A stretch of DNA of 64,000 nucleotides. Source: Xylophilus ampelinus (GTDB taxonomy: Bacteria > Pseudomonadota > Gammaproteobacteria > Burkholderiales > Burkholderiaceae_C). Under the pieces are notes generated by a model. It searched no databases. It saw nothing but the letters and a program-made list of their open reading frames with translations, and was not told where the DNA came from. The translations under genes were made by a program, and so were the position numbers. Below, one piece after another: positions 1 to 64,000 of the stretch. The stretch spans positions 1 to 64,000 of the forward strand of contig NZ_QJTC01000014.1 in NCBI RefSeq assembly GCF_003217575.1, written 5' to 3'. Position 1 is the first letter of the stretch. Each line of letters begins with the position of its first letter.

Positions 1-399
1 CCTGATCTGGTCATCTTTGTAGTTTCCTGGACTTGGAAACTCATGGATAACCATTCGTCAACTTAGTTCGGCTTATTTTTGAGACACCACACTAGGTCCC
101 AGATAGAGGTCCATGCCGAATCAACAGCTTAGCGTCGACCGTCTCACTAAGTCCTGAATCGCTGTCTCATCCAACGTTAAACAATCGGTTGTCTGTAGCG
201 CTCAACGTTGAAGTTTTGTACCCGCGTGGCCCCTCGTACCCTTTCTAACCTGCCGAACGGGCAGCAGCCCCATTTGTTTGCGGGCCAACTTCCATGGAAA
301 TTGACGGAGCACCCTAACGTCGACATCTTCCTCCCCTCGATTGGTCCAGCGTAGTGGCGCTGCCGCGTCCATATGGAAATGCGAGAATCTGAGGCAGCT
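1..399. other. Gene-less left flank of the defence cassette
   Basis: No convincing coding sequence is seen on either strand. Base composition is clearly more AT-rich than the core genes further right, matching the methyltransferase it precedes. A 7-bp perfect inverted repeat (AGTTTCC at 21-27, GGAAACT at 35-41, 7-nt spacer) is present and could be a regulatory site. The stretch presumably holds the promoter of the methyltransferase gene. The island boundary on this side is outside the window. Confidence 0.5.
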
Positions 400-1494
400 A
401 TGTCCGCAGAATCCAACTCTAACTTGCCTGATTTGACTCGCATTGAAGGTGTCGACCTATTTTGTGGTGCCGGAGGTCTTTCGTTTGGCCTCGCAGCGCA
501 AGGGGTTCGCGTGGTTGCCGGAATCGACGTCGACCCGGCCTGCCAGTACCCGTACGAGGCCAACCACGAGGGCGCCAAGTTCCTGCTGCGTGACATCACG
601 ACGGTCAGCGGCGAGGAGCTGAACAAGCTCTGGTCGCCAGGGGCCTTGCGATTGCTGGCCGGATGCGCCCCCTGTCAGCCCTTTTCCAGCTACGCTAACA
701 CCGCGACAGTGGATAAAGCCAAATGGCGTCTACTGAGAGAGTTCGCCCGCTTGGTAGACGAAAGCCGACCGGACTTGGTCACCATGGAGAACGTTCCCCG
801 GCTGCAGCAAGAGCAACCGTTCAAGGACTTCTTGCGCGTCTTGAAGAAGGGCGGGTATCAAGTGGCCTATGCCGTGTTGAACGCAGCGGACTACGGCGCA
901 CCGCAACAGCGCAAGCGGCTGGTGCTGGTCGCTTCACGACTCGGTCCGGTAGCCGTGCCGGAGCCTACTCACAAGGGTAGCGACAACTGGGTGACGGTAC
1001 GCCAGGCCGTTGGCCACCTCAAGAAACTCACGGATGGTCAAGCCAGCAAAGCCGACCCCTTGCACATTGCCTCGGCGCTGTCAGATCTCAACCGAGCACG
1101 GATTCGTGCTAGCAAGCCTGGCGGCACTTGGCGAGACTGGCCCCAGCAATTGGTAGCAGCTTGCCACCAGCGCGAGAGTGGCAAGCACTCTTCAGGCGTG
1201 TACGGCCGCATGGAGTGGGACAAGCCTGCCCCCACCATGACAACTCTGTGCAACGGCTACGGTAACGGCCGCTTCGGACATCCGGAGCAACACAGGGGTA
1301 TCTCCTTGCGGGAGGCGGCAATTTTTCAGTCCTTTCCGGAGACTTACCGCTTCGCCCGCGAAGGCGAAGCGGTGACTGTCAAAACGGTTGCCAGACTGAT
1401 CGGCAATGCTGTCCCGCCGAAGCTTGGCGAGGCGGTAGCCCGGGCACTTTATGCTGCGGCAGCCACCGCTGGCGCCGCAAGAGCCGGCGGCTGA
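400..1494 (+). CDS. dcm: DNA (cytosine-5-)-methyltransferase
   Basis: Transfers a methyl group from S-adenosylmethionine to C5 of cytosine in a specific DNA site. All diagnostic motifs are in order in the 364-aa product: motif I VDLFCGAGG (res 18-26, SAM binding), motif IV GCAPCQPFS with catalytic Cys92, motif VI ENV (130-132), motif VIII QQRKR (169-173), then a target-recognition region of about 110 residues, and motif X IGNAVPP near the C-terminus. An in-frame ATG exists at 373, but the ATG at 400 follows GAGG with a 5-nt gap and is preferred. The 3' end overlaps the convergent HEPN gene by 46 bp. With vsr and DUF262/HEPN genes beside it, this is a restriction/defence methylase rather than an orphan housekeeping enzyme (inference). 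Recognition sequence cannot be read from the sequence. Codon use is less GC-rich than in the core genes. Confidence 0.93.
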   Translation: MSAESNSNLPDLTRIEGVDLFCGAGGLSFGLAAQGVRVVAGIDVDPACQYPYEANHEGAKFLLRDITTVSGEELNKLWSPGALRLLAGCAPCQPFSSYANTATVDKAKWRLLREFARLVDESRPDLVTMENVPRLQQEQPFKDFLRVLKKGGYQVAYAVLNAADYGAPQQRKRLVLVASRLGPVAVPEPTHKGSDNWVTVRQAVGHLKKLTDGQASKADPLHIASALSDLNRARIRASKPGGTWRDWPQQLVAACHQRESGKHSSGVYGRMEWDKPAPTMTTLCNGYGNGRFGHPEQHRGISLREAAIFQSFPETYRFAREGEAVTVKTVARLIGNAVPPKLGEAVARALYAAAATAGAARAGG

Positions 1495-2207
1495 GCCAAG
1501 TAGCGCCGACTCTGCAGATAGCCGTCGACTTCAGCGGCGATCTTTCGCAGGGTGTCGAACACTGCCAAGGAGTCGACTTCCAAGGTGGGCACCGAGAGAT
1601 CTCGGCCTAGGTCGGTAAAGCTTTTTTCTCCATGGGCAAGCTCGTTGCGGTTGGTTTTGACCTTCTGAAGAGCTGCGTCCGTCAAGTGCGCAGGCGGTCG
1701 GTCGTTGGGGGTTTGGGCCACCACGCCAAACTTCTTGAGTTGCTCGTAAAAAACTAGGCTATCGACGCTGCCCGAAATACCGTCAACGCGCTTATCCTTG
1801 CCCGAGGTCCGACTCTTCCAATCGTCCATCCAGTACCGGAACAGGCTCGTATGAAGCGGCGAAGCGGATGACAGCACTGTAGATTTGGCGTCCTTTTTGA
1901 CGGTTCTCAAAACCACGCGGAGCAGCTGGGCATTGAGGGCATCGGCACTGGAGCAGTTGGCGCCTATAGCATCGTGCATCTCGTCCAACAGTTGAACCAA
2001 TGTGGCTTCCATGGCGCTGTACAGCAGCAGCACAAGGTTGGCCTTTAGGGTATGGGTGAGCTCAAGTGTCAGCGCGAGCTGCAGCTCTCCATCTTTTGCG
2101 CTGAGCACAGCACGCCGCTCAACTGCCACCTTCAGGAAGTTCAGATAGGCAGTTATTTCGATGCTTCTTTGGCTTAGAAGATCATCCGTAAGCTGAACTT
2201 GGCTCAT
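1449..2207 (-). CDS. HEPN-like nuclease, MAE_28990/MAE_18760 family
   Basis: Product of 252 aa, mostly helical. Residues 60-95 contain a stretch typical of this HEPN family (LLYSAMEATLVQLLDEMHD), and res 187-192 read RNELAH, matching the R-x4-H signature of catalytic HEPN ribonucleases. HEPN nucleases are metal-independent RNases in toxin-antitoxin, abortive-infection and restriction systems; that role here is inferred. The gene is second in a two-gene unit: its ATG overlaps the DUF262 stop by 4 nt, so translation is probably coupled. The C-terminal Ala/Pro-rich tail (about res 236-252) is read antisense to the methylase motif X region, so the two genes physically overlap tail to tail. Low-GC composition suggests transfer together with its neighbours. 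Confidence 0.8.
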   Translation of the reverse strand: MSQVQLTDDLLSQRSIEITAYLNFLKVAVERRAVLSAKDGELQLALTLELTHTLKANLVLLLYSAMEATLVQLLDEMHDAIGANCSSADALNAQLLRVVLRTVKKDAKSTVLSSASPLHTSLFRYWMDDWKSRTSGKDKRVDGISGSVDSLVFYEQLKKFGVVAQTPNDRPPAHLTDAALQKVKTNRNELAHGEKSFTDLGRDLSVPTLEVDSLAVFDTLRKIAAEVDGYLQSRRYLAQPPALAAPAVAAAA

Positions 2208-3400
2208 TGAAAAAGCCCCTTTTGGGCGGGACTGGCCTCATCCTCTGGCAGGTCCGGCGGCGAATCTGCGTTGGCGCTGGCCTCTACCTCGGCAGTGCCA
2301 GGATCCTCGACAAACGCTTTGCCCAGCAGGTTGTCCCGCACGTAATGAATACGGTTGACGAGTTTGGGCCGTGAATTGCTGGCGTCTGAGCGGGTGTGCT
2401 TGATGAACTCGTTGCTATCTAGCCACTGGCTAACGTCGCCAGGAATGAGGCCCGAATTCTCTCGAAGCGCAAGCGATACCCCGACAGCGATAGCTTCGAA
2501 GCGAATGCGAGGCACCGTCTTGTAACCAGTTCGCTTGAAGCCGTTTGGAAAGTGTTGAGAAACAAAATCGAGCATGCGGACAAACTCAGCATGCATGGCT
2601 TCCTTATCCGCATCGAGAAAGTTATCGTTTTTGCTTTTGAGATAATCGGTCAAAAAGTCATCCACACTTTTCTGAAAGCCCTGATAGTTATTGAGATAAG
2701 AAAAATACCGCAAAACGAATTCCTCGTACTCCTTGCGCTTAGCGTTGCGATCGCTTAAAGGAACAAGTTTTTTAAACTGTTCGTTGGCGGCACATTCAGT
2801 GACAAACGTCATGAACGGCCCATCCACAACGCCTCGCCGGACCTCCATAGTCGTGAGGGGAGTTCCTCCTGAATTAAGGCGGTCGAACATCTCACGACGA
2901 GCATCCTCGTCCGCCTTCTCCGTGAGTTCAATGACGCGTACAGTCGTGCGCTTGAATCGCATTTGTCGCGGCTTGCTGAGATCGAAAAATCGCATGCCGA
3001 TGGCCTGAGTGAGCTTCTTGAGGCCCACCAGCTCTAATTTGTTGGCAAGGAAATTATCCAAGGTTCGAATGCGTTGAGAACCATCAATGATTTCCAAGGC
3101 GCCCTCTCTATCACCTTGCCCGACATCGGCCGCGAAGATAAATGGCACCGGCAGTTTGATGAGGATTGACTCAATAAACCGAGACTGTTGCCTCGGAGTC
3201 CATACCATATCGCGCTGATAGTCAGGAATAAAAATTTCTGACTCATCGGTTTCTCGACCGTTAGTGAATTTCTCAACCAAAACACCGATTGGCCACTCTT
3301 TGATTTCGTAATCGGTGATCTTCTGCAGCTCTTCAATTTGCTTGTCAACGAAGATTGCACGTTCGCTGTCCGCCAACTGCAGTTGTTCATCCTCAGCCAT
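2204..3400 (-). CDS. DUF262 domain-containing protein (GmrSD-N/ParB-like)
   Basis: Product of 398 aa. The DUF262 hallmarks are visible: IPDYQRDMVW (res 58-67), a variant of the PxxQRxxVW box; IIDGSQRIRTL (104-114), a variant of DGQQRLTTL; and FDRLNSGGTPLT (172-183). DUF262 is the N-terminal domain of the GmrSD family of modification-dependent restriction enzymes and belongs to the ParB/sulfiredoxin fold; it is proposed to bind or hydrolyse NTPs. No GmrD-like DUF1524 HNH motif is visible in the C-terminal part, so nuclease activity would have to come from a partner such as the overlapping HEPN protein (inference). ATG at 3400 is chosen because GGGAG lies 5 nt upstream; an in-frame TTG lies at 3412. 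First gene of the DUF262-HEPN unit, divergent from vsr. Confidence 0.85.
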   Translation of the reverse strand: MAEDEQLQLADSERAIFVDKQIEELQKITDYEIKEWPIGVLVEKFTNGRETDESEIFIPDYQRDMVWTPRQQSRFIESILIKLPVPFIFAADVGQGDREGALEIIDGSQRIRTLDNFLANKLELVGLKKLTQAIGMRFFDLSKPRQMRFKRTTVRVIELTEKADEDARREMFDRLNSGGTPLTTMEVRRGVVDGPFMTFVTECAANEQFKKLVPLSDRNAKRKEYEEFVLRYFSYLNNYQGFQKSVDDFLTDYLKSKNDNFLDADKEAMHAEFVRMLDFVSQHFPNGFKRTGYKTVPRIRFEAIAVGVSLALRENSGLIPGDVSQWLDSNEFIKHTRSDASNSRPKLVNRIHYVRDNLLGKAFVEDPGTAEVEASANADSPPDLPEDEASPAQKGLFQ

Positions 3401-3439
3401 AATTTCTCCCAAAGTGCAAAATCAGTCGAAAAATTATCA

Positions 3440-3459
3440 AGTCATTTACATAAATGACT
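3440..3459. promoter_or_regulatory. Perfect 9-bp inverted repeat in the DUF262/vsr intergenic region
   Basis: AGTCATTTA, 2-nt spacer CA, TAAATGACT: a 20-bp operator-like palindrome about 40 bp upstream of the DUF262 start and 134 bp upstream of vsr. It sits in AT-rich DNA suitable for a promoter. Symmetry and size fit a dimeric repressor or controller protein, but no such gene is visible next to it. Confidence 0.55.
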
Positions 3460-3593
3460 CCATGTCGCTTGCTGGGAAACTGATCCTTCGGATATTAACC
3501 GGTTGGTTGCATGGCCGCACGGGCAGCAAGAAGCGGATCACTGTTGCACTTCCGCATTCGGTTCCGCAGTGGCATCTGCTGTAGTCTTGATGC

Positions 3594-4022
3594 ATGGATA
3601 CTCTTTCACCAGAAGACCGATCCGCACTCATGAAACGTGTGAGGCGTGCGGACACCAAGCCGGAGGTCACACTCCGCAAAGCACTTCATCGGCTAGGGTT
3701 CCGCTATGTCATCGGCGACAAGCGATTGCCGGGTACGCCGGACTTGGTTTTTCCGAAACACAGGGCAGCAGTGTTTGTCCATGGATGCTTTTGGCACGGT
3801 CATGAATGCCGCCAAGGCCGTGTACCAAGTTCCAACGTGGACTACTGGGCGCCCAAAATCGTGGCCAACCGCGCTCGCGACGCTCGCAAGGAGCAGGCTC
3901 TACGCGATCTTGGCTGGCGAGTCTTCACCGTCTGGGAATGCGAGTTGAAAGCAGCGTCGCTATCGGTGTCAGTCGGACGCTTGGCTGCTGCGCTGCACGA
4001 GGTGCCAAAAGAGATTGCGTGA
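3594..4022 (+). CDS. vsr: Very short patch repair endonuclease
   Basis: Nicks 5' of the mismatched T in T:G mispairs arising when 5-methylcytosine deaminates, starting very-short-patch repair at the partner methylase's sites. The 142-aa product has the family architecture: RSALMKRVRRADTKPE (res 9-24), LPGTPDLVFP with the catalytic Asp50 (res 45-54), FVHGCFWHGHEC (61-72; zinc and active-site His/Cys residues), and GWRVFTVWECEL near res 107-118. Length is standard. It lies on the same strand as the methylase but is separated from it by the oppositely oriented HEPN/DUF262 pair, so the latter look inserted into, or co-evolved with, a methylase-vsr unit (inference). No strong Shine-Dalgarno sequence precedes the ATG. 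Confidence 0.93.
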   Translation: MDTLSPEDRSALMKRVRRADTKPEVTLRKALHRLGFRYVIGDKRLPGTPDLVFPKHRAAVFVHGCFWHGHECRQGRVPSSNVDYWAPKIVANRARDARKEQALRDLGWRVFTVWECELKAASLSVSVGRLAAALHEVPKEIA

Positions 4023-4102
4023 ACCAGTCGAGATAGCAATATTCCCGCTTTACGCACCGCGATTGGTGCGGCGAGCCCAAGCGTCAAGCGACGCCCAGGC
4101 GA

Positions 4103-4143
4103 GTTCCAAGTTAAGCGCAAACAGTTCCCAACTCAGCGCAAAC
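4103..4143. repeat. Tandem 21-bp repeat, possible transposon-end scar
   Basis: Two direct copies of a 20-bp unit: GTTCCAAGTTAAGCGCAAAC at 4103-4122 and GTTCCCAACTCAGCGCAAAC at 4124-4143 (17 of 20 bases identical), period 21. Multiple internal repeats of about 20 bp are typical of the ends of IS21-family elements, whose genes are absent here. The position, between the low-GC cassette and the first core gene, fits a relic of the island's right boundary. The IS21 assignment is from memory of such ends and is not proven. Confidence 0.4.
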
Positions 4144-4239
4144 CGACACCGAGTGTGCAGCGAGGACCGGAGCCGTACTTGGGTACGGTGAGGACCGCAG
4201 GCGCTCAATCGGGCCGCGCAGTAGGTTCTCTCACACCTT

Positions 4240-5544
4240 TTAGTGGATGGTGGTGTCGTGGGTGCGGTCCCGGACGAAGAAGGCGGCGACCAGGCCCACG
4301 CCCACCCCGAACATCACGTAGTACGCCGGCGCCATCGGCGAGCCCGTCGCGCGGATCAGCCAGGTGACGATGAACTGCGCGAAACCGCCGAACACCATCA
4401 CCGCGATGTTGTAGGCGATCGACATGCCGAGCGAACGTACGTTGGCCGGGAACAGTTCGGCGACGACGGTGCTGAACACGCCGAAGTACACCGACACGAA
4501 CACGCAGATCGACAGCTGCGCCACCAGCAGCCGGGTGATCGACGGCTCGGCCGTCAGCCAGGCGTAGGCGGGGTACAGCACCAGCAGATAGCCGATCAGC
4601 GAGCCGATCATCAGCGGCCGGCGGCCGACGCGGTCGGACCAGGCGCCCATGATCGGCATCAGCACGATCATGAAGGCGGCGCTGGCCATCTGCACCAGGA
4701 AGGTGTCGCGCAGCGGCAGCTTCAGCGTCACCGTGCTGAAGGTGGTGAGGTAGGTGAAGGTGATGTAGATCGACACCGTCAGCGTCACCACCAGGCCCAT
4801 GCCGACCAGCGTCTCGCGCAGATGGCTGCGCAGCATCTCGCCCAGCGTCGCCTGGCGCACCGTGCCGGCCGCCTGGGCGGCCTTCATCTGCTTGAAGGCC
4901 TCGGGTTCCTCCACGTGGCGGCGGATGTAGATCGCCACCGGCACGATCAGCAGGCCGAAGGCGAAGGGCAGGCGCCAGGCCCAGGCCATCAGCTGCTCTT
5001 GGGTGAAGATTTCGGTGATCAGCGTGCCGGCGGCCGCCCCCAGCAGCAGGGCGACCATCTGGCCGGTCATCTGCCAGGAGCCGTAGAAGCCGCGCCGGCC
5101 GGGCGGTGCCATCTCGATCAGCAGCGCGGTGGAGGTCCCGAACTCGCCGCCGGCGGCGAAGCCCTGCAGCAGCCGCGCCAGCACGATGAAGAGCGGCGCC
5201 AGGATGCCGACCGCCGCGTAGGTGGGGGCCAGGGTGATCAGCGCGATCGCCACCGCCATCAGGCCGGTGACCATCACCATCGCGGCCTTGCGGCCCTTGC
5301 GGTCGCCGTAGAGGCCCAGCACGATGCCACCCACCGGCCGCATGAAGAAGCCCACCCCGAAGACGGCGGTGGTCAGCAGGATCTGGTTGATGTTGTTGTC
5401 GGGATCGGCCGGGTTGCTCGGGAAGAACAGCTTGGCCACGATCGGCGTCATGAAGGCGAAGGCCAAGAAGTCGTACCACTCCAGAGCATTGCCGATGACG
5501 GCCGCGAGGATGCTCTTTTTCCGGGAAGCAGCGTTTGTTTGCAT
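4240..5544 (-). CDS. MFS transporter, metabolite:H+ symporter (MHS) family
   Basis: Inner-membrane permease of about 434 aa with 12 predicted TM segments. The N-terminus carries the MHS signature IGNALEWYDFLAFAFM, followed by GVGFFMRPVGGIVLG and the loop 2-3 motif GDRKGRKAAM; RLLQGFAAGGEFGTS is the next family hallmark. Members import citrate, alpha-ketoglutarate, proline/betaine, shikimate or related organic acids; the substrate cannot be told here. ATG at 5544 (MQTNAASRKK) is preferred over an in-frame start at 5595 because MHS proteins begin shortly before the IGNALEWYDF motif. It is monocistronic. A run of nine G lies 19 nt upstream of the chosen start. Confidence 0.88.
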   Translation of the reverse strand: MQTNAASRKKSILAAVIGNALEWYDFLAFAFMTPIVAKLFFPSNPADPDNNINQILLTTAVFGVGFFMRPVGGIVLGLYGDRKGRKAAMVMVTGLMAVAIALITLAPTYAAVGILAPLFIVLARLLQGFAAGGEFGTSTALLIEMAPPGRRGFYGSWQMTGQMVALLLGAAAGTLITEIFTQEQLMAWAWRLPFAFGLLIVPVAIYIRRHVEEPEAFKQMKAAQAAGTVRQATLGEMLRSHLRETLVGMGLVVTLTVSIYITFTYLTTFSTVTLKLPLRDTFLVQMASAAFMIVLMPIMGAWSDRVGRRPLMIGSLIGYLLVLYPAYAWLTAEPSITRLLVAQLSICVFVSVYFGVFSTVVAELFPANVRSLGMSIAYNIAVMVFGGFAQFIVTWLIRATGSPMAPAYYVMFGVGVGLVAAFFVRDRTHDTTIH

Positions 5545-5562
5545 GGGATTTCGCTCGGAGTT

Positions 5563-5571
5563 GGGGGGGGG
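5563..5571. repeat. Homopolymeric G9 tract
   Basis: Nine consecutive G on the + strand (C on the coding strand of the MFS gene), within its leader. Such tracts are slippage-prone. Here it would alter leader spacing, or, if translation begins at 5595, the reading frame. Confidence 0.6.
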
Positions 5572-5780
5572 CTGCGCGCGGAAAAGCGCACGCACGCCGG
5601 AGGCGATGTCGGATCATGCCTGGAGACAGGGGTGCCACGACACCGTGGTGCTGCCATATGTCCGTATGCATAGGCATGCGGCATGCCACCGTCCCGCTGT
5701 CGGCAGTGCCCGGAAAAGCGGCGATTCCGCCGCTTGGTATCGGCTTTGGAACCATGTCGAACATGTTGTACCCGGGCAAT

Positions 5781-5806
5781 AAAAATGGCAATATCTACCC
5801 ATTTTT
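5781..5806 (+). promoter_or_regulatory. Inverted repeat upstream of the Csu-like operon
   Basis: AAAAATGG (5781-5788) and CCATTTTT (5799-5806) form an 8-bp perfect inverted repeat with a 10-nt spacer in an AT-rich island 54 bp upstream of the first pilus gene. It may be an operator or part of the promoter. The remaining 5545-5859 intergenic DNA shows nothing else recognisable apart from the G9 tract. Confidence 0.35.
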
Positions 5807-5859
5807 AAATGTCCGGGGACAAGTGCTCCGGGGTGAGCAGTTCATCGTAGGAGACCGCT

Positions 5860-6468
5860 ATGAGAGCCCTTCGATCCGCGTCCGGCATGTACCGTTTTTC
5901 TCATCGGAGGCGGCATTGCGCGATGGCCGCCGCGGCCCTGGGCCTGCTGGCCGCGGGCGGCAGCCCGGCCGCGACGCTGACGGGCGAGCTGGTCTCCACC
6001 ATCACGCTCAGCACCGGCTGCCTGATCGTCAACGGCGTTACCGGGGCGAGCAACAACGTCAACCTGGGAACGCTCGATTTCGGCTCGCAGCCCTCCACCT
6101 TCCTCGGGCAGATCGCGGCCACGGTGACCGGCGGCAGCGGTGGCTCGGGCGTCACCCAGGTGCTCTGCTCGCCCGAAGTATCGGGCCTGACGATCACGGT
6201 CAACGGCGGCGGCCATGCCGGCTCCGGCACCGCCATCGGGCCGGGCAGCAGGGCGATGAGCAACGGCAGCGCCTTCGTGCCCTACGAGATCTACCAGGAC
6301 GCGGGCCACACCGCCACCTACGCGATCGGCCAGCCGCTGGGCGTGACGATTCCGGCCGCCGGGTCGGCCTTCAACCTGCCCATCTACGGCCTGGTCAACA
6401 AGACCAGCGCGTCGGCGTTGCCCTCGGGCACCTACGTCGACACGGTCATCGTCACCCTGACTTTCTAG
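5860..6468 (+). CDS. Spore coat protein U domain pilin subunit (Csu-type)
   Basis: Structural subunit of an archaic chaperone-usher pilus of the Csu type. The 202-aa product has a basic N-terminus and a hydrophobic stretch (about res 20-38, ending SPAA), then one SCPU domain. The family cysteine pair is visible in STGCLIV and VLCSPE, and the C-terminus ends SGTYVDTVIVTLTF, the donor-strand-type last beta strand. A Shine-Dalgarno sequence (TAGGAGA, 5848-5854) precedes the ATG. It is the first gene of a five-gene operon with 3-nt spacing to the next. It is secreted through Sec, folded by the periplasmic chaperone and assembled by the usher encoded downstream. Which Csu subunit (major or minor) it corresponds to is not certain. 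Confidence 0.85.
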   Translation: MRALRSASGMYRFSHRRRHCAMAAAALGLLAAGGSPAATLTGELVSTITLSTGCLIVNGVTGASNNVNLGTLDFGSQPSTFLGQIAATVTGGSGGSGVTQVLCSPEVSGLTITVNGGGHAGSGTAIGPGSRAMSNGSAFVPYEIYQDAGHTATYAIGQPLGVTIPAAGSAFNLPIYGLVNKTSASALPSGTYVDTVIVTLTF

Positions 6469-6471
6469 CCT

Positions 6472-7110
6472 ATGGCCGGCGCACCGGAACCCGCATCCCG
6501 GCTGCAGCAGGATTTCCACCATGTGGCGGCACCTCTCCCCGGCGAACCCCTGGCGGCACGATGCGCGGCGCGGCGCACGGGGGGAGGAGCGACGCCGCTG
6601 CTGTGCATCGCGTCGCTGGCCCTGGCGCTGCATGCCGTCGCGGCGGTGCAGGTACCCACCACCGCCACCTTCGCCGTGGGCGCCACCATCGCGCCCGGCT
6701 GCCAGGTGGCGTCCAACCCGGCGCAGTTGAGCGGGCTGCAGATCGGGCGGCTGGATTTCGGGCTGCATTCGGCGATGCAGTCGGGCACTGTGAGCGTGCC
6801 GCTGTTCAGCACCGCCGACCAGTCGCTGGTGCAGTGTACGCCGGGCATCACGATGCAGGTGACGGTCGACGCGGGGCTCAATGCCAGCGGCATGCAGCGC
6901 CGGCTCCACAACGGCAACGGCGTCTACCTGCCCTATGCGCTCTTCATGACCACCGGCGGCAACCGGCCGTTGGTACCGGGATCGCCTTTGGGCGTGGTGC
7001 TCGGCGCGTCGCCCACCGCGCTGCCGGTGATGGGCATGGTGACCTTGCCCGGCGCCGGCGCGGTAGCGGGCACCTACACCGACACGGTGCGTGTCACGCT
7101 CTCTTGGTAG
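6472..7110 (+). CDS. Second spore coat protein U domain pilin subunit; start uncertain
   Basis: The 212-aa frame encodes an SCPU domain: cysteines in APGCQV and VQCTPG, and a C-terminus GTYTDTVRVTLSW like its upstream paralogue. The signal sequence core is TPLLCIASLALALHAVAA, but it sits behind about 42 residues of unlikely leader if translation begins at ATG 6472, which has no ribosome-binding site. An ATG at 6521 is preceded by AGGA (8-nt gap) and begins a basic n-region, but lies in another frame; a one-base deletion in the G6 run at 6579-6584 would explain this. So the gene is either frameshifted (sequencing or slippage) or uses a poor start. Role: pilus subunit exported and assembled with its neighbours. 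Confidence 0.72.
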   Translation: MAGAPEPASRLQQDFHHVAAPLPGEPLAARCAARRTGGGATPLLCIASLALALHAVAAVQVPTTATFAVGATIAPGCQVASNPAQLSGLQIGRLDFGLHSAMQSGTVSVPLFSTADQSLVQCTPGITMQVTVDAGLNASGMQRRLHNGNGVYLPYALFMTTGGNRPLVPGSPLGVVLGASPTALPVMGMVTLPGAGAVAGTYTDTVRVTLSW

Positions 7111-7117
7111 GCCCGGC

Positions 7118-7996
7118 ATGAGCGCTCCGGCACACCCGCTTCCCGGACGCGCCGCATCGGCGCTGCGCCGGGGCGCCGCCGCGCTGCTGCTGGGACTGGC
7201 CGGCGGCCGTTCCGGAGCCGTCTCGCCGATCATGATCTGGCCGGTCGATCCGGTCATCGTGGGCGAGCCGCAGGCGGTGGCGCTGTGGATCGAGAACCAG
7301 GGCGACCAGCCGATCGCGATGCAGGTGCGCGTCTTCGGTTGGGAGCAGCCGCAGGGCGAGGACGTGCTGGCGGCGCAGCAGCAGGTGATCGCCAGCCCGC
7401 CGATCAGCAGCATCCCGCCGCGCCGGCGGCAGATGGTGCGGCTGATCGCCACCCGCCCCGCGCCGCCGGGCGCCGAGCAGGCCTTCCGGGTGGTGGTGGA
7501 CGAGCTGCCCGGCACCGCGTCGCCGCCGCTGCCCGCCTCGGCACCGGCAGCCGACGGCGCCGTGGCCGCGCAGACAGCGGCCGCCGCCCCGGCCGGCGCT
7601 GCGGTGAACCTGCAGATGCGCTACTCGGTGCCGCTCTTCCTCTACGGCCCCGACGCGCGCCCCGACAAGCCCCTGCCCAGCACCGGCGCCGGCGCCCGCC
7701 GAACCGCAGCGCCGTCGCAGGTGCTGGAGCCGAAGCTCGACTACCGGGTGGTGCGCACCGCCGCCGGCCGGCCGGCGCTGGCGATCCGCAACCGCGGCAC
7801 CGCCCACGGCCGGATCACCCTGGTCGACTGGGTGGCCGACGGCCGGCCGCCGGTGGCGGTGAACGCCGGCCTGCTCGGCTACGTGCTGTCCGGCCAGCGG
7901 ATGCAGTGGCCGCTGGAGAAGGAGCCGCCGCCCGGCCATGGGCTGCAGGCGACGGTCAACGGCCGCACCCTGGCGCTGCCGCATGGGGCCGACTGA
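7118..7996 (+). CDS. Fimbrial periplasmic chaperone (CsuC-like)
   Basis: Binds unfolded pilin subunits in the periplasm by donor-strand complementation and hands them to the usher. Product of 292 aa: signal peptide over about res 1-33, then the chaperone N-terminal domain with ISPIMIWPVDP-type first strand, ALWIENQGDQPIAMQVRVFGW, and the conserved IPPRRRQMVRL segment, which supplies the basic residue anchoring the subunit C-terminus, followed by FRVVVDELP. A Pro/Ala-rich linker (about res 132-160) precedes the second Ig-like domain. ATG at 7118 is chosen; an in-frame ATG at 7091 would overlap the upstream gene. The end overlaps the usher start by 14 nt. Confidence 0.85.
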   Translation: MSAPAHPLPGRAASALRRGAAALLLGLAGGRSGAVSPIMIWPVDPVIVGEPQAVALWIENQGDQPIAMQVRVFGWEQPQGEDVLAAQQQVIASPPISSIPPRRRQMVRLIATRPAPPGAEQAFRVVVDELPGTASPPLPASAPAADGAVAAQTAAAAPAGAAVNLQMRYSVPLFLYGPDARPDKPLPSTGAGARRTAAPSQVLEPKLDYRVVRTAAGRPALAIRNRGTAHGRITLVDWVADGRPPVAVNAGLLGYVLSGQRMQWPLEKEPPPGHGLQATVNGRTLALPHGAD

Positions 7997-10418
7997 GCCC
8001 CGGGCGGTGCGGGCACCCTTCCATGCGCGACGCCTTCCCGCACTGGTGCTGTGCCTGTGCCTGCCGCGGCTGCTGGCGGCCGACACGCTGGTGCCGCTGC
8101 CGGACACCGGTGCCGAGCCGGTGCCGCTCTACCTGGAGCTGGTCGTCAACGGGCGCGCCAGCGGCGAGGTGGTGCCGGTGACGCAGCGCGGCCACCACTA
8201 CGAGATCGAGGCCGAGCTGCTGCGCCGGCTGCACGTGCGGAACAGCCGCCCGGCCGGCAGCCGCCTGGCGGTCGACGGCCTGCCGGGTGTCGCCACCGAG
8301 TACGACGGCCTGGGCCAGCGCCTGCTGATCACCGTGCCGACCGACTGGCTGCCGCTGCAGGCCTTCGACACGCCGCCCCACCTGCGCCGCGCCGAACTGG
8401 CCGACGGAGCCGGCCTGCTGCTGAACTACGACGCCTATACCGCCACCTCGCGCGGCAGCAGCCTGCGCTCGCTCTGGACCGAGCAGCGCGTCTTCGGACG
8501 GCTGGGCTCACTGTCGAACACCGGCCTCTACCGCAGCACCCGCGACGGCACCGCCGACGGCTACCTGCGCTACGACACCCGCTGGACCCGGGTCGACCCC
8601 GACGACGCCAGCCAGCGCGTCGTGGGCGACGTGGTCACCGGCGCGCTGCCCTGGACCAGCGCGGTGCGGCTCGGCGGGGTGCAGTGGTCGCGCAACTTCG
8701 GCATCCGGCCCGACCTGGTCACCTACCCGCTGCCGCAGTTCGCCGGGCAGGCGGCGGTGCCCTCGGCGGTGGACCTGTTCGTCAACGGCTACCGCGCAGC
8801 TGCCCGGCCGGTGGAGGCCGGGCCGTTCAGCCTGGGCGAGCTGCCGATCGTCAACGGCGCCGGCACCGCCACCGTGGTCGCCACCGATGCGTTGGGCCGC
8901 CAAGTGCTCACCGCGCTGCCCTTCTACGTCAGCCAGCAGCTGCTGCGCCCGGGCCTGGTCGACTATTCGTTCTCGGCCGGCGCGCTGCGGCGCGGCTACG
9001 GCCTGCGCAGCGTCGGCTACGGCCGGGCCGTGGCCAGCGGCGTGGTGCGGCAGGGCTGGAACGACGGCCTCACCGTCGAGGCGCAGGCCCAGGTGGGCCG
9101 CGGGCTGGCGGTGGCGGGCATCGGCGGGCTGGTGAAGGCCGGGCTGCTGGGCACCCTGAACGCATCGCTGAGCCGGGGCCGGGCCGATGCGGGCGGGCCG
9201 GGTGTGCTGCCCGCATTCGCCAACGGCAACCCCGATGCCGGCCGGGGCGGCTGGCAGTACAGCGCCGGCTACCAGTACACCGGCACTGTCGGCAGTGTGT
9301 CGCTGCAGCAGATCGGCCGCACCGCCGCCTACGGCGACGCCAGCACATATGCCGACGACGGTTTCCGGCTGCAGCGGCGCACCCGCCAGCTCTCGGGCAG
9401 CCTGCCCGTCGGCCGCGGCTCGCTCGGCGCCGGCTGGGTCGATCTGCAGGGCGGCATCGCCGGCGGCCGCACCCGGCTCGCCTACGCCAGCTACAGCCGG
9501 CCGCTGAGCGACCGGGTCTACCTGTCGATGACCGCCGGCCGCACGGTGGAGACCGGCGACACCCAGGTGCGGCTGCAGCTCACCTACATGCTCGATTCCC
9601 GGGCCAGCGTCTCCACCGCGGCGGTGCGCGGCAACGACAGCACCCGCGCCCAGGCCACCTACCAGGATGCGGTGCCGTCGGACGGCGGCTTCGGCTGGAA
9701 CATCACCCAATCGCTCGGCGGCGACAGCGCCGAACGCTACCGCGCCGCCGCGGTGCAGTACCGCAACGACCTGGCGCTGGTGCAGGGCGGCGTCTACGGC
9801 ACCGGCGACCAGACCGCACGCTGGGCCGGCGCTTCCGGCTCGCTGGGCCTGATGGACGGCCACGCCTTCGCCGCCAACCGCATCGGCGACGGCTTCGCGC
9901 TGGTCTCCACCGGCGGCGTGCCCGACGTGCCGGTGCGCTTCGAGCAGCAGCTCATCGGCCGCACCGACGCGCAGGGCTACCTGCTGGTGCCGCAGGTGCC
10001 CGCCTACCGCAGCGGCCGCTACGAACTCGATTTGCTCGACCTGCCGGCCGACCGCTTCGCGCCGATCACCGAGCGTCAGGTGGCCGTGCGCGGCGGCATG
10101 GGCGCGCTGGTCGAGATCCCGGTGCAGACGCTGCGCTCGGCCACCATCGCGCTGGTCGACGCGCTTGGCGTGCCGCTGCCGGTGGGCACGCCGGTGCGAC
10201 ATGCCGAGACCGGAACCGACACCCTGGTGGGCTGGGACGGCGTGGTCTTCCTGAGCAAGATGCAGCCGCAGAACACGCTGCTCGCCCGGCCGCAGAACGG
10301 GCCGCTCTGCCTGGCCGGCTTCTCGGCCCGGATGTACGACGAGGCGGGGCTGCGGCAGGTGGCGTGCCGGCCGCGGGTGCAGGGCGCGGCGGATGCCGCC
10401 GCGGGAGGTGCGCGGTGA
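7983..10418 (+). CDS. Outer-membrane usher protein (CsuD-like)
   Basis: Forms the outer-membrane pore through which chaperone-subunit complexes are assembled into the pilus. About 811 aa, the usual size. It has a signal sequence (LPALVLCLCLPRLLAADTL), an N-terminal chaperone-binding domain, then a long beta-barrel region rich in alternating strands with the usher motifs FVNGYRAAARPVEAGPFSLGEL-type (split here: VDLFVNGYRAA and GPFSLGELPIVNGAG), a plug region, and two C-terminal domains (QGYLLVPQVPAY, then a FSARMYD segment). The start at 7983 (MGPTEPRAV) overlaps the chaperone stop, suggesting coupling; an earlier in-frame ATG lies at 7938. The stop overlaps the next start (TGATG). Confidence 0.9.
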   Translation: MGPTEPRAVRAPFHARRLPALVLCLCLPRLLAADTLVPLPDTGAEPVPLYLELVVNGRASGEVVPVTQRGHHYEIEAELLRRLHVRNSRPAGSRLAVDGLPGVATEYDGLGQRLLITVPTDWLPLQAFDTPPHLRRAELADGAGLLLNYDAYTATSRGSSLRSLWTEQRVFGRLGSLSNTGLYRSTRDGTADGYLRYDTRWTRVDPDDASQRVVGDVVTGALPWTSAVRLGGVQWSRNFGIRPDLVTYPLPQFAGQAAVPSAVDLFVNGYRAAARPVEAGPFSLGELPIVNGAGTATVVATDALGRQVLTALPFYVSQQLLRPGLVDYSFSAGALRRGYGLRSVGYGRAVASGVVRQGWNDGLTVEAQAQVGRGLAVAGIGGLVKAGLLGTLNASLSRGRADAGGPGVLPAFANGNPDAGRGGWQYSAGYQYTGTVGSVSLQQIGRTAAYGDASTYADDGFRLQRRTRQLSGSLPVGRGSLGAGWVDLQGGIAGGRTRLAYASYSRPLSDRVYLSMTAGRTVETGDTQVRLQLTYMLDSRASVSTAAVRGNDSTRAQATYQDAVPSDGGFGWNITQSLGGDSAERYRAAAVQYRNDLALVQGGVYGTGDQTARWAGASGSLGLMDGHAFAANRIGDGFALVSTGGVPDVPVRFEQQLIGRTDAQGYLLVPQVPAYRSGRYELDLLDLPADRFAPITERQVAVRGGMGALVEIPVQTLRSATIALVDALGVPLPVGTPVRHAETGTDTLVGWDGVVFLSKMQPQNTLLARPQNGPLCLAGFSARMYDEAGLRQVACRPRVQGAADAAAGGAR

Positions 10419-11431
10419 TGGGCACGATGGCGGGCGCTTACCCGGCGGTGCGCCGCACCGCGGTCCGGCTGCTGCGCGGCCTGGGCCTGCTGGCGCTGGC
10501 CACCGGCGCCGACACGGCCGCGGCCGCCTGCACCGCTGCCGAGACGGGCGGCGGGCTGGGCGGCGTGCCCTCGCAGCGGGTGGTCGCCGGGCCGGCGGTG
10601 ACCGGCCAGGGCAACTTCCAACTCGACTGCCCGGGCGTGATGCTGGCCGTGCTGAGCGCCACGCCCACGCTCCGCGCCACCATCGTCGGCACCGCCCAGG
10701 GCCGGCTGCTGAAGGATCCGGTGAGCGGCTTCACCATCCCCTACCAGCTCACCGGCGGCAACGGCGGCGTCTACAGCGACGGCCTGCTGGCGATCGACCT
10801 TTCGGGCACCACCGCGGTGGGCTTCTTCACCGGCGGCCGGGCCACGTTGCCGATCAACATCGCCACCACCGGCACCGCCAACGTGCCCGCCGGCACCTAC
10901 GAAGACGTGCTGACGGTGCAATGGGCCTACACCAACCTCTGCCAAGCCCTGGTCAGTGTCGCCGGCCTCTGTGCGGCGCAGCTCGTGCCGCTGGTGGTGG
11001 CCGCGCCGCTGGCCAGCGGCACCCTCAACCGTTCGCTGCGGATCAGCCTGACCGTCACCAACGACTGCGCCATCGCCGCGCCCAACCTGGCCTTCGGCAC
11101 CGCGCCGCTGCCGAGCGGCTTTCCGGCGCTGTCGCAGGCGATCCGGCTCACCTGCACCCGCAACATGCTCTACACCGTCGGCCTGGGTCCCGGCACCTAC
11201 CCGGCGGGCGGCCGGCGGCAAATGGCCGCGGGCGGCAACCGGCTGGCCTACGACATCTTCAGGTCCGACAACAGCGTCTGGGGCACCGCGGCCGGCACCC
11301 GCAGCGCCGCGGCCCTGGCCGACGGCCTCAACGTCCAGACCATCCCCTACACCGCCCGCGTCTACCCCGACCAGCCCGCGCCGCCGGTGGGCGACTATGC
11401 GGACAACGTGGTGGTAGACGTGCAGTTCTAG
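10418..11431 (+). CDS. Two-domain spore coat U protein, probable pilus tip adhesin (CsuE-like)
   Basis: Product of 337 aa with a signal peptide (hydrophobic LLALATGADTAAAA) and two successive SCPU domains: residues about 40-180 and about 190-337. Domain two contains TNDCAI and RLTCTRN cysteines and ends GDYADNVVVDVQF. In the Acinetobacter Csu pilus the last gene encodes a two-domain tip protein whose exposed loops mediate attachment to hydrophobic surfaces; gene order and domain count here agree, so a tip role is inferred. The ATG overlaps the usher stop (TGATG) and is preceded by GGGAGGT at 10403-10409. It closes the operon; the gene downstream is convergent and overlaps its last 4 nt. Confidence 0.82.
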   Translation: MGTMAGAYPAVRRTAVRLLRGLGLLALATGADTAAAACTAAETGGGLGGVPSQRVVAGPAVTGQGNFQLDCPGVMLAVLSATPTLRATIVGTAQGRLLKDPVSGFTIPYQLTGGNGGVYSDGLLAIDLSGTTAVGFFTGGRATLPINIATTGTANVPAGTYEDVLTVQWAYTNLCQALVSVAGLCAAQLVPLVVAAPLASGTLNRSLRISLTVTNDCAIAAPNLAFGTAPLPSGFPALSQAIRLTCTRNMLYTVGLGPGTYPAGGRRQMAAGGNRLAYDIFRSDNSVWGTAAGTRSAAALADGLNVQTIPYTARVYPDQPAPPVGDYADNVVVDVQF

Positions 11432-12334
11432 CGCGGATGGGCCGCGCCGGTGCCCGGATCCGTCGCCGACGGCGGTACCCCGATCAGCTCCACGAATCGC
11501 CGCGCGGCCAGCCCCAGCGGCCGCTCCTTCGACCAGACCACGTCCACCCACAGGTCGAGCCCGTTGGTCAGGTTGACCATCTCCAGCACCCGCAGGCTGC
11601 CCGCCGCCAGATGCGGCGCGACGAAGCTGCGCGGCAGCCAGCCCCAGCCCAGGCCGGCGCCGATCAAACCCAGGGCCGCCACCGGGTTGTCGGTGCGCCA
11701 GCAGTGGCGGGCGAAGACGAAGCGCGGGTCCATCTCGGTCACGTCGCGGCTGGTCACCACGATCTGGCGGGTGGTCGTCAGGTGCACCTCGCGCAGGCCG
11801 CCCGGCGGGCCGCCGCCCGCCAGCAGCGGGTGCTGCGGCGCCATCACCGCCACCAGCGATTCGCTGCTCACCTCCTGGAAACCCTCGCGGCCGTCGAGGC
11901 TGGGCCGCTCGAAGACCAGGGCCAGCTGCGCGGCGCCCGCGTGCAGCAGCCGCAGCGCGTCGGCCTGCGGCGCGGCCAGCACCTCCACCTCCAGCAGCGG
12001 GTAGTCCTGCGCCAGCGTCTGCAGCGGGCCGATCCAGCGGGCCGACAGCAGCTCGGGCGCGATCGCCAGCGTCAGCCGGCTCTCCAGCCCCTGGGTGAGT
12101 GCCAGCGCCTGCGCATGCAGTTGGCGCAATTGGGCGGCCAGCAGACGCGCCTGCGGCTCCAGCGCACGCGCGGCCGGCGCGGTCGAACAGCGGCAGGCCC
12201 AGTTCGGCCTCCAGGTGGCCGATGGTCATGCTGACCGCCGACGGCACCCGGCCCAGCCGCCGCGCCGCGGCCGAGAAGGAGCCGCTGTCGAGCACCGCCA
12301 AGAAAACCTGCACCGTCTCGGTCGTGAAGGCCAT
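11428..12334 (-). pseudogene. LysR-family regulator with a frameshift
   Basis: The first part (from 12334) encodes a LysR winged-helix domain: TVQVFLAVLDSGSFSAAARR, then VSMTIGHLEAELGLPLFDR. After about residue 54 the frame becomes nonsense, while the next frame continues with EPQARLLAAQLRQLHAQALA and a complete LysR effector-binding domain to 11428. The span is 907 nt, one more than a multiple of three, so a single inserted base (or two deleted) around 12160-12180 explains the break; repaired length would be about 301 aa, normal for LysR. It is divergent from the PACE pump gene, as AceR is from aceI, so it was probably its activator. Either a recent pseudogene or a sequence error. Confidence 0.8.
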
Positions 12335-12447
12335 GCGCCGCCACCTTTCAAAAGAACTGACACAAGCTGATTTTTGTATCAGCCGCGCGAATATAAAGTG
12401 CCCGGGCGGTCCGGCTTTGCGGGCCGAAGAACCCAGGAGAAATCGCC

Positions 12448-12894
12448 ATGCAGGGCTTCCAGCGCCGCGTCGTCTACGTCGGCCTCTACGAGGGCATCGC
12501 CATCGTGGTGGCCAGTGCCGGGCTGGCCTTCATGTCGGGGCGGGGCGTGGCGCATGCGGGCGCGGTGGCGGTGGCGGCATCGGCCATCGCCATCGTCTGG
12601 AACCTGTGCTTCAACTGGATGTTCGAGCGCTGGGAGGCCCGCCAGGCGGTGCGCGGCCGCGGCCTGGGCCGCCGGGTGGCGCACGCCATCGGCTTCGAGG
12701 GCGGGCTGGTCGCGTTCCTGGTGCCGCTGATGGCCTGGTGGTTCGAGGTGAGCCTGTGGGACGCGCTGGTGATGGACCTGGGGCTGGTGGCGTTCTTCCT
12801 GGTCTACACCTTCGTCTTCAACTGGGCGTTCGACCGGGCCTTCGGCCTGCCGGCCTCGGCCGCGGGCGGTGGCCCGACACCCCGCGCGGCCTGA
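12448..12894 (+). CDS. PACE-family efflux transporter (AceI-like)
   Basis: Small inner-membrane proton-coupled exporter of the proteobacterial antimicrobial compound efflux family, which exports biocides such as chlorhexidine and short diamines. The 148-aa product has four TM segments arranged as two bacterial transmembrane pair domains. The essential acidic residue in helix 1 is present as Glu15 (VYVGLYEGIAI). Other family hallmarks: WNLCFNWMFERWEAR (about res 51-65), AHAIGFEGGLVAFLVPLMAWW (split: AHAIGFEGG and VPLMAWWFEVSLWDAL) and FNWAFDRAFG. It is preceded by CAGGAG and divergent from the broken LysR gene. Confidence 0.9.
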   Translation: MQGFQRRVVYVGLYEGIAIVVASAGLAFMSGRGVAHAGAVAVAASAIAIVWNLCFNWMFERWEARQAVRGRGLGRRVAHAIGFEGGLVAFLVPLMAWWFEVSLWDALVMDLGLVAFFLVYTFVFNWAFDRAFGLPASAAGGGPTPRAA

Positions 12895-13020
12895 GCCTGC
12901 GGCGCCCTCCGATCGCGGCGTCGGCCTCCGGATCATGGGCGCCGACCACGGTCCGCAACCTGCGCTGCGAACGCGGGTTCGGCAAGATCGTCGCCCGGCT
13001 CGACCAAGCCGTTCATGGGT

Positions 13021-13078
13021 AAAAAGTGCCTCTGGCCGGCGCTTTATGCCGACTTCTAGCTATTAATTTTGTAGCAAA
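13021..13078 (+). repeat. Dispersed intergenic element, copy A
   Basis: GC-rich arm (GGCCGGCGCTTTATGCCGAC, 13034-13053) followed by the 17-bp AT core GCTATTAATTTTGTAGC (13059-13075), preceded by A5. It shares layout and core with copies at 20229, 20655 (inverted), 44344 (inverted) and 63853 (inverted). It lies between the PACE gene and dinG. Confidence 0.7.
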
Positions 13079-13150
13079 TGTCGGGTGCGGCATGCGGGCG
13101 TCCTGCCCGGTCGTGCTGTTGTTTTGACCAGTTGTGCAACACTCCCGCCC

Positions 13151-15376
13151 ATGTCTTCCAAGGAATGGGCCGCCGTCGGTCTGCAGGCTTTCGATGCGGC
13201 GGTCCAGGCCAGTGCGGGTTTTCGCAGCCGCGCGGGGCAGCGGCGCATGGCCGAGCAGGTGGCCCAGGTGCTGGGCGCGGCGTCGCTCGGCAAGGTGGAA
13301 GAGGGCGAGGACGCGCCGGCCCGGGCGGTCGCGGTGATCCAGGCGGGCACGGGGGTGGGCAAGTCGCTGGCCTACTGCGCGCCGGCCATCGCCATCGCCC
13401 TGGCCCGCAACACCCGGGTGATGATCTCCACCGCCACCGCCACCGTCGCGCTGCAGGAGCAGCTGGTCACCAAGGATTTGCCGGCGCTGGCCGCGCTGCT
13501 GCCGCAGCCGTTCAAGTTCGCGCTGGCCAAGGGCCGGGGCCGCTATGTCTGCCAGCTGAAGCTGGAGCGGCTGACCGGCATCGCCGCCGAGGGTGCCGAC
13601 GGCGACGCGCCGGAGGACGACCTCTTCGCCGAGGAAGAGGCCGCCTCCCGCGCGTCCCGCGCCGCCCGGCCGGCGCACGAGGTCGAGGCGCGGCTGCAGT
13701 TCTACAGCGGCGTGGCCCAGGCCCTGGCGCGCGGCGCCTGGGACGGCGACCGCGACGCGCTGGAGTCGCCGCCCGCCCCCGAGGTGTGGGGCCCGATGGC
13801 GGCCGACGCGGCGTCCTGCACCGGCAAGCACTGCCCCGCCTTCAACGGCTGCGCCTACTACGAGCGGCGCAAGCTGCTGGTGGGCGCGCAGGTCATCGTG
13901 GTCAACCACGACCTGCTGCTGTCGTCCCTCGGCAACCGGCTGCTGCCGGAGCTCGACAACTGCCTGCTGATCCTGGACGAGGCGCACCACCTGCCCGCCA
14001 CCGCGCTGGCCCAGTTCGCCTGCCGGATGGACCTGGGCCGCCACGCCTGGGCCGAGCGGCTGGCCCACCGCGCGGTGCGGGTCGGTGGCCTGCTCTCGGT
14101 CGACGAGACCGTCGACATCCCGCGCGACGCCGCCCAGCTGCGCCAGGCGCTGCAGCAGGTCGAACGCATCGCGCTGGACCTGTACGGCGACACGCTGCGC
14201 AGCCAGCTGCAGGCGGCCGGCCGCGGCGGCGCCCGCGCCCGGCTGCCGCGCGGCGAGCTGCCCGAGGCCCTGGAAGAGCCGCTGGGCCTGGTCGCCCACC
14301 ATGCCGAAGGTTTCTTGATCAGCCTGCGCGCCATCGCCAAGGCCCTGCGCGCCGAGATGCGCGACAAGCCCGAGGAGGCGCGCCGCCTCTCCACCCTGTA
14401 CGCCCAGGTCGGCGCGCTGGCGCCGCGGCTGGAATCGGTCTACGACACCGCCCAGCTGCTGCTGCAGGAGGCCGTATCCGGCAAGGTGCCGGCCGCCAAG
14501 TGGTTCACCCTGGAGCTCGACGGCGACACCCCCGTGCTGCAGGCCCACGCCAGCCCGCTGCTGCCCGGCTCGGCGTTGCGCCACCACCTGTGGAACAGCG
14601 TGCGCGGCGCGGTGCTGACCTCGGCCACCCTCACCAGCTGCGGCCATTTCGATTTCTTCTTGCGCGAAGCCGGCCTGCACGGCGACGAGGCCACCACCAC
14701 CCTCGAGGTGCCCAGCCCGTTCGACTACGCCGCCCAGGGCCGCCTGGTCGCCGCCGCCACGCATGCCGACCCGCGCGACGCGGCCGGCTACACCGCCGAG
14801 ATGGTCCAGGCGCTGGTCCGCGACATCGCCGACGTGCGCCACGGCGCGCTGGTGCTCTTCACCTCGCGCGAGCAGTTGCGCCTGGCCGTCGCCGCCCTGC
14901 CCGACGCGCTCAAGGGCCGGGTACTGGTGCAGACCGCGCTGCCCCGCATGCAGCTGATGGCCACCCACCGCGGCCGGGTGGCCGAGGGCGCGCCCTCGGT
15001 CATCTTCGGCATGCAGTCCTTCGGCGAAGGGCTCGATTTGCCCGGCAAGCTGTGCGAGACCGTCTTCATCGCCAAGCTGCCCTTCGCCCCGCCCGACGAC
15101 CCGGTGGGCGAGGCGCGGGCCGAATGGCTGCGCGCCACCGGCCGCGACCCGTTCACCGAACTGGTCGTGCCCGCCACCGCGATCCGCCTGGCCCAGTGGG
15201 TCGGCCGCGCGATCCGCAGCGAGGACGACCGCGCCAGCGTCTACTGCTACGACCGCCGGCTGGTCCAGACCTCCTACGGCCAGCGCCTGCTGCAGGGCCT
15301 GCCGCCATTCGCGCTGGTCAAGGTGGCCGCCGGGCAGCGCGCCGGCGCCCGCGCGGCCGCGGCCGATGCCGCCTGA
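13151..15376 (+). CDS. dinG: ATP-dependent DNA helicase, DinG family
   Basis: XPD-like 5'-3' superfamily 2 helicase with an iron-sulfur cluster, acting on replication and recombination intermediates and R-loops. The 741-aa product shows Walker A QAGTGVGKS (about res 67-75), motif Ia STATATVALQEQL, four Fe-S cysteines (GRYVCQLK, then SCTGKHCPAFNGC), DEAH box LDEAHHLP (about res 275-282), EGLDLPG and the motif VI QWVGRAIRSEDD. ATG at 13151 (MSSKEWAAV) is favoured over an in-frame ATG at 13085, since the extra 22 residues look non-conserved and translate part of the upstream intergenic DNA. It is followed 62 nt later by the DUF3297 gene. Confidence 0.92.
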   Translation: MSSKEWAAVGLQAFDAAVQASAGFRSRAGQRRMAEQVAQVLGAASLGKVEEGEDAPARAVAVIQAGTGVGKSLAYCAPAIAIALARNTRVMISTATATVALQEQLVTKDLPALAALLPQPFKFALAKGRGRYVCQLKLERLTGIAAEGADGDAPEDDLFAEEEAASRASRAARPAHEVEARLQFYSGVAQALARGAWDGDRDALESPPAPEVWGPMAADAASCTGKHCPAFNGCAYYERRKLLVGAQVIVVNHDLLLSSLGNRLLPELDNCLLILDEAHHLPATALAQFACRMDLGRHAWAERLAHRAVRVGGLLSVDETVDIPRDAAQLRQALQQVERIALDLYGDTLRSQLQAAGRGGARARLPRGELPEALEEPLGLVAHHAEGFLISLRAIAKALRAEMRDKPEEARRLSTLYAQVGALAPRLESVYDTAQLLLQEAVSGKVPAAKWFTLELDGDTPVLQAHASPLLPGSALRHHLWNSVRGAVLTSATLTSCGHFDFFLREAGLHGDEATTTLEVPSPFDYAAQGRLVAAATHADPRDAAGYTAEMVQALVRDIADVRHGALVLFTSREQLRLAVAALPDALKGRVLVQTALPRMQLMATHRGRVAEGAPSVIFGMQSFGEGLDLPGKLCETVFIAKLPFAPPDDPVGEARAEWLRATGRDPFTELVVPATAIRLAQWVGRAIRSEDDRASVYCYDRRLVQTSYGQRLLQGLPPFALVKVAAGQRAGARAAAADAA

Positions 15377-15438
15377 ACCACCCGGCCGCTGCGGCGGCAC
15401 CCACCGCCGCGTTCTCCAAATCCGGGAAAATCCGCCCC

Positions 15439-15714
15439 ATGAACGACACCACGCAAACCCACACAGCCGCCCTTTCCCCGGGAGCCCCGGCCCTGCCCGA
15501 CCGCCTCTCCATCGACCCCCGCAGCCCGCACCACGTCGCCGCCGTGTTCGAGCACGACATCGGCATCCGCCTGAACGACAAGGAGCGCTTCGACGTCGAG
15601 GAATACTGCGTCAGCGAAGGCTGGATCAAGGTACCCGTCGGCAAGACGGTGGACCGGCGCGGCAAGCCGGTGCTGATCACGATCAAGGGGAAGGTGGAGG
15701 CGTTCTACAAGTAG
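15439..15714 (+). CDS. DUF3297 family protein
   Basis: Small protein of 91 aa. After a Thr/Pro/Ala-rich leader it contains the compact DUF3297 domain: LSIDPRSPHHVAAVFEHDIG, RLNDKERFDVEEYC and WIKVPVGKTVDRRGKP, ending TIKGKVEAFYK. The family is widespread in proteobacteria and of unknown function; it has no signal peptide or TM segment and is presumed cytoplasmic. An AAAAT hexamer-like -10 element (GGGAAAATCC just upstream) suggests its own promoter, though cotranscription with dinG is possible. Confidence 0.85.
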   Translation: MNDTTQTHTAALSPGAPALPDRLSIDPRSPHHVAAVFEHDIGIRLNDKERFDVEEYCVSEGWIKVPVGKTVDRRGKPVLITIKGKVEAFYK

Positions 15715-15784
15715 CACGTCGCGGGCTGCAGATGCCCTTGCACCGGAACTGCGGGTATGGCAGCTAGCGATTCGAAAGGCGCCG

Positions 15785-15976
15785 ATGTTTCAACGAATCG
15801 AGTATGAACAGCTCAACTCTCGCCAAAAAGAGAACTTCAATTTTCAGAAGGTTGCGGCACATCTGGCGGACTACGGCTTCGACTGTTTGCGCTTGAGCGA
15901 CGACTGGCAAGGAGCAGACTTCATTGCGTGCCATATCGACGGCGAGACGTTCCTGAAAGTTCAACTCGAAGGGTGA
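15785..15976 (+). pseudogene. Truncated hypothetical gene, possibly PD-(D/E)xK nuclease-like
   Basis: The 63-aa ORF starts like a conserved hypothetical protein: MFQRIEYEQLNSRQKENFNF, then LADYGFDCLRLSDDWQGADF and FLKVQLEG. In the relatives I recall, the chain continues for roughly another 60-70 residues after FLKVQLKGR. The GADF...FLKVQL arrangement resembles a restriction-endonuclease-fold core, but that is only an inference. Here it stops at 15974-15976, exactly where sequence homologous to an aldehyde dehydrogenase begins, so the 3' half has been lost by a deletion or insertion junction. Local composition is AT-richer than the core. Confidence 0.6.
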
Positions 15977-16263
15977 AGCACGGCATCGAGCCAGACGCCG
16001 ATATGGGCCCCATCGTTACGCAGCAGGTGCCGGAGCGCATCGAGGGCTACATCGCGCTCGGCGTGGAAGAGGGCGCCGAGCTGGAGGTGGACGGCCGCGG
16101 CTTCACCGTGCCGGGCCACGAGCAGGGCTTCTTCACCGGCGGCACGCTGTTCGACAGGCTGACGCCCGGCCTGCGCATCTGCAGGGAAAAGATCTTCGGC
16201 CCGGTGCTGGCCTGCGTCCGCGTCAAGGACTTCGCCGAAGCGGTCGACCTGGTCAACGACGAC
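15973..16263 (+). pseudogene. mmsA: Internal fragment of CoA-acylating methylmalonate-semialdehyde dehydrogenase
   Basis: A stretch of about 95 codons without its own start encodes a piece characteristic of MmsA-type aldehyde dehydrogenases: DADMGPIVTQQVPERIEGYI, GVEEGAELEVDGRG, GHEQGFFTGGTLFDRLTP, then CREKIFGPVLACVRVKDF and EAVDLVND. These correspond to a region in the C-terminal third of the enzyme, before the hinge to the last segment. Both ends are missing: upstream it abuts the truncated ORF at 15976, downstream it runs into the 3' end of the convergent exonuclease gene. The catalytic Cys region is absent, so it cannot be functional. Confidence 0.8.
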
Positions 16264-16269
16264 GGCGTC

Positions 16270-16890
16270 TCAGCCGGCCCGCAGCGCGTTCTGCTCGTCG
16301 GCGGCCAGCGCCGCGTACACCCGGATCGCCGCGTACGCATCGTTGGCGGCGTAGACGACCTGCGATTCGGAGAGCTGCGGATTGGCCCAGTTGGTGGTCG
16401 CCACCTTCTTCGACTTGACGAAGCGCTGGCCGAAGAGGATGGCGGCGGCGGCCTTCACGCCCACCTCCTTGCGGTAGCCGCGCTCGCGGAACACCGTGTC
16501 CAGGTCCATCACCGCCTGCGGCTCCACGCCCAGCCGGTTGCGCAGTTGCCGCAAGTCGCCCGACAGTCCGAAGCCCACCTTGCGCACCGCGGGCGAGCGC
16601 AGCAGCGCGGCGGTGACCCGCAGGCAGTCGGAGTCGTGCAGCTGGAACACCCAGGCGGTCCGCAGGGTCGAGAACTGGGCCACGTGCGGGCCTTCCGACA
16701 CGTCGCCGCGGGCGAAGGTGGGCTTCGATTCGGTGTCGAAGCCCAGCACCTCGACGCCCATCAGCTCCGCATCGGCCGCGCGCGCCTGGGCCGAGGTGGA
16801 GACGACCCGGATGTCCGGCAGCGCCAGGCGGGTGAATTCGGGCAACGCGGCGATCGCGTCTTTTTCGGGGGCGAGCAGTCGGCCGTTCAT
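16270..16890 (-). CDS. 3'-5' exonuclease domain protein (DEDDy, RNase D-like)
   Basis: Product of 206 aa consisting essentially of one DnaQ-like DEDDy exonuclease domain. Exo I is visible as VLGFDTESKP (metal-binding D and E), Exo II as KVGFGLSGDLRQLRN (D), and Exo III as QVVYAANDAYAAIRVY (Y and D). There is no HRDC domain, so it is a short relative of RNase D/WRN-exonuclease rather than full RNase D. A nucleic-acid 3' trimming role is expected; the substrate is unknown. ATG at 16890 (MNGRLLAPEKD) is preferred, with another in-frame ATG at 16908. Its 3' end abuts the mmsA fragment. Divergent from the secreted protein gene at 16992. Confidence 0.82.
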   Translation of the reverse strand: MNGRLLAPEKDAIAALPEFTRLALPDIRVVSTSAQARAADAELMGVEVLGFDTESKPTFARGDVSEGPHVAQFSTLRTAWVFQLHDSDCLRVTAALLRSPAVRKVGFGLSGDLRQLRNRLGVEPQAVMDLDTVFRERGYRKEVGVKAAAAILFGQRFVKSKKVATTNWANPQLSESQVVYAANDAYAAIRVYAALAADEQNALRAG

Positions 16891-16991
16891 GGGGCGTGAA
16901 GGTACCACGCAGCCGCCCGGTTACAACGCGACGCGCACCGTGCCGCGGCGCTGCGCACAATCGCGCTTTTCATGCACCGAGGAGCCCCGCC

Positions 16992-17405
16992 ATGCACCGC
17001 ACCGTTTCCGCCTTCGTCCGCGCCACCACCACCGCCGCCACCTGCCTGGCGCTGGCCGCGCCGCTCGCCTTCGCCCAGGTGCCGGCCCTGCAGGGCCAGG
17101 GCGCGGTGCGCCATGTCTGCGGCGGCATCGGCTCGGACGAATCGACCGCGTTCCGCGCCGCGATGAAGGACCATCCGCTGTCGCTGCTGTTCGCCCGCGC
17201 CTCGGGCGACTACTTGGCCGACGTGCAGGTCGACGTGCAGGACGCGCAGGGCAAGTCGGTGCTGTCGACCAAGGCCGCCGGCCCGGTCTGCCTGGTCGAT
17301 CTGCCGAAGGGTAGCTATACGGTGCACGCCAGTGCCGGCAGCGGCCACAAGGTGCAGACGGTGACGGTCGACGGCACGCCGCGCTCCGCCGATTTCCGCT
17401 TCTGA
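16992..17405 (+). CDS. Secreted/periplasmic hypothetical protein, carboxypeptidase-regulatory-like fold
   Basis: Product of 137 aa with a clear Sec signal peptide (res 1-29, cleavage after LAFA). The mature part contains HVCGGIGSDESTAFRAAM, then a beta-rich domain: DVQVDVQDAQGKSV, GPVCLVDLPKGSYTVHA and KVQTVTVDG. The final pattern (LPKGSYTV...G...TVTVDG) is like small carboxypeptidase-regulatory/transthyretin-like domains. Two Cys residues could form a disulfide in the periplasm. GAGGAG (16978-16983) is a good ribosome-binding site. No function is known to me. Convergent with the glutathione peroxidase gene. Confidence 0.75.
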   Translation: MHRTVSAFVRATTTAATCLALAAPLAFAQVPALQGQGAVRHVCGGIGSDESTAFRAAMKDHPLSLLFARASGDYLADVQVDVQDAQGKSVLSTKAAGPVCLVDLPKGSYTVHASAGSGHKVQTVTVDGTPRSADFRF

Positions 17406-17432
17406 TCCCGCGGCGCTTCCGCGCCCCGGATC
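17404..17432. terminator. Hairpin between convergent genes
   Basis: GATCC...GGCGC-TTCC-GCGCC...GGATC: a two-part stem with a 4-nt loop, overlapping the stop codon of the upstream gene and reaching the stop of the convergent peroxidase gene. No U-tract follows, so its effect as an intrinsic terminator is uncertain; its symmetry would serve both directions. Confidence 0.4.
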
Positions 17433-17922
17433 AGGCGCCGGCGGCCAGCGCGGCCTCGATGTCGGGCGCGATGTTCTCGGGCTTGTCCATCGAACCGTAG
17501 CGCTTGAGCACCCGCCCGTCGCGGCCGACCAGGAACTTGGTGAAGTTCCACTTGATCGCCTTGCTGCCCAGCACGCCGGGCGCCTCGTCCTTCAACCAGA
17601 CGAAGAGCGGGTCGGCCCCGTCGCCGTTGACTTCGACCTTCTCCATCATCGGAAAATCGACCCCGTAGTTCTTCTGGCAGAACGCGCCGATCTCGGCATT
17701 GCTGCCCTTGTCCTGCGCGCCGAACTGGTTGCACGGAAACCCCAGCACCGCCAGCCCCTGCGCCGCATAGCGCTGGTGCAGCGCCTGCAGCCCGGCGAAC
17801 TGCGGCGTGAAGCCGCAGGCGCTCGCGGTGTTGACCACCAGCACCACCTGGCCCGCGTACTGCGCGAGGGGCACGGCACGGCCGTCGATGGACTGGGCCT
17901 GGAAGTCGGAGAGGGTGGTCAT
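17431..17922 (-). CDS. Glutathione peroxidase family protein
   Basis: Thioredoxin-fold thiol peroxidase of 163 aa that reduces hydrogen or organic peroxides. The peroxidatic cysteine is Cys36 in NTASACGFTPQF; the second signature GFPCNQFGAQD (res 61-71) contains the active-site Gln; KWNFTKFLV supplies the conserved Trp and Asn. It is the Cys (not selenocysteine) form common in bacteria (BtuE/Gpo-like), many of which use thioredoxin rather than glutathione. ATG at 17922 (MTTLSDF) fits the family start; the frame is open further upstream but without similarity. Monocistronic. Confidence 0.9.
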   Translation of the reverse strand: MTTLSDFQAQSIDGRAVPLAQYAGQVVLVVNTASACGFTPQFAGLQALHQRYAAQGLAVLGFPCNQFGAQDKGSNAEIGAFCQKNYGVDFPMMEKVEVNGDGADPLFVWLKDEAPGVLGSKAIKWNFTKFLVGRDGRVLKRYGSMDKPENIAPDIEAALAAGA

Positions 17923-17982
17923 GGCGGCGGGCTCGCGGTGGTGAAGGTGGGCCATGCTAGCGGGCGATGCGATGCCTCGGTG

Positions 17983-18017
17983 CCGAACGCGCGCGATGCG
18001 GCGTCTTCCGCGTTCGG
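17983..18017 (-). terminator. Inverted repeat downstream of the AAA ATPase gene
   Basis: CCGAACGCG (17983-17991) and CGCGTTCGG (18009-18017) form a perfect 9-bp stem with a 17-nt loop, about 30 nt past the ATPase stop codon. There is no U-tract. It may be a terminator or mRNA-stabilising hairpin. Confidence 0.3.
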
Positions 18018-18048
18018 ATACACGGCGCTGCGATGCCCGGCTACCCAC

Positions 18049-19233
18049 TCAATCGTCGTCCAGCAGCAGAAGGCCCTGCGGTGGGCTCGGAGGCCAGGCA
18101 CCGGTCGCCGATCGGACCTCGAACCAGCGGTGCATCGATGCATCTTCGAGCGCGTACTCGCCTCGTGCCGATTTCCACACCAGTGCGGGCGTGTGCTGGC
18201 GCAGTGCCTCCAGCGCCTTCTGCACCTGTGCCACGCTGACCGGGTGGCTGGCCTTTTCGCGGTAGAAGCGCAAGGCCTCGGCATCGTAGGGCCTGTAGCG
18301 GGATCCTTGTTCCAGCATGCGCCACAGCACCGCTTGCTCGGTCCGTTTGAGCCCGAGGTAGTCGGACCCCATCTGCGCTTCGTCCTGTGCTTGTTGTTGT
18401 CGCGCTGCGTCCAGCAAGGCCGGCTCGAAGCGTCCGGTCAAACCCATCAGAGGACTCAGCACCTGTCCCAGTGCCGCCATGAAGAACTGGGGACGAAAGC
18501 CGAAGCCTTCGAACGCCTGCTGCAACTGGCCTTTGTCCACCGGCCCCAGGTCGGTTCGTTGCGTTTCGACCAGGGTGGCCACATGCGCGATGAAGTCGGG
18601 CCCGAGCGGCGGCATGCGCTGTATCTGGGAGCCGTAGAAAGGAGCAGCGACCGTGTTGACCAGACGCAGAAGCTTGTCCCGGTCCGAGCCCGACATGACG
18701 AGCATCAGGTTCACGGCGCCGGGCTGGTTGAGTTGGTCGCGGGCCGATTTGAGCGCGGTCATCGCTGCCTCGCCCGCCTCGCTGGTGAGCGCGTGCTGCG
18801 CCTCGTCGATGATCAGCGCGACCGGCTTTCCCGCGCTTTCGTGCAGCAGGCGCAGTGCATCGGTCAAGGTCAGGCCATCGACCTTGCCGATCCTGCTGGT
18901 GTCGACCTCGAAGCCGCCCACTTTCACCTTGTCCACGCCGGCTTTCCTGGCAGAGCGCGCCACGATGCCCAACTGGGGTTCCAGGGCGCGGGCAATGGCT
19001 TCGGCGATCAGCCCGCCCGGGTCGCGTCGCGCATCTGCCCACAGGTCCACATAGACCACGACCGCGCCTGCTGCCTTCAGGGCGGGACGCAGGTCGCCTT
19101 GCAGAAAGGTCGATTTTCCGGTCCGGCGCGGCGCTGCGAGGAACAGGCCGTTGTGGGCGTCGCCCAGCAGCGCCTTTCCCTGCAGTGCCGCCACCAGTTC
19201 CTGTGCCAGAGCCGTGCGCTGAAAGGCGATCAT
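18049..19233 (-). CDS. Solo AAA-family ATPase with C-terminal winged-helix-like region
   Basis: Product of 394 aa. Walker A is APRRTGKS (res 34-41) and Walker B is ALIIDEAQHAL (139-149), with a sensor-like MLVMSGSDRD downstream. The C-terminal third (RTEQAVLWRML, VSVAQVQKALEAL, YALEDASMHRWFEV) resembles the winged-helix tail of archaeal-type/STAND-like P-loop ATPases. No recognisable enzymatic partner domain is fused, and the flanking genes (peroxidase; BCCT wreck) are unrelated, so it looks like an accessory gene. Function unknown; relatives occur in mobile and defence contexts, but I cannot assign one. It has its own AT-rich promoter region (19234-19300). Confidence 0.7.
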   Translation of the reverse strand: MIAFQRTALAQELVAALQGKALLGDAHNGLFLAAPRRTGKSTFLQGDLRPALKAAGAVVVYVDLWADARRDPGGLIAEAIARALEPQLGIVARSARKAGVDKVKVGGFEVDTSRIGKVDGLTLTDALRLLHESAGKPVALIIDEAQHALTSEAGEAAMTALKSARDQLNQPGAVNLMLVMSGSDRDKLLRLVNTVAAPFYGSQIQRMPPLGPDFIAHVATLVETQRTDLGPVDKGQLQQAFEGFGFRPQFFMAALGQVLSPLMGLTGRFEPALLDAARQQQAQDEAQMGSDYLGLKRTEQAVLWRMLEQGSRYRPYDAEALRFYREKASHPVSVAQVQKALEALRQHTPALVWKSARGEYALEDASMHRWFEVRSATGAWPPSPPQGLLLLDDD

Positions 19234-19300
19234 GGCGTTTACCCCAAATTATCCGAGACAGATATTTTATCCATTTCAAGATAAAAATAGATAATCGAGC
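19234..19300 (-). promoter_or_regulatory. AT-rich promoter region of the AAA ATPase gene
   Basis: The 65 bp upstream of the start are strikingly AT-rich within a GC-rich chromosome and contain three TTATC/GATAA boxes (for example GGATAATT, TGGATAAAAT, AGATAAT in the two orientations). TAAAAT on the minus strand is a plausible -10 element. The repeated GATAA boxes could be a protein-binding array. Confidence 0.4.
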
Positions 19301-19316
19301 GGAAAGGAGGTGCATC

Positions 19317-20201
19317 TCAGGCCGCGGGCTCGACCAGCGCGCGCATCTTCTTGCGCAGCGCCCTGTCGCGGCGCTGCTCGTCGCCCCAGTCCTGCCGCAC
19401 CGCCAGCAGCAGGGCCACCGCTGACCGCCGAGGTGATGAACATCGCGGTGGTCACCACGATGATCGCCGCCTGCGCGGTTGTGCCCACCGGCACGCCGAA
19501 CACCGGGTGCAGCCCGCCGTTGATCTGCGTCGCGCCCATGCCGAGCGAGGCCGCCACGCCGAACGCGGTGGCCACCGTGGCCAGCACGTTCACCACCGGC
19601 GACAGCCGCCACATGCCACGCCAGGGCAGCGATTCGGTGGCCGAGCTGACCAGCGCGGGCGCCTTGCGCCGGAACTGGAAGAACCCGATCGCCAGGCCCA
19701 CGATGCCGTAGATCGCCCACGGGTGCAGCCCCCAGTGGAAGAGGGCGTAGCGCATCGCCGCCGCCTCGGGCGTGCCGGCGGCGATGCCCGGCGGCGGCTT
19801 CAGGTAGTGCGAGATCGGTTCGGCCACACCCCAGAACACCAGCCCGATGCCCATGCCCGCGGCGAACAGCATCGCGACCAGGCGCCCACCGAGAATTCGG
19901 GCTCGTCGTCCTCGTCGCCCAGCTTCAGGTCGCCGTACCGGCTTGCCGCCAGGAACAGCGCCAGCAGCACCAGCCCCAGCACCACCCACAGGTAGAGCCA
20001 GCCGAAGTTGCGGGTGATCGACGCCAGCGCACCGCCGAAGAACCGGTCGAGCGCCGCCGGCGCCGCCAGGCCCCAGACCACCACCGTGGCGATGATGGCC
20101 ATCGAGGCAAGCAGAGGGCCGTGGCGATGGAGGAAGGGGGTGGGGGTGTCTGCGGGGGGGGCGTCGTCATGCGGGGGAGTATTGGGGCAGACGGCCGACA
20201 T
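19317..20201 (-). pseudogene. BCCT-family betaine/choline transporter, frameshifted and internally deleted
   Basis: The N-terminal part (from 20201) encodes the first TM helices of a BCCT transporter (ITRNFGWLYLWVVLGLVLL and SRYGDLKLGDEDDEPEFS). A one-base loss near 19880 then shifts the frame; the next frame continues with AMLFAAGMGIGLVFWGVAEP, PWAIYGIVGLAIGFFQFRR and MGATQINGGL to MFITSAVSG. Directly after this (about 19430) it jumps to a typical C-terminal tail (LLAVRQDWGDEQRRDRALRK) in a third frame. About 300 residues, including the substrate-binding helices, are missing. It is non-functional: one frameshift plus one large deletion. Confidence 0.85.
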
Positions 20202-20228
20202 CGGGTTTCCAGCCGTGATTTCAGAGGG

Positions 20229-20286
20229 GAAAAAAGGGCTGTAGCCGGCTTGTGGTTATGGCGGGTAGCTATCGATTTGGTAGCGC
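20229..20286 (+). repeat. Dispersed intergenic element, copy B
   Basis: A7 run, then GGGCTGTAGCCGGC, a variable GC arm and the 17-bp core GCTATCGATTTGGTAGC (20268-20284). It is the left member of a head-to-head pair with copy C (20655-20705). Confidence 0.7.
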
Positions 20287-20325
20287 GGGTTGGGGTGGGC
20301 CGGGCTCGCGCCGACGGCGTACTCT

Positions 20326-20604
20326 GCTCCGCGACTGTCCCCCGGCCTGCGGCCTCCTCCTTGATGTCGCTGCGCAGAGCACGCCATCGTCACGATCCCT
20401 GTCGGGTGCTTGATCGACGGTGATCAGGCGGGCGCCTGCTATGGGCTCTGCTTCCTTCGCAAGACGTCGATGCAGACACAGCGCCAGCGACCTGGGCCAG
20501 CCATTGATCCGACCCGCACGACGCGACGCTTCCAGGGCCGGGAGCGTCGGGTGACCCCCGCAGCGAAATAAAGGGGGAGGCCGCAGGCCGGAGGACATTC
20601 GCGG
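20326..20604. repeat. 49-bp imperfect inverted repeat block
   Basis: The left arm 20326-20375 begins CTCCGCGACTGTCCCCCGG and ends TCGCTGCGC; the right arm (20556-20604, read on the minus strand) begins CTCCGCGAATGTCCTCCGG and ends TCGCTGCGG. The arms differ at only about six positions. About 180 bp lie between them. The block is itself bracketed by element copies B and C in opposite orientation, giving a nested inverted structure in the 528-bp gene-less stretch 20202-20728. No coding potential is supported inside it. Confidence 0.65.
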
Positions 20605-20654
20605 AGGGGGTCACCCGGCGATCACGGACCCCGCACCCGCCAAGCCCCGACGAA

Positions 20655-20705
20655 AACAAAATCGCTACGAATTAAATAGCAAGAAGCCGGCACCCCACGC
20701 CGGCT
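20655..20705 (-). repeat. Dispersed intergenic element, copy C
   Basis: On the minus strand: CTGTAGCCGGCGTGGGGTGC, CGGCTTCTT and the 17-bp core, seen on the plus strand as GCTACGAATTAAATAGC (20664-20680). It is the inverted partner of copy B and lies immediately downstream of radA. Confidence 0.7.
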
Positions 20706-20728
20706 ACAGCCACCTAACGCCTATAAAC

Positions 20729-22144
20729 CTACTGCAACCGTCGCACCACGTCCATCGCCTCCTCCACCCGCTCGACAGGATGGATCTCCAGCCCCTCGAT
20801 CGGCTTCCTGGGCATGTTGGCCTTGGGCACCACCGCCACGGTGAAGCCCAACTTGGCGGCCTCGCGCAGCCGTTCCTGGCCGCGGGGCGCCGGCCGCACC
20901 TCGCCGGCCAATCCCACCTCGCCGAAGGCCAGGAAGCCCTTGGGCAGCGGCTTGCCGCGCAGGCTGCCGGTGATCGCGAACATCACCGCCAGGTCGGCCG
21001 CCGGCTCGGTGATCCGCACCCCGCCCACCGCGTTGACGAACACGTCCTGGTCCATGCAGGCCACGCCCGCGTGGCGGTGCAGCACCGCCAGCAGCATCGC
21101 CAGCCGGTCGCGGTCCAGGCCCACCGACAGGCGCCGCGGGCTGGGGCCGCCGGCATCGACCAGCGCCTGGATCTCCACCAGCATCGGCCGGGTGCCCTCC
21201 AGCGTCACCATCACGCAGCTGCCGGGCACCGGCTCGGTGTGCTGGCTGAGGAAGATCGCGCTGGGGTTGCTCACGCCCTTCAGGCCCTTCTCGGTCATCG
21301 CGAACACGCCGATCTCGTTGACCGCGCCGAAGCGGTTCTTGATCGCCCGCACCAGCCGGAAGCTGCTGTGCGTGTCGCCCTCGAAGTAGAGCACCGTGTC
21401 GACCATGTGCTCCAGCACCCGCGGACCGGCCAGCGAGCCGTCCTTGGTGACGTGGCCGACCAGCACGATCGCCACGCCGCTGGCCTTGGCCGCGCGGGTC
21501 AGGTGGGCCGCGCATTCGCGCACCTGCGCCACCGAGCCGGGGGCCGAAGTCAGCTGGTCTGAGTACACCGTCTGGATCGAATCGATCACCGCCACCGCCG
21601 GGCGCAGCTGGTCCAGCGTCGCCAAAATTTTCTCCAGCTGGATCTCGGCCAGCACCTGCACCTGGGAGCAGTCCAGCCCCAGCCGGCGCGCCCGCATCGC
21701 CACCTGCGCGCCGCTTTCCTCGCCGGTCACGTACAGGGTGTCGAGCCCGCCCGGGGCGGCACCGTCGCCCTCCAGCGGCCGGCGCGAGAGGGCGTCCAGC
21801 GCCTGCAGCAGCAGGGTCGACTTGCCGATGCCCGGGTCGCCGCCGATCAGCACCACGCCGCCCTCGACGATGCCGCCGCCCAGCACCCGGTCCAGCTCGT
21901 CCAGGCCGGTGGGCGTTCGGGCGAAATCGCTGGCCTCGATGTCGGCCAGCAGCGTCACCGACGCGGTCTGCGCCAGGGCCGCGAAGGCCGGCGTCGCCAG
22001 CCGGTTCTTGCCCGGCGGCACGGCGGCGGGCGCCACCGATTCCTCCAGCGTGTTCCAGGCGCCGCAGTGCGGGCATTTGCCGAGCCAGCGGGGGCTGGTG
22101 CCGCCGCAGGCGTTGCAGGTGTAGAGGGTCTTGTCCTTGGCCAT
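20729..22144 (-). CDS. radA: DNA repair protein RadA/Sms
   Basis: Hexameric RecA-like ATPase that promotes branch migration of recombination intermediates. The 471-aa product has the N-terminal zinc finger (Cys10, Cys13, Cys24, Cys27), Walker A GGDPGIGKST at about res 100-109, the RadA-specific KNRFGAVNEIGVF motif and a C-terminal Lon-protease-like domain (VFVNAVGGVRITEPAADLAV, LRGKPLPKGFLAFGEVGLAG), which is catalytically inactive in this family. Length is canonical. In related genomes radA commonly neighbours alr/lplT; here these are about 26 kb away, so the intervening DNA may be rearranged or inserted (inference). Confidence 0.95.
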   Translation of the reverse strand: MAKDKTLYTCNACGGTSPRWLGKCPHCGAWNTLEESVAPAAVPPGKNRLATPAFAALAQTASVTLLADIEASDFARTPTGLDELDRVLGGGIVEGGVVLIGGDPGIGKSTLLLQALDALSRRPLEGDGAAPGGLDTLYVTGEESGAQVAMRARRLGLDCSQVQVLAEIQLEKILATLDQLRPAVAVIDSIQTVYSDQLTSAPGSVAQVRECAAHLTRAAKASGVAIVLVGHVTKDGSLAGPRVLEHMVDTVLYFEGDTHSSFRLVRAIKNRFGAVNEIGVFAMTEKGLKGVSNPSAIFLSQHTEPVPGSCVMVTLEGTRPMLVEIQALVDAGGPSPRRLSVGLDRDRLAMLLAVLHRHAGVACMDQDVFVNAVGGVRITEPAADLAVMFAITGSLRGKPLPKGFLAFGEVGLAGEVRPAPRGQERLREAAKLGFTVAVVPKANMPRKPIEGLEIHPVERVEEAMDVVRRLQ

Positions 22145-22289
22145 GAGGAGGGCGACTATAGGCGGTCGCGGCGCCCGTCCGGCACGGCCCGCCGCATGCC
22201 CCGGCGGCGCGCGGGGTGGCCCGCTCGGGAGTGCCCCCCTGGGCCGGGCGACAACGTTTCGGCGGCGTCGGATCCGCCGAAGAGAAGCT

Positions 22290-22799
22290 CTAACCCCCCG
22301 CTGCCGCCTGCAACTCGGCGAGGGAGACGGCGCCGTCGCGGTTGCTGTCCACCCGGTCGAAATTGCGGGCCAGGTCGGGCAGCTGCTCGGCCTCGGTGCG
22401 GCTCAGGCGGCCGTCGTGGTCGGCATCGGCGCGGCTGAAGACGGTGGGCACGTCGGGCTTGCCGGCCACCGGCGCGGCGCGGGCCACCGCTGCGGGCTCC
22501 AGGCCAGGTTGCGCCGCGACCGACGGGGGCGTCATCGTGCTGGCGGAGCCTGGCGGCACGGCCATCGGGGCGGGCTGGCTGCGGGCGGTGGGGCTGCCCG
22601 ATGCGGGTGCCGTCACCGACAGCGGCATGTCGGCGCGGCCGTCGGGGCCCAGTTGCGCATGCGAGGCCAGGGCCACGCCCATCGCCAGCCCGGCGAAGAG
22701 CACCACGCTGCGGGCATCGAAGCCGGCGGGCAGTGCCTTGTGGGCGCGGCGAAGTGAGCAGGAGAGGGTGGCGGCGGTCGTCGTCGTCATTTGGTTCAT
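22290..22799 (-). CDS. Secreted EF-hand domain protein (alternative internal start)
   Basis: Starting at ATG 22799 (preceded by AAAGG, 6-nt gap), the frame gives 169 aa: basic n-region, hydrophobic segment VVLFAGLAMGVALASHA (signal peptide or anchor, about res 32-48), a Pro/Ala-rich linker, and two EF-hand loops, DADHDGRLSRTE (125-136) and DSNRDGAVSLAE (151-162), both with canonical Ca2+ ligands. This looks like a stand-alone periplasmic calcium-binding protein of a type common in Burkholderiales. It lies in frame at the end of the acyltransferase ORF; I favour a separate gene. Confidence 0.65.
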   Translation of the reverse strand: MNQMTTTTAATLSCSLRRAHKALPAGFDARSVVLFAGLAMGVALASHAQLGPDGRADMPLSVTAPASGSPTARSQPAPMAVPPGSASTMTPPSVAAQPGLEPAAVARAAPVAGKPDVPTVFSRADADHDGRLSRTEAEQLPDLARNFDRVDSNRDGAVSLAELQAAAGG

Positions 22800-24125
22800 G
22801 AGTGCCTTTCGGTTCGAACGATGGAGAGAACCCGCATTCGATACGCCACGGCGCCCCCGGGCCAGCGTTATTGCCTCGTGTTGCCGCGCTGACATTTGGC
22901 TTTCCACCGAAACATCCTGGCGCGCCATGTACAGCCGCCTGCCGGGCGTCTGCCGGGCGTCCGGGCGCCGTTCCAGCCACCGCGCAAGCGCCCTGCCTGC
23001 CCGCACCGACGGTAGCTCAACCCCGCGGTGCACCGCATACGCCAGGCCCACGATCACCGCCAGCGAGAAACCGAGCGCGGCGCCCGGCGGCATGCCGATA
23101 TCGGCCAGGTAGCGCAGCAGCGCGAAGCCGAAGAGACAGTGCACCGCGTAGAGCGGAAAGCTGATCCGCGCCAGGAAGTCCACCAGCGGATGCGGTTTGA
23201 AATGCGCGCGGTAGGCATAGGCGGTGGCGAAGACGGCCACGTTGAGCACATACACGTCGCTCACCATCGGCACCTGCTCGGCCTTGGCGGAGCGGGCCCA
23301 GGCCAGCAGCAGCAGTGCCAGCAGGCCGGCCCCGGCGGCCACCAGCGTGCGGCCGGCGATCCAGCCGCGCAGGTGGTAGTAGAAGAGCGTGCCCACCATC
23401 ATGTAGGGCACGAAGCACAGCTCCGCCGCCAGCGCGCGCCAGTCGATGCCGCCCGCCATGCCGAGCCGTGGGGCGGCCAGATTCAGGCCCAGCACCGCCG
23501 CGCCCGCCAGCAGCAGCGGCCAGGTCCGGCCGCGCGGCGTGCAGGCCGCCAGCAGCGCCATCACCAGGTAGAACTTCAACTCGATCGCCAGCGTCCAGTT
23601 CACCGGGTCGAGGGTGGGCACGCCGGTCACCGTGTGCACCAGCAGTGCGTTGGCCGCGATGGCACCGCCGCCCAGCGCGAAATGCTGGTCCCAGTACCGA
23701 GAAGAGGCCCACACCGCCGCCAGGCCGATCGCCATGCACGCCAGGTAGGTCGGGTAGATGCGCAGCACCCGTGCCGCAAGGAAAGGCCCCGGCCGCAGCC
23801 GCTCAAGCGACATCGGGATCACGAAACCGCTCACCAGGAAAAAGATCGACACGCCGAAGGGGCCGAAGGCGAACAGGTCGACCAGCGCGGGCAGGCGCGT
23901 CTGCACCGCCGCCATCGGCGGGGCTGCCACGAAGCGGCCGACGGTCTCGCGCCAGGCCCAGAAGCCGCCGAACAGGTGGTAGACGATGACCGCGACGGCG
24001 GCGAGGCTGCGCAGCTGGTCGGCGAAGACGATCTTGCCGTGCGGCCCTGCCGGCCCTGTCGTGCCTGCGGGCTGCGTGGCAGGTGCCGATGCGGCGGATG
24101 CGGATAGCGGATGCGGTGTCTGCAA
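22290..24125 (-). CDS. Acyltransferase family 3 membrane protein, reading through into an EF-hand segment
   Basis: The open frame from TTG 24125 (GGGAGG 6 nt upstream) runs without a stop to 22290. The first 390 or so residues form an integral-membrane acyltransferase_3 (OafA/YrhL type): FADQLRSLAAVAVIVYHLFG with the essential His, SIFFLVSGFVIPMSLER, VLRIYPTYLACMAIG and about ten TM helices, ending with LYAVHCLFG and a basic tail. Such enzymes O-acylate polysaccharides or lipids. After ERRPDARQTPGRR the sequence looks non-coding for about 50 codons, then enters the signal-anchor and EF-hand region described separately. Either a genuine fusion or an acyltransferase that has lost its stop through a frameshift. 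Confidence 0.72.
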   Translation of the reverse strand: MQTPHPLSASAASAPATQPAGTTGPAGPHGKIVFADQLRSLAAVAVIVYHLFGGFWAWRETVGRFVAAPPMAAVQTRLPALVDLFAFGPFGVSIFFLVSGFVIPMSLERLRPGPFLAARVLRIYPTYLACMAIGLAAVWASSRYWDQHFALGGGAIAANALLVHTVTGVPTLDPVNWTLAIELKFYLVMALLAACTPRGRTWPLLLAGAAVLGLNLAAPRLGMAGGIDWRALAAELCFVPYMMVGTLFYYHLRGWIAGRTLVAAGAGLLALLLLAWARSAKAEQVPMVSDVYVLNVAVFATAYAYRAHFKPHPLVDFLARISFPLYAVHCLFGFALLRYLADIGMPPGAALGFSLAVIVGLAYAVHRGVELPSVRAGRALARWLERRPDARQTPGRRLYMARQDVSVESQMSARQHEAITLARGRRGVSNAGSLHRSNRKALMNQMTTTTAATLSCSLRRAHKALPAGFDARSVVLFAGLAMGVALASHAQLGPDGRADMPLSVTAPASGSPTARSQPAPMAVPPGSASTMTPPSVAAQPGLEPAAVARAAPVAGKPDVPTVFSRADADHDGRLSRTEAEQLPDLARNFDRVDSNRDGAVSLAELQAAAGG

Positions 24126-24258
24126 ATGGAGCCTCCCAAAGAAGCGGCCCGCAAGCGGCCGTGCGGCATTGCAGCAGCGTGGGCGGCCGGGCCCGTGTCG
24201 AGTTGTAGGCCGGCGGCACCGCACAATCCCCCTCTTTTCCAGACGCAACAGGACACGC

Positions 24259-24828
24259 ATGGGCCAACGCCTCACCCAGATCGCCACCCGCACCGGAGAC
24301 GACGGTTCCACCGGTCTGGGCGACAACCGCCGCGTGCCCAAGGACCACCTGCGGGTGCAGGCCCTGGGCGACGTGGACGAACTCAATTCGCATGTCGGCC
24401 TGCTGCTCTGCGAGCCGATGGCGGCCGAGGTGCGTGGCCTGCTGGTCGAGGTGCAGCACCACCTGTTCGACCTGGGCGGCGAGCTGTCGATCCCCGGCTT
24501 CGAGCTGCTGAAGGACGCGGCGCTGCTGCGGCTCGACACCGCGCTGCAGACCTTCAACGCCGCCCTGCCGCGGCTGGAGGAGTTCATCCTGCCCGCAGGC
24601 TCCCGCGCCGCGTCGCAGGCCCACGTGTGCCGCACCGTGGCCCGCCGGGCCGAGCGCACCGTTGTCGCGCTGGGGCTGGCCGAGCCGCTGCGCGATGCGC
24701 CGCGCCGCTACCTCAACCGGCTGTCCGACCTGCTCTTCGTGCTGGCCCGTACCCTGAACCGCATGGATGGCGGCGACGACGTGTACTGGAAAAGCGAGCG
24801 CATGGCCCGCGCCGGCGACGCGGCATGA
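24259..24828 (+). CDS. Cob(I)yrinic acid a,c-diamide adenosyltransferase, PduO type
   Basis: Transfers the adenosyl group of ATP to cob(I)alamin to give the coenzyme adenosylcobalamin. The 189-aa product contains the N-terminal ATP-binding signature TRTGDDGSTGLGDNRRVPK (res 8-26), a DVDELNSHVG helix, CRTVARRAERTVV with the conserved catalytic Arg, and YLNRLSDLLFVLAR near the C-terminus, all characteristic of the trimeric PduO-type (not CobA/BtuR-type) enzyme. Its length is standard. It is divergent from the acyltransferase ORF; no cobalamin riboswitch was recognised upstream. Confidence 0.93.
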   Translation: MGQRLTQIATRTGDDGSTGLGDNRRVPKDHLRVQALGDVDELNSHVGLLLCEPMAAEVRGLLVEVQHHLFDLGGELSIPGFELLKDAALLRLDTALQTFNAALPRLEEFILPAGSRAASQAHVCRTVARRAERTVVALGLAEPLRDAPRRYLNRLSDLLFVLARTLNRMDGGDDVYWKSERMARAGDAA

Positions 24829-24956
24829 GCCGGCGGCCGTGCGGCCCGGTTCGCGGCGCGCGCGCCGATACAGCCTCTCGGCACTGTTACCGCTTGTCTG
24901 CATTTGTGCCTGGGGCGGGCGCTGCGCGGTCCACGGCCTGAACGAAAGCAGGGTTC

Positions 24957-25856
24957 ATGCGGCTGCGCCACATCGAGGTCTTCAACGCGATCATGCTCAC
25001 CGGCAGCGTCAGCGCGGCGGCGCGGCTGATCAACGTCACCCAGCCGGCGGTCAGCCGCACGCTGCAGCATGCCGAGCTGCAGCTGGGCTTTCCGCTGTTC
25101 CAGCGCACCCGCGGCCGGCTGGTGCCGACCAACGAGGCGCTCACGCTGTACCCGCACATCGAGCGGCTCTTCGGCCAGCTCGACGCGGTGCAGCGCCTGG
25201 CCGAGAACCTGCGCACCGCGCTGGACGTGGGCGAGCTGCGCATCCTGACGGTGCTGGCGCTCAGCTACGAGGTGCTGCCGCGCGCGCTGCACATCTTCCG
25301 CCAGCAGCATGCGGCGATCGCGGTGCGGGTCGAGGCGCTGCACTCGCCGCAGATCATGTCGGCGCTGCTGCTGCGCGAGGCCGACGTGGGCTTCGTCTTC
25401 AGCCCGGTGGTGCATCCGGCCCTCACGCAGGAGCCGCTGGCCGAGAGCCGCATCGTCTGCATCGCGCCCAAGGGCATGCTGGCCGCGCGGCTGGTGCGGC
25501 GCGGCTGGGTGGCGCTGGACGACATCGCCGAGCTGCCCGCGGTGGTGCTGGACGCGCGCGACCCGGTCGGCACCAGCCTGAGCCAGGCCTGCCGCGAAGC
25601 CGGCGTCGGCCTGCAGGCGGTGGTGACGGTGCAGACCTACCACGCGGCGCTGTCGATGGCGCACTACGGCCTGGGCGTGGCCCTGGTCGACGGCTGCACC
25701 GCCGGCTCGGCCGACCGCGAGCGGGTCGACGTGCTGCGGCTGGAGCCGCACATCCCGGTGCCGATCCGTGTGCTGCGCCAGGCCGATACGCCCGATTCGG
25801 TGGTGGTGCGGGCGATCACCCGGGCGATGAAGCAGGCCTTGAAGGACATCACCTAG
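24957..25856 (+). CDS. LysR-family transcriptional regulator
   Basis: Product of 299 aa. N-terminal winged helix: LRHIEVFNAIMLTGSVSAAA, then NVTQPAVSRTLQHAE (recognition helix) and LGFPLFQRTRGRL. The effector-binding domain runs from about res 92 to 293. It is convergent with dadA, across a 109-bp gap, and part of a neighbourhood devoted to D-/acidic amino acids (dadA, binding protein, racemase). Regulation of those genes is a reasonable inference, since LysR regulators often control nearby catabolic genes. The resemblance of its N-terminus to the NocR/OccR-type amino-acid regulators is suggestive only. Confidence 0.85.
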   Translation: MRLRHIEVFNAIMLTGSVSAAARLINVTQPAVSRTLQHAELQLGFPLFQRTRGRLVPTNEALTLYPHIERLFGQLDAVQRLAENLRTALDVGELRILTVLALSYEVLPRALHIFRQQHAAIAVRVEALHSPQIMSALLLREADVGFVFSPVVHPALTQEPLAESRIVCIAPKGMLAARLVRRGWVALDDIAELPAVVLDARDPVGTSLSQACREAGVGLQAVVTVQTYHAALSMAHYGLGVALVDGCTAGSADRERVDVLRLEPHIPVPIRVLRQADTPDSVVVRAITRAMKQALKDIT

Positions 25857-25965
25857 CGCATCCCCAGGCGCCGCACTGCATGTCTGCGCCAAACCCTTCG
25901 CCGGGGCCGGCGCCGGTTCCACGGTGTTGCCGGCCGGGAACGCGCCGGCGGTCCGGGCATGGCCG

Positions 25966-27189
25966 TCAGACCATCGCCTCGATCCGCGCCGCGGTTCCGA
26001 AGGCCAGGGTGAAGCCGAGTGCGCCGTGCCCGGTGTTGAACAGCAAGCCTTCGGGCGTGCCCGGCAGGCGGCCGACGACCGGGCGGCCGGTGGGCGTGGC
26101 GGGGCGCATGCCGGTCCAGTGCTGCAGCTCGGGCGCGTCGGCCAACTGGGGGAACACCGAGCGCGTGGCCTGCCGCAGCATGGCGATGCGGGCCGGCGGA
26201 ATGCTGCCGCCATGGCCCACGATCTCGGCCATGCCCGCCACCCGCAGCCGGTCGCCGATGCGGGCGAACACCACCTTGCGCGGGCTGTCGGTGATGCTGA
26301 CCCGCGGGCCGGCCGCAGCACCGGTGCCGCCGCCGTGCGCGGCCAGGTCCAGCGTCAGGCTGTAGCCCTTGAGCGGATAGACCGGCACCCGCACCCCCAG
26401 CGTGCGCGCCAACCGCCACGAGGCGGTACCCAGCGCCACCACGATGCGATCGGCCTCCAGCACGCCGTGGGCGGTGCGCAGGCCCACCGCGCGGCCCTGG
26501 CGCACCTCCACGCCGTGGGCCTCCAGGCCGGTGTGCAGCACGGCGCCGCGCTGCGCCAGCGCCCGGGCCAATGCCTCGCACACCTTCAGGCAGTCGGCCG
26601 CGCATTCGCTCGGCGTGTGCACCGCGCCGGCGATGCGGTGGCGGTAGGCGTCGAGCGCCGGCTCGATCTGCGCGCATTCGACCGGCGTCACGATGCGCTG
26701 CGCGCCGCTGCCTAGGCCGGCCTGCAGCGTCACCTGCCGCGCGGCACCGGCCAGCGCGGCGGACGTGCGGTAGAGCACCAACTTGCCGGTGGCGGAGAAA
26801 TCGCAATCGGGCTGCAGGTCGGCCCGCATCGCCTCGAAGCCGGCGCGGCTCTCGGCCGCCAGGGCCAGCAGCTGCGCGGTGGTTTCGCGGGAGGTGTCGG
26901 CATTGCAGGCCGCCAGGAACGCCGTCGCCCAGCGCCACTGGTGCGGGTCGAGCCGGGGCCGCAGCTTCAACGGGGAGCCGGGCGACAGCAGCAGCTTGGG
27001 TAGCTGCCTCCACAGGCCCGGGTCGGCCAGCGGCTGCACGTAGGAATAGCTGAGCTGCGCCCCGTTGCCGCCGCTGGCGCCCTGGCCGGGCGCGGCCCGG
27101 TCGACCACCGTCACGCGGTGGCCGGCGCATTGCAGGCGGTAGGCGGTGGCCAGGCCGGTGATACCGGCGCCGAGCACGCAGACATGCAT
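25966..27189 (-). CDS. dadA: D-amino acid dehydrogenase (DadA-like FAD oxidoreductase)
   Basis: Membrane-associated FAD enzyme that oxidatively deaminates D-amino acids to 2-oxo acids. The 407-aa product begins with the dinucleotide-binding motif VCVLGAGITGLATAYRL (res 3-19), has the DAO-type GNGAQLSYSYVQPLADP segment, and the C-terminal FAD-contact region GTPEGLLFNTGHGALGFTLA; length fits DadA. The ATG at 27189 follows AGGAG with a 7-nt gap. Divergently arranged with the amino-acid binding protein and racemase genes, which together form a plausible D-amino-acid acquisition and breakdown module. Confidence 0.88.
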   Translation of the reverse strand: MHVCVLGAGITGLATAYRLQCAGHRVTVVDRAAPGQGASGGNGAQLSYSYVQPLADPGLWRQLPKLLLSPGSPLKLRPRLDPHQWRWATAFLAACNADTSRETTAQLLALAAESRAGFEAMRADLQPDCDFSATGKLVLYRTSAALAGAARQVTLQAGLGSGAQRIVTPVECAQIEPALDAYRHRIAGAVHTPSECAADCLKVCEALARALAQRGAVLHTGLEAHGVEVRQGRAVGLRTAHGVLEADRIVVALGTASWRLARTLGVRVPVYPLKGYSLTLDLAAHGGGTGAAAGPRVSITDSPRKVVFARIGDRLRVAGMAEIVGHGGSIPPARIAMLRQATRSVFPQLADAPELQHWTGMRPATPTGRPVVGRLPGTPEGLLFNTGHGALGFTLAFGTAARIEAMV

Positions 27190-27294
27190 GGAAAGACTCC
27201 TGCTGGAGACTGCGGCCGGGCAGGGCGCCGCACTGGCGGCCGCAACGCGAGCCGCCCGCCGACTGTAGGCCTGCACGGCGCCCCGGCGCATGCG

Positions 27295-27321
27295 CCTGCC
27301 GTGTCGGCCCATGCCGGCAGG
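27295..27321. promoter_or_regulatory. Inverted repeat in the dadA / binding-protein divergent region
   Basis: CCTGCCG (27295-27301) and CGGCAGG (27315-27321), a 7-bp perfect inverted repeat with a 13-nt spacer, lies centrally in the 324-bp divergent intergenic region. It could be the operator of a shared regulator. Nothing else stands out in 27190-27513. Confidence 0.3.
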
Positions 27322-27513
27322 TGATGGACGGCAACGGCCTTTCGCGGGCATCGACAGCGCCGCGACCAGACCATAACATCCGGGCATGGCCGCGCGAACG
27401 AAAAGCATGTGCCAGCGCGGTAACGGATTTCTACACTGGCCCGGCGCTTGCATCCCTGCCGGCCCGTACCGTCGTCCCGTGTCCGTCCCGTTCCCTCCTA
27501 CCGAAAGGTTCGC

Positions 27514-28404
27514 ATGAAGCTCCCTGCATCGCTGCTCGCTCCCCTGGCCCTCGCCCTGCTGGCCTCGGCCGGCCCGGCCCAGGCCGACACCCTGTCCAAG
27601 ATCGCGGAGTCGGGCCAGATCACGCTGGCGTACCGCGAGTCGTCCGCGCCCTTCAGCTACCTGCAGGCGCCCGGCCAGCCGATCGGCTTCTCGGTCGAGA
27701 TCGCCAACGCGGTGGCCGACGCCGCCCGCAAGCAGCTGGGCAAGCCCGACATCAAGATCGCCTGGATGCCGGTGACCTCGCAGAACCGCATCCCGCTGGT
27801 GCAGAACGGCACGGTCGACCTGGAGTGCGGCTCCACCACCAACAACAGCGCGCGCGGCAAGGAGGTGGCCTTCGCGATCAACTATTTCTACACCGGCACC
27901 CGGCTGCTGACCAAGAAAAGCTCGGGCGTGAAGAACTACGCCGACTTGGCCGGCAAATCCATCTCCACCACTACCGGCACCACCAACCTGCAGGTGCTGC
28001 GCAAGTACGACGCCGAGAAGAAGCTCGGCATGCAGTTCACCTTCGGCAAGGACCACGCGGACTCGTTCCTGCTGGTCGAGAGCGGCCGGGCGCTGGCCTT
28101 CGGCATGGACGACATCCTGCTCTACGGCCTGAAGGCCAACGCCAAGACGCCCGACGAGTACGAGGTCACCGGCGACGCGCTGCAGGTCGAGCCCTATGCC
28201 TGCATGCTGCGCAAGGACGACGCCGGTTTCAAGACCCTGGTCGACGGCGTGATCGGCGGCATGATGAAGACCGGCGCTTTCGAGAAGCTCTACGACAAGT
28301 GGTTCCTGCAGCCGATCCCTCCGAAGAACATGCCGCTCAACGTGCCGATGAGCGCCGAGCTGCGCGCCAACATCACCGGCCAGAGCGACAAGCCCGCGAT
28401 GTGA
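27514..28404 (+). CDS. Amino-acid ABC transporter substrate-binding protein (Glu/Asp type)
   Basis: Periplasmic solute-binding protein of 296 aa, family 3, most like GltI (glutamate/aspartate). Signal peptide res 1-24, cleaved after AQA. The mature part shows GQITLAYRESSAPFSYL, PIGFSVEIANAVAD, NRIPLVQNGTVDLECGSTTN (ligand pocket) and KDHADSFLLVESGRALAFGMDD; the family's ECG and aspartate motif is intact. GAAAGG precedes the ATG. No permease or ATPase genes follow, so it must be served by components encoded elsewhere. Its stop overlaps the GTG start of the racemase gene by 4 nt (ATGTGA context), coupling uptake with racemisation. Confidence 0.9.
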   Translation: MKLPASLLAPLALALLASAGPAQADTLSKIAESGQITLAYRESSAPFSYLQAPGQPIGFSVEIANAVADAARKQLGKPDIKIAWMPVTSQNRIPLVQNGTVDLECGSTTNNSARGKEVAFAINYFYTGTRLLTKKSSGVKNYADLAGKSISTTTGTTNLQVLRKYDAEKKLGMQFTFGKDHADSFLLVESGRALAFGMDDILLYGLKANAKTPDEYEVTGDALQVEPYACMLRKDDAGFKTLVDGVIGGMMKTGAFEKLYDKWFLQPIPPKNMPLNVPMSAELRANITGQSDKPAM

Positions 28405-29213
28405 GCGGCACCGCTGCAGCCCCCGTCGCCCGACCGGCCGCCCGCGCGGGCACGGGCGACCCCGCACCCGCGCATCGCCCGCCGCACACCGTCGGCATCC
28501 TCGGCGGCATGGGCCCGGCCGCGGGGGCCGACTTCGTGCGGCTCTTCGTGCAGGCCTGCGCCCGCCGGATGGCCGCGGCCGGTCGGCCGGTGACCGACCA
28601 GGGTTTTCCCGAGCATTGGCTTGCGCAGGTGCCGGTGCCCGACCGCAGCCGCGCGCTGGCCGACACCACGCCCGGCCCGCACCAGCCGCTGGATCCGATG
28701 CTCGACGCCCTGGGCCGCCTGCACAGCCTGGGCGCGCGCGCGGTGGCCATCGCCTGCAACACCGCGCACGCCTGGCATGCGCCGCTGCAGGCGGGCTGTC
28801 CGGCGCTCGACCTGCTGCACATCGCCGACGAGACCGCCGCGCACCTGGCCGCCGCCGGCGTGCGCCAGGCGATCCTGCTGGCGACCGAAGGCACCTACGC
28901 CACCGGCCTCTACGACGCCGCCCTGGCGCGGGCCGGCGTGGCCTGCCACCTGCCGACCGCCGCGGAGCGCGCAACCGTCATGCACGGCATCTACGCCGGC
29001 GTCAAGGCGGGCGACATGGCCCTGGCCCGCCGCTGCTTCGCCGGCGTGACTGGCGCGATGGCCGTGCGCCATCCGGGCAGCGCCGTCGTGATGGGCTGCA
29101 CCGAGATTCCGCTGGCGCTGCCGGATGCCGAAGAAGCGCGGCACTGGCAACTGGTCGATCCCACCGCGGTGCTGGCGGAGGCGCTGGCGCGGCGGGCCTA
29201 CGCGGCCGGCTGA
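28401..29213 (+). CDS. Aspartate/glutamate racemase family protein
   Basis: Cofactor-independent racemase of 270 aa using two cysteines as acid/base. Visible: GILGGMGPAAGADFVRLFV (about res 32-50), first catalytic Cys in AIACNTAHAWHAP, second in VVMGCTEIPLAL, matching the Asp/Glu racemase superfamily. GTG at 28401 overlaps the upstream stop (GTGA) and gives a 30-residue Pro/Ala-rich leader; a later start is possible. Interconversion of L- and D-aspartate or glutamate is expected, fitting the adjacent binding protein and DadA. Its last 16 nt overlap the end of the decayed mdcB fragment on the other strand. Confidence 0.85.
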   Translation: MSGTAAAPVARPAARAGTGDPAPAHRPPHTVGILGGMGPAAGADFVRLFVQACARRMAAAGRPVTDQGFPEHWLAQVPVPDRSRALADTTPGPHQPLDPMLDALGRLHSLGARAVAIACNTAHAWHAPLQAGCPALDLLHIADETAAHLAAAGVRQAILLATEGTYATGLYDAALARAGVACHLPTAAERATVMHGIYAGVKAGDMALARRCFAGVTGAMAVRHPGSAVVMGCTEIPLALPDAEEARHWQLVDPTAVLAEALARRAYAAG

Positions 29214-29412
29214 CGGCGCGACGTGGTGATCTGCACGAAGTAGTGCCGCAGCGCGAACAGGCTGCGCAAAAAGGTGCGCGCATCCATGTCGGTATGGCTG
29301 CCGCTGTCGGCGAACGAAACCAGGCCCGGCTTGGGCGTCAGCGCCAGTTCGTCGTAGAGCGCCATGGTGGCGGCGCTGCCGATGCGCTGCAGCGCGGCCC
29401 CGGCATCGGTAT
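29198..29412 (-). pseudogene. mdcB: mdcB (triphosphoribosyl-dephospho-CoA synthase) N-terminal fragment
   Basis: About 70 codons encode a CitG/MdcB-like start: RIGSAATMALYDELALTPKP, GLVSFADSGSHTDMDARTF and FLRSLFALRHYF. The KPGLVS...GSHTDM motif is the nucleotide-binding signature of the family that makes the prosthetic group of malonate decarboxylase. The rest of the roughly 280-residue protein is missing; the frame ends at 29198-29200 inside the convergent racemase gene. There is no start codon: upstream it is fused out of frame to mdcE. Confidence 0.75.
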
Positions 29413-29733
29413 CTGTTCTTGGCGCCGCGCGAAGTCGATCGCGCTGCCCAGGTGCGCCATCGCGCGGTTGATGCCCAGCAGCTCGTCGCGGCGGGGCAGC
29501 TACTGGCCCTGCGTATCCACCACCAGCAGGATCGGCCTGCCAGGGTGAACCGCCACGGTGTCGAGCACCACGCGGGCCTGCGCCAGCGCCACGCCGACAT
29601 TGGCGTGGCCGGTGGTGCCGACCACGGCCAGCGGCGCGCCGTCGAAGGTGGCTGTGCCATGCAGAAAATCGCTGTCGGCCACGATGCCGTGCGACGGGCC
29701 GAAGAGCGTGGTGGCGAGGGTGTTCCAGTCCAT
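29413..29733 (-). pseudogene. mdcE: mdcE (malonate decarboxylase gamma subunit) 5' fragment with nonsense codon
   Basis: From ATG 29733: MDWNTLATTLFGPSHGIVAD, then GTTGHANVGVALAQARVVLD and RPILLVVDTQGQ, the recognisable N-terminus of MdcE. An in-frame TAG at 29500-29502 stops it; beyond the stop the same frame still reads RRDELLGINRAMAHLGSAID, also MdcE-like, up to about 29415, where it is joined to mdcB sequence. So there is a point nonsense mutation plus a deletion of the C-terminal two thirds. Confidence 0.82.
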
Positions 29734-29748
29734 GTCGTCGTCCTCCGG

Positions 29749-30921
29749 CTATGCGGTGCGGGGCGTGGGAAACGCGTCCTGGAGCGCGGCCACGTCGAGG
29801 GCCGGCACCCGGGCCGGGTCGGGCACGCCCAGCGTGCGCCAGAGGCGCTCGGCCTCTCCGCCGTCGCCGGCCCAGTCGGCCTCGGGCACCTCGCGCAGGC
29901 GGGCGGCCAGCAGGGCGTGCTCGGCCTCCAGCGCGTCCAGCGTCACCGGGCGCGATGCGCCGCCGCCTTCCAGCAATGCGAGGGCCGCGGCGCGGAACGC
30001 GGCCACCGCGTCTTCCACCAGCCGGTCGCAGTCGCCGGTCAGCCAGCGGTGCTTGCCGCCGGTGGTGCGCCAGACCAGGGCGCGGTCGCGCGCGTCGAAT
30101 TCGTCCATCCCGTGAGAGGCCTCGATCACCTCGGGCCCCGACATCGCGAGCCGCCCCACGTCGCTCATCACGATGCGGTCGATCGCCACCATGGCCATCA
30201 GCACCTGGATTTCGCTGATCTGCGCCGGGTCGCGGGTGAAGAGCGGCTCGATGAAATGCGGCCGCGGCGCGGGCACGACGAAGCTCACCCAGTCGGCCGG
30301 GATGTCGATGCGCGGCAGCGTGGTGGTGGCGCCGTCGACCAGTTCGTCGACCTGCGCGATCACGATGCCGCCCGAGAACGCGGTGGCCTCGACGATGGCG
30401 GGCGTGTCCTCGGTGTTGGGGCCGGTGTAGAGGTTGTCCTGTGCGTCGGCGGCCTGCGCCGCGACCAGCGCCACGTGCGGCGTCAGGTCGACGAAGTAGC
30501 GGGCGAACAGCGCCAGGTAGGTGTGGATCGCGCCGATCTCGATGCGGCCGGCCGAGGCCAGCTGCGCCAGCCGCGCACCCTGCGGGCCGGAGAAGCTGAA
30601 GTCGAGCCGGCTGGCCACGCCGTTCTCGAACACGTCGAGGTGCTGCGGCAGCGCCAGCACCGACTGCACCATGTGCAGGTGGTGCACCCGCTGCGGATCG
30701 AGCGCCACCAGCGCGTCGGCCAGGAAGTCGGCCTGCTTCTGGTTGTTGCCCTCCAGGCAGACCCGGTCGTGCGGCTCGATCACCGCCTCCAGCAGGGCGC
30801 CGACAGCGGTGGCATCGGCGACCACCTTGCCGCGCAGGCGGGGGCCGAGCGCTTCGGCGACCCGGGCGAGCCGAGTGGCGCGGCCCTGGGCGCGGAGGTT
30901 CCAGGAGGGTGTGGCTTGCAT
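29749..30921 (-). pseudogene. mdcA: In-frame mdcA-mdcD chimera (malonate decarboxylase alpha/beta remnant)
   Basis: Uninterrupted 390-aa ORF. Residues 1 to about 248 are the N-terminal half of MdcA, the acetyl-CoA/malonate ACP transferase: DRVCLEGNNQKQADFLADAL, LDFSFSGPQGARLAQL, GAIHTYLALFARYFVDLTP and EPLFTRDPAQI. After VLMAMVAI it switches without a break to the C-terminal part of MdcD: GRLAMSGPEVIEASHG, EEFDARDRALVWRT-like (MDEFDARDRALVWRTTGGKH) and VTLDALEAEHALLAARL. The join is near 30178. The rest of mdcA, the ACP gene mdcC and the front of mdcD are gone, so decarboxylation is impossible. Start chosen at ATG 30921 (MQATPSWN); an in-frame start lies at 30957. It is followed by mdcE and mdcB fragments in the usual order. 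Confidence 0.82.
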
Positions 30922-31009
30922 GCCGGCGCGCGTACGGCGGCCCGCCGCGCCGATCAATCAAGCCGGCGGCACGACGCTTACGCCCAGCGGAACGGAAACG
31001 GGCGCGGCA

Positions 31010-31936
31010 TCAGTCGTGCGACGGGTCGACCGCCCACGGTGCCTGCGCGAAATGCTGCGCCAGGAACGCGATCAGCGCCTGCACCCGCGCCGGCTTGGCG
31101 CGGCCGGGCGGGGTGACGATGTGCAGCGCGATCGCGGGCGGCGCCCAGTCTTCCATCGTGGCCTCGATGCGGCCGGCGCGCAGGTCGTCCCAGGCGAGGA
31201 ACTCGGGCTGCATCGCCAGGCCCAGGCCGGCGCGCAGCGCGGGCACCAGCGCCTCGGCGTTGTTGACCTGCAGGGCCGCCGGCACCACCTGCGCGAAATC
31301 GCCATGCCGCGCATGGCGGAACCGCCAGGCCTCGCCGGCGCGGGCATGGGTGTAGCGCAGCGCCCGGTGCTGCGCCAGGTCGCGCGGATGGGCCGGATGG
31401 CCGTGCTGCGCGAAGTAGGCCGGCGCGCCCACCAGCAGGATGCGCACGGTGCACAGCCGCCGGGCCAGCAGGCTGGAATCGGGCAGGTCGGAGATGCGCA
31501 GCGCCAGGTCGAAGCCCTGGGCCACCACGTCGGTCAGCGCATCGCTGAAATGCAGGTCCAGCGTCACCTCGGGGTGGCGCTCCATGAAGAGCGGCAGCGC
31601 CGGCCCCAGGTGCGACACGCCGAAAGACATCGGCGCGGCGATGCGGATCGTGCCGCGCAGGCTCTTCGACTGCTCCGTCACCTCGGCCTCGACCGCCTCG
31701 CCCTCGCTCAGGATGCGGGCGGCCCGCTCCAGCGACGCCTGGCCGCTGGCGGTGAGCGACATCTTGCGCGAGGTGCGGTGGAACAGCGTGGTGCGCAGCC
31801 GGGTCTCCAGCCGGGTGATCGCCTTCGACACCGTCGGCTGCGACACCGCCAGATCGGCCGAGGCACTGGCGAACGAGCCGGTCTCCGCCACCTTGGCGAA
31901 GATCGCCCAGGCTTCCAGGTCGGGCAGCTTGCTCAT
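31010..31936 (-). CDS. LysR-family transcriptional regulator, AaeR/DmlR-like
   Basis: Product of 308 aa. DNA-binding domain: LEAWAIFAKVAETGSFASAS and LAVSQPTVSKAITRLETRL, then TLFHRTSRKMSLT. The effector domain follows the small-type CrgA/DmlR pattern: GTIRIAAPMSFGVSHLGPAL, FDLALRISDLPDSSLLARRL and GLAMQPEFLAWDDL. Divergent from the pirin gene with 129 bp between them; in many Burkholderiales a LysR of this type adjoins and controls pirin, so the same is inferred here. It does not resemble the regulator of malonate decarboxylase enough to be called mdcR, although it lies upstream of the mdc remnants. Confidence 0.87.
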   Translation of the reverse strand: MSKLPDLEAWAIFAKVAETGSFASASADLAVSQPTVSKAITRLETRLRTTLFHRTSRKMSLTASGQASLERAARILSEGEAVEAEVTEQSKSLRGTIRIAAPMSFGVSHLGPALPLFMERHPEVTLDLHFSDALTDVVAQGFDLALRISDLPDSSLLARRLCTVRILLVGAPAYFAQHGHPAHPRDLAQHRALRYTHARAGEAWRFRHARHGDFAQVVPAALQVNNAEALVPALRAGLGLAMQPEFLAWDDLRAGRIEATMEDWAPPAIALHIVTPPGRAKPARVQALIAFLAQHFAQAPWAVDPSHD

Positions 31937-31951
31937 GGGGATGCGGCGGGA

Positions 31952-32040
31952 TCAAAAGGCGGCATGGTAATTTTGGAATCGATGGTTTTCCATCTTTTCT
32001 ATTCTCTGAACGATCGTCGGATCCTACAGTTCATCCATCG
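31952..32040. promoter_or_regulatory. LysR/pirin divergent promoter region
   Basis: AT-rich stretch between the divergent genes. It contains the imperfect palindrome TTTGGAATCGATGGTTTTCCA, quoted here as TTTGGAATC and GGTTTTCCA halves (about 31973-31993), with GGAA/TTCC arms separated by 9 bp, compatible with a LysR-type (T-N11-A) binding site. Confidence 0.35.
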
Positions 32041-32065
32041 CAACATGCACTGCAGGAGAAACACC

Positions 32066-32767
32066 ATGATCGAACGCCGTCCCTTCGCCGAACTCGGTGG
32101 TGCCGACCACGGCTGGCTCGATGCCAAGCACCACTTCTCGTTCGCCGGCTACCACGACGCCGCCCGCATGGGCTGGGGCGCGCTGCGGGTCTGGAACGAC
32201 GACACCATCGCACCGGGCACCGGCTTCCCGCCCCATGCCCATGCCGACATGGAAATCATCACCTACGTCCGGGAAGGCGCGATCATCCACCAGGACAATC
32301 TGGGCAACCAGGGCCGCACCGAGGCGGGCGACGTGCAGGTGATGAGCGCCGGCAGCGGCATCCGCCACTCCGAATACAACCACGAGTCGGTGACCACCAA
32401 GATATTCCAGATCTGGATTATCCCGGACGGACGTGGCCAAGCGCCTTCGTGGGGCGCCAAGCCCTTCCCCAAGGGCGACCGCTCGGGCCGGTTCGTGGCG
32501 TTGGCCAGCGGCCTGCCGGGCGACGACGACGCGCTGCCGATCCGGACCGACGCCCGGGTGCTGGGTGCCACGCTGAAGGCCGGCGAATCGGCCGAGTACC
32601 GGCTGGGCCGTGACCGCCGCGGCTACCTGGTGACCGCCAGCGGCGAGGTCGAGATCGACGGCGTGCCGCTGGCCGCGCGCGACGGCGCCGCGATCCGCGA
32701 CGTGGACACCTTCCGCGTCACTGCGCGGTCGGACGCCGAGCTGGTGTTCGTCGACTCGGCACCGTAA
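32066..32767 (+). CDS. Pirin family protein (quercetinase-like bicupin)
   Basis: Bicupin of 233 aa. The metal-site residues in the N-terminal cupin are present: FPPHAHADMEIITYV (two His), IHQDNLG (His) and GIRHSEYNHE (Glu). The C-terminal cupin (AEYRLGRDRRGYLV, GEVEIDGVPLAARDGAAI) lacks an obvious metal site, as in E. coli YhhW, which oxidises quercetin in vitro. Cytoplasmic; physiological substrate unknown. CAGGAG precedes the ATG at 32066. Divergent from a LysR gene, likely its regulator. Confidence 0.92.
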   Translation: MIERRPFAELGGADHGWLDAKHHFSFAGYHDAARMGWGALRVWNDDTIAPGTGFPPHAHADMEIITYVREGAIIHQDNLGNQGRTEAGDVQVMSAGSGIRHSEYNHESVTTKIFQIWIIPDGRGQAPSWGAKPFPKGDRSGRFVALASGLPGDDDALPIRTDARVLGATLKAGESAEYRLGRDRRGYLVTASGEVEIDGVPLAARDGAAIRDVDTFRVTARSDAELVFVDSAP

Positions 32768-32782
32768 GCCGGCACCCGGGGG

Positions 32783-32817
32783 GCCGCCCCGACACCTCCG
32801 GCGGCTTCGCCTTTTTT
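32783..32817 (+). terminator. Candidate intrinsic terminator after the pirin gene
   Basis: GCCGCC (32783-32788) pairs with GGCGGC (32800-32805), followed by TTCGCC and a T6 run (32812-32817), 15 nt past the stop codon. The T-run starts a few bases after the stem, so strength is moderate. Confidence 0.45.
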
Positions 32818-33201
32818 CCCGGTGCTTCCGGCCCCTCGGCTGTCGGCACTTCGGTCTTTTTGCCGCTGCACGCCTGCTGCGCGGCGCAGGCCATCGGGTT
32901 TTCCAGAATTCGGCTATCGGTATCGGTGGGGTCTAAAAAACGATTGGTCCGATATCGCAATGGTTTCTACATTGGCTGCCCAACACCCGCACGCATGGCA
33001 GCCGCACACCCATGACCATCGCACGGCGCGCCTACCGCGCCCATGCCCCTCCCGTTTCGCTTCCGGCGATGCAGCCGGGGTGACCCTGCTGCACCCCTAG
33101 CCCCCTTGCGCGCACCCGGATTCGCGTTCGGCTCTCACGGCCGACGGAGGCGCAGCTTAGCCCGGACGACCCAGAACGATTCACAACAGGAGACCGCAAC
33201 C
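32818..33201. other. Porin upstream region
   Basis: No gene is supported here. The stretch contains an AT-richer segment (about 32890-32970, with TCTAAAAAACGATTGG) likely to harbour the porin promoter, and a long leader (over 200 nt) ending in the ribosome-binding site CAGGAG. No small RNA or riboswitch was recognised. Confidence 0.4.
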
Positions 33202-34281
33202 ATGACCAAGACCAAGAAAAGCGCGCTGAAAACCCTCGCCCTCGCCACCATCGCCGCCGCCGGCACCGCAGACCTCGCGCCCGCGGCCTGGGCCCAGTCC
33301 AACGTCATCATCTACGGCCGCGTCGTCGGCGGCGTCGAATACGTCGACAAGATCCGCGACACCACCACCGGCCAGACCGGATCGCTCACCCGCGCGGCCG
33401 ACAACCAGTGGGGCACCAGCATGCTCGGCTTCAAGGGGTCGGAGGACCTCGGCGGCGGCCTGAAGGCCGACTTCCTCCTCGAGAGCGGCTTCGGCCTGAA
33501 GACCGGCACCACCAACGGCACCGCGTTCTTCAACCGCCGCTCCTATGTCGGACTCTCCAGCGCCAGCTGGGGTCGCTTTCGGCTCGGCAAGAACCTGCTG
33601 ATCAGCAACGACGTTTGGAACCTCGACCCCACCGGCCAGCAGTTCATCAGCAGCTCGACCCTCGTGCGCGGCCGCAACTGGCAAGGCGCCAGCAACGTCG
33701 TCGAGTACTCGACCCCCGACCTGGCCGGCTTCAACGCCACAGCCCAGATCGGTATCGGCGAGCAGGTCGGCAGCACCAAGCCGCTCAGCACCGCGGGTGT
33801 GTCGCTCAGCTACATCCACCAAGATTTGGAACTGCGCGGCATCTACTCGCAGCGACGCGACCAGAACGGTGTCTACAGCAACCCCTACACCTTCTCGAAG
33901 GAAGGCATTGTCGGCGGCACCTACCGGTTCGGCCCGGCCAAGGTGTTCGCCGCCTACGACACCATCACCGCGGGCGACGCACCCGTCACCGGCCCCTCCA
34001 AGGTCAAGCACGGCTGGTTGGGGGTGCGCTACGAGGTCAACGGCGCATTGCAGCTGATCGGGGCGGCCTACCGTGTCGACACCGACCGGGTGGACGGCAA
34101 GGCGACGCTGCTGATGGTGGGAGCCGACTACTACTTGTCTAAGCGGACCTTCCTGTACGCGTCGCTGGGCGGGGTGAGTAACGCGGGCAACGGCAACTTC
34201 GCGGCGGACGTATCGGTCAACGGGCCTGGGGCGGGCAGGTCGCAGCGGGCCGTCTATGCGGGGATGGGGCACAGCTTCTGA
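33202..34281 (+). CDS. Outer-membrane general porin (Omp32-like)
   Basis: Sixteen-stranded trimeric porin of the Gram-negative porin_4 family, 359 aa. The signal peptide covers res 1-31 (cleaved after AWA). The mature chain starts SNVIIYGRVVGGVEYVDKI, the typical first strand, followed by SMLGFKGSEDLGGGLKADF and FFNRRSYVGLSSASWGRFRL (loop 3 start), and ends QRAVYAGMGHSF with the C-terminal Phe needed for Bam-mediated assembly. It forms a diffusion channel, usually anion-selective in this group. CAGGAG lies 11 nt before the ATG. Monocistronic. Confidence 0.93.
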   Translation: MTKTKKSALKTLALATIAAAGTADLAPAAWAQSNVIIYGRVVGGVEYVDKIRDTTTGQTGSLTRAADNQWGTSMLGFKGSEDLGGGLKADFLLESGFGLKTGTTNGTAFFNRRSYVGLSSASWGRFRLGKNLLISNDVWNLDPTGQQFISSSTLVRGRNWQGASNVVEYSTPDLAGFNATAQIGIGEQVGSTKPLSTAGVSLSYIHQDLELRGIYSQRRDQNGVYSNPYTFSKEGIVGGTYRFGPAKVFAAYDTITAGDAPVTGPSKVKHGWLGVRYEVNGALQLIGAAYRVDTDRVDGKATLLMVGADYYLSKRTFLYASLGGVSNAGNGNFAADVSVNGPGAGRSQRAVYAGMGHSF

Positions 34282-34508
34282 GCCGAGGGGCTTTCGGCAT
34301 CGTGCCGAGCCCGGCACGCCATGGGACCGCGCGTGGCCACAACCCGCTCACATTTCTATAAAGATTCGGGGCCCGGCCCGTCGTGCAATGCTCCGGTTCC
34401 CTCGGCTCTCATTGCCGCGCCCGCACTCATGCGCAAACGGGTCGGCCGACGGGTTCGCCCAGCGACAGGGTGCGACAGGCGCAAGCGATCCGTCGGTCGC
34501 ACCGCGTT

Positions 34509-36122
34509 TCACCGCAGCACGAGCTGCGCCGGCACCGCCGCGCGGCCCACTACGCTGCCCGGCACGTGGAACACTGCCACCGACTCCACCAGCCGCTGGG
34601 CCTGCAGCCGGAGGCTTTCCGCGGCCGCGGCGCCTTCCTCGACCAGGGCGGCGTTCTGCTGGGTGGTCTGGTCCATCTGGGTGACGGCCTCTCCCACCTG
34701 GGAGACGCCGGTACTCTGCTCGGCGCTGGCGGCGCTGATCTCGGTGACGATGTCACTGACCCGGCGGATTTCGGTGACGATCTCGGCCATGGTGGTGCCG
34801 GCCCGGTCGACCAGGACCGCACCGCGGTCGACCTGCTCGACGCTGCTGGTGATCAGCTGCTTGATCTCCTTGGCAGCGGTGGCGCTGCGCTGGGCCAGGT
34901 TGCGCACTTCGGCGGCGACGACCGCGAAGCCGCGACCCTGGTCGCCGGCGCGGGCCGCTTCCACCGCGGCGTTCAGCGCCAGGATGTTGGTCTGGAACGC
35001 GATGCCGTCGATCGTGCCGATGATGTCGGCGATCTTGTGCGAGCTGGCGCTGATGTCGCGCATCGTATGCACCACCTGCTGCACGACCTCGCCGCCCTTG
35101 CCGGCGACGCCGCTGGCGCCCTGGGCCAGGGTACTGGCCTGGCGGGCGTTGTCGGCGTTGTTGCGCACGGTGGTGCCCAGCTCGTCCATGGTGGCGGCGG
35201 TCTCCTGTAGGGCGCTGGCCTGCAGCTCGGTGCGGCGGCTCAGGTCGGCGTTGCCGCTGGCGATCTGCTGGGAGCCGGTGGCGATCGAGTCGGAAGCGTT
35301 GCGCACCTCGTGCACGATGTCCGCCAAGTTGGTCTGCATCCGCGCGAGCGAGGCCAGTACGCTGGTCACGGGCAGCTGGTCCGAGGTATCGACCGGACTC
35401 AGGTCGCCGGAGGCCACGCGTTCGGCCACCAGGCGCAGGTCGGCCGGCTCGGCGCCCAGCGCGCCCATCAGCCGCCGGGTGATCAGTACACCCGCGGCCA
35501 CGGCGGCGGCCATCGCCAGCAGGCAGGCGGCGATCAGCGCCACGCGCTCGCCGCCCAGCCGCATCGTCGCCTGGTCGGTCAGGCGCTGGGCGGTGCGGGC
35601 GGTGAGTTCGGCATACGACGCGGCGGCGTTCGACATCTTGTCGAGCAGTGGCCGGCATTCGGCGTGGAGCTTGGTGACGGCCTGTTCGCGCTCGCCGCGG
35701 ATGCCCAGGTCGATGATCGCCAACGCCACCGGGCCATAGTCTTTCTCGATGCGGTCCATGTCGGCGACCAGGCTGCGCGCCTGGTCGGAAGTGTCGGTGG
35801 CCGAGGCGATCATCCGCTTGAGTTCTGCCAGGTGCGCCTGTACCTTCTCGTGCGCCACCATGGCGCGGGTCTTCTCGGCCTGCGCATCGGTGGGGCTGAT
35901 CGCCAGCACGATGTTGCGCGCGGCGATCGCCCGTTCGTTGATCGCGTTGCGCAGGTCGGCCGCCTTGCTGGCGCGGGCATCGATGCCATGCACGTAGTTG
36001 TCGAAGCCGCGGTTCGCGTCACCCAGCGCGTAAATGCCGAAGCCCGCCACGAAAAGGATCAGCGCCGTGAGCGTTGCGAACCCCAGGATCAATTGCTGCC
36101 GAAGCGTGAGCTGATAGCGCAT
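34509..36122 (-). CDS. Methyl-accepting chemotaxis protein (four-helix-bundle sensor)
   Basis: Inner-membrane chemoreceptor of 537 aa. TM1 is res 11-31; a periplasmic helical sensor (about 32-190) of the 4HB_MCP type contains [20 protein letters not shown]2 is about 194-214; then a HAMP domain and the cytoplasmic signalling coiled coil, whose invariant hairpin tip reads [20 protein letters not shown] and [19 protein letters not shown]. Methylation helices with repeated Glu/Gln/Ala flank it. There is no C-terminal CheR-tethering pentapeptide (ends AQLVLR). It signals to CheA/CheW encoded elsewhere. Ligand not predictable. Confidence 0.93.
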
Positions 36123-36330
36123 GTTGCACCTTTTTACAGGAGTGGCCCTGTATTCTGTGCCTAGGCAGGCGTCAGCGGGGGGCTGTCACGGATTTTTATC
36201 GGGTCGCTTACCTTGTGGCGGATTGGCGTCATCGGTCCGGCGCGACGGACATCCGCCCCCACGATCGCGACATTCTCCGGGGGCACAATAGGCCGCCTGT
36301 CGCGGCCCCGGCATCGCGCGTGGGCCGCAT

Positions 36331-36368
36331 GCTTCTATTTTTATATCGTATGGTCGGCGTGTAGTGCG
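36331..36368 (-). repeat. Degenerate copy F of the dispersed intergenic element
   Basis: TTCTATTTTTATATCGTATG and GTCGGCGTGTAGTGC resemble the core and GC arm of copy E (63853-63900), which has TATGGTCGGCG at the same spacing, but the GCTA/TAGC ends of the core are eroded. The surrounding 299-bp gap (36123-36421) has no gene. Confidence 0.45.
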
Positions 36369-36421
36369 CATCCTGGCTGCTTTCGCTACAAGCCCCCGTC
36401 TCCGCATCCCGAGAAGCCACC

Positions 36422-36844
36422 ATGTCCATCTGGAAAAGCCCCCTATCGGTAGAGATTCTCGATGCCCTGAACGCTGGCACCGTCAGCGAGACACTGGGCG
36501 TCGAATTCCTGGAGGTGGGTCCCGACTTCCTGCGCGCCCGGGTTCCGGTGGACCGTCGCACCCGCCAGCCCTACGGCATCCTGCACGGCGGCGTCTCGGT
36601 GGTGCTGGCCGAGACGCTCGGCTCCTGCGGCGCGACCTACAGCTGCACTCCCGGCCACCGCGCGGTCGGCCTCGACATCAACGCCAACCATCTGCGCGCC
36701 ACCGCCGAGGGCCATGTGACCGGCACCTCGCGGCCGGTACACCTGGGCCGCACGACGCAGGTCTGGCAGATCGACCTGCACAACGATGCGGGCGAGCTGA
36801 CCTGCGTGTCGCGGATCACGGTGGCGATCCTGGCGCCGCGCTGA
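36422..36844 (+). CDS. Hotdog-fold thioesterase (PaaI/YdiI family)
   Basis: Hydrolyses acyl-CoA thioesters. The 140-aa product is a single hotdog domain: SETLGVEFLEVGPDFLRARV, the active-site helix YGILHGGVSVVLAETLGS with the catalytic Glu near res 63, and GLDINANHLRATAEGHVTGT, as in the EntH/MenI (YdiI) branch. It is likely a homotetramer in the cytoplasm. Substrate not predictable: aromatic acyl-CoA such as DHNA-CoA or phenylacetyl-type intermediates are possible. It stands alone between a chemoreceptor and a small acidic ORF. Confidence 0.9.
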   Translation: MSIWKSPLSVEILDALNAGTVSETLGVEFLEVGPDFLRARVPVDRRTRQPYGILHGGVSVVLAETLGSCGATYSCTPGHRAVGLDINANHLRATAEGHVTGTSRPVHLGRTTQVWQIDLHNDAGELTCVSRITVAILAPR

Positions 36845-36910
36845 GGATCGGCGGCCGCAGGCCGATCCCGTATCGCCTGGCGGGTTCGGTGCCCGCCGCG
36901 GGCTCGGGCC

Positions 36911-37081
36911 TCAATCGTGGTCTTCGGGGCTCGGCGAGTTCTGGCCCTCTTCGGAGCGCACGGTGCCTTCTTCGACATGCAGTTCCGCGACACGGACCTG
37001 CGCCTCGGTGCGGGCCTGCTCCAGCATCTGCGCGGTTTCTTCCTCGGAAGTGGTGGGGGTGGTGTCGGGGGAATCGGTCAT
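36911..37081 (-). CDS. Small acidic hypothetical protein
   Basis: Fifty-six residues, strongly acidic and hydrophilic: MTDSPDTTPTTSEEE, AQMLEQARTEAQVRVAELHV and EEGQNSPSPEDHD. AGGAG lies 7 nt before the ATG at 37081, which supports expression. A central amphipathic helix (about res 16-38) is likely. The frame is open further upstream, but that region looks non-coding. No relative is recognised. Convergent with the thioesterase gene. Confidence 0.5.
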   Translation of the reverse strand: MTDSPDTTPTTSEEETAQMLEQARTEAQVRVAELHVEEGTVRSEEGQNSPSPEDHD

Positions 37082-37561
37082 GTGAAAGCTCCTGTTGGTT
37101 CGCAACAGCATAGGCGGCGCGGGAGCGCGGTCCTGTAGGAGCCCGCCGCAGCGGCGCGAGGCAATCCTGTCTAGACGAAGGTCGGCACCGCCGAGGACTT
37201 CGGGTGTCCCGAAGTCGACGCCCGGCGGAGGCAAAGCCGGGGCGGTGTAGGCTGCGGGCGAACCATAGTGGCTGTGGTAGCCGGGCACGCATCCTTCGGC
37301 TTCGCTCACATTCGAATTCTCAATTTTTAAGGTTGACATTCGCTCATGTTAAAAATCACGTTACTGCCATCACGACTGAATAGGCGCCCGAAAACTGGTG
37401 CGGGTAGCGGCGGCCGTCGTCGGGCGACATACGCATGCGGCGCAGGGCTTCAGATCATTGGCACATATCGAACCAAAAAATTATTTGTTTGAAGAATAAA
37501 TACCGGCTCGAATAATCGTTTCCCGCATATTTTCCGCCGGACGACCCCCCTTCTTCCTTGC
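37082..37561. other. Intergenic region with hairpin and REP-like box
   Basis: No gene is supported. It holds a perfect hairpin, GACTTCGGG-TGT-CCCGAAGTC (37196-37216), and a REP-like box CCTGTAGGAGCCCGCCGC (37131-37148) that resembles, in inverted orientation, the TGTAGGAG box near 47200. The AT-rich last 120 bp (about 37440-37560) upstream of the CysB-type gene probably holds its promoter. Confidence 0.45.
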
Positions 37562-38506
37562 ATGAATTTCCAGCAACTGCGCTCCGTGCGCGAGACCGTG
37601 CGATGCGGCTTCAACCTCACCGATGTGGCGCAGGCGCTGCACACGTCGCAGCCCGGCGTAAGTCGACAGATCAGGGAGCTGGAGGACGAGCTGGGCATCG
37701 TGCTGTTCGTGCGGGCCGGCAAGCGCCTGACCGGCCTGACCGAACCCGGCGCCCATGTACTGCCGATCATCGAGCGCATCCTGCAGGACAGCCGCAACCT
37801 GCGCACCGCCAGCCAGGAGTTCGTCGCGCAGCAGCAGGGCCAGCTCTCGATCGCCGCCACCCATTCGCAGGCCCGCTACGCGCTGCCGACGGCGGTGCAC
37901 GAGTTCCGCACCCGGTTTCCCGAAGTGCGGCTGAACCTGCACCAGGGCTCGCCCCGCCAAGTGGCCGAGATGCTGCTCTCGGGCGAGGCCGACGTGGGCA
38001 TCGCCACCGAGGCGCTCGACAGCTACGACCTGCTGCTGGCGATGCCCTGCTACCGCTGGACCCATTCGGTCGTCGTGCCGCGCGGTCATCCGCTGGAAGA
38101 CGGCCCGCTCACCCTGGCCCGGCTGGCCGGGTTTCCGCTGATCACCTACGACAACGGTTTCACCGGCCGCACCCACATCGACGGTGCCTTCGCCCAGCAG
38201 GGCCTGGTGCCCGACATCGTGCTGTCGGCGATGGACGCCGACGTGATCAAGACCTATGTGGCGCTGGGCATGGGCGTCGGCATCGTCGCCTCGATCGCCT
38301 ACGAGGACGAGCGCGACATGGGCTTGAGTGCCCGCGACGCCGGCCTGCTCTTCGGCATCAACCTCACCAAGCTGGCGGTGCGGCGCGGGGCGTACCTGCG
38401 CGGATACGTCTATTCCTTCATCGAATCCTTCGCGCCGACGCTGGCCCGCAGCGTTGTGGAGCGGGCGCTGCAGGACGATATGCCGGGGTCGCAGTACGAG
38501 ATTTAG
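37562..38506 (+). CDS. CysB-family LysR transcriptional regulator
   Basis: Product of 314 aa, matching CysB/Cbl: MNFQQLRSVRETVRCGFNLT, LHTSQPGVSRQIRELEDELG and FVRAGKRLTGLTEPG. The sulfate/acetylserine pocket motif occurs as AATHSQARYALP (the CysB TTHTQARY segment, with a Ser at the second Thr position). C-terminal features include AMDADVIKTYVALGMGVGI. CysB-type proteins activate sulfur-assimilation genes under N-acetylserine; no cys or ssu genes flank it here, so it acts in trans. The gene begins one base after ATTTCC-type AT-rich DNA; no clear Shine-Dalgarno sequence. Confidence 0.9.
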   Translation: MNFQQLRSVRETVRCGFNLTDVAQALHTSQPGVSRQIRELEDELGIVLFVRAGKRLTGLTEPGAHVLPIIERILQDSRNLRTASQEFVAQQQGQLSIAATHSQARYALPTAVHEFRTRFPEVRLNLHQGSPRQVAEMLLSGEADVGIATEALDSYDLLLAMPCYRWTHSVVVPRGHPLEDGPLTLARLAGFPLITYDNGFTGRTHIDGAFAQQGLVPDIVLSAMDADVIKTYVALGMGVGIVASIAYEDERDMGLSARDAGLLFGINLTKLAVRRGAYLRGYVYSFIESFAPTLARSVVERALQDDMPGSQYEI

Positions 38507-38527
38507 GGTCGGCGGGTAGTCGTCCGG

Positions 38528-40318
38528 TCAGAAGGATTCCCAGTCGTCCGCGCCGCCGGCGCTCGCTGCTGCTACCGGGCGCTCGGCCGGGGCCGCGGCT
38601 TTTTGGCCCGCCGGTGCCAAGGCAGGCGCCGGTGCGCTCTTGAAGGCGCGGGGCACACGGGCCGGAGCGGTGGTCCGGGGCAGTTTTGCCGGTGTCCGCG
38701 CGGGCAGCGGACGCACTGTCGGCGTTGCCGCGACGGCCGCGCGCTGCGGTGCCAGGGCGGCGGAACCATTTTCGGAGGCGAGCGTGAAGACCGCCACTGC
38801 CTGTACCAGTTGCTCGGCCTGGATCTTCAGGCTGGAGGCGGCCGCGGCGCTTTCCTCGACCAGCGCGGCGTTCTGCTGGGTGGCGCGGTCCATTTCGTTG
38901 ATCGCGTTGCCGACCTGGCCCACGCCCGTACTCTGCTCGGCGCTGGCCGAGCTGATCTCGCCGACGATGTCGCTCACCCGCTGGATGGCGCCGACGATTT
39001 CCTTCATCGTCCGGCCGGCTTCGTCCACCAGGGCAGTGCCGCGCTCGACCTGCTCCACGCTGCCGGTGATCAGGGTCTTGATCTCCTTGGCGGCGCCTGC
39101 GCTGCGCTGGGCCAGGCTGCGCACTTCGCTGGCGACGACCGCGAAGCCGCGGCCCTGCTCGCCGGCGCGCGCCGCCTCCACCGCGGCGTTCAACGCCAGG
39201 ATGTTGGTCTGGAACGCGATGCCGTCGATCACGCTGATGATGTCCGAGATCTTGCGCGAACTGTCGTTGATGCCCTTCATGGTGCCGATGACCTGGTCGA
39301 CCACGTCGCCGCCCTTGGCTGCGACGGTGGAGGCGCCGAGTGCCAGCTGATTGGCCTGGCGTGCGTTGTCGGCGTTGTTGGTGACGGTCGAGCCCAGCTC
39401 GTCCATCGTGGCCGAGGTTTGCTGCAGCGCGCTGGCCTGCTCTTCGGTGCGCTGGCTCAGGTCGTGGTTGCCCTGGGAGATCTGGCTGCTGGCGGTGGCC
39501 ACGCTTTCGGAGTTGCTGCGCACGGTGGAGACGATGCCCGCCAGCGAAGCCTGCATTTCGCGCAACCGTGCCATCAGGCTGGCGCTGTCTCCGGCCCGCA
39601 CGGCGATGGCGCTGGAGAGATCGCCCCGCGCCATCGCGTCGACGGCCTCGGCCGCCCTGCCCGGCTCGCCGCCCAACTGGCGCAGCAGGCTGCGCATCAG
39701 CAGCAGTCCCAGCGCGAGCGAGCCGAGTGCGACAATGACCGTCGCGACCAGGGACACGACCCGGGTGGTGGCCGCGCCGCTGTCCTGGCTGTCGACCTTG
39801 GTCTGGGCGGCGGCGTCCTGTGCGCGTTGGAGGTCGGCCAGGGTGCCGAACGTCTTGTCGGCGTTGTCCTTGACCTGGGTGCGGTTGATCTCCCCGCCGC
39901 GCGGGATGTCGCCGGCCTCGACCGCCTTGACCTGGTTTTCCATGCCGCTGCGCATGCGGCCGTAGGCCTCGGCCAGTGTGGCGATCTGGGGCGCCATGCC
40001 CGGATCGGCCGCGGCCTTCAATTCGACCAGCAGTTTATCGACGGCGGTGAAGCGCTCGGTGTTCTGCGCTTTCCAGGTGGCGATGGAGGCCGGGTCGCCG
40101 ATGGCGATCATCCGCAGGATGTTGATGTCTACACGGGTGAGCAGGCCGTCGATCTGGCCGATGATCGACGCGGCACGGTAGTCCTTCTCGTAGAGGCTGT
40201 GCATGTCGGCCTTGGCCGCCGACTGGCGGTCGAGAAGGAAACCGGTGAGGGCCATGAACGCGACGATCACCACGGAGATGAGCGACACGATTTTTTGTTT
40301 GACGGTCCAGTGGTGCAT
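38528..40318 (-). CDS. Methyl-accepting chemotaxis protein with C-terminal CheR-tether-like motif
   Basis: Chemoreceptor of 596 aa: TM1 about res 9-28, a 4HB periplasmic sensor (to about 190), TM2 around 196-216, HAMP ([20 protein letters not shown]), methylation helices and the signalling tip [20 protein letters not shown] plus [19 protein letters not shown]. Beyond the coiled coil lies a Pro/Ala-rich linker of about 70 residues that ends DDWESF, resembling the NWETF pentapeptide by which Tar and Tsr tether CheR and CheB. ATG at 40318 (MHHWTVKQK) is preferred; the frame is open to 40411. Paralogue of the receptor at 34509-36122, which lacks the tail. Confidence 0.92.
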
Positions 40319-40686
40319 GGCTACTTTCGAAGTAAAAAAGGTGGAGCGGCCGAGCAGTCGGGTAGAGGCATGCGAATCTGTCTTTGGTATATCGGCCATC
40401 CTTTGTTGCACTTTATTGCGTTTTTGTAAAGCGGATGTTCTCGGCCTACGTGGTGGCGCCGGTGCCGCCCGTGAGCATCGTGACCACGCCGTCGCCTATG
40501 ATGTGCGGCCGATGCAACGATCGACGGCAGGCCGAACCACGGCGCGCAGCGATGCCCACTCAGGAAAAAACACGGTTCAGCCGCGGGGGCTCCCCGTCGG
40601 TGTTGTGAGCGGTTGTGAATTGCGGGCAGTGTGGGGGCGAGCAGCGGTAAGGTCGCCTGCCGCAACGGATTCGAATAGACACCAAC
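40319..40686. other. Intergenic region between chemoreceptor and AsmA-like gene
   Basis: No complete gene is seen. On the minus strand, 40449-40508 reads [20 protein letters not shown] followed by a stop, which looks like the C-terminal tail of some lost protein, but the family is not recognised. AT-rich DNA just upstream of the receptor start (40319-40440) likely contains its promoter. Confidence 0.35.
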
Positions 40687-41976
40687 GTGCAGCGCAAAAA
40701 CAAAGGCTGGATCGCCCTCGGCGTCGGGGTGACGGTGCTGGTCGCGGTCGCCCTCGGCATCGCGGCCTGGATCCCGTCCGAGGCCGAGCTGGCGCGCGTG
40801 GCCGAGGCCAAGGTCGGTGCCGCGGTGGGCGCGCCGGTCACCATCGCGCGACTGCACTGGCAGGTCCTGCCTACGGCGCAGGTGGTGTTGGAGGGCGTGC
40901 GCGCCGCCCCGGCCTCGGGCGACGCGCCGCCGCTCACCATCGGCCGCATCGTGGCCGAGCCCAGGATGGGCCGGTTGCTGCGCGGCAAGATTGCCGTCGC
41001 CCGACTGGTGGTGGAAGACGCCTCGCTGCCGCAACCCGCGATGTCGGGCTTCAAGGTGCTGCATGACGCGACCCAGGGCGGCGAGGGCCGGCTGCAGCCC
41101 GACACCATCCCCCTGGAGCGGGCCGAGTTCCGCGACGTGCGCTGGGTGTCGCGCCAGGGCAAGGCGCTGGCGTACGAGGGCGACGTCGATTTCGACCCCG
41201 GCTGGCGGCCGCGCCGGGGCACCCTGGTGCGCAGCGGCGCGCCCACCGATACCCGGTTGCTGCTGACCCGCCAGGGCCAGGAGGACCGCTGGGCCGCCGA
41301 GATCCACGCCGGCGGCCGCACCGAACAGGCCATGCTGGACCTGCAGGAAAAGGACGGCGGCTATCAAGTGCGCGGCGCGCTGGATTTTCGGCAGGTGGAC
41401 CTGGTGCCGCTGCTGGCGGCCTTCGAACGCACGTCCGCGATCGCCGGCAAGGCCACCGGCCATACCGACCTGCGGGCCCAGGGCGCCGACCCGGGGGCGC
41501 TGTTGCGCTCGGCCCACACAACGACCCGCTTCTCGGTGCAGCCTGCCACGCTGCTCACCTTCGACCTGGAGGCCGCGGTGAAGAGCGCCGGCACCCACCG
41601 CGGCGGCACCACCAGGCTCGACCAGCTCACCGGCACGGTGGAGACGCAGAACGACCCCGGTGGGATCATCGTCCGCTACACCGATCTGAAGGCGACATCG
41701 GGCGTGCTGACCGCTACCGGCGAGGCGACGCTGCAGAGCCGACGCATCCGGGGCGACGTGGCGATCGACCTCGTCGACGGCGTGGTGGGCCTGCCGCTGC
41801 AGTTCGGCGGCACGATGGACGACCCGACCCTGTCGCTCTCGGCCGCCGCGCTGGCGGGCGCTGCCGTCGGCACCGCGGTGGCGCCGGGCTTGGGCACCGC
41901 GATCGGCGCGCGGGTCGGCGAGACGATCCGCAAGATCTTCGGTGCCGAGCCCGAGAAGCCGCAGCCGGTGCGGTGA
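40687..41976 (+). CDS. AsmA-like periplasmic/inner-membrane protein
   Basis: Product of 429 aa starting at GTG. One N-terminal TM anchor (GWIALGVGVTVLVAVALGIA, about res 7-26) is followed by an AsmA-type beta-rich periplasmic region: PVTIARLHWQVLPTAQVVLE and RLLRGKIAVARLVVEDASLP are the usual AsmA/DUF748 repeats. The C-terminal part has the AsmA_2 pattern (LQSRRIRGDVAIDLVDGVVG, PLQFGGTMDDPTLSL) and a Gly/Ala-rich segment LAGAAVGTAVAPGLGTAIG. AsmA-like proteins are linked to outer-membrane lipid transport or homeostasis; that role is inferred. Confidence 0.78.
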   Translation: MQRKNKGWIALGVGVTVLVAVALGIAAWIPSEAELARVAEAKVGAAVGAPVTIARLHWQVLPTAQVVLEGVRAAPASGDAPPLTIGRIVAEPRMGRLLRGKIAVARLVVEDASLPQPAMSGFKVLHDATQGGEGRLQPDTIPLERAEFRDVRWVSRQGKALAYEGDVDFDPGWRPRRGTLVRSGAPTDTRLLLTRQGQEDRWAAEIHAGGRTEQAMLDLQEKDGGYQVRGALDFRQVDLVPLLAAFERTSAIAGKATGHTDLRAQGADPGALLRSAHTTTRFSVQPATLLTFDLEAAVKSAGTHRGGTTRLDQLTGTVETQNDPGGIIVRYTDLKATSGVLTATGEATLQSRRIRGDVAIDLVDGVVGLPLQFGGTMDDPTLSLSAAALAGAAVGTAVAPGLGTAIGARVGETIRKIFGAEPEKPQPVR

Positions 41977-41986
41977 CCGCAGGCGT

Positions 41987-43348
41987 CTAGTTCGTTTCCT
42001 CAAGCGCGTCGCCCAGCGCGCTCACCAGCCGGTCGATCTCGGATGCCTCGGAGATGAAGGGCGGTGCCAGCTGGATCGTGTCGCCGCCGTAGCGCACGTA
42101 GAAGCCCTTCTTCCAGCACGCCATCGCCACCTCGTAGGGCCGTCGGGCCGGTTCGCCGTTCAGTGCGGCGATGGTGAAGCCGGCGGCCAGGCCGTAGTTA
42201 CGGATGTCGGTGACATGCTTCGTGCCTTGCAGGCCGTGCACCGCATTCTCGAAGCAGGGCGCCAGCGCTTTCACCCGGCCGACCATGTCTTCCTTCTCCA
42301 GCACGTCGAGCGCGGCCAGGCCGGCGGCGCAGGCGACCGGGTGGGCCGAGTAGGTGTAGCCGTGCGGAAACTCCAGCATGTACTCCGGCCCGCCCGCGGT
42401 CATGAAGGTGTCGTAGATCTCCTTGCTGGCGATCACCGCGCCCAGGGGCTGGGTGCCGTTGGTGATCTGCTTGGCGCAGTTGAGGATGTCGGGCACCACG
42501 CCGAAGGCGTCGGCGCCGGTGATCGCGCCGGAGCGCCCGAAGCCGCTGATCACCTCGTCGAAGATCAGCAGGATGTCGTGAGCGGTGCAGATCTCGCGCA
42601 GCCGCTGCAGGTAGCCCACCGGTGGAATCACCACACCGGCCGAGCCCGAGAACGGCTCGACGATCACCGCCGCGATGTTGCTGGCGTCGTGCAGCGCGAT
42701 CAGGTCGAGCAGCCGGTCGGCCAGCTCCACGCCGGTGGCGGGCTGGCCGCGGCTGAAGGCGTTGCCGGGCAGTTGGGTGTGCGGCAGATGGTCGGCCTCG
42801 ATGCCCTGGCCGAACGTCTTGCGGTTGCCCACCATGCCGCCGACCGAGATCCCGCCGAAGTTGACGCCGTGGTAGCCCTTCTCGCGGCCGATCAGCCGGG
42901 TCTTGCCCGCTCGGCCCTTGGCGCGCCAGTAGGCCCGCGCCATCTTCAGCGAGGTGTCGGCGGCTTCCGAGCCCGAGCCGGTGAAGAACACGTAGTCCAG
43001 GCCCGCGGGTGTCAACTCCTTGAGCTTGTTGGCCAGAGCGAAGGAGCCGGGGTGGCCGTGCTGGAAGGCCGGCGCGTAGTCCAGCGTGTGGATCTGGCGG
43101 CTGACCGCCTCGGTGATCTCGGGCCGGCCGTGGCCCAGGCCGGTGCACCACAAACCCGACAGGCCGTCGAAGATCTTGCGGCCTTCGTGGTCGGTGAAGT
43201 AGGCGCCCTGCGCCGCCACGATCATCCGCGGGTCGGCCTTGAAGTTGCGGTTGCCGGTGAACGGCATCCAGTGGGCGTCGAGCCAGGCGGCGTCGGTGCG
43301 CACCGGCGCGGTCTGCGGTTCGCGGGCGGGCGGGGCGATGGCGGTCAT
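41987..43348 (-). CDS. Aspartate aminotransferase family protein, omega-amino acid:pyruvate type
   Basis: PLP-dependent class III aminotransferase of 453 aa. Diagnostic segments: VFFTGSGSEAADTSLKMARA (phosphate cup), GYHGVNFGGISVGGMVGNR, LIFDEVISGFGRSGAITGAD (pyridine-N Asp) and ILNCAKQITNGTQPLGAVIA (Schiff-base Lys). The N-terminus (HWMPFTGNRNFKADPRMIV) is typical of beta-alanine/omega-amino acid:pyruvate transaminases, which convert beta-alanine plus pyruvate to malonate semialdehyde plus alanine. ATG at 43348 (MTAIAPPARE) is chosen; upstream sequence belongs to a decayed TOPRIM gene. It ends 11 nt from the convergent AsmA-like gene. Confidence 0.9.
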   Translation of the reverse strand: MTAIAPPAREPQTAPVRTDAAWLDAHWMPFTGNRNFKADPRMIVAAQGAYFTDHEGRKIFDGLSGLWCTGLGHGRPEITEAVSRQIHTLDYAPAFQHGHPGSFALANKLKELTPAGLDYVFFTGSGSEAADTSLKMARAYWRAKGRAGKTRLIGREKGYHGVNFGGISVGGMVGNRKTFGQGIEADHLPHTQLPGNAFSRGQPATGVELADRLLDLIALHDASNIAAVIVEPFSGSAGVVIPPVGYLQRLREICTAHDILLIFDEVISGFGRSGAITGADAFGVVPDILNCAKQITNGTQPLGAVIASKEIYDTFMTAGGPEYMLEFPHGYTYSAHPVACAAGLAALDVLEKEDMVGRVKALAPCFENAVHGLQGTKHVTDIRNYGLAAGFTIAALNGEPARRPYEVAMACWKKGFYVRYGGDTIQLAPPFISEASEIDRLVSALGDALEETN

Positions 43349-43421
43349 GGCGGGTGCTGCGGGGGAGGAGTAAGCCGCCAGTCTAGGGTGCACGGCCCCG
43401 CCCGTGCAAACCGGCGCAGTG

Positions 43422-43681
43422 TCAGGATGACATGCGCCGGGTTCGATTCGCCTTGTTGATTCCGTGCGGCGTGGTGCGGGCCTGGCTGGCCACCATCGCA
43501 AGGTGCCAATGCCTGCCAAACGTCTGCGCCTGGCTGCAGAGCGCTTCGACATTCGCCCAGTTTTGCTCGATCGCCCGATCGTGCATGCGGAGGGGCACGG
43601 CACCAGAGCCTTCAGCGCTGCCTCGATCACGATCGTGTCGGTCGGGCCTTCGGCCACCAGCGCGATGCGAATATCAGACAT
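43422..43681 (-). pseudogene. Truncated TOPRIM/DUF4276-like gene
   Basis: From ATG 43681: MSDIRIALVAEGPTDTIVIE, then AALKALVP, which is the conserved TOPRIM-type N-terminus (hydrophobic strand, E-G-x-T-D) of a small protein often encoded after an AAA ATPase. After about 30 residues the homology ends and the frame is lost; another frame downstream (RAIEQNWANVEALCSQAQTF, stop at 43422-43424) looks like the C-terminal end of the same gene. The middle, perhaps 150 residues, is missing. Assignment of the tail is tentative. Confidence 0.6.
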
Positions 43682-43735
43682 TGGGCACCGCTCCCAGGTG
43701 GCCATCATCCACAGACGCGAAAGTGGGTATTGGGC

Positions 43736-44193
43736 CTACATCCCGGCGAGTTCGGGCATGGGCTCGATATGCCGTATGCGGGTGAACCTATCACTGTTGC
43801 GTTCCACCGCGAACAGGCGAATTGCATCTTCTTGCAGGTCGAGCCCGTCCAGGACGGCCGCCGCGCAGCGTGGGTGCGTTGGGCGAGTAGATAGCGTACT
43901 CGCCTAGGCTCTGCATCAGACGCGCTGCAGGATTCTCAGGTGCGATGTCCACCATCCGAAGTGCTGCCAACCCCGGCGTCGTGCTCAGGTTTTTGTTGTT
44001 GCGAGGACCGTTGGACACCACATCCCGGGTTCCATCCGCCAAGAATTCGGTCTTGAACGACCAGGCCGGCTCGGGCGACTCCAGCGGGTTCAACAGGCCC
44101 AACCGGTCTTCTTCTCCGGCACTGCCTTTGGCACCGAGCCCGATCTGTGCTTCGATACACTTGGATGCCTGTGTGCAGGGCCGGCGGTCCGGT
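43736..44193 (-). pseudogene. Fragmentary AAA ATPase gene upstream of the TOPRIM relic
   Basis: An open segment without a proper start reads CIEAQIGLGAKGSAGEEDRL, GLLNPLESPEPAWSFKTEFL, RDVVSNGPRNNKNLSTTPGL and YAIYSPNAPTLRG, which resembles the AAA ATPases paired with small TOPRIM proteins. Just below it, another frame gives a natural-looking C-terminus, DGLDLQEDAIRLFAVERNSD and IEPMPELAGM, stop at 43736-43738, 55 nt before the TOPRIM start. Both ends and the core (Walker motifs not found) are lost. ATPase plus TOPRIM pairs commonly act in phage defence; this one is dead. Confidence 0.55.
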
Positions 44194-44343
44194 ATCGTGG
44201 TGTATTACTTTTTCGTCAATTGCGCCCCCATTCACCGATGGCTCGAAGACCGCCGGTGGACTCGGCGGTCAGCATCGCTGGATCGGCTAGCCTTTCGGGC
44301 TCGTTCCAGTCCCAAAGCGGACCGCAGCCGGTGCCTTCGCCCC

Positions 44344-44400
44344 CGGTTTGCTATTTTTTATATAGCTACTAGCCGTTGAAGAACAACGGCTACGGCCCTA
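44344..44400 (-). repeat. Dispersed intergenic element, copy D
   Basis: On the plus strand: core GCTATTTTTTATATAGC (44350-44366), then TACTAGCCGTTGAAGAACAA and CGGCTACGGCCCT, in which AGCCGTTG and CAACGGCT form a perfect 8-bp hairpin stem. Orientation is inverted relative to copies A and B. Confidence 0.7.
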
Positions 44401-44425
44401 GAGCGCTTGAAATCTTGCGCTGCGC

Positions 44426-44530
44426 TCAGTAATGGTGCCGCAGCGACAACCGCACCGTGCACGGCGCGCCCGGCACGATCTGCGCCGCGCCGGTGGCCGT
44501 CGCCCGGTAGCGGCGGTCGGTCGGACCTTC
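44426..44530 (-). pseudogene. C-terminal tail of a TonB-dependent receptor (fragment)
   Basis: The minus-strand frame ending at 44426 reads DRRYRATATGAAQIVPGAPC, then TVRLSLRHHY and stop. This matches the terminal strands of TonB-dependent siderophore receptors (xxRYxA...IVPGAPRTxxLSLxxxF/Y with a terminal aromatic). Nothing receptor-like precedes it, so only the last 30 or so codons survive. Tentative because of its shortness. Confidence 0.4.
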
Positions 44531-44732
44531 CCGACAACACCGTGCTGCTCGACATTCGCACCCTGGAGAGATTGCCCCCCCACCGGTGCAACGAGGAGCC
44601 CCGAACCGGGACGTCTGCGTGCGCCGGCGCGCCGCAGTCACGTTGGAACGCATGCCGTTCCGGTTCGGCCGCCGGATGTTCGACGCCCGAGCGGGCGGCG
44701 CAGGCCCGGGAACGGGGCCCTGGCCCGTGCCC

Positions 44733-45494
44733 TTACTTCGCGCTGTTGACCGCGTCCAGGATCACCGCCGCCACCTTGGCCGGCTGCGACTGCTGCGGCA
44801 CGTGGCTGGCGTCGAGCGTCGTGACCTTGGCGCCGATGGTGGCCGCCATCGCGACTTGCTGGGCGGGCTGGATCATGTGGTCCTGGCTGCTGACGATGAA
44901 CCACGACGGCTTGGTCTTCCAGGCGGCGACCGTCACCTTCTGCTCGAAGGCCTTGCCGTTGATCGGGCCTTGGGTAGCGGTCATGACGGCGGTGGTCTTG
45001 GCGGGCAGGTCCTGCGCGAAGTGCTTGGCGATGCCTTCCTGCGTCATCTTGAGGTAGCCGGCGGCGTCGGCCGTGATGTGGGCGAAGCCGGGTGCGGGCG
45101 GATAGGCCTTGCCCAGCTCGCCGCCGGCCTGGCCCGCGTCGGGTGCCAGCGCGGCCACGTACACCAGGCCCGAGACCTTCGGATCGTCGCCGGCCTGGGT
45201 GATCACCACGCCGCCCCACGAGTGGCCGACCAGTACCACCTTGCCCGGCTGCGCGGCCAGCGCGCGCTGGGTGGCGGCCACGTCGTCCTCGAGCGAGGTG
45301 AGCGGGTTCTGCACCGCGACGACGTTCACGCCCTTGGCCTGCAGTAGCGGAATGACCTTGGCCCAGTCGGAGCCGTCGGCGAAGGCGCCGTGCACGATGA
45401 CGACCGACGGCTTGGCGGGGGTCTGCGCGGAGGCGGGCGCGGTGGCCGCGGCCAAGGCGATGGAAACGAGAACAGCGGTGGGTTGGAACGTCAT
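44733..45494 (-). CDS. Secreted alpha/beta hydrolase
   Basis: Product of 253 aa with a Sec signal peptide (res 1-23, cleaved after ASA). Alpha/beta-hydrolase landmarks: oxyanion segment VVIVHGAFADGSDW, nucleophile elbow LVGHSWGGVV with the catalytic Ser, and the C-terminal His in LDASHVPQQSQP; WFIVSSQDHMIQP carries the acid/loop region. It belongs to the esterase-like group of short hydrolases (sometimes annotated as salicylate esterase or chloroperoxidase-like). A periplasmic esterase is expected; substrate unknown. Palindromic operator-like DNA lies about 70 bp upstream. Confidence 0.87.
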   Translation of the reverse strand: MTFQPTAVLVSIALAAATAPASAQTPAKPSVVIVHGAFADGSDWAKVIPLLQAKGVNVVAVQNPLTSLEDDVAATQRALAAQPGKVVLVGHSWGGVVITQAGDDPKVSGLVYVAALAPDAGQAGGELGKAYPPAPGFAHITADAAGYLKMTQEGIAKHFAQDLPAKTTAVMTATQGPINGKAFEQKVTVAAWKTKPSWFIVSSQDHMIQPAQQVAMAATIGAKVTTLDASHVPQQSQPAKVAAVILDAVNSAK

Positions 45495-45565
45495 GGCAAA
45501 ACTCCGGTGAAGAAAAAGAGAAGGACAAAGCTGCAGCGGGTGAGCCTCGATTATAATATTTTAAG

Positions 45566-45584
45566 CAATTGAATTGTGCACAAT
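45566..45584. promoter_or_regulatory. Overlapping palindromes upstream of the alpha/beta hydrolase gene
   Basis: CAATTGAATTG (45566-45576) overlaps the perfect 12-bp palindrome ATTGTGCACAAT (45573-45584), next to TTATAATATT (45551-45560), in an AT-rich island. The shape is reminiscent of MarR/OhrR-family operators. No MarR gene is adjacent. Confidence 0.4.
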
Positions 45585-45773
45585 GTTTTTTATCGCGATC
45601 TTCGGCATTCGCGTGCAGGGCCCCTCACCACACAAACCGGCGGGTTGCCAACTAGGGGCAATGCGAATGGCGCGGCACCGGGGTTGCGGCAGGATGCGGC
45701 GTCCTCTTCGTGGTCGGCCCGTGCCGGCCGCGGTGCGCCCCTTGGTCCGATACGTTCTTCTCAGGAGCCCGCC

Positions 45774-46799
45774 ATGTCCCCTTCCCTCGACCGCCGCCGC
45801 GCGCTGCTCACCGCCTCGGCCCTTTGGGGTACGGGCCTGCTGCCTGCCATGGCGCAGGCGCCCGCCTGGCCGGTCAAGCCGTTGCGGCTGGTGGTGCCGT
45901 TTCCGGCGGGCGGTACCAGCGACATGCTGGGCAGGGCGATCGCCGCCGAACTGTCGGGTGCGCTCGGCCAGCCGGTCGCGGTGGAGAACATCGCCGGCGC
46001 GGGCGGCGTCACCGGCAGCGCTGTGGTGGCCAGGGCGCCGGCCGACGGCTGCACGCTGCTGCTCTCGGGCATCGGCCAGAACGCGATCGCGCATGCGCTG
46101 CAGCCTCCGCCGCCGTACAGGGAGGAGACCGATTTCATCCACATCTCGCAGCTCAACGCCGGGCCCAACGTGCTGGTGGTGCCCGCCGGCTCGCCGCTCA
46201 GGACGCTGGCCGAGCTGATCGATTTCGCCAAGAAGAACCCCGGCAAGCTGAGCTACGCCCAGGTCAATGCGTCGTCCGGCCACCTGGCGATCGAGTTGCT
46301 GCGCCAGACGCTGACCACCTGCGTGGGACCGGCCGCGGCCAACAACTGCAGCAGCCCGTCGTTCACCGGCGTGCCGTTCGCGGGCGGCGGGCCGGCGCTG
46401 GCGGGCCTGCTCGACAACCAGGTGTCGATGATGTTCACCAACCAGGACTCAGCCGCCCCGCACGTGCGTAGCGGCAAGCTGCGGGCGCTGGCGGTGACCA
46501 GCCTGTTCCGCAACTCGCTGCTGCCTGACGTGCCCAGCGTGTCGGAGTCGGGCTACCCCGGCTTCTCGGCGGTGTCGTGGGCCGGACTCTCGGTGTCGGC
46601 GGGCACGCCCGCGCCGATCGTCGCTCGGCTGGAGGAAGAGATGATCAGGCGCTTCAAGGGCACGCCCGCCGGACGCAAGCTGGAGGAGCTGGGCTTCGTC
46701 GTGGTGGCCTCCCGCTCGGCCGACTACACCGCCTTCGTGCGCAGCGAGTCGGGTCGCTGGGGCAGGGTGGTGCGGGCGGCGGGCATCAAGGCGGGTTGA
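45774..46799 (+). CDS. Bug-family tripartite tricarboxylate transporter substrate-binding protein
   Basis: Periplasmic binding protein of 341 aa of the Bug/TctC type, greatly expanded in Burkholderiales. Twin-Arg/Sec-like signal (RRRALLTASALWGTGLLPAM, mature from about res 29). Typical motifs: LRLVVPFPAGGTSDMLGRAI, VENIAGAGGVTGSAVVARAP, YAQVNASSGHLAIELL and FAGGGPALAGLLDNQVSMMF. Ligands are carboxylates, unknown here. A short insertion containing GPAAANNCSSPSF (two Cys) near res 185 is unusual for the family. CAGGAG precedes the ATG. No TctA/TctB genes nearby. Confidence 0.9.
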   Translation: MSPSLDRRRALLTASALWGTGLLPAMAQAPAWPVKPLRLVVPFPAGGTSDMLGRAIAAELSGALGQPVAVENIAGAGGVTGSAVVARAPADGCTLLLSGIGQNAIAHALQPPPPYREETDFIHISQLNAGPNVLVVPAGSPLRTLAELIDFAKKNPGKLSYAQVNASSGHLAIELLRQTLTTCVGPAAANNCSSPSFTGVPFAGGGPALAGLLDNQVSMMFTNQDSAAPHVRSGKLRALAVTSLFRNSLLPDVPSVSESGYPGFSAVSWAGLSVSAGTPAPIVARLEEEMIRRFKGTPAGRKLEELGFVVVASRSADYTAFVRSESGRWGRVVRAAGIKAG

Positions 46800-46814
46800 T
46801 CTCCCGTCCTGTTT

Positions 46815-46928
46815 AGAGCGGCTAACACCACCCAGCGAAGCGGTTCTGGCTAGGCGCCGCATCGCAGACAGTACGAGTAGTACGACAAGGTGCGGCAACG
46901 ACGCCAGAAGGGTTGTGTTAGCCGCTCT
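46815..46928. repeat. 114-bp element with 14-bp perfect terminal inverted repeats
   Basis: AGAGCGGCTAACAC (46815-46828) and GTGTTAGCCGCTCT (46915-46928) are exact reverse complements. The inside is also largely self-complementary (GGTTCTGGC against GCCAGAAGG; CGCCGCAT against GTGCGGC; GTAC-GAGTA-GTAC at the centre), so transcripts could fold as one long hairpin. It encodes nothing. It sits 15 nt after the Bug gene stop and may be a MITE-like or structured repeat, or a terminator. Confidence 0.7.
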
Positions 46929-46932
46929 TAGC

Positions 46933-47049
46933 CTACGACGCGATGTAGCACCCCGGCCGGTGGTGGATCGCGCTGATCAGGTCCAGCACCACGGCGCCCC
47001 CACCGAATACGGCACCTGCCGCGCCGAAGATGCGGGCATCGACCGCCAT
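46933..47049 (-). CDS. Possible 38-aa hydrophobic small protein
   Basis: ATG 47049 to stop 46933 gives MAVDARIFGAAGAVFGGGAV, VLDLISAIHHRPGCYIAS: one Gly/Ala-rich hydrophobic helix and a short polar tail. There is no ribosome-binding site and no recognised relative. Downstream is the long inverted-repeat element; upstream, at 47060-47085, is a perfect 9-bp stem (CCGGAGCGC / GCGCTCCGG). It may be spurious or the end of a lost gene. The rest of 47086-47317 has no gene; it contains a REP-like CTCCTACAGG box near 47195-47204. Confidence 0.2.
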   Translation of the reverse strand: MAVDARIFGAAGAVFGGGAVVLDLISAIHHRPGCYIAS

Positions 47050-47317
47050 CTGGAACCGGCCGGAGCGCCAGCCCCAGCGCTCCGGAGCGGAGGCCTTCGG
47101 CTGCTGCCGGCTGCGCGGCAGCGACGCTTTAACGCTCGCATCTTGTGTACCGACTCTGTGTCCGATGTCACTTCCGGTGGAGCGTCGGCTTCTCCTACAG
47201 GCCATCGGTCCCAACGCCCACAGCCTTCGGCCAGGAGGCGAACAAGATAAGCGGTTCTCGCTGCAGCAGTCGACACGATGCTGCACATACCGACAAACAT
47301 CCGAAGGAGTAGTACAC

Positions 47318-47779
47318 ATGCCAGCAGACCGCGACGACGTGATCGACGTACTCAACAACCTCATCGAAACCTCGCACGACGGCGAGTACGGCTTCAAGCA
47401 ACTGGCCGAGAATGCCAAGTCGCCCGCACTCAAGCAGAATTTCCTGGCCCGTGCCGACGAGTGCCGCGGCGCGGTGGCAGAGCTGCGCAACGAAGTGGTC
47501 GCCCAGGGCGGCAAGCCCGACGACGGCGGCACGGCCGGCGGTGCGCTGCACCGCGGCTGGGTCGCGGTGCGCAGCACCCTGACCACCTCCACCGACCAGG
47601 TCCTGCTCGACGAAGCCGAGCGCGGCGAGGACACGGCCCTGGCCCAGTACCGCAAGGCGGCCAAGGCAGATCTGCCGGCCAGCGTCCGTGCCCTGGTCGA
47701 TCGCCAGTTGCAGGGCGTCCAGCGCAACCACGACCAGATCAAGGCCCTGCGCGACCAGCACAGGGCGCTGGAGCACTGA
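47318..47779 (+). CDS. PA2169 family four-helix-bundle protein (DUF2383)
   Basis: All-helical ferritin-like protein of 153 aa: DDVIDVLNNLIETSHDGEYG, FKQLAENAKSPALKQNFLAR and ADECRGAVAELRNEVVAQGG are the diagnostic first two helices, then DEAERGEDTALAQYRKAAK and VRALVDRQLQGVQRNHDQIK. No signal peptide; cytoplasmic. PA2169-like genes are often stress- or sigma-factor-induced in proteobacteria, but their function is unknown. A strong ribosome-binding site (GAAGGAGT, 47303-47310) and a good intrinsic terminator flank it, so it is a free-standing, probably well-expressed gene. Confidence 0.92.
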   Translation: MPADRDDVIDVLNNLIETSHDGEYGFKQLAENAKSPALKQNFLARADECRGAVAELRNEVVAQGGKPDDGGTAGGALHRGWVAVRSTLTTSTDQVLLDEAERGEDTALAQYRKAAKADLPASVRALVDRQLQGVQRNHDQIKALRDQHRALEH

Positions 47780-47821
47780 TCGCCGTAGCGCCTGGCACGC
47801 TTACCGGCCAGCCACAAGAAG

Positions 47822-47843
47822 TGCCGGCGACGCCGGCATTTTT
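47822..47843 (+). terminator. Rho-independent terminator of the DUF2383 gene
   Basis: TGCCGGC-GAC-GCCGGCA (47822-47838), a perfect 7-bp GC-rich stem with a 3-nt loop, immediately followed by T5 (47839-47843), 43 nt past the stop codon. Confidence 0.85.
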
Positions 47844-47875
47844 CCTTCCGGTCCGCGGAAAGAGGGTGTGGACGG

Positions 47876-48655
47876 TCAGCGCGCCCGCAGAAGCCGAACC
47901 GCATGCGGCAGCGCCCGTGCATCGGGCACCAGCGCATCCAGCACCGCGCCCAGCAGGCCGGCGCACAGCACCGCGCCGAGCAGCGGCTTCCAGGTCAGCC
48001 GCACGACAGCCGGCAACCAGCCGGCCCGGGCGACCCGGGCAACGGTGCCGGCGGTGACGATCGAGAAGGCCAACTCCACCGCCACCGCCAGCAGCGATTC
48101 AAAACCGAAATACAGCCACAGCAGCGACCCCACGCTGAAGAACAGGCCGCAGCCCAGCAGGAACAGCAGCACGACCGGCACCGCGACCAATACGCCCTCT
48201 TCGGCCCCTGCGGCCGCACCGATCGCCTCGCCCGCCCAGTCGCCCGCCGAACCGACGGACTCCGGCAGCTCGCCGAAACCGCCGTAGGCACCGCCACCGT
48301 CGTCGCTGCCGCTGCGCGCCGCGGGCGAAGCGGAGCCGCCGCCCTGCGGCGGCAGGTCGGGCAGGTCGCTCACGCCGGGATCCTCGAACTCCGCGTCGCG
48401 TCGCACCAGCCGGGCGGCCCAGAAGCGCAGCACCAGCAGGTAGACGCAGTAGCCCACCCCCAGCGCGATCAGCCAGCGCACCGCCATCGACCCGACCCCC
48501 GCCACGATCAAAGCGTGGGTGGTTCCCCAGGTGCAGGCCAGCGTGAGTAGGCCGATGCCGAAGCCGTGCATCCGCAGCCAGTAGCGGCGGTGCAGGTCCT
48601 GCTCGATGCGGCTCTGCCAAAGCCGCATCGAGCGCCAGTCGGAGAGGGTCTTCAC
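47876..48655 (-). CDS. Four-TM membrane protein coupled to alr
   Basis: Product of 259 aa starting with GTG at 48655, whose first bases overlap the alr stop (GTGA). An N-terminal basic segment ([20 protein letters not shown]) is followed by two TM helices ([33 protein letters not shown]), a Gly/Ser-rich cytoplasmic or periplasmic loop (about res 85-130) containing [13 protein letters not shown], then two or three TM helices ([39 protein letters not shown]). Function unknown; conserved next to alr in related Comamonadaceae as far as I recall. The tight overlap implies cotranslation with alanine racemase. Confidence 0.75.
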
Positions 48656-49803
48656 CGGCCGGGGGCGCCAGCCGGTGCGGCGGTGTCCGTGGTCTCGTGG
48701 TCGGACACCAGCCGCACCCGCGGTGCGACGGCGCACATCAACTCGTAGCCGACGGTGCCTGCGGCCTGCGCCACCTCGTCGATCGGCAGCACCGCGCCGC
48801 TGCCGGCCCGGCCCCACAGCGTGACCTCGGCGCCGAAGCCGGCGCCGGGCACCGGCGTCAGGTCGATCGCCAACATGTCCATGCTGACCCGTCCGACGAG
48901 CCGGGTGCGCACGCCGTCGACCAGCACCGGCGTGCCGGTGTCGCAGTGGCGCGGGTAGCCGTCGGCATAGCCGCAGGCGGCGACGCCGACGCGCAGCGGG
49001 CCGTCGGCGACGAAGCGGGAGCCGTAGCCCACCGTGTCGCCCGCGGCGAGTTGCTGCACGCCTATCAGCCGAGTCGACAGCGTCATCGTCGGCTGAAGGT
49101 CCCAGTGCGCGATGTCGTGCTCGGGGAAGTCGGGCGCGCTGCCGTAGAGAGCGATGCCGGGGCGCACCCAGTCGCCGCGCACTGCGGCGCCGTAGCGGGC
49201 GTCGCCCGCATGGCGGAGCAGGGCTGCGCTGTTGCTCACGCTGCGCTCGCCCGACAGGTCGTCGGTCACTTCCTGGAAGGCGTCCATTTGCCGGGCGACG
49301 CCGGCGGGGCCGTCGGCGTCGCTGAAATGGGTCATCAGGGAGACCTCGTCGACCTGGGTCAGCGCGCCCAGGCGGGTCCAGGCGGTGCGCAGCCGCTGCG
49401 GCGGGAAGCCGAGCCGGTTCATGCCGCTGTTCATCTTCAGGAACACCCGGTGCGGCTGCTGCGTTTTGTGGGTGGCGAGCATGTCGATCTGCTCGTCGCA
49501 GTGCACCGTGTGCCACAGGCCGAGGCGCGAGCACAGTTCCAGGTCGCGCTGCTCGAAGACGCCTTCCAGCAGCAGGACGGGCCCGCGCCAGCCCAGGGCG
49601 CGCAACCGCTCGGCCTCGGCCAGGTCGAGCGTCGCGAAGCCGTCGGCGCCGCGCAGGCCCTCGAACACCCGCTCGACGCCGTGGCCGTAGGCGTTGGCCT
49701 TGACGACGGCCCACAGCCGCGAATCGGGTGCCCCCCGGCGGGCGCGCTCCAGGTTGTGGCGGAGCGCCTCGGTATGCACGGTAGCGAGGATCGGACGTGG
49801 CAT
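48652..49803 (-). CDS. alr: Alanine racemase
   Basis: PLP enzyme converting L-alanine to D-alanine for peptidoglycan. The 383-aa product has the PLP-lysine signature [11 protein letters not shown] with Lys35, ALYGSAPD, the second catalytic base Tyr in TVGYGSRF, and the C-terminal domain elements [10 protein letters not shown] and EVTLWGRAG. The ATG at 49803 ([10 protein letters not shown]) is the conserved start; the frame is open to 49896. It is divergent from lplT, the usual partner in this family, and its stop overlaps the start of the membrane protein gene. Confidence 0.95.
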
Positions 49804-50007
49804 GGCAGGCGCGGCAGCGAAAACCCGCATTCTGGCAGCGTCGGCGCGGGTGCTGCCGGCTTGTCGGACAAGGGCGCGCATGGCCGACCGCGCCACCCCG
49901 GAACCGCCGAAACGGCAAAGGGACGCATGCTATAACCCGCCTCAGCCTCGTCGCCCGTAGACCTGCCACCCTTTTTGCCGGACCCACGCCGGCCTGTCAG
50001 CCATCGA

Positions 50008-51312
50008 ATGAAGCGCGGTTTCTACACGATCATGTCGGCGCAGTTCTTCTCGTCGCTGGCCGACAACGCGCTTTTCGTGGCGGCGGTGGAATTGCTCCGC
50101 ACCGGCGGCGCGCCCGAGTGGCAGCGCGCCGCGCTGGTGCCGATGTTCGCGCTGTTCTACGTTGTGCTGGCCCCGTTCGTGGGCGCCTTCGCCGACGCCA
50201 GGCCCAAGGGCACGGTGATGTTCTACAGCAATGCGATCAAGGTCGTGGGCTGCCTGATGATGCTGTTCGGTGCGCATCCGCTGGCGGCTTATGCGATCGT
50301 CGGCCTGGGCGCGGCGGCCTATTCGCCCGCCAAGTACGGCATCCTCACCGAGCTGCTGCCCGCCTCGCAGCTGGTGAAGGCCAACGGCTGGATCGAGGGA
50401 CTCACCATCTCCTCGATCATCCTGGGCGTGCTGCTCGGCGGACAACTGGTGGGCCGGCATTTGTCGGGCATGCTGCTCTCGTTCGATTTTCCGTTCGTCG
50501 ATACCAGCGTCGACACCGCGCCCGAAGCGGCGATCTTTTTGCTGATCTTCATCTATGCGATCGCGGCCTGGTTCAACACCCGCATCCCGCATACCGGCGT
50601 CGAGATGCGGCCGCTGTGCAAGGATCCGCAGCGCGGCATGCTGCGCAATACGCTGGAGCTGCTGCCCGATTTCTGGAGCTGCAACTCGCGCCTGTGGCGC
50701 GACCGGCTGGGCCAAATCTCGCTGTCTACCACCACGCTGTTCTGGGGCGTCTCGGGCAACCTGCGCTACATCGTGCTGGCCTGGAGTGCGGCCGCCCTGG
50801 GCTACAGCACCACCCAGGCCTCGTCCCTGGTGGGCGTGGTGGCCGTCGGCACCGCCGTGGGCGCGGTCGTCGCCTCTATGCGGATGCGGCTCGACATGGC
50901 GCCGCGGGTGATGCCGCTCGGTATCGGCATGGGCCTGCTGGTGATCGGCATGAACTTCATCGACAACGTCTGGGTGGCCGCGCCGTTCCTGATCCTGCTG
51001 GGCGGCATCGGAGGCTTCCTGGTGGTGCCGATGAACGCGCTGCTGCAGCACCGCGGTCACAACCTGATGGGCGCCGGCCGTTCGATCGCGGTGCAGAACT
51101 TCAACGAGCAGGCCTGCATTCTGGGGCTGGGCGCGATGTACAGCGTGTCGACCAAGTTCGGCGTGTCGGCCTTCGGCGCGATCACCGGCTTCGGCGTCGT
51201 GGTGGCCGGCGCGATGTGGGCGATCCAGCGCTGGCATGCGCACAACCTGATCGCCCACAAGGACGAGGTGGAGCATTTGATGGCCATTGCCCGCCACGAC
51301 GACCACCACTGA
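50008..51312 (+). CDS. lplT: Lysophospholipid transporter LplT
   Basis: MFS flippase of 434 aa that moves lysophospholipids inward for re-acylation. Family-specific start MKRGFYTIMSAQFFSSLADN, then FVGAFADARPKGTVMFYSN (loop 2-3 motif), AAYSPAKYGILTELLPASQL, VKANGWIEGLTISSIILG and RGHNLMGAGRSIAVQNFNEQ. About 12 TM segments. ATG at 50008 is the family start (an in-frame ATG lies at 49975). No acyltransferase/ACP synthetase gene (aas) follows, which is usual outside enterobacteria. Divergent from alr. Confidence 0.95.
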   Translation: MKRGFYTIMSAQFFSSLADNALFVAAVELLRTGGAPEWQRAALVPMFALFYVVLAPFVGAFADARPKGTVMFYSNAIKVVGCLMMLFGAHPLAAYAIVGLGAAAYSPAKYGILTELLPASQLVKANGWIEGLTISSIILGVLLGGQLVGRHLSGMLLSFDFPFVDTSVDTAPEAAIFLLIFIYAIAAWFNTRIPHTGVEMRPLCKDPQRGMLRNTLELLPDFWSCNSRLWRDRLGQISLSTTTLFWGVSGNLRYIVLAWSAAALGYSTTQASSLVGVVAVGTAVGAVVASMRMRLDMAPRVMPLGIGMGLLVIGMNFIDNVWVAAPFLILLGGIGGFLVVPMNALLQHRGHNLMGAGRSIAVQNFNEQACILGLGAMYSVSTKFGVSAFGAITGFGVVVAGAMWAIQRWHAHNLIAHKDEVEHLMAIARHDDHH

Positions 51313-51496
51313 GGTGGGTTGCTGGCTACTGCGCGGCTGCAAGGCGGCGTTGCGGGGCCCGGTACCCCGCCTGCGCCTTGTCCTGCAGCCGCTCGCTCCG
51401 CCCTTGAGGGTGGTGGGGCCGCCTCCGTTTCCATTTCAACTTTTCGCACGTGCCGGTCAGTGCTGTGGCTGCGTTTTGATGTCCATTGGCCGTTCC

Positions 51497-52387
51497 ATGC
51501 CTTCTTCCGTCCTGTCCGCCCTCGCGCTGGTGCTCAATGCTTTCGTCTGGGGATGCGCCTGGTGGCCGTTTCGGCTCCTGGAGGCGCACGGGCTACATCC
51601 GCTGTGGGCGACGGCGACCATCTACGCGTTCGCGCTGGCGTGCCTGCCGGCGTGGAGGCCGCTCGCCTGGCGGGCGCTGCGGACGCATCCGGGGCTGTGG
51701 CTGCTGGCGGGTGCGGCGGGCCTCACCAACATCTGCTTCAATTGGGGCGTGACCCAGGGCGACGTGGTGCGGGTGGTGATGCTGTTCTACCTGATGCCCG
51801 TCTGGACGGTGGTGCTGGCCTGGCCGCTGCTGGGCGAGCGGCCGCGGCCCGCGGCGCTGCTGCGCATGGCGCTGGCGGTGGCCGGCGTGGTGACGATCCT
51901 GAAGGTGCCGGGCACCGACTGGCCGGCACCGGGCAGCCTGTCCGACGGGCTCGGCTTGGCGGGCGGTTTCTGCTTCTCGCTCACCAACATCCTGCTGCGG
52001 CGGCTGCGCGGGGTGCCGGGCACCGGCCGCACGCTGGCGATGTTCGGCGGCGGCTTCGCGACCGCGGGGGCGCTGGCCCTGGCCGGGCTGGCGGTGGGTT
52101 CGGTCCCGGCACCGCCCGCGCCCGGCATGGCCTGGGTGGCGACGGCGCTGGTACTGGCGTTGTGCTTCCTGGTGGGCAACGTGGCGCTGCAGTACGGCGC
52201 GGCCCGGCTTACCGCGCAGGGCACGTCGCTGGTGATGCTGTCGGAAGTGGTGTTCGCCAGCGTGTCCTCGGTGGCGCTGGGCGCGTCGGCCATGGCACCG
52301 CGGATCGCGTTGGGCGGTGCGATGGTGGTGGCGGCGGCCGTGTGGTCGGCCTGGGCGCCGCGCCAGGACGGCCACGGCGGCGGCTGA
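51497..52387 (+). CDS. DMT-family (EamA) transporter, YddG-like
   Basis: Ten-TM drug/metabolite exporter of 296 aa with two EamA repeats. Repeat one: LNAFVWGCAWWPFRLLEAHG, NICFNWGVTQGDVVRVVMLF, YLMPVWTVVLAWPLLGER. Repeat two: GFCFSLTNILLRRLRG, VALQYGAARLTAQGTSLVML and SEVVFASVSSVALG. The ending of each repeat with the P/L-x-E pattern is typical; the pattern resembles YddG, an aromatic amino-acid exporter, but substrate is unproven. The start could also be the in-frame ATG at 51479. The stop is followed 50 nt later by trehalase. Confidence 0.88.
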   Translation: MPSSVLSALALVLNAFVWGCAWWPFRLLEAHGLHPLWATATIYAFALACLPAWRPLAWRALRTHPGLWLLAGAAGLTNICFNWGVTQGDVVRVVMLFYLMPVWTVVLAWPLLGERPRPAALLRMALAVAGVVTILKVPGTDWPAPGSLSDGLGLAGGFCFSLTNILLRRLRGVPGTGRTLAMFGGGFATAGALALAGLAVGSVPAPPAPGMAWVATALVLALCFLVGNVALQYGAARLTAQGTSLVMLSEVVFASVSSVALGASAMAPRIALGGAMVVAAAVWSAWAPRQDGHGGG

Positions 52388-52437
52388 CGCGCAGTCCGCG
52401 GTACCGGCCGCACGCATCTCGAAACGCGGGATCGGGC

Positions 52438-54147
52438 ATGGCTGCGGACAATGCGCCGATGCTGCGTTCCTCCTTTCCCGACCCCGTGCCGCCGGTGGCG
52501 ACCGCGCCCGGCGCAGGCGATCCGCCCGATGCCGCACGGCGCCAGGCCGCCGCCGCCCAGGCCCCGGCACACGACACCCTGTCGCCGGCGGACCGCTACG
52601 AGGAGCTGTTCCTCGCGGTGCAGAAGGCGCGTGTCTTCGCCGACAGCAAGGTCTTCGTCGACTGCGCGCCCCGCCATGCGCCGGCCGACATCCTGCGCGA
52701 CTACCGGGCGCAGCAGGCGCAGCCGGGCTTCGACCTGCATGCCTTCGTGCATGCGCATTTCGAGGTGCAGCCGGCCACCGACTGCCACTACCTCTCGGTC
52801 CCCGGCCAGCCGCTGGTGGACCATATCGACGCGCTGTGGCCGGTGCTCACGCGGCACCCGGCGGCGCATCCGCCGCAATCGTCCCTGCTGCAGCTGCCGC
52901 ACCCGTACGTGGTGCCGGGCGGGCGGTTCGCCGAGCTGTACTACTGGGATTCGTACTTCACGATGCTCGGCATGGCCGACAGCGGGCAGGCGGCGCTGGT
53001 GCATGCGATGACCGACAACTTCGCCTACCTGATCGACACCTACGACTTCGTGCCCAACGGCACCCGCAGCTACTACCTGAGCCGCTCCCAGCCGCCGGTC
53101 TTCGCGCTGATGGTGGAGCTGTGCGAGGCCTGCGGCGGCCCGGCCGCTGCCGGTTACCTGCCCCAGTTGCGCAAGGAACACGCCTGGTGGATGGCGGGCG
53201 CCGACAGCATCGCACCGGGCGAGGCGGGACAGCACGTGGTGCGCCTGTCCGACGGCACCCTGCTCAACCGCTACTGGGATGCCCGCGAAACCCCGCGCGA
53301 GGAGTCGTATGCCGAGGACGTGGAAACGGCGGCCCAGCAGGCCGGCCGGCGCCCGGCGCCCGCGGTGTACCGCGACCTGCGGGCGGCGGCCGAATCGGGC
53401 TGGGACTTCAGCAGCCGCTGGCTCTGCGATCCGCAGGACGTGGTGAAACCGTCGCTGCGCCTGTGCGAGATCCGCACCACCGCCATCCTGCCGGTGGACT
53501 TGAACGCCTTCCTCTACCGGCTGGAGGCCACCATCGCCCGGCTGGCCCGCACCACCGGCGACGCGGCCACCGCCGCCCGGTTCGACCGGCAGGCCGAGGC
53601 GCGCCGCGCGGCGGTGCAGCGGCTGATGTGGAACGCGGAGGAGGGCGCCTTCTTCGATTACGACTGGGAGCATCGCCGGCTGCGCCACGCCCTCAGCGCC
53701 GCCACGGTGGTGCCGCTCTTCGCCGGCCTGGCTTCGCAGGCGCAGGCCGATGCGCTGGCCGGCACCGTGCAAGCCCGGCTGCTCGCGCCCGGCGGCCTGG
53801 CCACCAGCGAGACCGAGAGCCACGAGCAGTGGGACCGCCCCAACGGCTGGGCGCCGCTGCAGTGGATGGCGATTCGCGGCCTGGCCGATTACGGCCACAC
53901 GGCCTTGGCCGACACCATCGCCCACCGTTGGCTCGACAGCGTCGGCGCCGTCTATGCCCGGGAAGGCAAGCTGGTCGAGAAGTACACGATGCGCGACACC
54001 GGCGACGGCACCGCGGCCGCGGGCGGCGACGGCGGCGAATACCCGCTGCAGGACGGCTTCGGCTGGACCAACGGCGTCACCCGCCGTTTGCTGCACGGCT
54101 GCCCCGGGCATCCGGCGCACGGTGCATGCCACCGGCCTGGCGCCTGA
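52438..54147 (+). CDS. Alpha,alpha-trehalase (GH37)
   Basis: Inverting hydrolase splitting trehalose into two glucose units. Product of 569 aa. GH37 signatures are present: VPGGRFAELYYWDSYFTMLG (first signature), EESYAEDVET, GWDFSSRWLCD, and QWDRPNGWAPLQWMAIRGLA (second signature); the Gly-rich GGDGGEYPLQDGFGWTNGV near the C-terminus completes the active site. No signal peptide is evident (Pro/Ala-rich leader), so it is probably cytoplasmic, TreF-like rather than periplasmic TreA-like. An alternative start is ATG 52459. Low-complexity leader before res 45. Confidence 0.93.
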   Translation: MAADNAPMLRSSFPDPVPPVATAPGAGDPPDAARRQAAAAQAPAHDTLSPADRYEELFLAVQKARVFADSKVFVDCAPRHAPADILRDYRAQQAQPGFDLHAFVHAHFEVQPATDCHYLSVPGQPLVDHIDALWPVLTRHPAAHPPQSSLLQLPHPYVVPGGRFAELYYWDSYFTMLGMADSGQAALVHAMTDNFAYLIDTYDFVPNGTRSYYLSRSQPPVFALMVELCEACGGPAAAGYLPQLRKEHAWWMAGADSIAPGEAGQHVVRLSDGTLLNRYWDARETPREESYAEDVETAAQQAGRRPAPAVYRDLRAAAESGWDFSSRWLCDPQDVVKPSLRLCEIRTTAILPVDLNAFLYRLEATIARLARTTGDAATAARFDRQAEARRAAVQRLMWNAEEGAFFDYDWEHRRLRHALSAATVVPLFAGLASQAQADALAGTVQARLLAPGGLATSETESHEQWDRPNGWAPLQWMAIRGLADYGHTALADTIAHRWLDSVGAVYAREGKLVEKYTMRDTGDGTAAAGGDGGEYPLQDGFGWTNGVTRRLLHGCPGHPAHGACHRPGA

Positions 54148-54180
54148 ATCCCGCTATCGGCGCCCTGCGAAAATGCCCGG

Positions 54181-54633
54181 ATGAACAAGCTCTTCAAAGT
54201 GATCGTGCCCGTCGGCTGCCTGGTGCTGCTGGCCGCGGCCTTCGGTACCTACGGCTGGCGCGGCGTGGCGGTGGTGGGCGGCGGCATCACGATGTGGCTG
54301 CTGATGCACTTCACCCGGATGATGACGGTGCTCAAGCGCGCCTCCGACCGGCCGGTGGGCTACGTGGGCAGCGCGGTGATGCTCAACGCCAAGCTCAAGC
54401 CGCAGTCGACCCTGCTCCATGTAATGGCGCTCACCCGTGCCCTCGGCGAGCAGCGCAGCCCGGTCGGCGAGCAGCCCGAGGTCTACCGCTGGACCGACGG
54501 CACCCGGTCGTACGTGGACTGCACATTCGACGGCGGCCTTCTTGTCCGCTGGCAGCTCACCCGGCCCGCGCCGGAGCCCGACGAAGGCGCAACCGCCCGT
54601 GTCGCCGGTGCTCCGACGGCCGGCACGCCTTAA
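54181..54633 (+). CDS. Conserved membrane protein of unknown function upstream of ilvE
   Basis: Product of 150 aa. Two N-terminal TM helices (FKVIVPVGCLVLLAAAFGTY and VAVVGGGITMWLLMHFTRMM), then a soluble domain: VLKRASDRPVGYVGSAVMLN, STLLHVMALTRALGEQ and YRWTDGTRSYVDCTFDGGLL. Proteins of this type are common in Burkholderiales immediately upstream of ilvE and are sometimes labelled glycerate kinase in databases, with no sequence support for that visible here. Function unknown. Confidence 0.75.
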   Translation: MNKLFKVIVPVGCLVLLAAAFGTYGWRGVAVVGGGITMWLLMHFTRMMTVLKRASDRPVGYVGSAVMLNAKLKPQSTLLHVMALTRALGEQRSPVGEQPEVYRWTDGTRSYVDCTFDGGLLVRWQLTRPAPEPDEGATARVAGAPTAGTP

Positions 54634-54637
54634 AATC
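54632..54637 (+). promoter_or_regulatory. Candidate -10 element for ilvE
   Basis: TAAAAT, overlapping the stop codon of the upstream gene, in the context CTTAAAATCCCGGGT, 52 nt before the ilvE start. A clear -35 is not visible. Confidence 0.35.
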
Positions 54638-54688
54638 CCGGGTTTCCCCGACCTCGATCCTTTTTCCGGACACCCAAGGACACCCCGC

Positions 54689-55633
54689 ATGAGCCTCGTC
54701 CCCCCCGCGCCCTCCCTGTCCGACCGCGACGGCAAGATCTGGATGGACGGCCAGCTCGTCGACTGGCGCGACGCCAAGATCCACGTCCTGACCCACACGC
54801 TGCACTACGGCTGCGGTGTCTTCGAAGGCGTGCGTGCCTACGAGACGGTCGACGGCACCGCGATCTTCCGGCTGCATGAGCATACCGAGCGCCTGTTCAA
54901 CAGCGCCAAGATACTGCGGATGAAGCTGCCCTTCACCCAGGACGAGATCAACGAGGCGCACCGGACGGTGGTGCGCGAGAACCAGCTGGCCTCGTGCTAC
55001 CTGCGGCCGCTGGCCTGGATCGGCTCCGAGAAGCTGGGCGTCAGCCCACGCGGCAACACCATCCACGCGATGGTCGCGGCCTGGTCTTGGGGCGCCTACC
55101 TGGGCGACGAAGGCATGCAGCGCGGCATCCGCGTCAAGACTTCGAGCTACACCCGCCACCACGTCAACATCACGATGACGCAGGCCAAGGCGGTGAGCAA
55201 CTACACCAACTCGATCCTCGCCAACATGGAGGCGCTCGACGACGGCTACGACGAGGCTTTGCTGCTCGACGCCTCGGGCTTCGTGTCGGAAGGCGCGGGC
55301 GAGAACGTATTCGTGGTCAAGGGCGGCGTGGTCTACACGCCCGACCTGTCGGCCGGCGCGCTGAACGGCATCACCCGCAACACGATTCTGCACATCTGCA
55401 AGGACCTCGGCATCGAACTGGTGCAGAAGCGCATCACCCGCGACGAGGTCTACATCGCCGACGAGGCCTTCTTCACCGGCACCGCCGCCGAAGTCACGCC
55501 GATCCGCGAGTTCGACCGCATCGAGATCGGCCCGGGCTCGCGCGGTCCGGTCACCGGGAAGATTCAGTCGGCGTTCTTCGACATCGTCAACGGCCGCAAT
55601 CCCAAGTACGCTCACTGGCTCACCAAGGTCTGA
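54689..55633 (+). CDS. ilvE: Branched-chain amino-acid aminotransferase
   Basis: Class IV PLP transaminase making Val, Leu and Ile from their 2-oxo acids with glutamate. The 314-aa product shows KIWMDGQLVDWRDAKIHVLT, HTLHYGCGVFEGVRAYET, the PLP lysine in MTQAKAVSNYTNSILANMEA, and the class IV signature region EALLLDASGFVSEGAGENVF, plus FFTGTAAEVTPIREFD. Length and motifs are standard for type I IlvE. ACCCAAGGACAC before the ATG gives a weak AAGGA site. It is followed after 4 nt by the zinc-finger gene, so they form an operon. Confidence 0.95.
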   Translation: MSLVPPAPSLSDRDGKIWMDGQLVDWRDAKIHVLTHTLHYGCGVFEGVRAYETVDGTAIFRLHEHTERLFNSAKILRMKLPFTQDEINEAHRTVVRENQLASCYLRPLAWIGSEKLGVSPRGNTIHAMVAAWSWGAYLGDEGMQRGIRVKTSSYTRHHVNITMTQAKAVSNYTNSILANMEALDDGYDEALLLDASGFVSEGAGENVFVVKGGVVYTPDLSAGALNGITRNTILHICKDLGIELVQKRITRDEVYIADEAFFTGTAAEVTPIREFDRIEIGPGSRGPVTGKIQSAFFDIVNGRNPKYAHWLTKV

Positions 55634-55637
55634 CGCG

Positions 55638-55898
55638 ATGACTGTCCCTTCCCATCCCTCCCACCCTTCCAACCTGGCCGCGTCGGTGAAGCGCCCGGTG
55701 GTCGTGGTCGAACTCGTGGCGGCCGACCTCAACGCCAACGGCGGCGTCTTCTGCCCGAGCCCCAAGGCCGACATGAAGCTCTGGAACACCCATCCCAAGG
55801 TGTACCTGGACGTGGCGCACTCCGGCGAGGCCAAGTGCCCGTACTGCGGCACGGTCTACCGCCTGCGAGCGGGCGAAACGGTGCGTGCCGGCCACTGA
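55638..55898 (+). CDS. Zinc-finger domain protein (CHCC type)
   Basis: Small protein of 86 aa containing GGVFCPSPKADMKLWNTHPK, VYLDVAHSGEAKCPYCGTVY: the C-x(n)-H-x(n)-C-x2-C pattern of the zf-CHCC family (related to the zinc-binding end of mitochondrial complex I subunit NDUFS6). It is regularly found just after ilvE in Burkholderiales and precedes LPS-core genes. Probably binds one zinc ion; role unknown. Starts 4 nt after the ilvE stop. Confidence 0.88.
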   Translation: MTVPSHPSHPSNLAASVKRPVVVVELVAADLNANGGVFCPSPKADMKLWNTHPKVYLDVAHSGEAKCPYCGTVYRLRAGETVRAGH

Positions 55899-55986
55899 GC
55901 CGCGCGCGCCGACCGCCTTCCGCTTCCCGGGCCTTCCTCTCTTGCAATCCCTACACGGCGACCGCGCAGGCGGCGTTGACCGGCCG

Positions 55987-56778
55987 ATGGCCGCTGTGCG
56001 CACGCCCACGCTGTCGGTCGCGGTTCTCACCCGCAACGAAGCTCATCGGATCCGCGACTGCCTGGACAGCGCGGCGTCGATCGCGCACGAGCTGGTCGTG
56101 GTCGACAGCGGCAGCACCGACGGCACCATGGCCGCGGCCGAGGCCGCCGGCGCCCGGGTGTTCTCCCATCCCGACTGGCAGGGTTTCGCGGTGCAGCGCA
56201 ATCGGCTGCTGGCGCATTGCACCGGCGACTACGTGTTCTTTCTCGATGCCGACGAACAGATGACATCCGAACTGCGCGACGAGCTGCAGGCCATCGTGCA
56301 GAGCGGCGCCCGCGGCGTCTGGAAGATCCGCTGGCGCATGGTCGCCTTCGGCCGGCCGCTCACCTGGTACCGCGCGCAGTCGCATATCGAGCGCCTGTTC
56401 CCCCGCGAACTGCTGCGCGAATTCACCGGCGTGGTCCACGAGGAGGCGCAGCTGCAGGGCGAACCGCTGCCGCGTCACCTGGTGCGTGCGCCCTTGCTGC
56501 ACCACTCGCGCGAGACGGTGCGCGGCAGCCTGGAAAAACTTACCCAGTACGCGATGCTGGGCGCCGCCAAGCGCGCCGCGCTCGGCAAGCGCGGCGGCGT
56601 GCTGCGGGGCCTGGCTTCGGGCCTGAGCATGTTCTTGCGGCTGTACGTGCTGCGCCTCGGCTTCCTCTGCGGCGGCGCGGGCTTCCTGTACTGCCTGTTC
56701 GTCGCGCTGGAGAGTTTCTTCCGCTACGCCGCGCTGTCGTACGACCGCGCGCACCTCACCGGACAGGTCGTCCGATGA
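55987..56778 (+). CDS. Glycosyltransferase family 2 (WaaE/KdtX-like, LPS core)
   Basis: Product of 263 aa. GT-A fold start LSVAVLTRNEAHRIRDCLDS, HELVVVDSGSTDGTMAAAEA, metal-binding DxD as FFLDADEQMTSELRDEL, then RWRMVAFGRPLTWYRAQSHI and EFTGVVHEEAQL, as in WaaE/KdtX enzymes that add glucose to the LPS inner-core heptose. A C-terminal hydrophobic segment (LRLGFLCGGAGFLYCLFVAL) is membrane-associated. ATG at 55987 is preferred on size; the frame is open to 55885, which would overlap the zinc-finger gene. Its stop overlaps the next start (ATGA). Confidence 0.87.
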   Translation: MAAVRTPTLSVAVLTRNEAHRIRDCLDSAASIAHELVVVDSGSTDGTMAAAEAAGARVFSHPDWQGFAVQRNRLLAHCTGDYVFFLDADEQMTSELRDELQAIVQSGARGVWKIRWRMVAFGRPLTWYRAQSHIERLFPRELLREFTGVVHEEAQLQGEPLPRHLVRAPLLHHSRETVRGSLEKLTQYAMLGAAKRAALGKRGGVLRGLASGLSMFLRLYVLRLGFLCGGAGFLYCLFVALESFFRYAALSYDRAHLTGQVVR

Positions 56779-58076
56779 AGGTGGAGCGCTATGCGGTGCC
56801 GCTGGTCTCGGCGGCGGCCTTTCTCATACCCGGGCTGGCGCTGTGGCTGCCCTCGGGCTATTCCATCGGTGCGGCGGTGCTGCTGCTCGGCGCGCTGGTG
56901 CTGCTGCCGCTCGGCGACCGGCGCATCCGACCGCTGGAGGGCGCCGGCTGGTTGGCGCTCTCGATCGTGGCGATGGCTTTTTTCTGGCTGCTGGACTCGC
57001 GCTCCGGCCGGACCGACTGGGGCGGCTTCGACCGGCCCACCAAGTACATGATCGCGCTGCCCTGCCTGCTGCTGGTGCATGTGTACGCGCCGCGGGTCAA
57101 GCCGTTCTTCTGGGGCATCGCGATCGGCGCCATCGGCAGCGGCGGCATCGCGCTCTACCAGCGCGCGGTGCCGCACCTGCCGCGGGCGATGGGCTACACC
57201 AACGCGATCCAGTTCGGCGATCTGGCGCTGCTGCTGGGTCTGATGTGCCTCACCTTGTTCGCGGTACGGCCGCCGGGCTTCGCCCGACATTGGCAGCGCG
57301 CGGTGCTGCTGCTGGGGGCCTTGCTGGGCGGGCTGGCGTCGGTGCTGTCGGAGACGCGCGGCGGTTGGTTGGCGCTGGTGGTGGTGCTGCCGGTGCTGGT
57401 GGTGCTGCTCTGGTGCCACCTGCCGCACAAGCAGATGCTGCGGGTGCTGGCGGCAGCCGTGGTCGGCATCGGCCTGCTCGGCCTGACGCAGCCGCACATG
57501 ATCGACTACCGCCTGGAAAAGGCCCGCACCGAGCTGCAGCAGTACGAGAAGGGCGACCAGGAGGTCACTTCCGTCGGCCAGCGGCTGTCGCACTGGAAAC
57601 TGGCTTGGCAGATGGGCTGGGACCGGCCCCTGACCGGCTGGACGCAGAACGGCTACGAGGTGGAAAAGGCCCGCCGGGTGCACGCCGGCCTGGCCCACCC
57701 CAGCGTGCTCAGCTTCAGCCATGCGCACAACGAGGTGCTCGACATTTTCGCCAAGCGCGGACTGCCCGGCGTGACGGCGCTGCTGTTCTTCTACGCGGTC
57801 CCGCTGTGGCTGTTCTGGCCGCGCCGCGGGCTGCGCCCCTGCCCCGACCCCGACCCCGATCCGACCGCTCTGGCGCTGCGGGTGGTGGGCGTGCTGGTGC
57901 CCGTCTGTTGCATCGCCTTCGGGCTGACCCAGGTGTTCATGGCACACAACAGCGGCAACATGTGCTACCTGTTCTTCACCCTGCTGGTCTACGGCTGCCT
58001 GCGCGGCCACGAGGCGAGGGCGGCCGCCCCGCCCGCCACCGGAGCCCCGGCCGATGCATGTCCTGCTCGTCAATAA
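56775..58076 (+). CDS. O-antigen ligase family protein
   Basis: Polytopic inner-membrane protein of 433 aa with about 11-12 TM segments. Wzy_C/WaaL-type landmarks: SETRGGWLALVVVLPVLVVL (conserved RGxW region), the large periplasmic loop from about res 236 to 330 with RLSHWKLAWQMGWDRPLTGW, and SFSHAHNEVLDIFAKRGLPG, whose His is the family's conserved catalytic residue. It attaches O-antigen or glycan from undecaprenyl-PP to lipid A-core. The start overlaps the upstream stop by 4 nt; the end overlaps the next gene by 23 nt. Confidence 0.88.
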   Translation: MKVERYAVPLVSAAAFLIPGLALWLPSGYSIGAAVLLLGALVLLPLGDRRIRPLEGAGWLALSIVAMAFFWLLDSRSGRTDWGGFDRPTKYMIALPCLLLVHVYAPRVKPFFWGIAIGAIGSGGIALYQRAVPHLPRAMGYTNAIQFGDLALLLGLMCLTLFAVRPPGFARHWQRAVLLLGALLGGLASVLSETRGGWLALVVVLPVLVVLLWCHLPHKQMLRVLAAAVVGIGLLGLTQPHMIDYRLEKARTELQQYEKGDQEVTSVGQRLSHWKLAWQMGWDRPLTGWTQNGYEVEKARRVHAGLAHPSVLSFSHAHNEVLDIFAKRGLPGVTALLFFYAVPLWLFWPRRGLRPCPDPDPDPTALALRVVGVLVPVCCIAFGLTQVFMAHNSGNMCYLFFTLLVYGCLRGHEARAAAPPATGAPADACPARQ

Positions 58077-59043
58077 CTCGCCGATCCCGGTGTTCGCGTA
58101 CGGCGGCACCGAGCGCGTCATCTGGGACCTGGGCCGGGCGCTGGTGCAGCGCGGCCACCGGGTGAGCTATTTGGTGCCGGCGGGCTCGCACTGCGACTTC
58201 GCGACCAACGTCCTGCCGATCGACACCGAGCGGGCCTGGGCCGAGCAGGTGCCGGCCGAGGTCGACATCGTCCATTTCCAGTTCCATCCCAAGTTCGCGT
58301 CCGAAGACGCGCTGGGCAGGCCCTACCTGGTGACCGAGCACGGCAACGCCCGCAAGCCCCGGCCGTTGCCGCTCAACACCGTGTTCCTCTCGCGCGACCA
58401 TGCGGCGCGCTACGGCTCTAACCGCTATGTGCACAACGGCCTCGACTGGTCGGCCTACGGCCCGGTCGATTTCGATCGGCCGCGCGGGTACTACCACTTC
58501 CTCGGCAAGGCCGCCTGGCGTGTCAAGAACGTCGCTGGCGCCATTCAGGTGGCGCAGAAAGCCGGCGTGCTGCTGGACGTGCTGGGCGGCGATCGGCTCA
58601 ACTGGAAGCGCGGCTTTCGCTACACTTTCTCGCGCCGCATCCGCTTCCACGGCATGGTGGGCGGCGTGACCAAGAACGCATTGCTCAACGGATCACGCGG
58701 CATGATTTTCCCGGTTCGCTGGCACGAGCCCTTCGGCCTGGCGATCATCGAGAGCCTGTACTTCGGCTGCCCGGTCTTCGCGACGCCTTACGGTGCCCTG
58801 CCCGAGCTGGTGCCGCACGACTGCGGCGTGCTGGCCGACAACGCGGACGCCCTGGCCGGGGCGGTGCGCGCCAACCGCTTCGATCCGCGCCGCTGCCACG
58901 ACCACGTCGTCGAACACTTCGGCGCCGAACGCATGGCCGCCGACTACCTGCGGGTCTACGAGCAAGTGCTGGCCGGCGAGAAACTGCACGATACGCAGCC
59001 GGTGATCCAGGGGCAGGCGCGGGAACTGGCCTGGCGCAACTGA
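58054..59043 (+). CDS. Glycosyltransferase family 4
   Basis: GT-B fold transferase of 329 aa. N-terminal domain: MHVLLVNNSPIPVFAYGGTE, RVIWDLGRALVQRGHRVSYL; C-terminal nucleotide-sugar domain: GYYHFLGKAAWRVKNVAGAI, IRFHGMVGGVTKNALL and PVRWHEPFGLAIIESLYFGC with the E-x7-E motif (EPFGLAIIE). Likely adds a hexose to LPS core or O-antigen, given the overlapping O-antigen ligase and the GT2 gene upstream; donor and acceptor unknown. It overlaps the ligase gene by 23 nt and ends the operon begun at ilvE or at the GT2 gene. Confidence 0.88.
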   Translation: MHVLLVNNSPIPVFAYGGTERVIWDLGRALVQRGHRVSYLVPAGSHCDFATNVLPIDTERAWAEQVPAEVDIVHFQFHPKFASEDALGRPYLVTEHGNARKPRPLPLNTVFLSRDHAARYGSNRYVHNGLDWSAYGPVDFDRPRGYYHFLGKAAWRVKNVAGAIQVAQKAGVLLDVLGGDRLNWKRGFRYTFSRRIRFHGMVGGVTKNALLNGSRGMIFPVRWHEPFGLAIIESLYFGCPVFATPYGALPELVPHDCGVLADNADALAGAVRANRFDPRRCHDHVVEHFGAERMAADYLRVYEQVLAGEKLHDTQPVIQGQARELAWRN

Positions 59044-59172
59044 CGGGGCTGGGTAGCGCCGTCAGGAGCAAGTCCAAAGTCGGGGCCGACGGGCCGGCCG
59101 GTGCGGCGGCGCACCTCGGCGGCAGCGTCGGACAGCACGGTCGCCGAGCGCCGGCGTGTCGGCATATGCACG

Positions 59173-60105
59173 CTATCGAAAGGCCGATCCACCGGCTGTG
59201 GCGGCGTGCGCATCGAACGTCGTCGACGCTGGTGCCGCGCCGGTCCGGTAACTGTCCTGCAGCGCCGCCTGCAGCGCATCCAGCGCGGCCGACCGGTAGC
59301 CGCTGCGCCGCACCAGCAGGGTGTCGACCGTGCAGAGCGGATGCAGCCGCAGTTCGGGCGGCACGCGGGTCATCGCCAGCACCGAGCGGGGCACCACGGC
59401 CACGCAGGTGCCGGCCGTCACGCAGGCCAGGATCGCGTGGTAGGAACCCAGTTCCAGCAGCTGCATCGGCCGGGGCCGGGGCCCCAGCCAGGCCTGGGCG
59501 ATGCGGCGGTAGGTGCAACCGGCTTCGAAGGCGGCCAGCGTGCCGGGCTGCACGTCGGCGGGGCCTGCTATCGGCGGATGGCCGGCCGGCAGGGCCAGCA
59601 TTAGTTCTTCCACGTAGAGCGCCACCGCGTCCAGCCCCGGGCCGGGCGGATCGCCTGGCGGCCAGGCGACCAGGATCGCGTCGAGCGCATGCGCTTCCAG
59701 GCGGTCGATCAGCTGTTGACTGGAGGCGATGGCGAGTTCCAGCGCCACGTCCGGCCACTGCCGGTGGAAATGCGCCAGCGGCCCGGGCAGCCGGCTGGCG
59801 GCGGTGCTCTCCATCGAGCCCAGGCGCAGCCGACCGGCGGGCTGCGCCGGGCGCATTGCCTGGCGGGCCTCCGCGGCCAGGGCCAGCAGACGGTCGGCAT
59901 AGCCGAGCAGGGTGCGGCCCTCGGCCGTAAGCGCCATGCGCTTGCCTTCGCGCAGGAACAGCGCGGTGGCCAGGCTGTCTTCTAGCTGCTGCACCCGGGT
60001 CGTCACGTTCGACTGCACCCGGCCCAGCCGCTCGGCCGCGCGGGTGATGCTGCCTTCGGTCGCCACGGTGCGGAAGATTTCCAGCGCCGCCAAGTCCACT
60101 CGCAT
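59173..60105 (-). CDS. LysR-family transcriptional regulator
   Basis: Product of 310 aa: MRVDLAALEIFRTVATEGSI, ERLGRVQSNVTTRVQQLEDS (recognition helix) and ALFLREGKRMALTAEGRTLL form the DNA-binding domain; GRLRLGSMESTAASRLPGPL starts the effector-binding domain, which ends near QDSYRTGAAPAS. It is divergent from the YbfB/YjiJ-type MFS gene across 45 bp of AT-rich DNA, a standard arrangement for control of an exporter by its LysR. Convergent with the LPS operon. Confidence 0.88.
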   Translation of the reverse strand: MRVDLAALEIFRTVATEGSITRAAERLGRVQSNVTTRVQQLEDSLATALFLREGKRMALTAEGRTLLGYADRLLALAAEARQAMRPAQPAGRLRLGSMESTAASRLPGPLAHFHRQWPDVALELAIASSQQLIDRLEAHALDAILVAWPPGDPPGPGLDAVALYVEELMLALPAGHPPIAGPADVQPGTLAAFEAGCTYRRIAQAWLGPRPRPMQLLELGSYHAILACVTAGTCVAVVPRSVLAMTRVPPELRLHPLCTVDTLLVRRSGYRSAALDALQAALQDSYRTGAAPASTTFDAHAATAGGSAFR

Positions 60106-60150
60106 CCCCTGTAAATCTTCGATGAGGATGGATTCTATATTTTCATTCTC

Positions 60151-61464
60151 TTGATAAGATGGAAAGACGCCGACGTGGCGTGGGCTTTACCCGTTCTTCC
60201 CGTGCCGCTTCCCTACATCTTCCGCATCCGCCCCGACCGGCCCCTGCACATCGCCATCGCGGGCACCGCCACCCTGGCGGCTGCCCTGGGCATCGGCCGT
60301 TTCGCCTTCACACCGCTGCTGCCGATGATGCTGCACGACGGCGTGATCGACTTGGCCGCCGGCAGCTGGCTGGCGACCGCCAACTACATCGGCTACCTGG
60401 TCGGGGCCTTGCTTTACATGGCCCTGCCCTGGTTGAGCCGCCGGCTCGGCCGGGCGGTACCGGGTGCGGTGCTGGCGCGCGGCGGGCTGGTGGCGACGGT
60501 GCTGCTGACGCTGGGGCTGGCGCTGCCCTGGCAGGACGGCTGGCCGACGCTGCGGTTCACCGCCGGAGTGGTGAGCGCGATGGTGTTCCTCTCGACCTCG
60601 CACTGGTGCATGGGCCGGCTGTCCGCGCTGGGCACGCCGGCGCTCGGCGGGTTGATCTTCTGCGGGCCGGGGCTGGGCATCGCGCTGACCGGTCTGTCGG
60701 CCAGCGCGATGGTGGCGGCGCACCAGAGCGCGGCCACCGGATGGGCGGTCTTCGGCGGGCTGGCCGCACTGCTGACCGCCTTCGTCTGGCCTGTGCTGGG
60801 GCGCGGCGGCGAGGCCGGTCCGGCCGGCGGGCCGGCGAACGGTACGCCGGCGGCGCCCGCACCGTCGCCGGCCGCCGAGCGGGCGCTGCTCGCCATCGCC
60901 TACGGGCTGGCCGGCTTCGGCTACATCGTTACCGCCACCTTCCTGCCGGTGATCGCCCGCACCGTGCTGCCGGCCGGTTCGCCCTGGCCCGACCTGTTCT
61001 GGCCGATGTTCGGCGGCGGCGTGGCGCTGGGTGCCCTGCTCTCGACCCGCGTGGCCCAGGCCCGCGACCGGCGCCTGCTGCTGGCGGCGTGCTACCTGGT
61101 GCAGGCCGCGGCCATCGTCCTCGGCATGGTGTGGCCGGGTCCCGCGGGGTTCGCGCTGGGCAGCCTGCTGCTTGGCCTGCCCTTCACCGCAATCACCTTC
61201 TTCGCGCTGCAGGAGGCCCGCCGCGAATGGCCCGCCGCCGGTGCGAGCTTCACCGGCCTGCTGACGGCCCTCTACGGCATCGGCCAGATCGCCGGGCCGC
61301 CCCTGGTGGCGCTGCTGCTGTCGCATGCGGCCTCGCGGGCCGAGGGATTCCACTGGGCGCTGGCGCTGGCGGCCAGTTCGCTGGTGCTGGGGGCGGTGGT
61401 GTACGGGGTGATGTGGAGGCGTTGGCCATTACAGGTCCGCACGCGCGCTGCCGGCGCTGCCTGA
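60151..61464 (+). CDS. YbfB/YjiJ family MFS transporter
   Basis: Twelve-TM transporter of about 437 aa. Diagnostic for this MFS subfamily: LGIGRFAFTPLLPMMLHDG, NYIGYLVGALLYMALP, LIFCGPGLGIALTGL and AYGLAGFGYIVTATFLPVIA. Substrate unknown; likely an exporter. No ATG lies in a suitable place: TTG at 60151 or GTG at 60175 or 60202 are candidates, the last giving VPLPYIFRIRPDRPLHI just before TM1; the true start is unresolved. Divergent from a LysR gene, convergent with the histidine kinase gene. Confidence 0.85.
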   Translation: MIRWKDADVAWALPVLPVPLPYIFRIRPDRPLHIAIAGTATLAAALGIGRFAFTPLLPMMLHDGVIDLAAGSWLATANYIGYLVGALLYMALPWLSRRLGRAVPGAVLARGGLVATVLLTLGLALPWQDGWPTLRFTAGVVSAMVFLSTSHWCMGRLSALGTPALGGLIFCGPGLGIALTGLSASAMVAAHQSAATGWAVFGGLAALLTAFVWPVLGRGGEAGPAGGPANGTPAAPAPSPAAERALLAIAYGLAGFGYIVTATFLPVIARTVLPAGSPWPDLFWPMFGGGVALGALLSTRVAQARDRRLLLAACYLVQAAAIVLGMVWPGPAGFALGSLLLGLPFTAITFFALQEARREWPAAGASFTGLLTALYGIGQIAGPPLVALLLSHAASRAEGFHWALALAASSLVLGAVVYGVMWRRWPLQVRTRAAGAA

Positions 61465-61466
61465 AT

Positions 61467-61560
61467 TCCTGCGAGCGCAGGATTTACACGGCCGGGTCGC
61501 CGGCTGAACCGGCTATTTCCTGCGGGCGTAGGAACCGTAGACGGTCGACACGACCCGGCC
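61467..61560. terminator. Structured convergent intergenic region with nested inverted repeats
   Basis: TCCTGCG-AG-CGCAGGA (61467-61482) is a perfect small hairpin; GGCCGGGTCG (61490-61499) pairs with CGACCCGGCC (61551-61560); within, TTCCTGCGGGCGTAGGAA forms a third, imperfect stem. It fills the whole gap between two convergent genes, and probably acts as a bidirectional terminator. There is no clear U-tract. Confidence 0.5.
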
Positions 61561-61564
61561 CGTT

Positions 61565-62896
61565 TCAGCCTGCCGCGCCGCTCTCGCCCGCCAGCACCCT
61601 CGCCGTCTCCAGCGGCATCTCCAGCACGAAGCACGCGCCCGGCCCGCCATCGGGGCGGTCCTCGCAGCGGACGGTGCCGCCGTGGCGCAGTGCGATCGAG
61701 CGGACCAGGGCCAGGCCCAGGCCGACACCGCCGTCGCGCTCGCTGGCGCCGGGCAGGCGATAGAAGGGCTCGAAGATGCGGTCGCGCTGCTCGGGCGGCA
61801 CTCCCGGGCCGTGGTCGCAGACGCGCAGCACCGCGCGGCCGGGGCGGCCCGGCGGGGCGGTTTCGCGCTGCAGGATCAGCGCGATCTCGCCCTGGCTGTA
61901 GCGGCGGGCGTTCTCCAGCAGGTTGCGCACCGCACGGCGCATCAGGCGGGCCACGCCGTGGACCTCCACGTCGGCGGCGTTGGGATCGACCTGCAGCTCG
62001 GCGCCGACGCGGGCGCATTCCTCGGCCGCCAGGCCGGTCAGGTCGACCGGTTCTTCGGTGCCGACGTCGGCCTCCTGCGCATCGAGTCGGCTGGCCAGCA
62101 GGATCTCGTCGATCAGCTGGTCGAGTTCGGCGATGTTGCGGGCGATCTCGGCCTTGAAGGCAGGCGACGGCGTGCCGCCCATCAGCTCCAGCCCCATACG
62201 GATGCGGGTGAGCGGCGAGCGCAGTTCGTGCGACGCGTTGGCCAGCAGGGTGCGGTGCGATTCGACCAGCGTCTCGATCCGCTCTGCCGCATGGTTGAAG
62301 CGGCGCGCCAGGAACGCGACCTCGTCGGCGCCCTGCACCGGCACCCGCGCGGCCAGGTCGCCGCGGCCCCAGCTCTCGACGCCCTGCTGCAGCCGTTCCA
62401 GCCGCCGGGTGAGCTTGCGAATGATCGGGTAGGTGGCCAGCGCCACCGCCACCGCCACCAGCCCCAGCGTCCAGAAGAAGCCGAAGGGCGGCTTGTTCCA
62501 GAAGCCGCCGGGCGGGCGCTGCAGGTGCATCGTGAGCAGCTGGCCGTCGCCCATCGTGACCACGAACTCGGGGCCGGTGCGCGGCGGCGGCGGCGGGTGC
62601 AGGTTGGGCGGAAACGGCTTGTCGCTGGGGCCGGTATCGGGTGGCGCCTCGCCGGGCGGGATGCGCCGCCGCAGGATGCCGTTGCCGACCACGCCGCCCT
62701 CGACGTTACGCACGATCAGCTCCCGCGGCGGCGGATCGGCGGCCATCTGCCAGGCCCATCCGACCAGCAGCGTCAGCACCGCCACCGCCAGCAGCACCGC
62801 CAGCCAGATGCGCACGTACAGCCGCTGCCCCAGGCGCGCCAGTGGCCCGGAGCGCGACTGGCGCGGCGGCGGTATCTCGGTTGTTTGCGCACGCAT
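61565..62896 (-). CDS. Sensor histidine kinase (HAMP-HisKA-HATPase)
   Basis: Membrane-bound kinase of 443 aa. TM1 about res 29-49; a short Pro-rich periplasmic sensor (50-150, with PPNLHPPPPPRTGPEFV); TM2 near 157-176; HAMP (KLTRRLERLQQGVESWGRGD); HisKA with the phosphoacceptor His in ANASHELRSPLTRIRMGLEL; HATPase with NLLENARRYS (N box), DHGPGVPP (G1), FEPFYRL (F) and GVGLGLALVRSIA (G2). ATG at 62896 follows AAGGA at an 8-nt gap; an in-frame ATG at 62962 is less likely. Pairs with the response regulator 150 bp upstream. RstB/CpxA-like in layout; stimulus unknown. Confidence 0.92.
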   Translation of the reverse strand: MRAQTTEIPPPRQSRSGPLARLGQRLYVRIWLAVLLAVAVLTLLVGWAWQMAADPPPRELIVRNVEGGVVGNGILRRRIPPGEAPPDTGPSDKPFPPNLHPPPPPRTGPEFVVTMGDGQLLTMHLQRPPGGFWNKPPFGFFWTLGLVAVAVALATYPIIRKLTRRLERLQQGVESWGRGDLAARVPVQGADEVAFLARRFNHAAERIETLVESHRTLLANASHELRSPLTRIRMGLELMGGTPSPAFKAEIARNIAELDQLIDEILLASRLDAQEADVGTEEPVDLTGLAAEECARVGAELQVDPNAADVEVHGVARLMRRAVRNLLENARRYSQGEIALILQRETAPPGRPGRAVLRVCDHGPGVPPEQRDRIFEPFYRLPGASERDGGVGLGLALVRSIALRHGGTVRCEDRPDGGPGACFVLEMPLETARVLAGESGAAG

Positions 62897-63047
62897 CGGC
62901 AAATCCTTTTTATTCTCGGACTCCAGCGGCATACAGGGCGCGGGATGCCCTACCGGGACCACCGCGGATCCGGCTCCGCCGGTCCGCCGGTGGTGCCCCC
63001 TGCAAGGGGGTAGGCGAAGACACGCGGTGCGCAGCCTGGGGGTATGC

Positions 63048-63770
63048 TCAATCCTGCTGTTTGGCGAAGACGTAGCCCACGCCGCGCACCGTCAGGATGC
63101 GCTTGGGGTTCTTGGCATCGACCTCGATCGCCGCGCGGATGCGGCCCATGTGCACGTCGATCGAGCGGTCGAAGGCCTCCAGCTCGCGGCCGCGCACCGC
63201 TTCCATGATCTGGTCGCGGCTCAGCACCCGGCCGGCCCGCTCGGCCAGCGCGACCAGCAGGTCGAACTGGTAGGAGGTCAGCTCGCAGGCCTGGTTGCCG
63301 ACGGTGACCGCGCGGGCGTCGCGGTCGATCTCCAGGGTGCCGAAGCGCAAGGTGCGGGCCGAAGGGGCGGCGCCGTCGCCGCGGCGGCGCAGGATGGCGC
63401 GGATGCGGGCCAGCAGTTCGCGCGGCTCGAAGGGCTTGGGCAGGTAGTCGTCGGCACCCATTTCCAGGCCGATGATCCGGTCCATCGGATCGCCCTTGGC
63501 GGTGAGCATCAGCACCGGCACACGGGAGGCGCCGCTGGAGAGCGCGCGGATGCGGCGGCAGACCTCCAGCCCGTCGATGTCGGGCAGCATCAGGTCGAGG
63601 ATCACCAGATCGGGCACCGGCCCGTCGCCCTGGACCTGCGCCAGGCCGCTCAGGCCGTCGACCGCGTGTGCGATCTCGAAGCCCGACTGGGTCAGGTACT
63701 CGCCCACCATCTCCGCCAGACGGGCGTCGTCTTCTATCATCAAAAGGCGCGTGGGACTGGGTGTGCTCAT
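63048..63770 (-). CDS. OmpR-family response regulator
   Basis: Product of 240 aa. Receiver domain: LLMIEDDARLAEMVGEYLTQ with acidic pair E13/D14, phosphoacceptor Asp59 in LVILDLMLPDIDGLEV, Thr in MLTAKGD and Lys in DYLPKPFEPRELLARI. C-terminal winged helix: LTSYQFDLLVALAERAGRVL, SRDQIMEAVRGRELEAFDRS and VHMGRIRAAIE, ending ILTVRGVGYVFAKQQD. Closest in pattern to RstA/OmpR. It is transcribed ahead of, and presumably with, the histidine kinase gene. Confidence 0.94.
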   Translation of the reverse strand: MSTPSPTRLLMIEDDARLAEMVGEYLTQSGFEIAHAVDGLSGLAQVQGDGPVPDLVILDLMLPDIDGLEVCRRIRALSSGASRVPVLMLTAKGDPMDRIIGLEMGADDYLPKPFEPRELLARIRAILRRRGDGAAPSARTLRFGTLEIDRDARAVTVGNQACELTSYQFDLLVALAERAGRVLSRDQIMEAVRGRELEAFDRSIDVHMGRIRAAIEVDAKNPKRILTVRGVGYVFAKQQD

Positions 63771-63852
63771 GGGTGCATGCTCGTGCCGGTGGTCGGGGGT
63801 TCGGTTGAAGGCACCGTAAAGTTGGGTAAACGGTGGTGTTCGGCGCAGGCTG

Positions 63853-63900
63853 GATGCTATTAAATATATAGCTTATGGTCGGCGCCGTACGCCGGGCTCG
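63853..63900 (-). repeat. Dispersed intergenic element, copy E
   Basis: On the plus strand: core GCTATTAAATATATAGC (63856-63872), then TTATGGTCGGCGCCGTACGC and CGGGC. GCGCCGACCATAA on the minus strand matches the GC arm of copy A (GCTTTATGCCGAC in inverted sense). It lies between the response regulator and the next gene. Confidence 0.7.
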
Positions 63901-63912
63901 GGCCTTTTCTTC

Positions 63913-64000
63913 TCACATTCGGGCGCGGCTCGCCAGGGCGACCAGCACCAGCACCGGCAAGCCCAGCACGGCGGTCATCGTGAAGAAGGCGCCGTAGCCG
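63913..64000 (-). CDS. C-terminal end of an MFS transporter (partial, runs off the window)
   Basis: The last 28 codons of a minus-strand gene: GYGAFFTMTAVLGLPVLVLV, ALASRARM, stop at 63913-63915. A final TM helix preceded by GYGxFFxMTxxLGLPVL is typical of the last helix of MFS carriers, AmpG (muropeptide permease) among them. Too little is present for a firm assignment; the rest lies beyond 64000. Confidence 0.55.
   Translation of the reverse strand, partial: GYGAFFTMTAVLGLPVLVLVALASRARM

Follow-up and report, generated by a model that had tools for sequence, protein, structure and literature searches.

A mobile module of C5 methylase, DUF262 and HEPN genes in Xylophilus ampelinus, with a proposed role in abortive defence

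Do the neighbouring genes for a C5-cytosine methylase, a HEPN protein, a DUF262 protein and a Vsr endonuclease in Xylophilus ampelinus form one defence system, and how could such a system work? Here we analysed the 64-kb window of contig NZ_QJTC01000014.1 in which an original prediction had described them as a four-gene cassette. All four ORFs are present by ORF check and Pfam (Table 1). The methylase matches PF00145 (E 4.6e-57), the DUF262 protein PF03235 GmrSD_N (6.3e-28), the HEPN protein PF18737 HEPN_MAE_28990 (5.2e-11, 43.6 bits against a cut-off of 26.8) and Vsr PF03852 (1.4e-30), and the HEPN and DUF262 proteins carry the expected motifs. The methylase is complete, as described, but the ATG proposed as its start, at 400, lies inside a frame that opens at 373. 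Translational coupling of the DUF262 and HEPN genes is a fair inference from their ATGA overlap. The methylase and HEPN genes also overlap at their tails, a feature absent from the earlier description.

Table 1 Features of the locus, with positions in the 64-kb window
Feature	Position	Strand	Details
Stretch common to multi-copy element	1..95		10 other assembly sites at 99-100%
C5-cytosine DNA methyltransferase	373..1494	+	373 aa; alternative start 400
Methylase/HEPN gene overlap, tail to tail	1449..1494		46 bp; ORF coordinates
HEPN_MAE_28990 protein, probable RNase	1449..2207	-	252 aa; R187-x4-H192 (RNELAH)
ATGA overlap, DUF262 stop / HEPN start	2204..2207	-	From sequence
DUF262 / GmrSD_N protein	2204..3412	-	402 aa from TTG; ATG at 3400; motif IDGSQR
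Divergent intergenic stretch, DUF262-Vsr	3413..3593		48% G+C
Vsr mismatch endonuclease, accessory	3594..4022	+	Pfam; 5/67 representatives
Right edge of stretch missing from same-genus genome	4149..4150		Collinearity comparison

The G+C content of positions 1-4149 is 0.551 compared with 0.702 for the remainder of the window, and none of 558 other windows of equal size is as low (minimum 0.668). The genes are AT-richer than the chromosome to their right, as predicted; composition was judged against that flank only, because the window starts at the first base of the contig. A genome of the same genus is collinear at 91% rightward from 4150 and has no match to the left of it. The stretch 4023-4149 had no match in the plasmid collection and matched only itself in the genome, and a repeat of about 90 bases at this edge does not fold better than its shuffles (z -0.49). 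Of the 10 other sites that match the first 95 or so bases of the window, three do so from the very start of a contig.

Which of these genes belong together is indicated by a neighbourhood search, with HEPN or DUF262 as bait for every locus except L073, for which a DNA query spanning the methylase as well was used. The predicted recurrence is borne out: HEPN lies within 300 bp in all 65 close DUF262 representatives, and in 58 of them a C5 methylase lies within 3 kb, compared with 2/31 for each gene at distant DUF262 loci. The Fisher p of 1e-15 for this association is an overstatement, because the class-A threshold was set post hoc and the rows include relatives that do not count as independent. 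Both bit limits (345 and 240) were picked once the scores were known, and rows were left out for lack of room or because of short ORFs (four of class A, two of B, five of C). The HEPN fraction comes from the set of 65, which did not demand a HEPN match; a set of 67 representatives did demand one and is unusable for that fraction. In the 58 loci the methylase is convergent in 49, downstream and co-directional in 5 and upstream in 4, and its tail overlaps the HEPN gene in 37 of 50 convergent representatives.

On the DUF262 tree the methylase-linked state takes 3 changes against a shuffled mean of 20.2. One five-member clade (L018, L051, L173, L182, L213) has no adjoining methylase, and L042 and L043 lie in a methylase-less group of the tree even though they score above the class-A limit (347 and 354 bits). 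Distances correlate at r 0.88 between DUF262 and HEPN and at 0.45 between DUF262 and methylase (60 rows; 0 of 2000 permutations as high), and the co-variation of the methylase with the pair (0.45-0.48) is weaker than that within it. When 398 genomes were drawn evenly across phyla, a C5 methylase stood beside 2 of 15 PF18737 matches, the window's included. The DUF262-HEPN pair can therefore occur without a C5 methylase, since most pairs in this draw have none. Methylase linkage is a property of one clade and not of the wider PF18737 family. Homologues mostly without a nearby methylase, which the original prediction had named as evidence against itself, are thus found in the wider family and not in the clade.

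The core of C5 methylase, DUF262 and HEPN is a coherent unit, and the module is mobile. Methylase and HEPN are both present in each of the five nearest relatives, DUF262 is complete in four, and flanking genes differ between the four that are listed. Relatives were found in proviruses, on plasmids and in genome contigs, and a P2-like prophage version occurs in E. coli. The narrow alignments A1 and A2 detected no relatives in IMG/VR; broader queries did, giving sets (the best 80 of 130 and the best 80 of 347) that are biased to close kin because the best-scoring 80 were kept. Recurrence in 58 of 65 loci makes a functional link between methylase and pair likely. Because gene order varies and other methylases substitute (a different C5 type in L019, L046 and L154, an N4/N6 methylase in L065), the comparison suggests that the function of the methylase, rather than mere linkage, is retained. 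The pair is intact but the methylase next to it frameshifted in one of the five opened E. coli prophage copies (7 are known) and in the P2_4B2 record, where the methylase is split into two ORFs; these frameshifts may be sequencing errors. With just these two cases, we rejected the frameshifts as proof that the pair is independent.

The fourth gene fared differently. Vsr is present in 5 of the 67 representative loci, was seen next to none of the five closest relatives, and occurs in none of the 25 DUF262-HEPN methylase clusters among the IMG/VR matches listed, and we rejected the four-gene unit on these counts.

The window methylase contains the motifs DLFCG, PCQP (C101), ENV, QxRxR and GNAVPP, and its recognition region is kept in 57 of 60 cases. 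Among the best 25 of 62 PADLOC matches it hits DrmMII at 4.1e-85. DISARM DrmMII is a CCWGG methylase, and this match had prompted CCWGG as the methylated motif; we dropped it, as E. coli Dcm lacks the recognition signature, and a literature search found no support for it.

In the DUF262 family PF03235 is found in 30/30 relatives, and no further Pfam family was matched in any of the 30 at 0.01, so Pfam places no DUF1524/HNH domain there. The window motif IDGSQR resembles (I/V)DGQQR, with S replacing the first Q. In the VIA structure comparison, a model built on a 399-aa stretch (pLDDT 84.8) matched BrxU (Z 9.3), SspE (Z 8.0, rmsd 3.4 across 134 residues) and ParB CTPases (Z about 7-7.6); the BrxU alignment pairs chain residues 1-431 with model residues 32-371 at rmsd 12.5. 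Foldseek gave nothing at E 0.001, its best rows being ParB and SspE at 0.006-0.02; for this model as for the HEPN model, VIA told us more. Searching solved structures with the single sequence returned mostly ubiquitin, and a profile search returned BrxU and SspE weakly. The top PADLOC model is NsnA (9.6e-54), and PD-T4-2_A matches at 2.6e-35. No classical restriction endonuclease was visible to the original prediction, and among the four proteins none scores above a curated cut-off, but the REase_II model PDLC03418 ("Type II restriction enzyme") matches DUF262 weakly (3.6e-6 in the window, 6.2e-12 in L018).

The HEPN protein is a probable RNase with the Rx4-6H feature: R187 and H192 are invariant in 28/28 aligned homologues. 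It also scores 25.4 bits against PF18735, under the cut-off of 28.4, and 24 of 30 relatives match that family at 0.01, so PF18737 and PF18735 overlap. No PADLOC model matched it at E 1. Its predicted structure (pLDDT 91.7) appears to resemble HEPN toxins: the first 13 rows of the VIA comparison are HEPN-fold chains at Z 6.4-7.6, a range limited by the possibility that helical-bundle scores below about 13 reflect common arrangements. Nine of these rows were assigned to the fold by title, and 6m6u, 7bxo and Csm6 we take to be HEPN-fold. The remaining one, 1jog, was assigned by the table of PMC3710099. Foldseek with this model gave nothing at E 0.001, and its sequence brought up no useful match among solved structures.

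We propose that the three core genes form a mobile, RM-like abortive defence module, and we put the probability of this reading at about 0.5. The methylase would label host DNA as self at a single fixed motif. The DUF262 protein, a putative ParB/sulfiredoxin-fold NTPase sensor with no HNH nuclease domain of its own, would scan DNA and switch upon a wrong mark or context, which could be an unmethylated motif in incoming DNA or methylation perturbed by a phage. It would then release the HEPN protein, which would cut RNA and halt the infected cell. Vsr may join the methylase as an optional partner in repair.

The view that no named system has this gene set was overstated. Table 1 of PMC3710099 (Anantharaman et al. 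2013) lists the MAE_28990 neighbourhood, in which this HEPN family occurs with "a ParB nuclease and DNA methylase genes"; the PF18737 HEPN, the ParB-superfamily partner and the methylase neighbour are all shared with our locus. In contrast to an operon, the window methylase adjoins convergently, as a neighbour, and it is DUF262 that is coupled to HEPN. That entry is a table line, and excerpts of the paper name no system and are silent on orientation, clade, Vsr, a fixed type of methylase and carriage of this set by prophages. The one-line entry of 2013 can now be extended to a defined three-gene module with counted gene content, orientation and carriers. The other precedent is PD-T4-2, tested as a defence against T4 (Vassallo et al. 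2022, PMC9519451) and composed of DUF262 and a PF18735 HEPN (PMC10952713). PD-T4-2 shares the DUF262 feature, though NsnA scores higher, but its partner differs, as the PD-T4-2_B model of 168 positions is not matched by the window HEPN at E 1, and its description in excerpts of both papers includes no methylase. The likeness to NsnA rests on model score, and a literature search on that name returned no phage work among the matches listed.

The sensor fold and DGxQR-type motif are also common to GmrSD, BrxU and SspE, which, unlike the window DUF262 protein with its HEPN partner, carry DUF1524/HNH nucleases. According to excerpts of PMC10952713, DUF1524 is the nuclease of BrxU and GmrSD, and these DUF262 proteins target modified cytosine; SspE depends on modification of host DNA (excerpt of PMC9646914). 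HepT-MntA differs in its MNT nucleotidyltransferase, which is found in none of the four window proteins, the HEPN partner here being GmrSD_N. A type II RM system shares the methylase; the possible counterpart of its endonuclease is the weak REase_II match of DUF262. No experimental test of the methylase-DUF262-HEPN combination was found in our literature search.

Several other explanations bear on this locus. DUF262, perhaps with HEPN as a subunit, might itself be a DNA-cleaving restriction part with HEPN as a second line, making a more ordinary RM system. The "ParB nuclease" wording of PMC3710099 and the PDLC03418 matches point this way, as does the same methylase type beside GHKL proteins elsewhere, the one given to PADLOC (from L261) matching REase_II PDLC03419 at 9.8e-92. 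We consider it unlikely, given the lone GmrSD_N domain, a fold that matches NTPases and, in BrxU, residues 1-431 of the chain, and the assignment of BrxU and GmrSD nuclease activity to DUF1524. It is similarly improbable that the methylase inhibits, or is watched by, a DUF262-HEPN toxin that phage attack on the methylase would trigger, as in PrrC/EcoPrrI and PARIS/Ocr. Pairs with no adjoining methylase, the weaker co-variation of methylase and pair, and the N4/N6 substitute in L065 stand against this, even though the tail overlap could couple expression, PMC3710099 proposes that HEPN is freed from RM subunits upon their neutralisation, and PARIS is activated by an anti-restriction protein (excerpt of PMC9122126).

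We also doubt a type IV-like arrangement, in which the pair would hit foreign-modified DNA and the methylase would shield the mobile element from host restriction, becoming a neighbour through selection on prophages. A 5mC sensor would detect the resident mark, and methylase and pair stay together in genome contigs and across deep divergence to a degree beyond a neighbour effect. On the other side, many of the relatives listed lie in proviruses and plasmids. The cytosines of T4 are modified. Protection by PD-T4-2 against this phage (PMC9519451) and the action of GmrSD and BrxU on modified cytosine would fit as well. Very improbable, and already disfavoured, is that a methylase-Vsr unit and an unrelated DUF262-HEPN pair share an island by chance. 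Methylase with Vsr is common apart from the pair (Vsr in 11/52 IMG/VR methylase clusters among the matches listed, the pair in none of the 11), but the contrast between close and distant DUF262 loci and the nearest relatives, which keep methylase and HEPN amid differing neighbours, argue against chance.

If the proposed self-mark, sensor and RNase module is real, the methylation state of DNA would govern a toxin that cleaves RNA, with no restriction of DNA involved. The P2-like E. coli prophage version makes the module immediately testable in laboratory strains. The same methylase type has other company among the IMG/VR matches listed: GHKL proteins in 17/52 methylase clusters (Vsr in 6 of the 17) and, with the recognition signature, a DISARM-type helicase in 4/52. 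Three helicases beside the methylase match PADLOC DrmA and DrmD models at >1400 bits, whereas the Drm helicase has no counterpart among the four window proteins: their best PADLOC matches include no DrmA, DrmB or DrmD, and the one Drm match is that of the methylase to DrmMII (best 25 of 62). From five Pfam results we read the GHKL neighbours as putative paraMORCs; paraMORC RM operons, in which a cytosine methylase and Vsr also occur (Iyer et al. 2008, excerpt of PMC2292703), have the same methylase type and a GHKL effector instead of DUF262-HEPN. A tentative extension, which we think possible but rather doubtful, is that one C5 methylase family with a constant recognition region provides the self-mark for at least three unrelated effectors (DUF262-HEPN RNase, GHKL/paraMORC-like, DISARM), all of which would recognise a common DNA motif; the version with DUF262-HEPN would then be an RM system that punishes by RNA cleavage. 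The shared recognition region would, if the model is right, make it testable whether unrelated effectors read one mark. The strict signature is absent from 3/25 DUF262-HEPN and 7/17 GHKL clusters among the IMG/VR matches listed. Cluster L256, filed as having no such partner, has a neighbour with a GHKL domain by Pfam.

All four genes of the original prediction, which had proposed a defence set of Dcm methylase, HEPN nuclease, DUF262 protein and Vsr, are genuine and complete as judged by open reading frames and Pfam. The minus-strand DUF262-HEPN pair, joined by an ATGA overlap, is flanked by the plus-strand methylase and Vsr genes, and the methylase and HEPN genes overlap tail to tail by 46 bp. 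The AT-richness claimed for the cassette was confirmed, with a G+C content of 55.1% in 1-4149 vs 70.2% in the remaining window.

Genes of the cassette in the window
Gene	Position	Strand	Remark
C5 methylase	373-1494	+	
HEPN	1449-2207	-	downstream of DUF262
DUF262	2204-3412	-	precedes HEPN
Vsr	3594-4022	+	

Scanning GTDB contigs with the HEPN query gave five nearest loci, all with HEPN and a facing methylase. DUF262 is complete in four (L005 is cut), four have differing neighbour genes, and no Vsr was found in the five by tblastn at 1e-4. HEPN and DUF262 queries were also run against plasmid, phage, IMG/VR and genome collections, with L073 and L074 recovered through a methylase-containing DNA query; a part of the plasmid and phage matches was examined as loci. 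At 90% identity, 180 loci with DUF262 yielded 115 representatives, which we banded by DUF262 bit score. The recurrence expected from a neighbourhood search was borne out in class A (at least 345 bits; 69 representatives, 65 judgeable), where HEPN is present in 65, the C5 methylase in 58 and Vsr in four. Class B (240-345 bits) has 10 representatives, eight judgeable, with HEPN in eight and the methylase in one; class C (below 240 bits) has 36, 31 judgeable, with HEPN and the methylase in two each. A Fisher comparison of A with C gives p 1e-15, a value that ignores descent and rests on class limits fixed afterwards. When the most complete locus was chosen as representative and HEPN was obligatory, the methylase was counted in 60 of 67 and Vsr in only five (the window, L019, L022, L113 and L180), and the idea of a four-gene unit including Vsr had to be dropped. 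Fifty of the 60 methylase loci are convergent, with tails at most 104 bases apart, and 37 of these overlap. Distance correlations are 0.88 for DUF262-HEPN, 0.45 for DUF262-methylase and 0.48 for HEPN-methylase, with 0 of 2000 permutations as high.

The module is real, mobile and recurrent, comprising three genes with vsr optional. E. coli P2-like prophages carry it with the portal gene on one side and the replication endonuclease gene on the other (5/5 records examined); defence hotspots are known in P2-like phages (PMC9122126). Nine Moraxella phage records match, one of which was examined for gene order. A Klebsiella linear plasmid also carries the module, as do Roseomonas, Phaeobacter and Rhodococcus plasmids and Polaromonas pPNAP06, whose methylase frame is missing from its gene table. 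Rhizobium pTi932 has DUF262, HEPN, methylase and vsr in one row. An intact DUF262-HEPN pair adjoins a frameshifted methylase in L014 and L074, from the P2_4B2 record and an E. coli genome; in the near-identical L337 and L338 the methylase is annotated as intact.

Pairs mostly lacking a methylase would have spoken against the original prediction. Class A shows the reverse, but an even phylum-level draw gives just such a picture: PF18737 occurs in 15 of 398 genomes, the window's included, of which 12 have DUF262 adjoining HEPN and two (the window and G409) have a neighbouring C5 methylase. A class-level draw matched in 5 of 369 genomes, again including the window's, with the methylase in three, L057 cut by a contig end and none adjoining in L051. 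Pairs of the L018 type occur in nine of 5426 E. coli genomes, eight with most of the query, and L018, the sole one examined, has no adjoining methylase; the prophage version occurs in seven of 5426, with a methylase annotated under the match in all seven. In an 80-row DUF262 tree, 57 rows carry the common C5 type, which requires three changes, at least two forced by starred branches, against a shuffled mean of 20.2. Judged from these sequences, linkage to the methylase characterizes a single clade and has changed rarely. It is absent from five related rows (L018, L051, L173, L182, L213), L057 is cut, and L019, L046 and L154 carry another C5 type. L065 is drawn as sister of the methylase clade on a long branch (N6_N4_Mtase, 1.8e-37); in this same-order genome, DUF262-HEPN is followed by an N4/N6-type DNA methylase instead of C5 (5962-8950).

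Using the methylase alignment as an IMG/VR query, we grouped the best 80 of 347 matches into 52 clusters. Among these best 80, DUF262-HEPN adjoins 25 clusters (none with Vsr), a GHKL protein 17 (six with Vsr), a DISARM-type helicase four (two with Vsr) and none of the three partner types six (three with Vsr). The recognition-region consensus is alike across the three partner groups, and the strict signature is missing from 3/25 DUF262-HEPN and 7/17 GHKL clusters. Pfam confirmed five GHKL-type neighbours, that of L261 matches PADLOC REase_II PDLC03419, and three helicases match the PADLOC DrmA and DrmD models. Proviruses L236, L248, L289, L261, L296, L226 and L253 have the same C5 type next to a DISARM-type helicase or a GHKL protein. 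GHKL/paraMORC proteins accompanied by a cytosine methylase and Vsr have been on record since 2008 (PMC2292703). In these sister systems a probable restriction component sits where the module has DUF262-HEPN, so the pair fills that component's place, which is the main indirect argument for its proposed role.

The module's kind is already listed in print: MAE_28990 HEPN appears as "In operon with a ParB nuclease and DNA methylase genes" in PMC3710099, which also proposes suicidal RNase action by HEPN proteins of restriction-modification loci. PD-T4-2 combines DUF262 with HEPN (PF18735), as listed in PMC10952713, and its deletion increased T4 plaquing in the native strain (PMC9519451). Among the open-access journal papers searched, we found none that mentions DUF262, HEPN, Vsr and methyltransferase together, whereas two mention DUF262 with HEPN and one mentions MAE_28990. 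The most likely mechanism is an abortive defence that would be informed by methylation, with HEPN as its executioner, a model that in its entirety we rate about as likely as not.

HEPN R187 and H192 are invariant (28/28 aligned), and its relatives match PF18737 in 29/30 and PF18735 in 24/30. The HEPN model (pLDDT 91.7) is led in structure comparison by MntA-HepT and other HEPN chains at Z up to 7.6, a level that helical bundles also reach. DUF262 relatives match GmrSD_N alone (30/30), with an invariant DGxQR core. The DUF262 model (pLDDT 84.8) matches BrxU at Z 9.3 over 295 residues, in pieces given the rmsd of 12.5, and SspE at Z 8.0 over 134 residues (rmsd 3.4); ParB CTPases are also among its matches. 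The methylase catalytic motifs are intact, and its motif VIII-IX stretch is conserved like the rest (mean top-residue share 0.65 vs 0.64; 57 rows, three of another type set aside). The window's Vsr is 37% identical to that of E. coli, and D50, H63 and H68, which we take to be catalytic, are invariant in four aligned sequences.

The same-genus genome G557 is collinear with the window (91%) starting at base 4150 and extending at least as far as 7376; to the left of 4150 it has no match. A search of 11.5 kb of G557 recovered none of the four cassette proteins, and PF18737 has no match in its genome. Recent acquisition of 1-4149 is the simplest reading, the alternative being loss in G557. Window bases 1-95, approximately, match 10 other assembly sites at 99-100%, three from a contig's first base, as expected of a multi-copy element; this is probably an insertion sequence where the assembly broke. 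Two tandem 21-base copies, 81% alike, lie just within the right edge (4102-4143) and may mark where a mobile element, since lost, once ended. At that edge starts a dispersed repeat of about 90 bases (4149-4239), with 34 matches in the window's genome, itself counted, and no unusual RNA fold; a same-genus genome holds 31 or more additional copies. Across the window's whole genome, PF00145 has seven matches at six places (two in one frame), so several more C5 methylases exist beyond the cassette's. An MFS transporter (4240-5595) adjoins a chaperone-usher cluster of two spore coat U proteins, a PapD-like chaperone and an usher (5860-10418).
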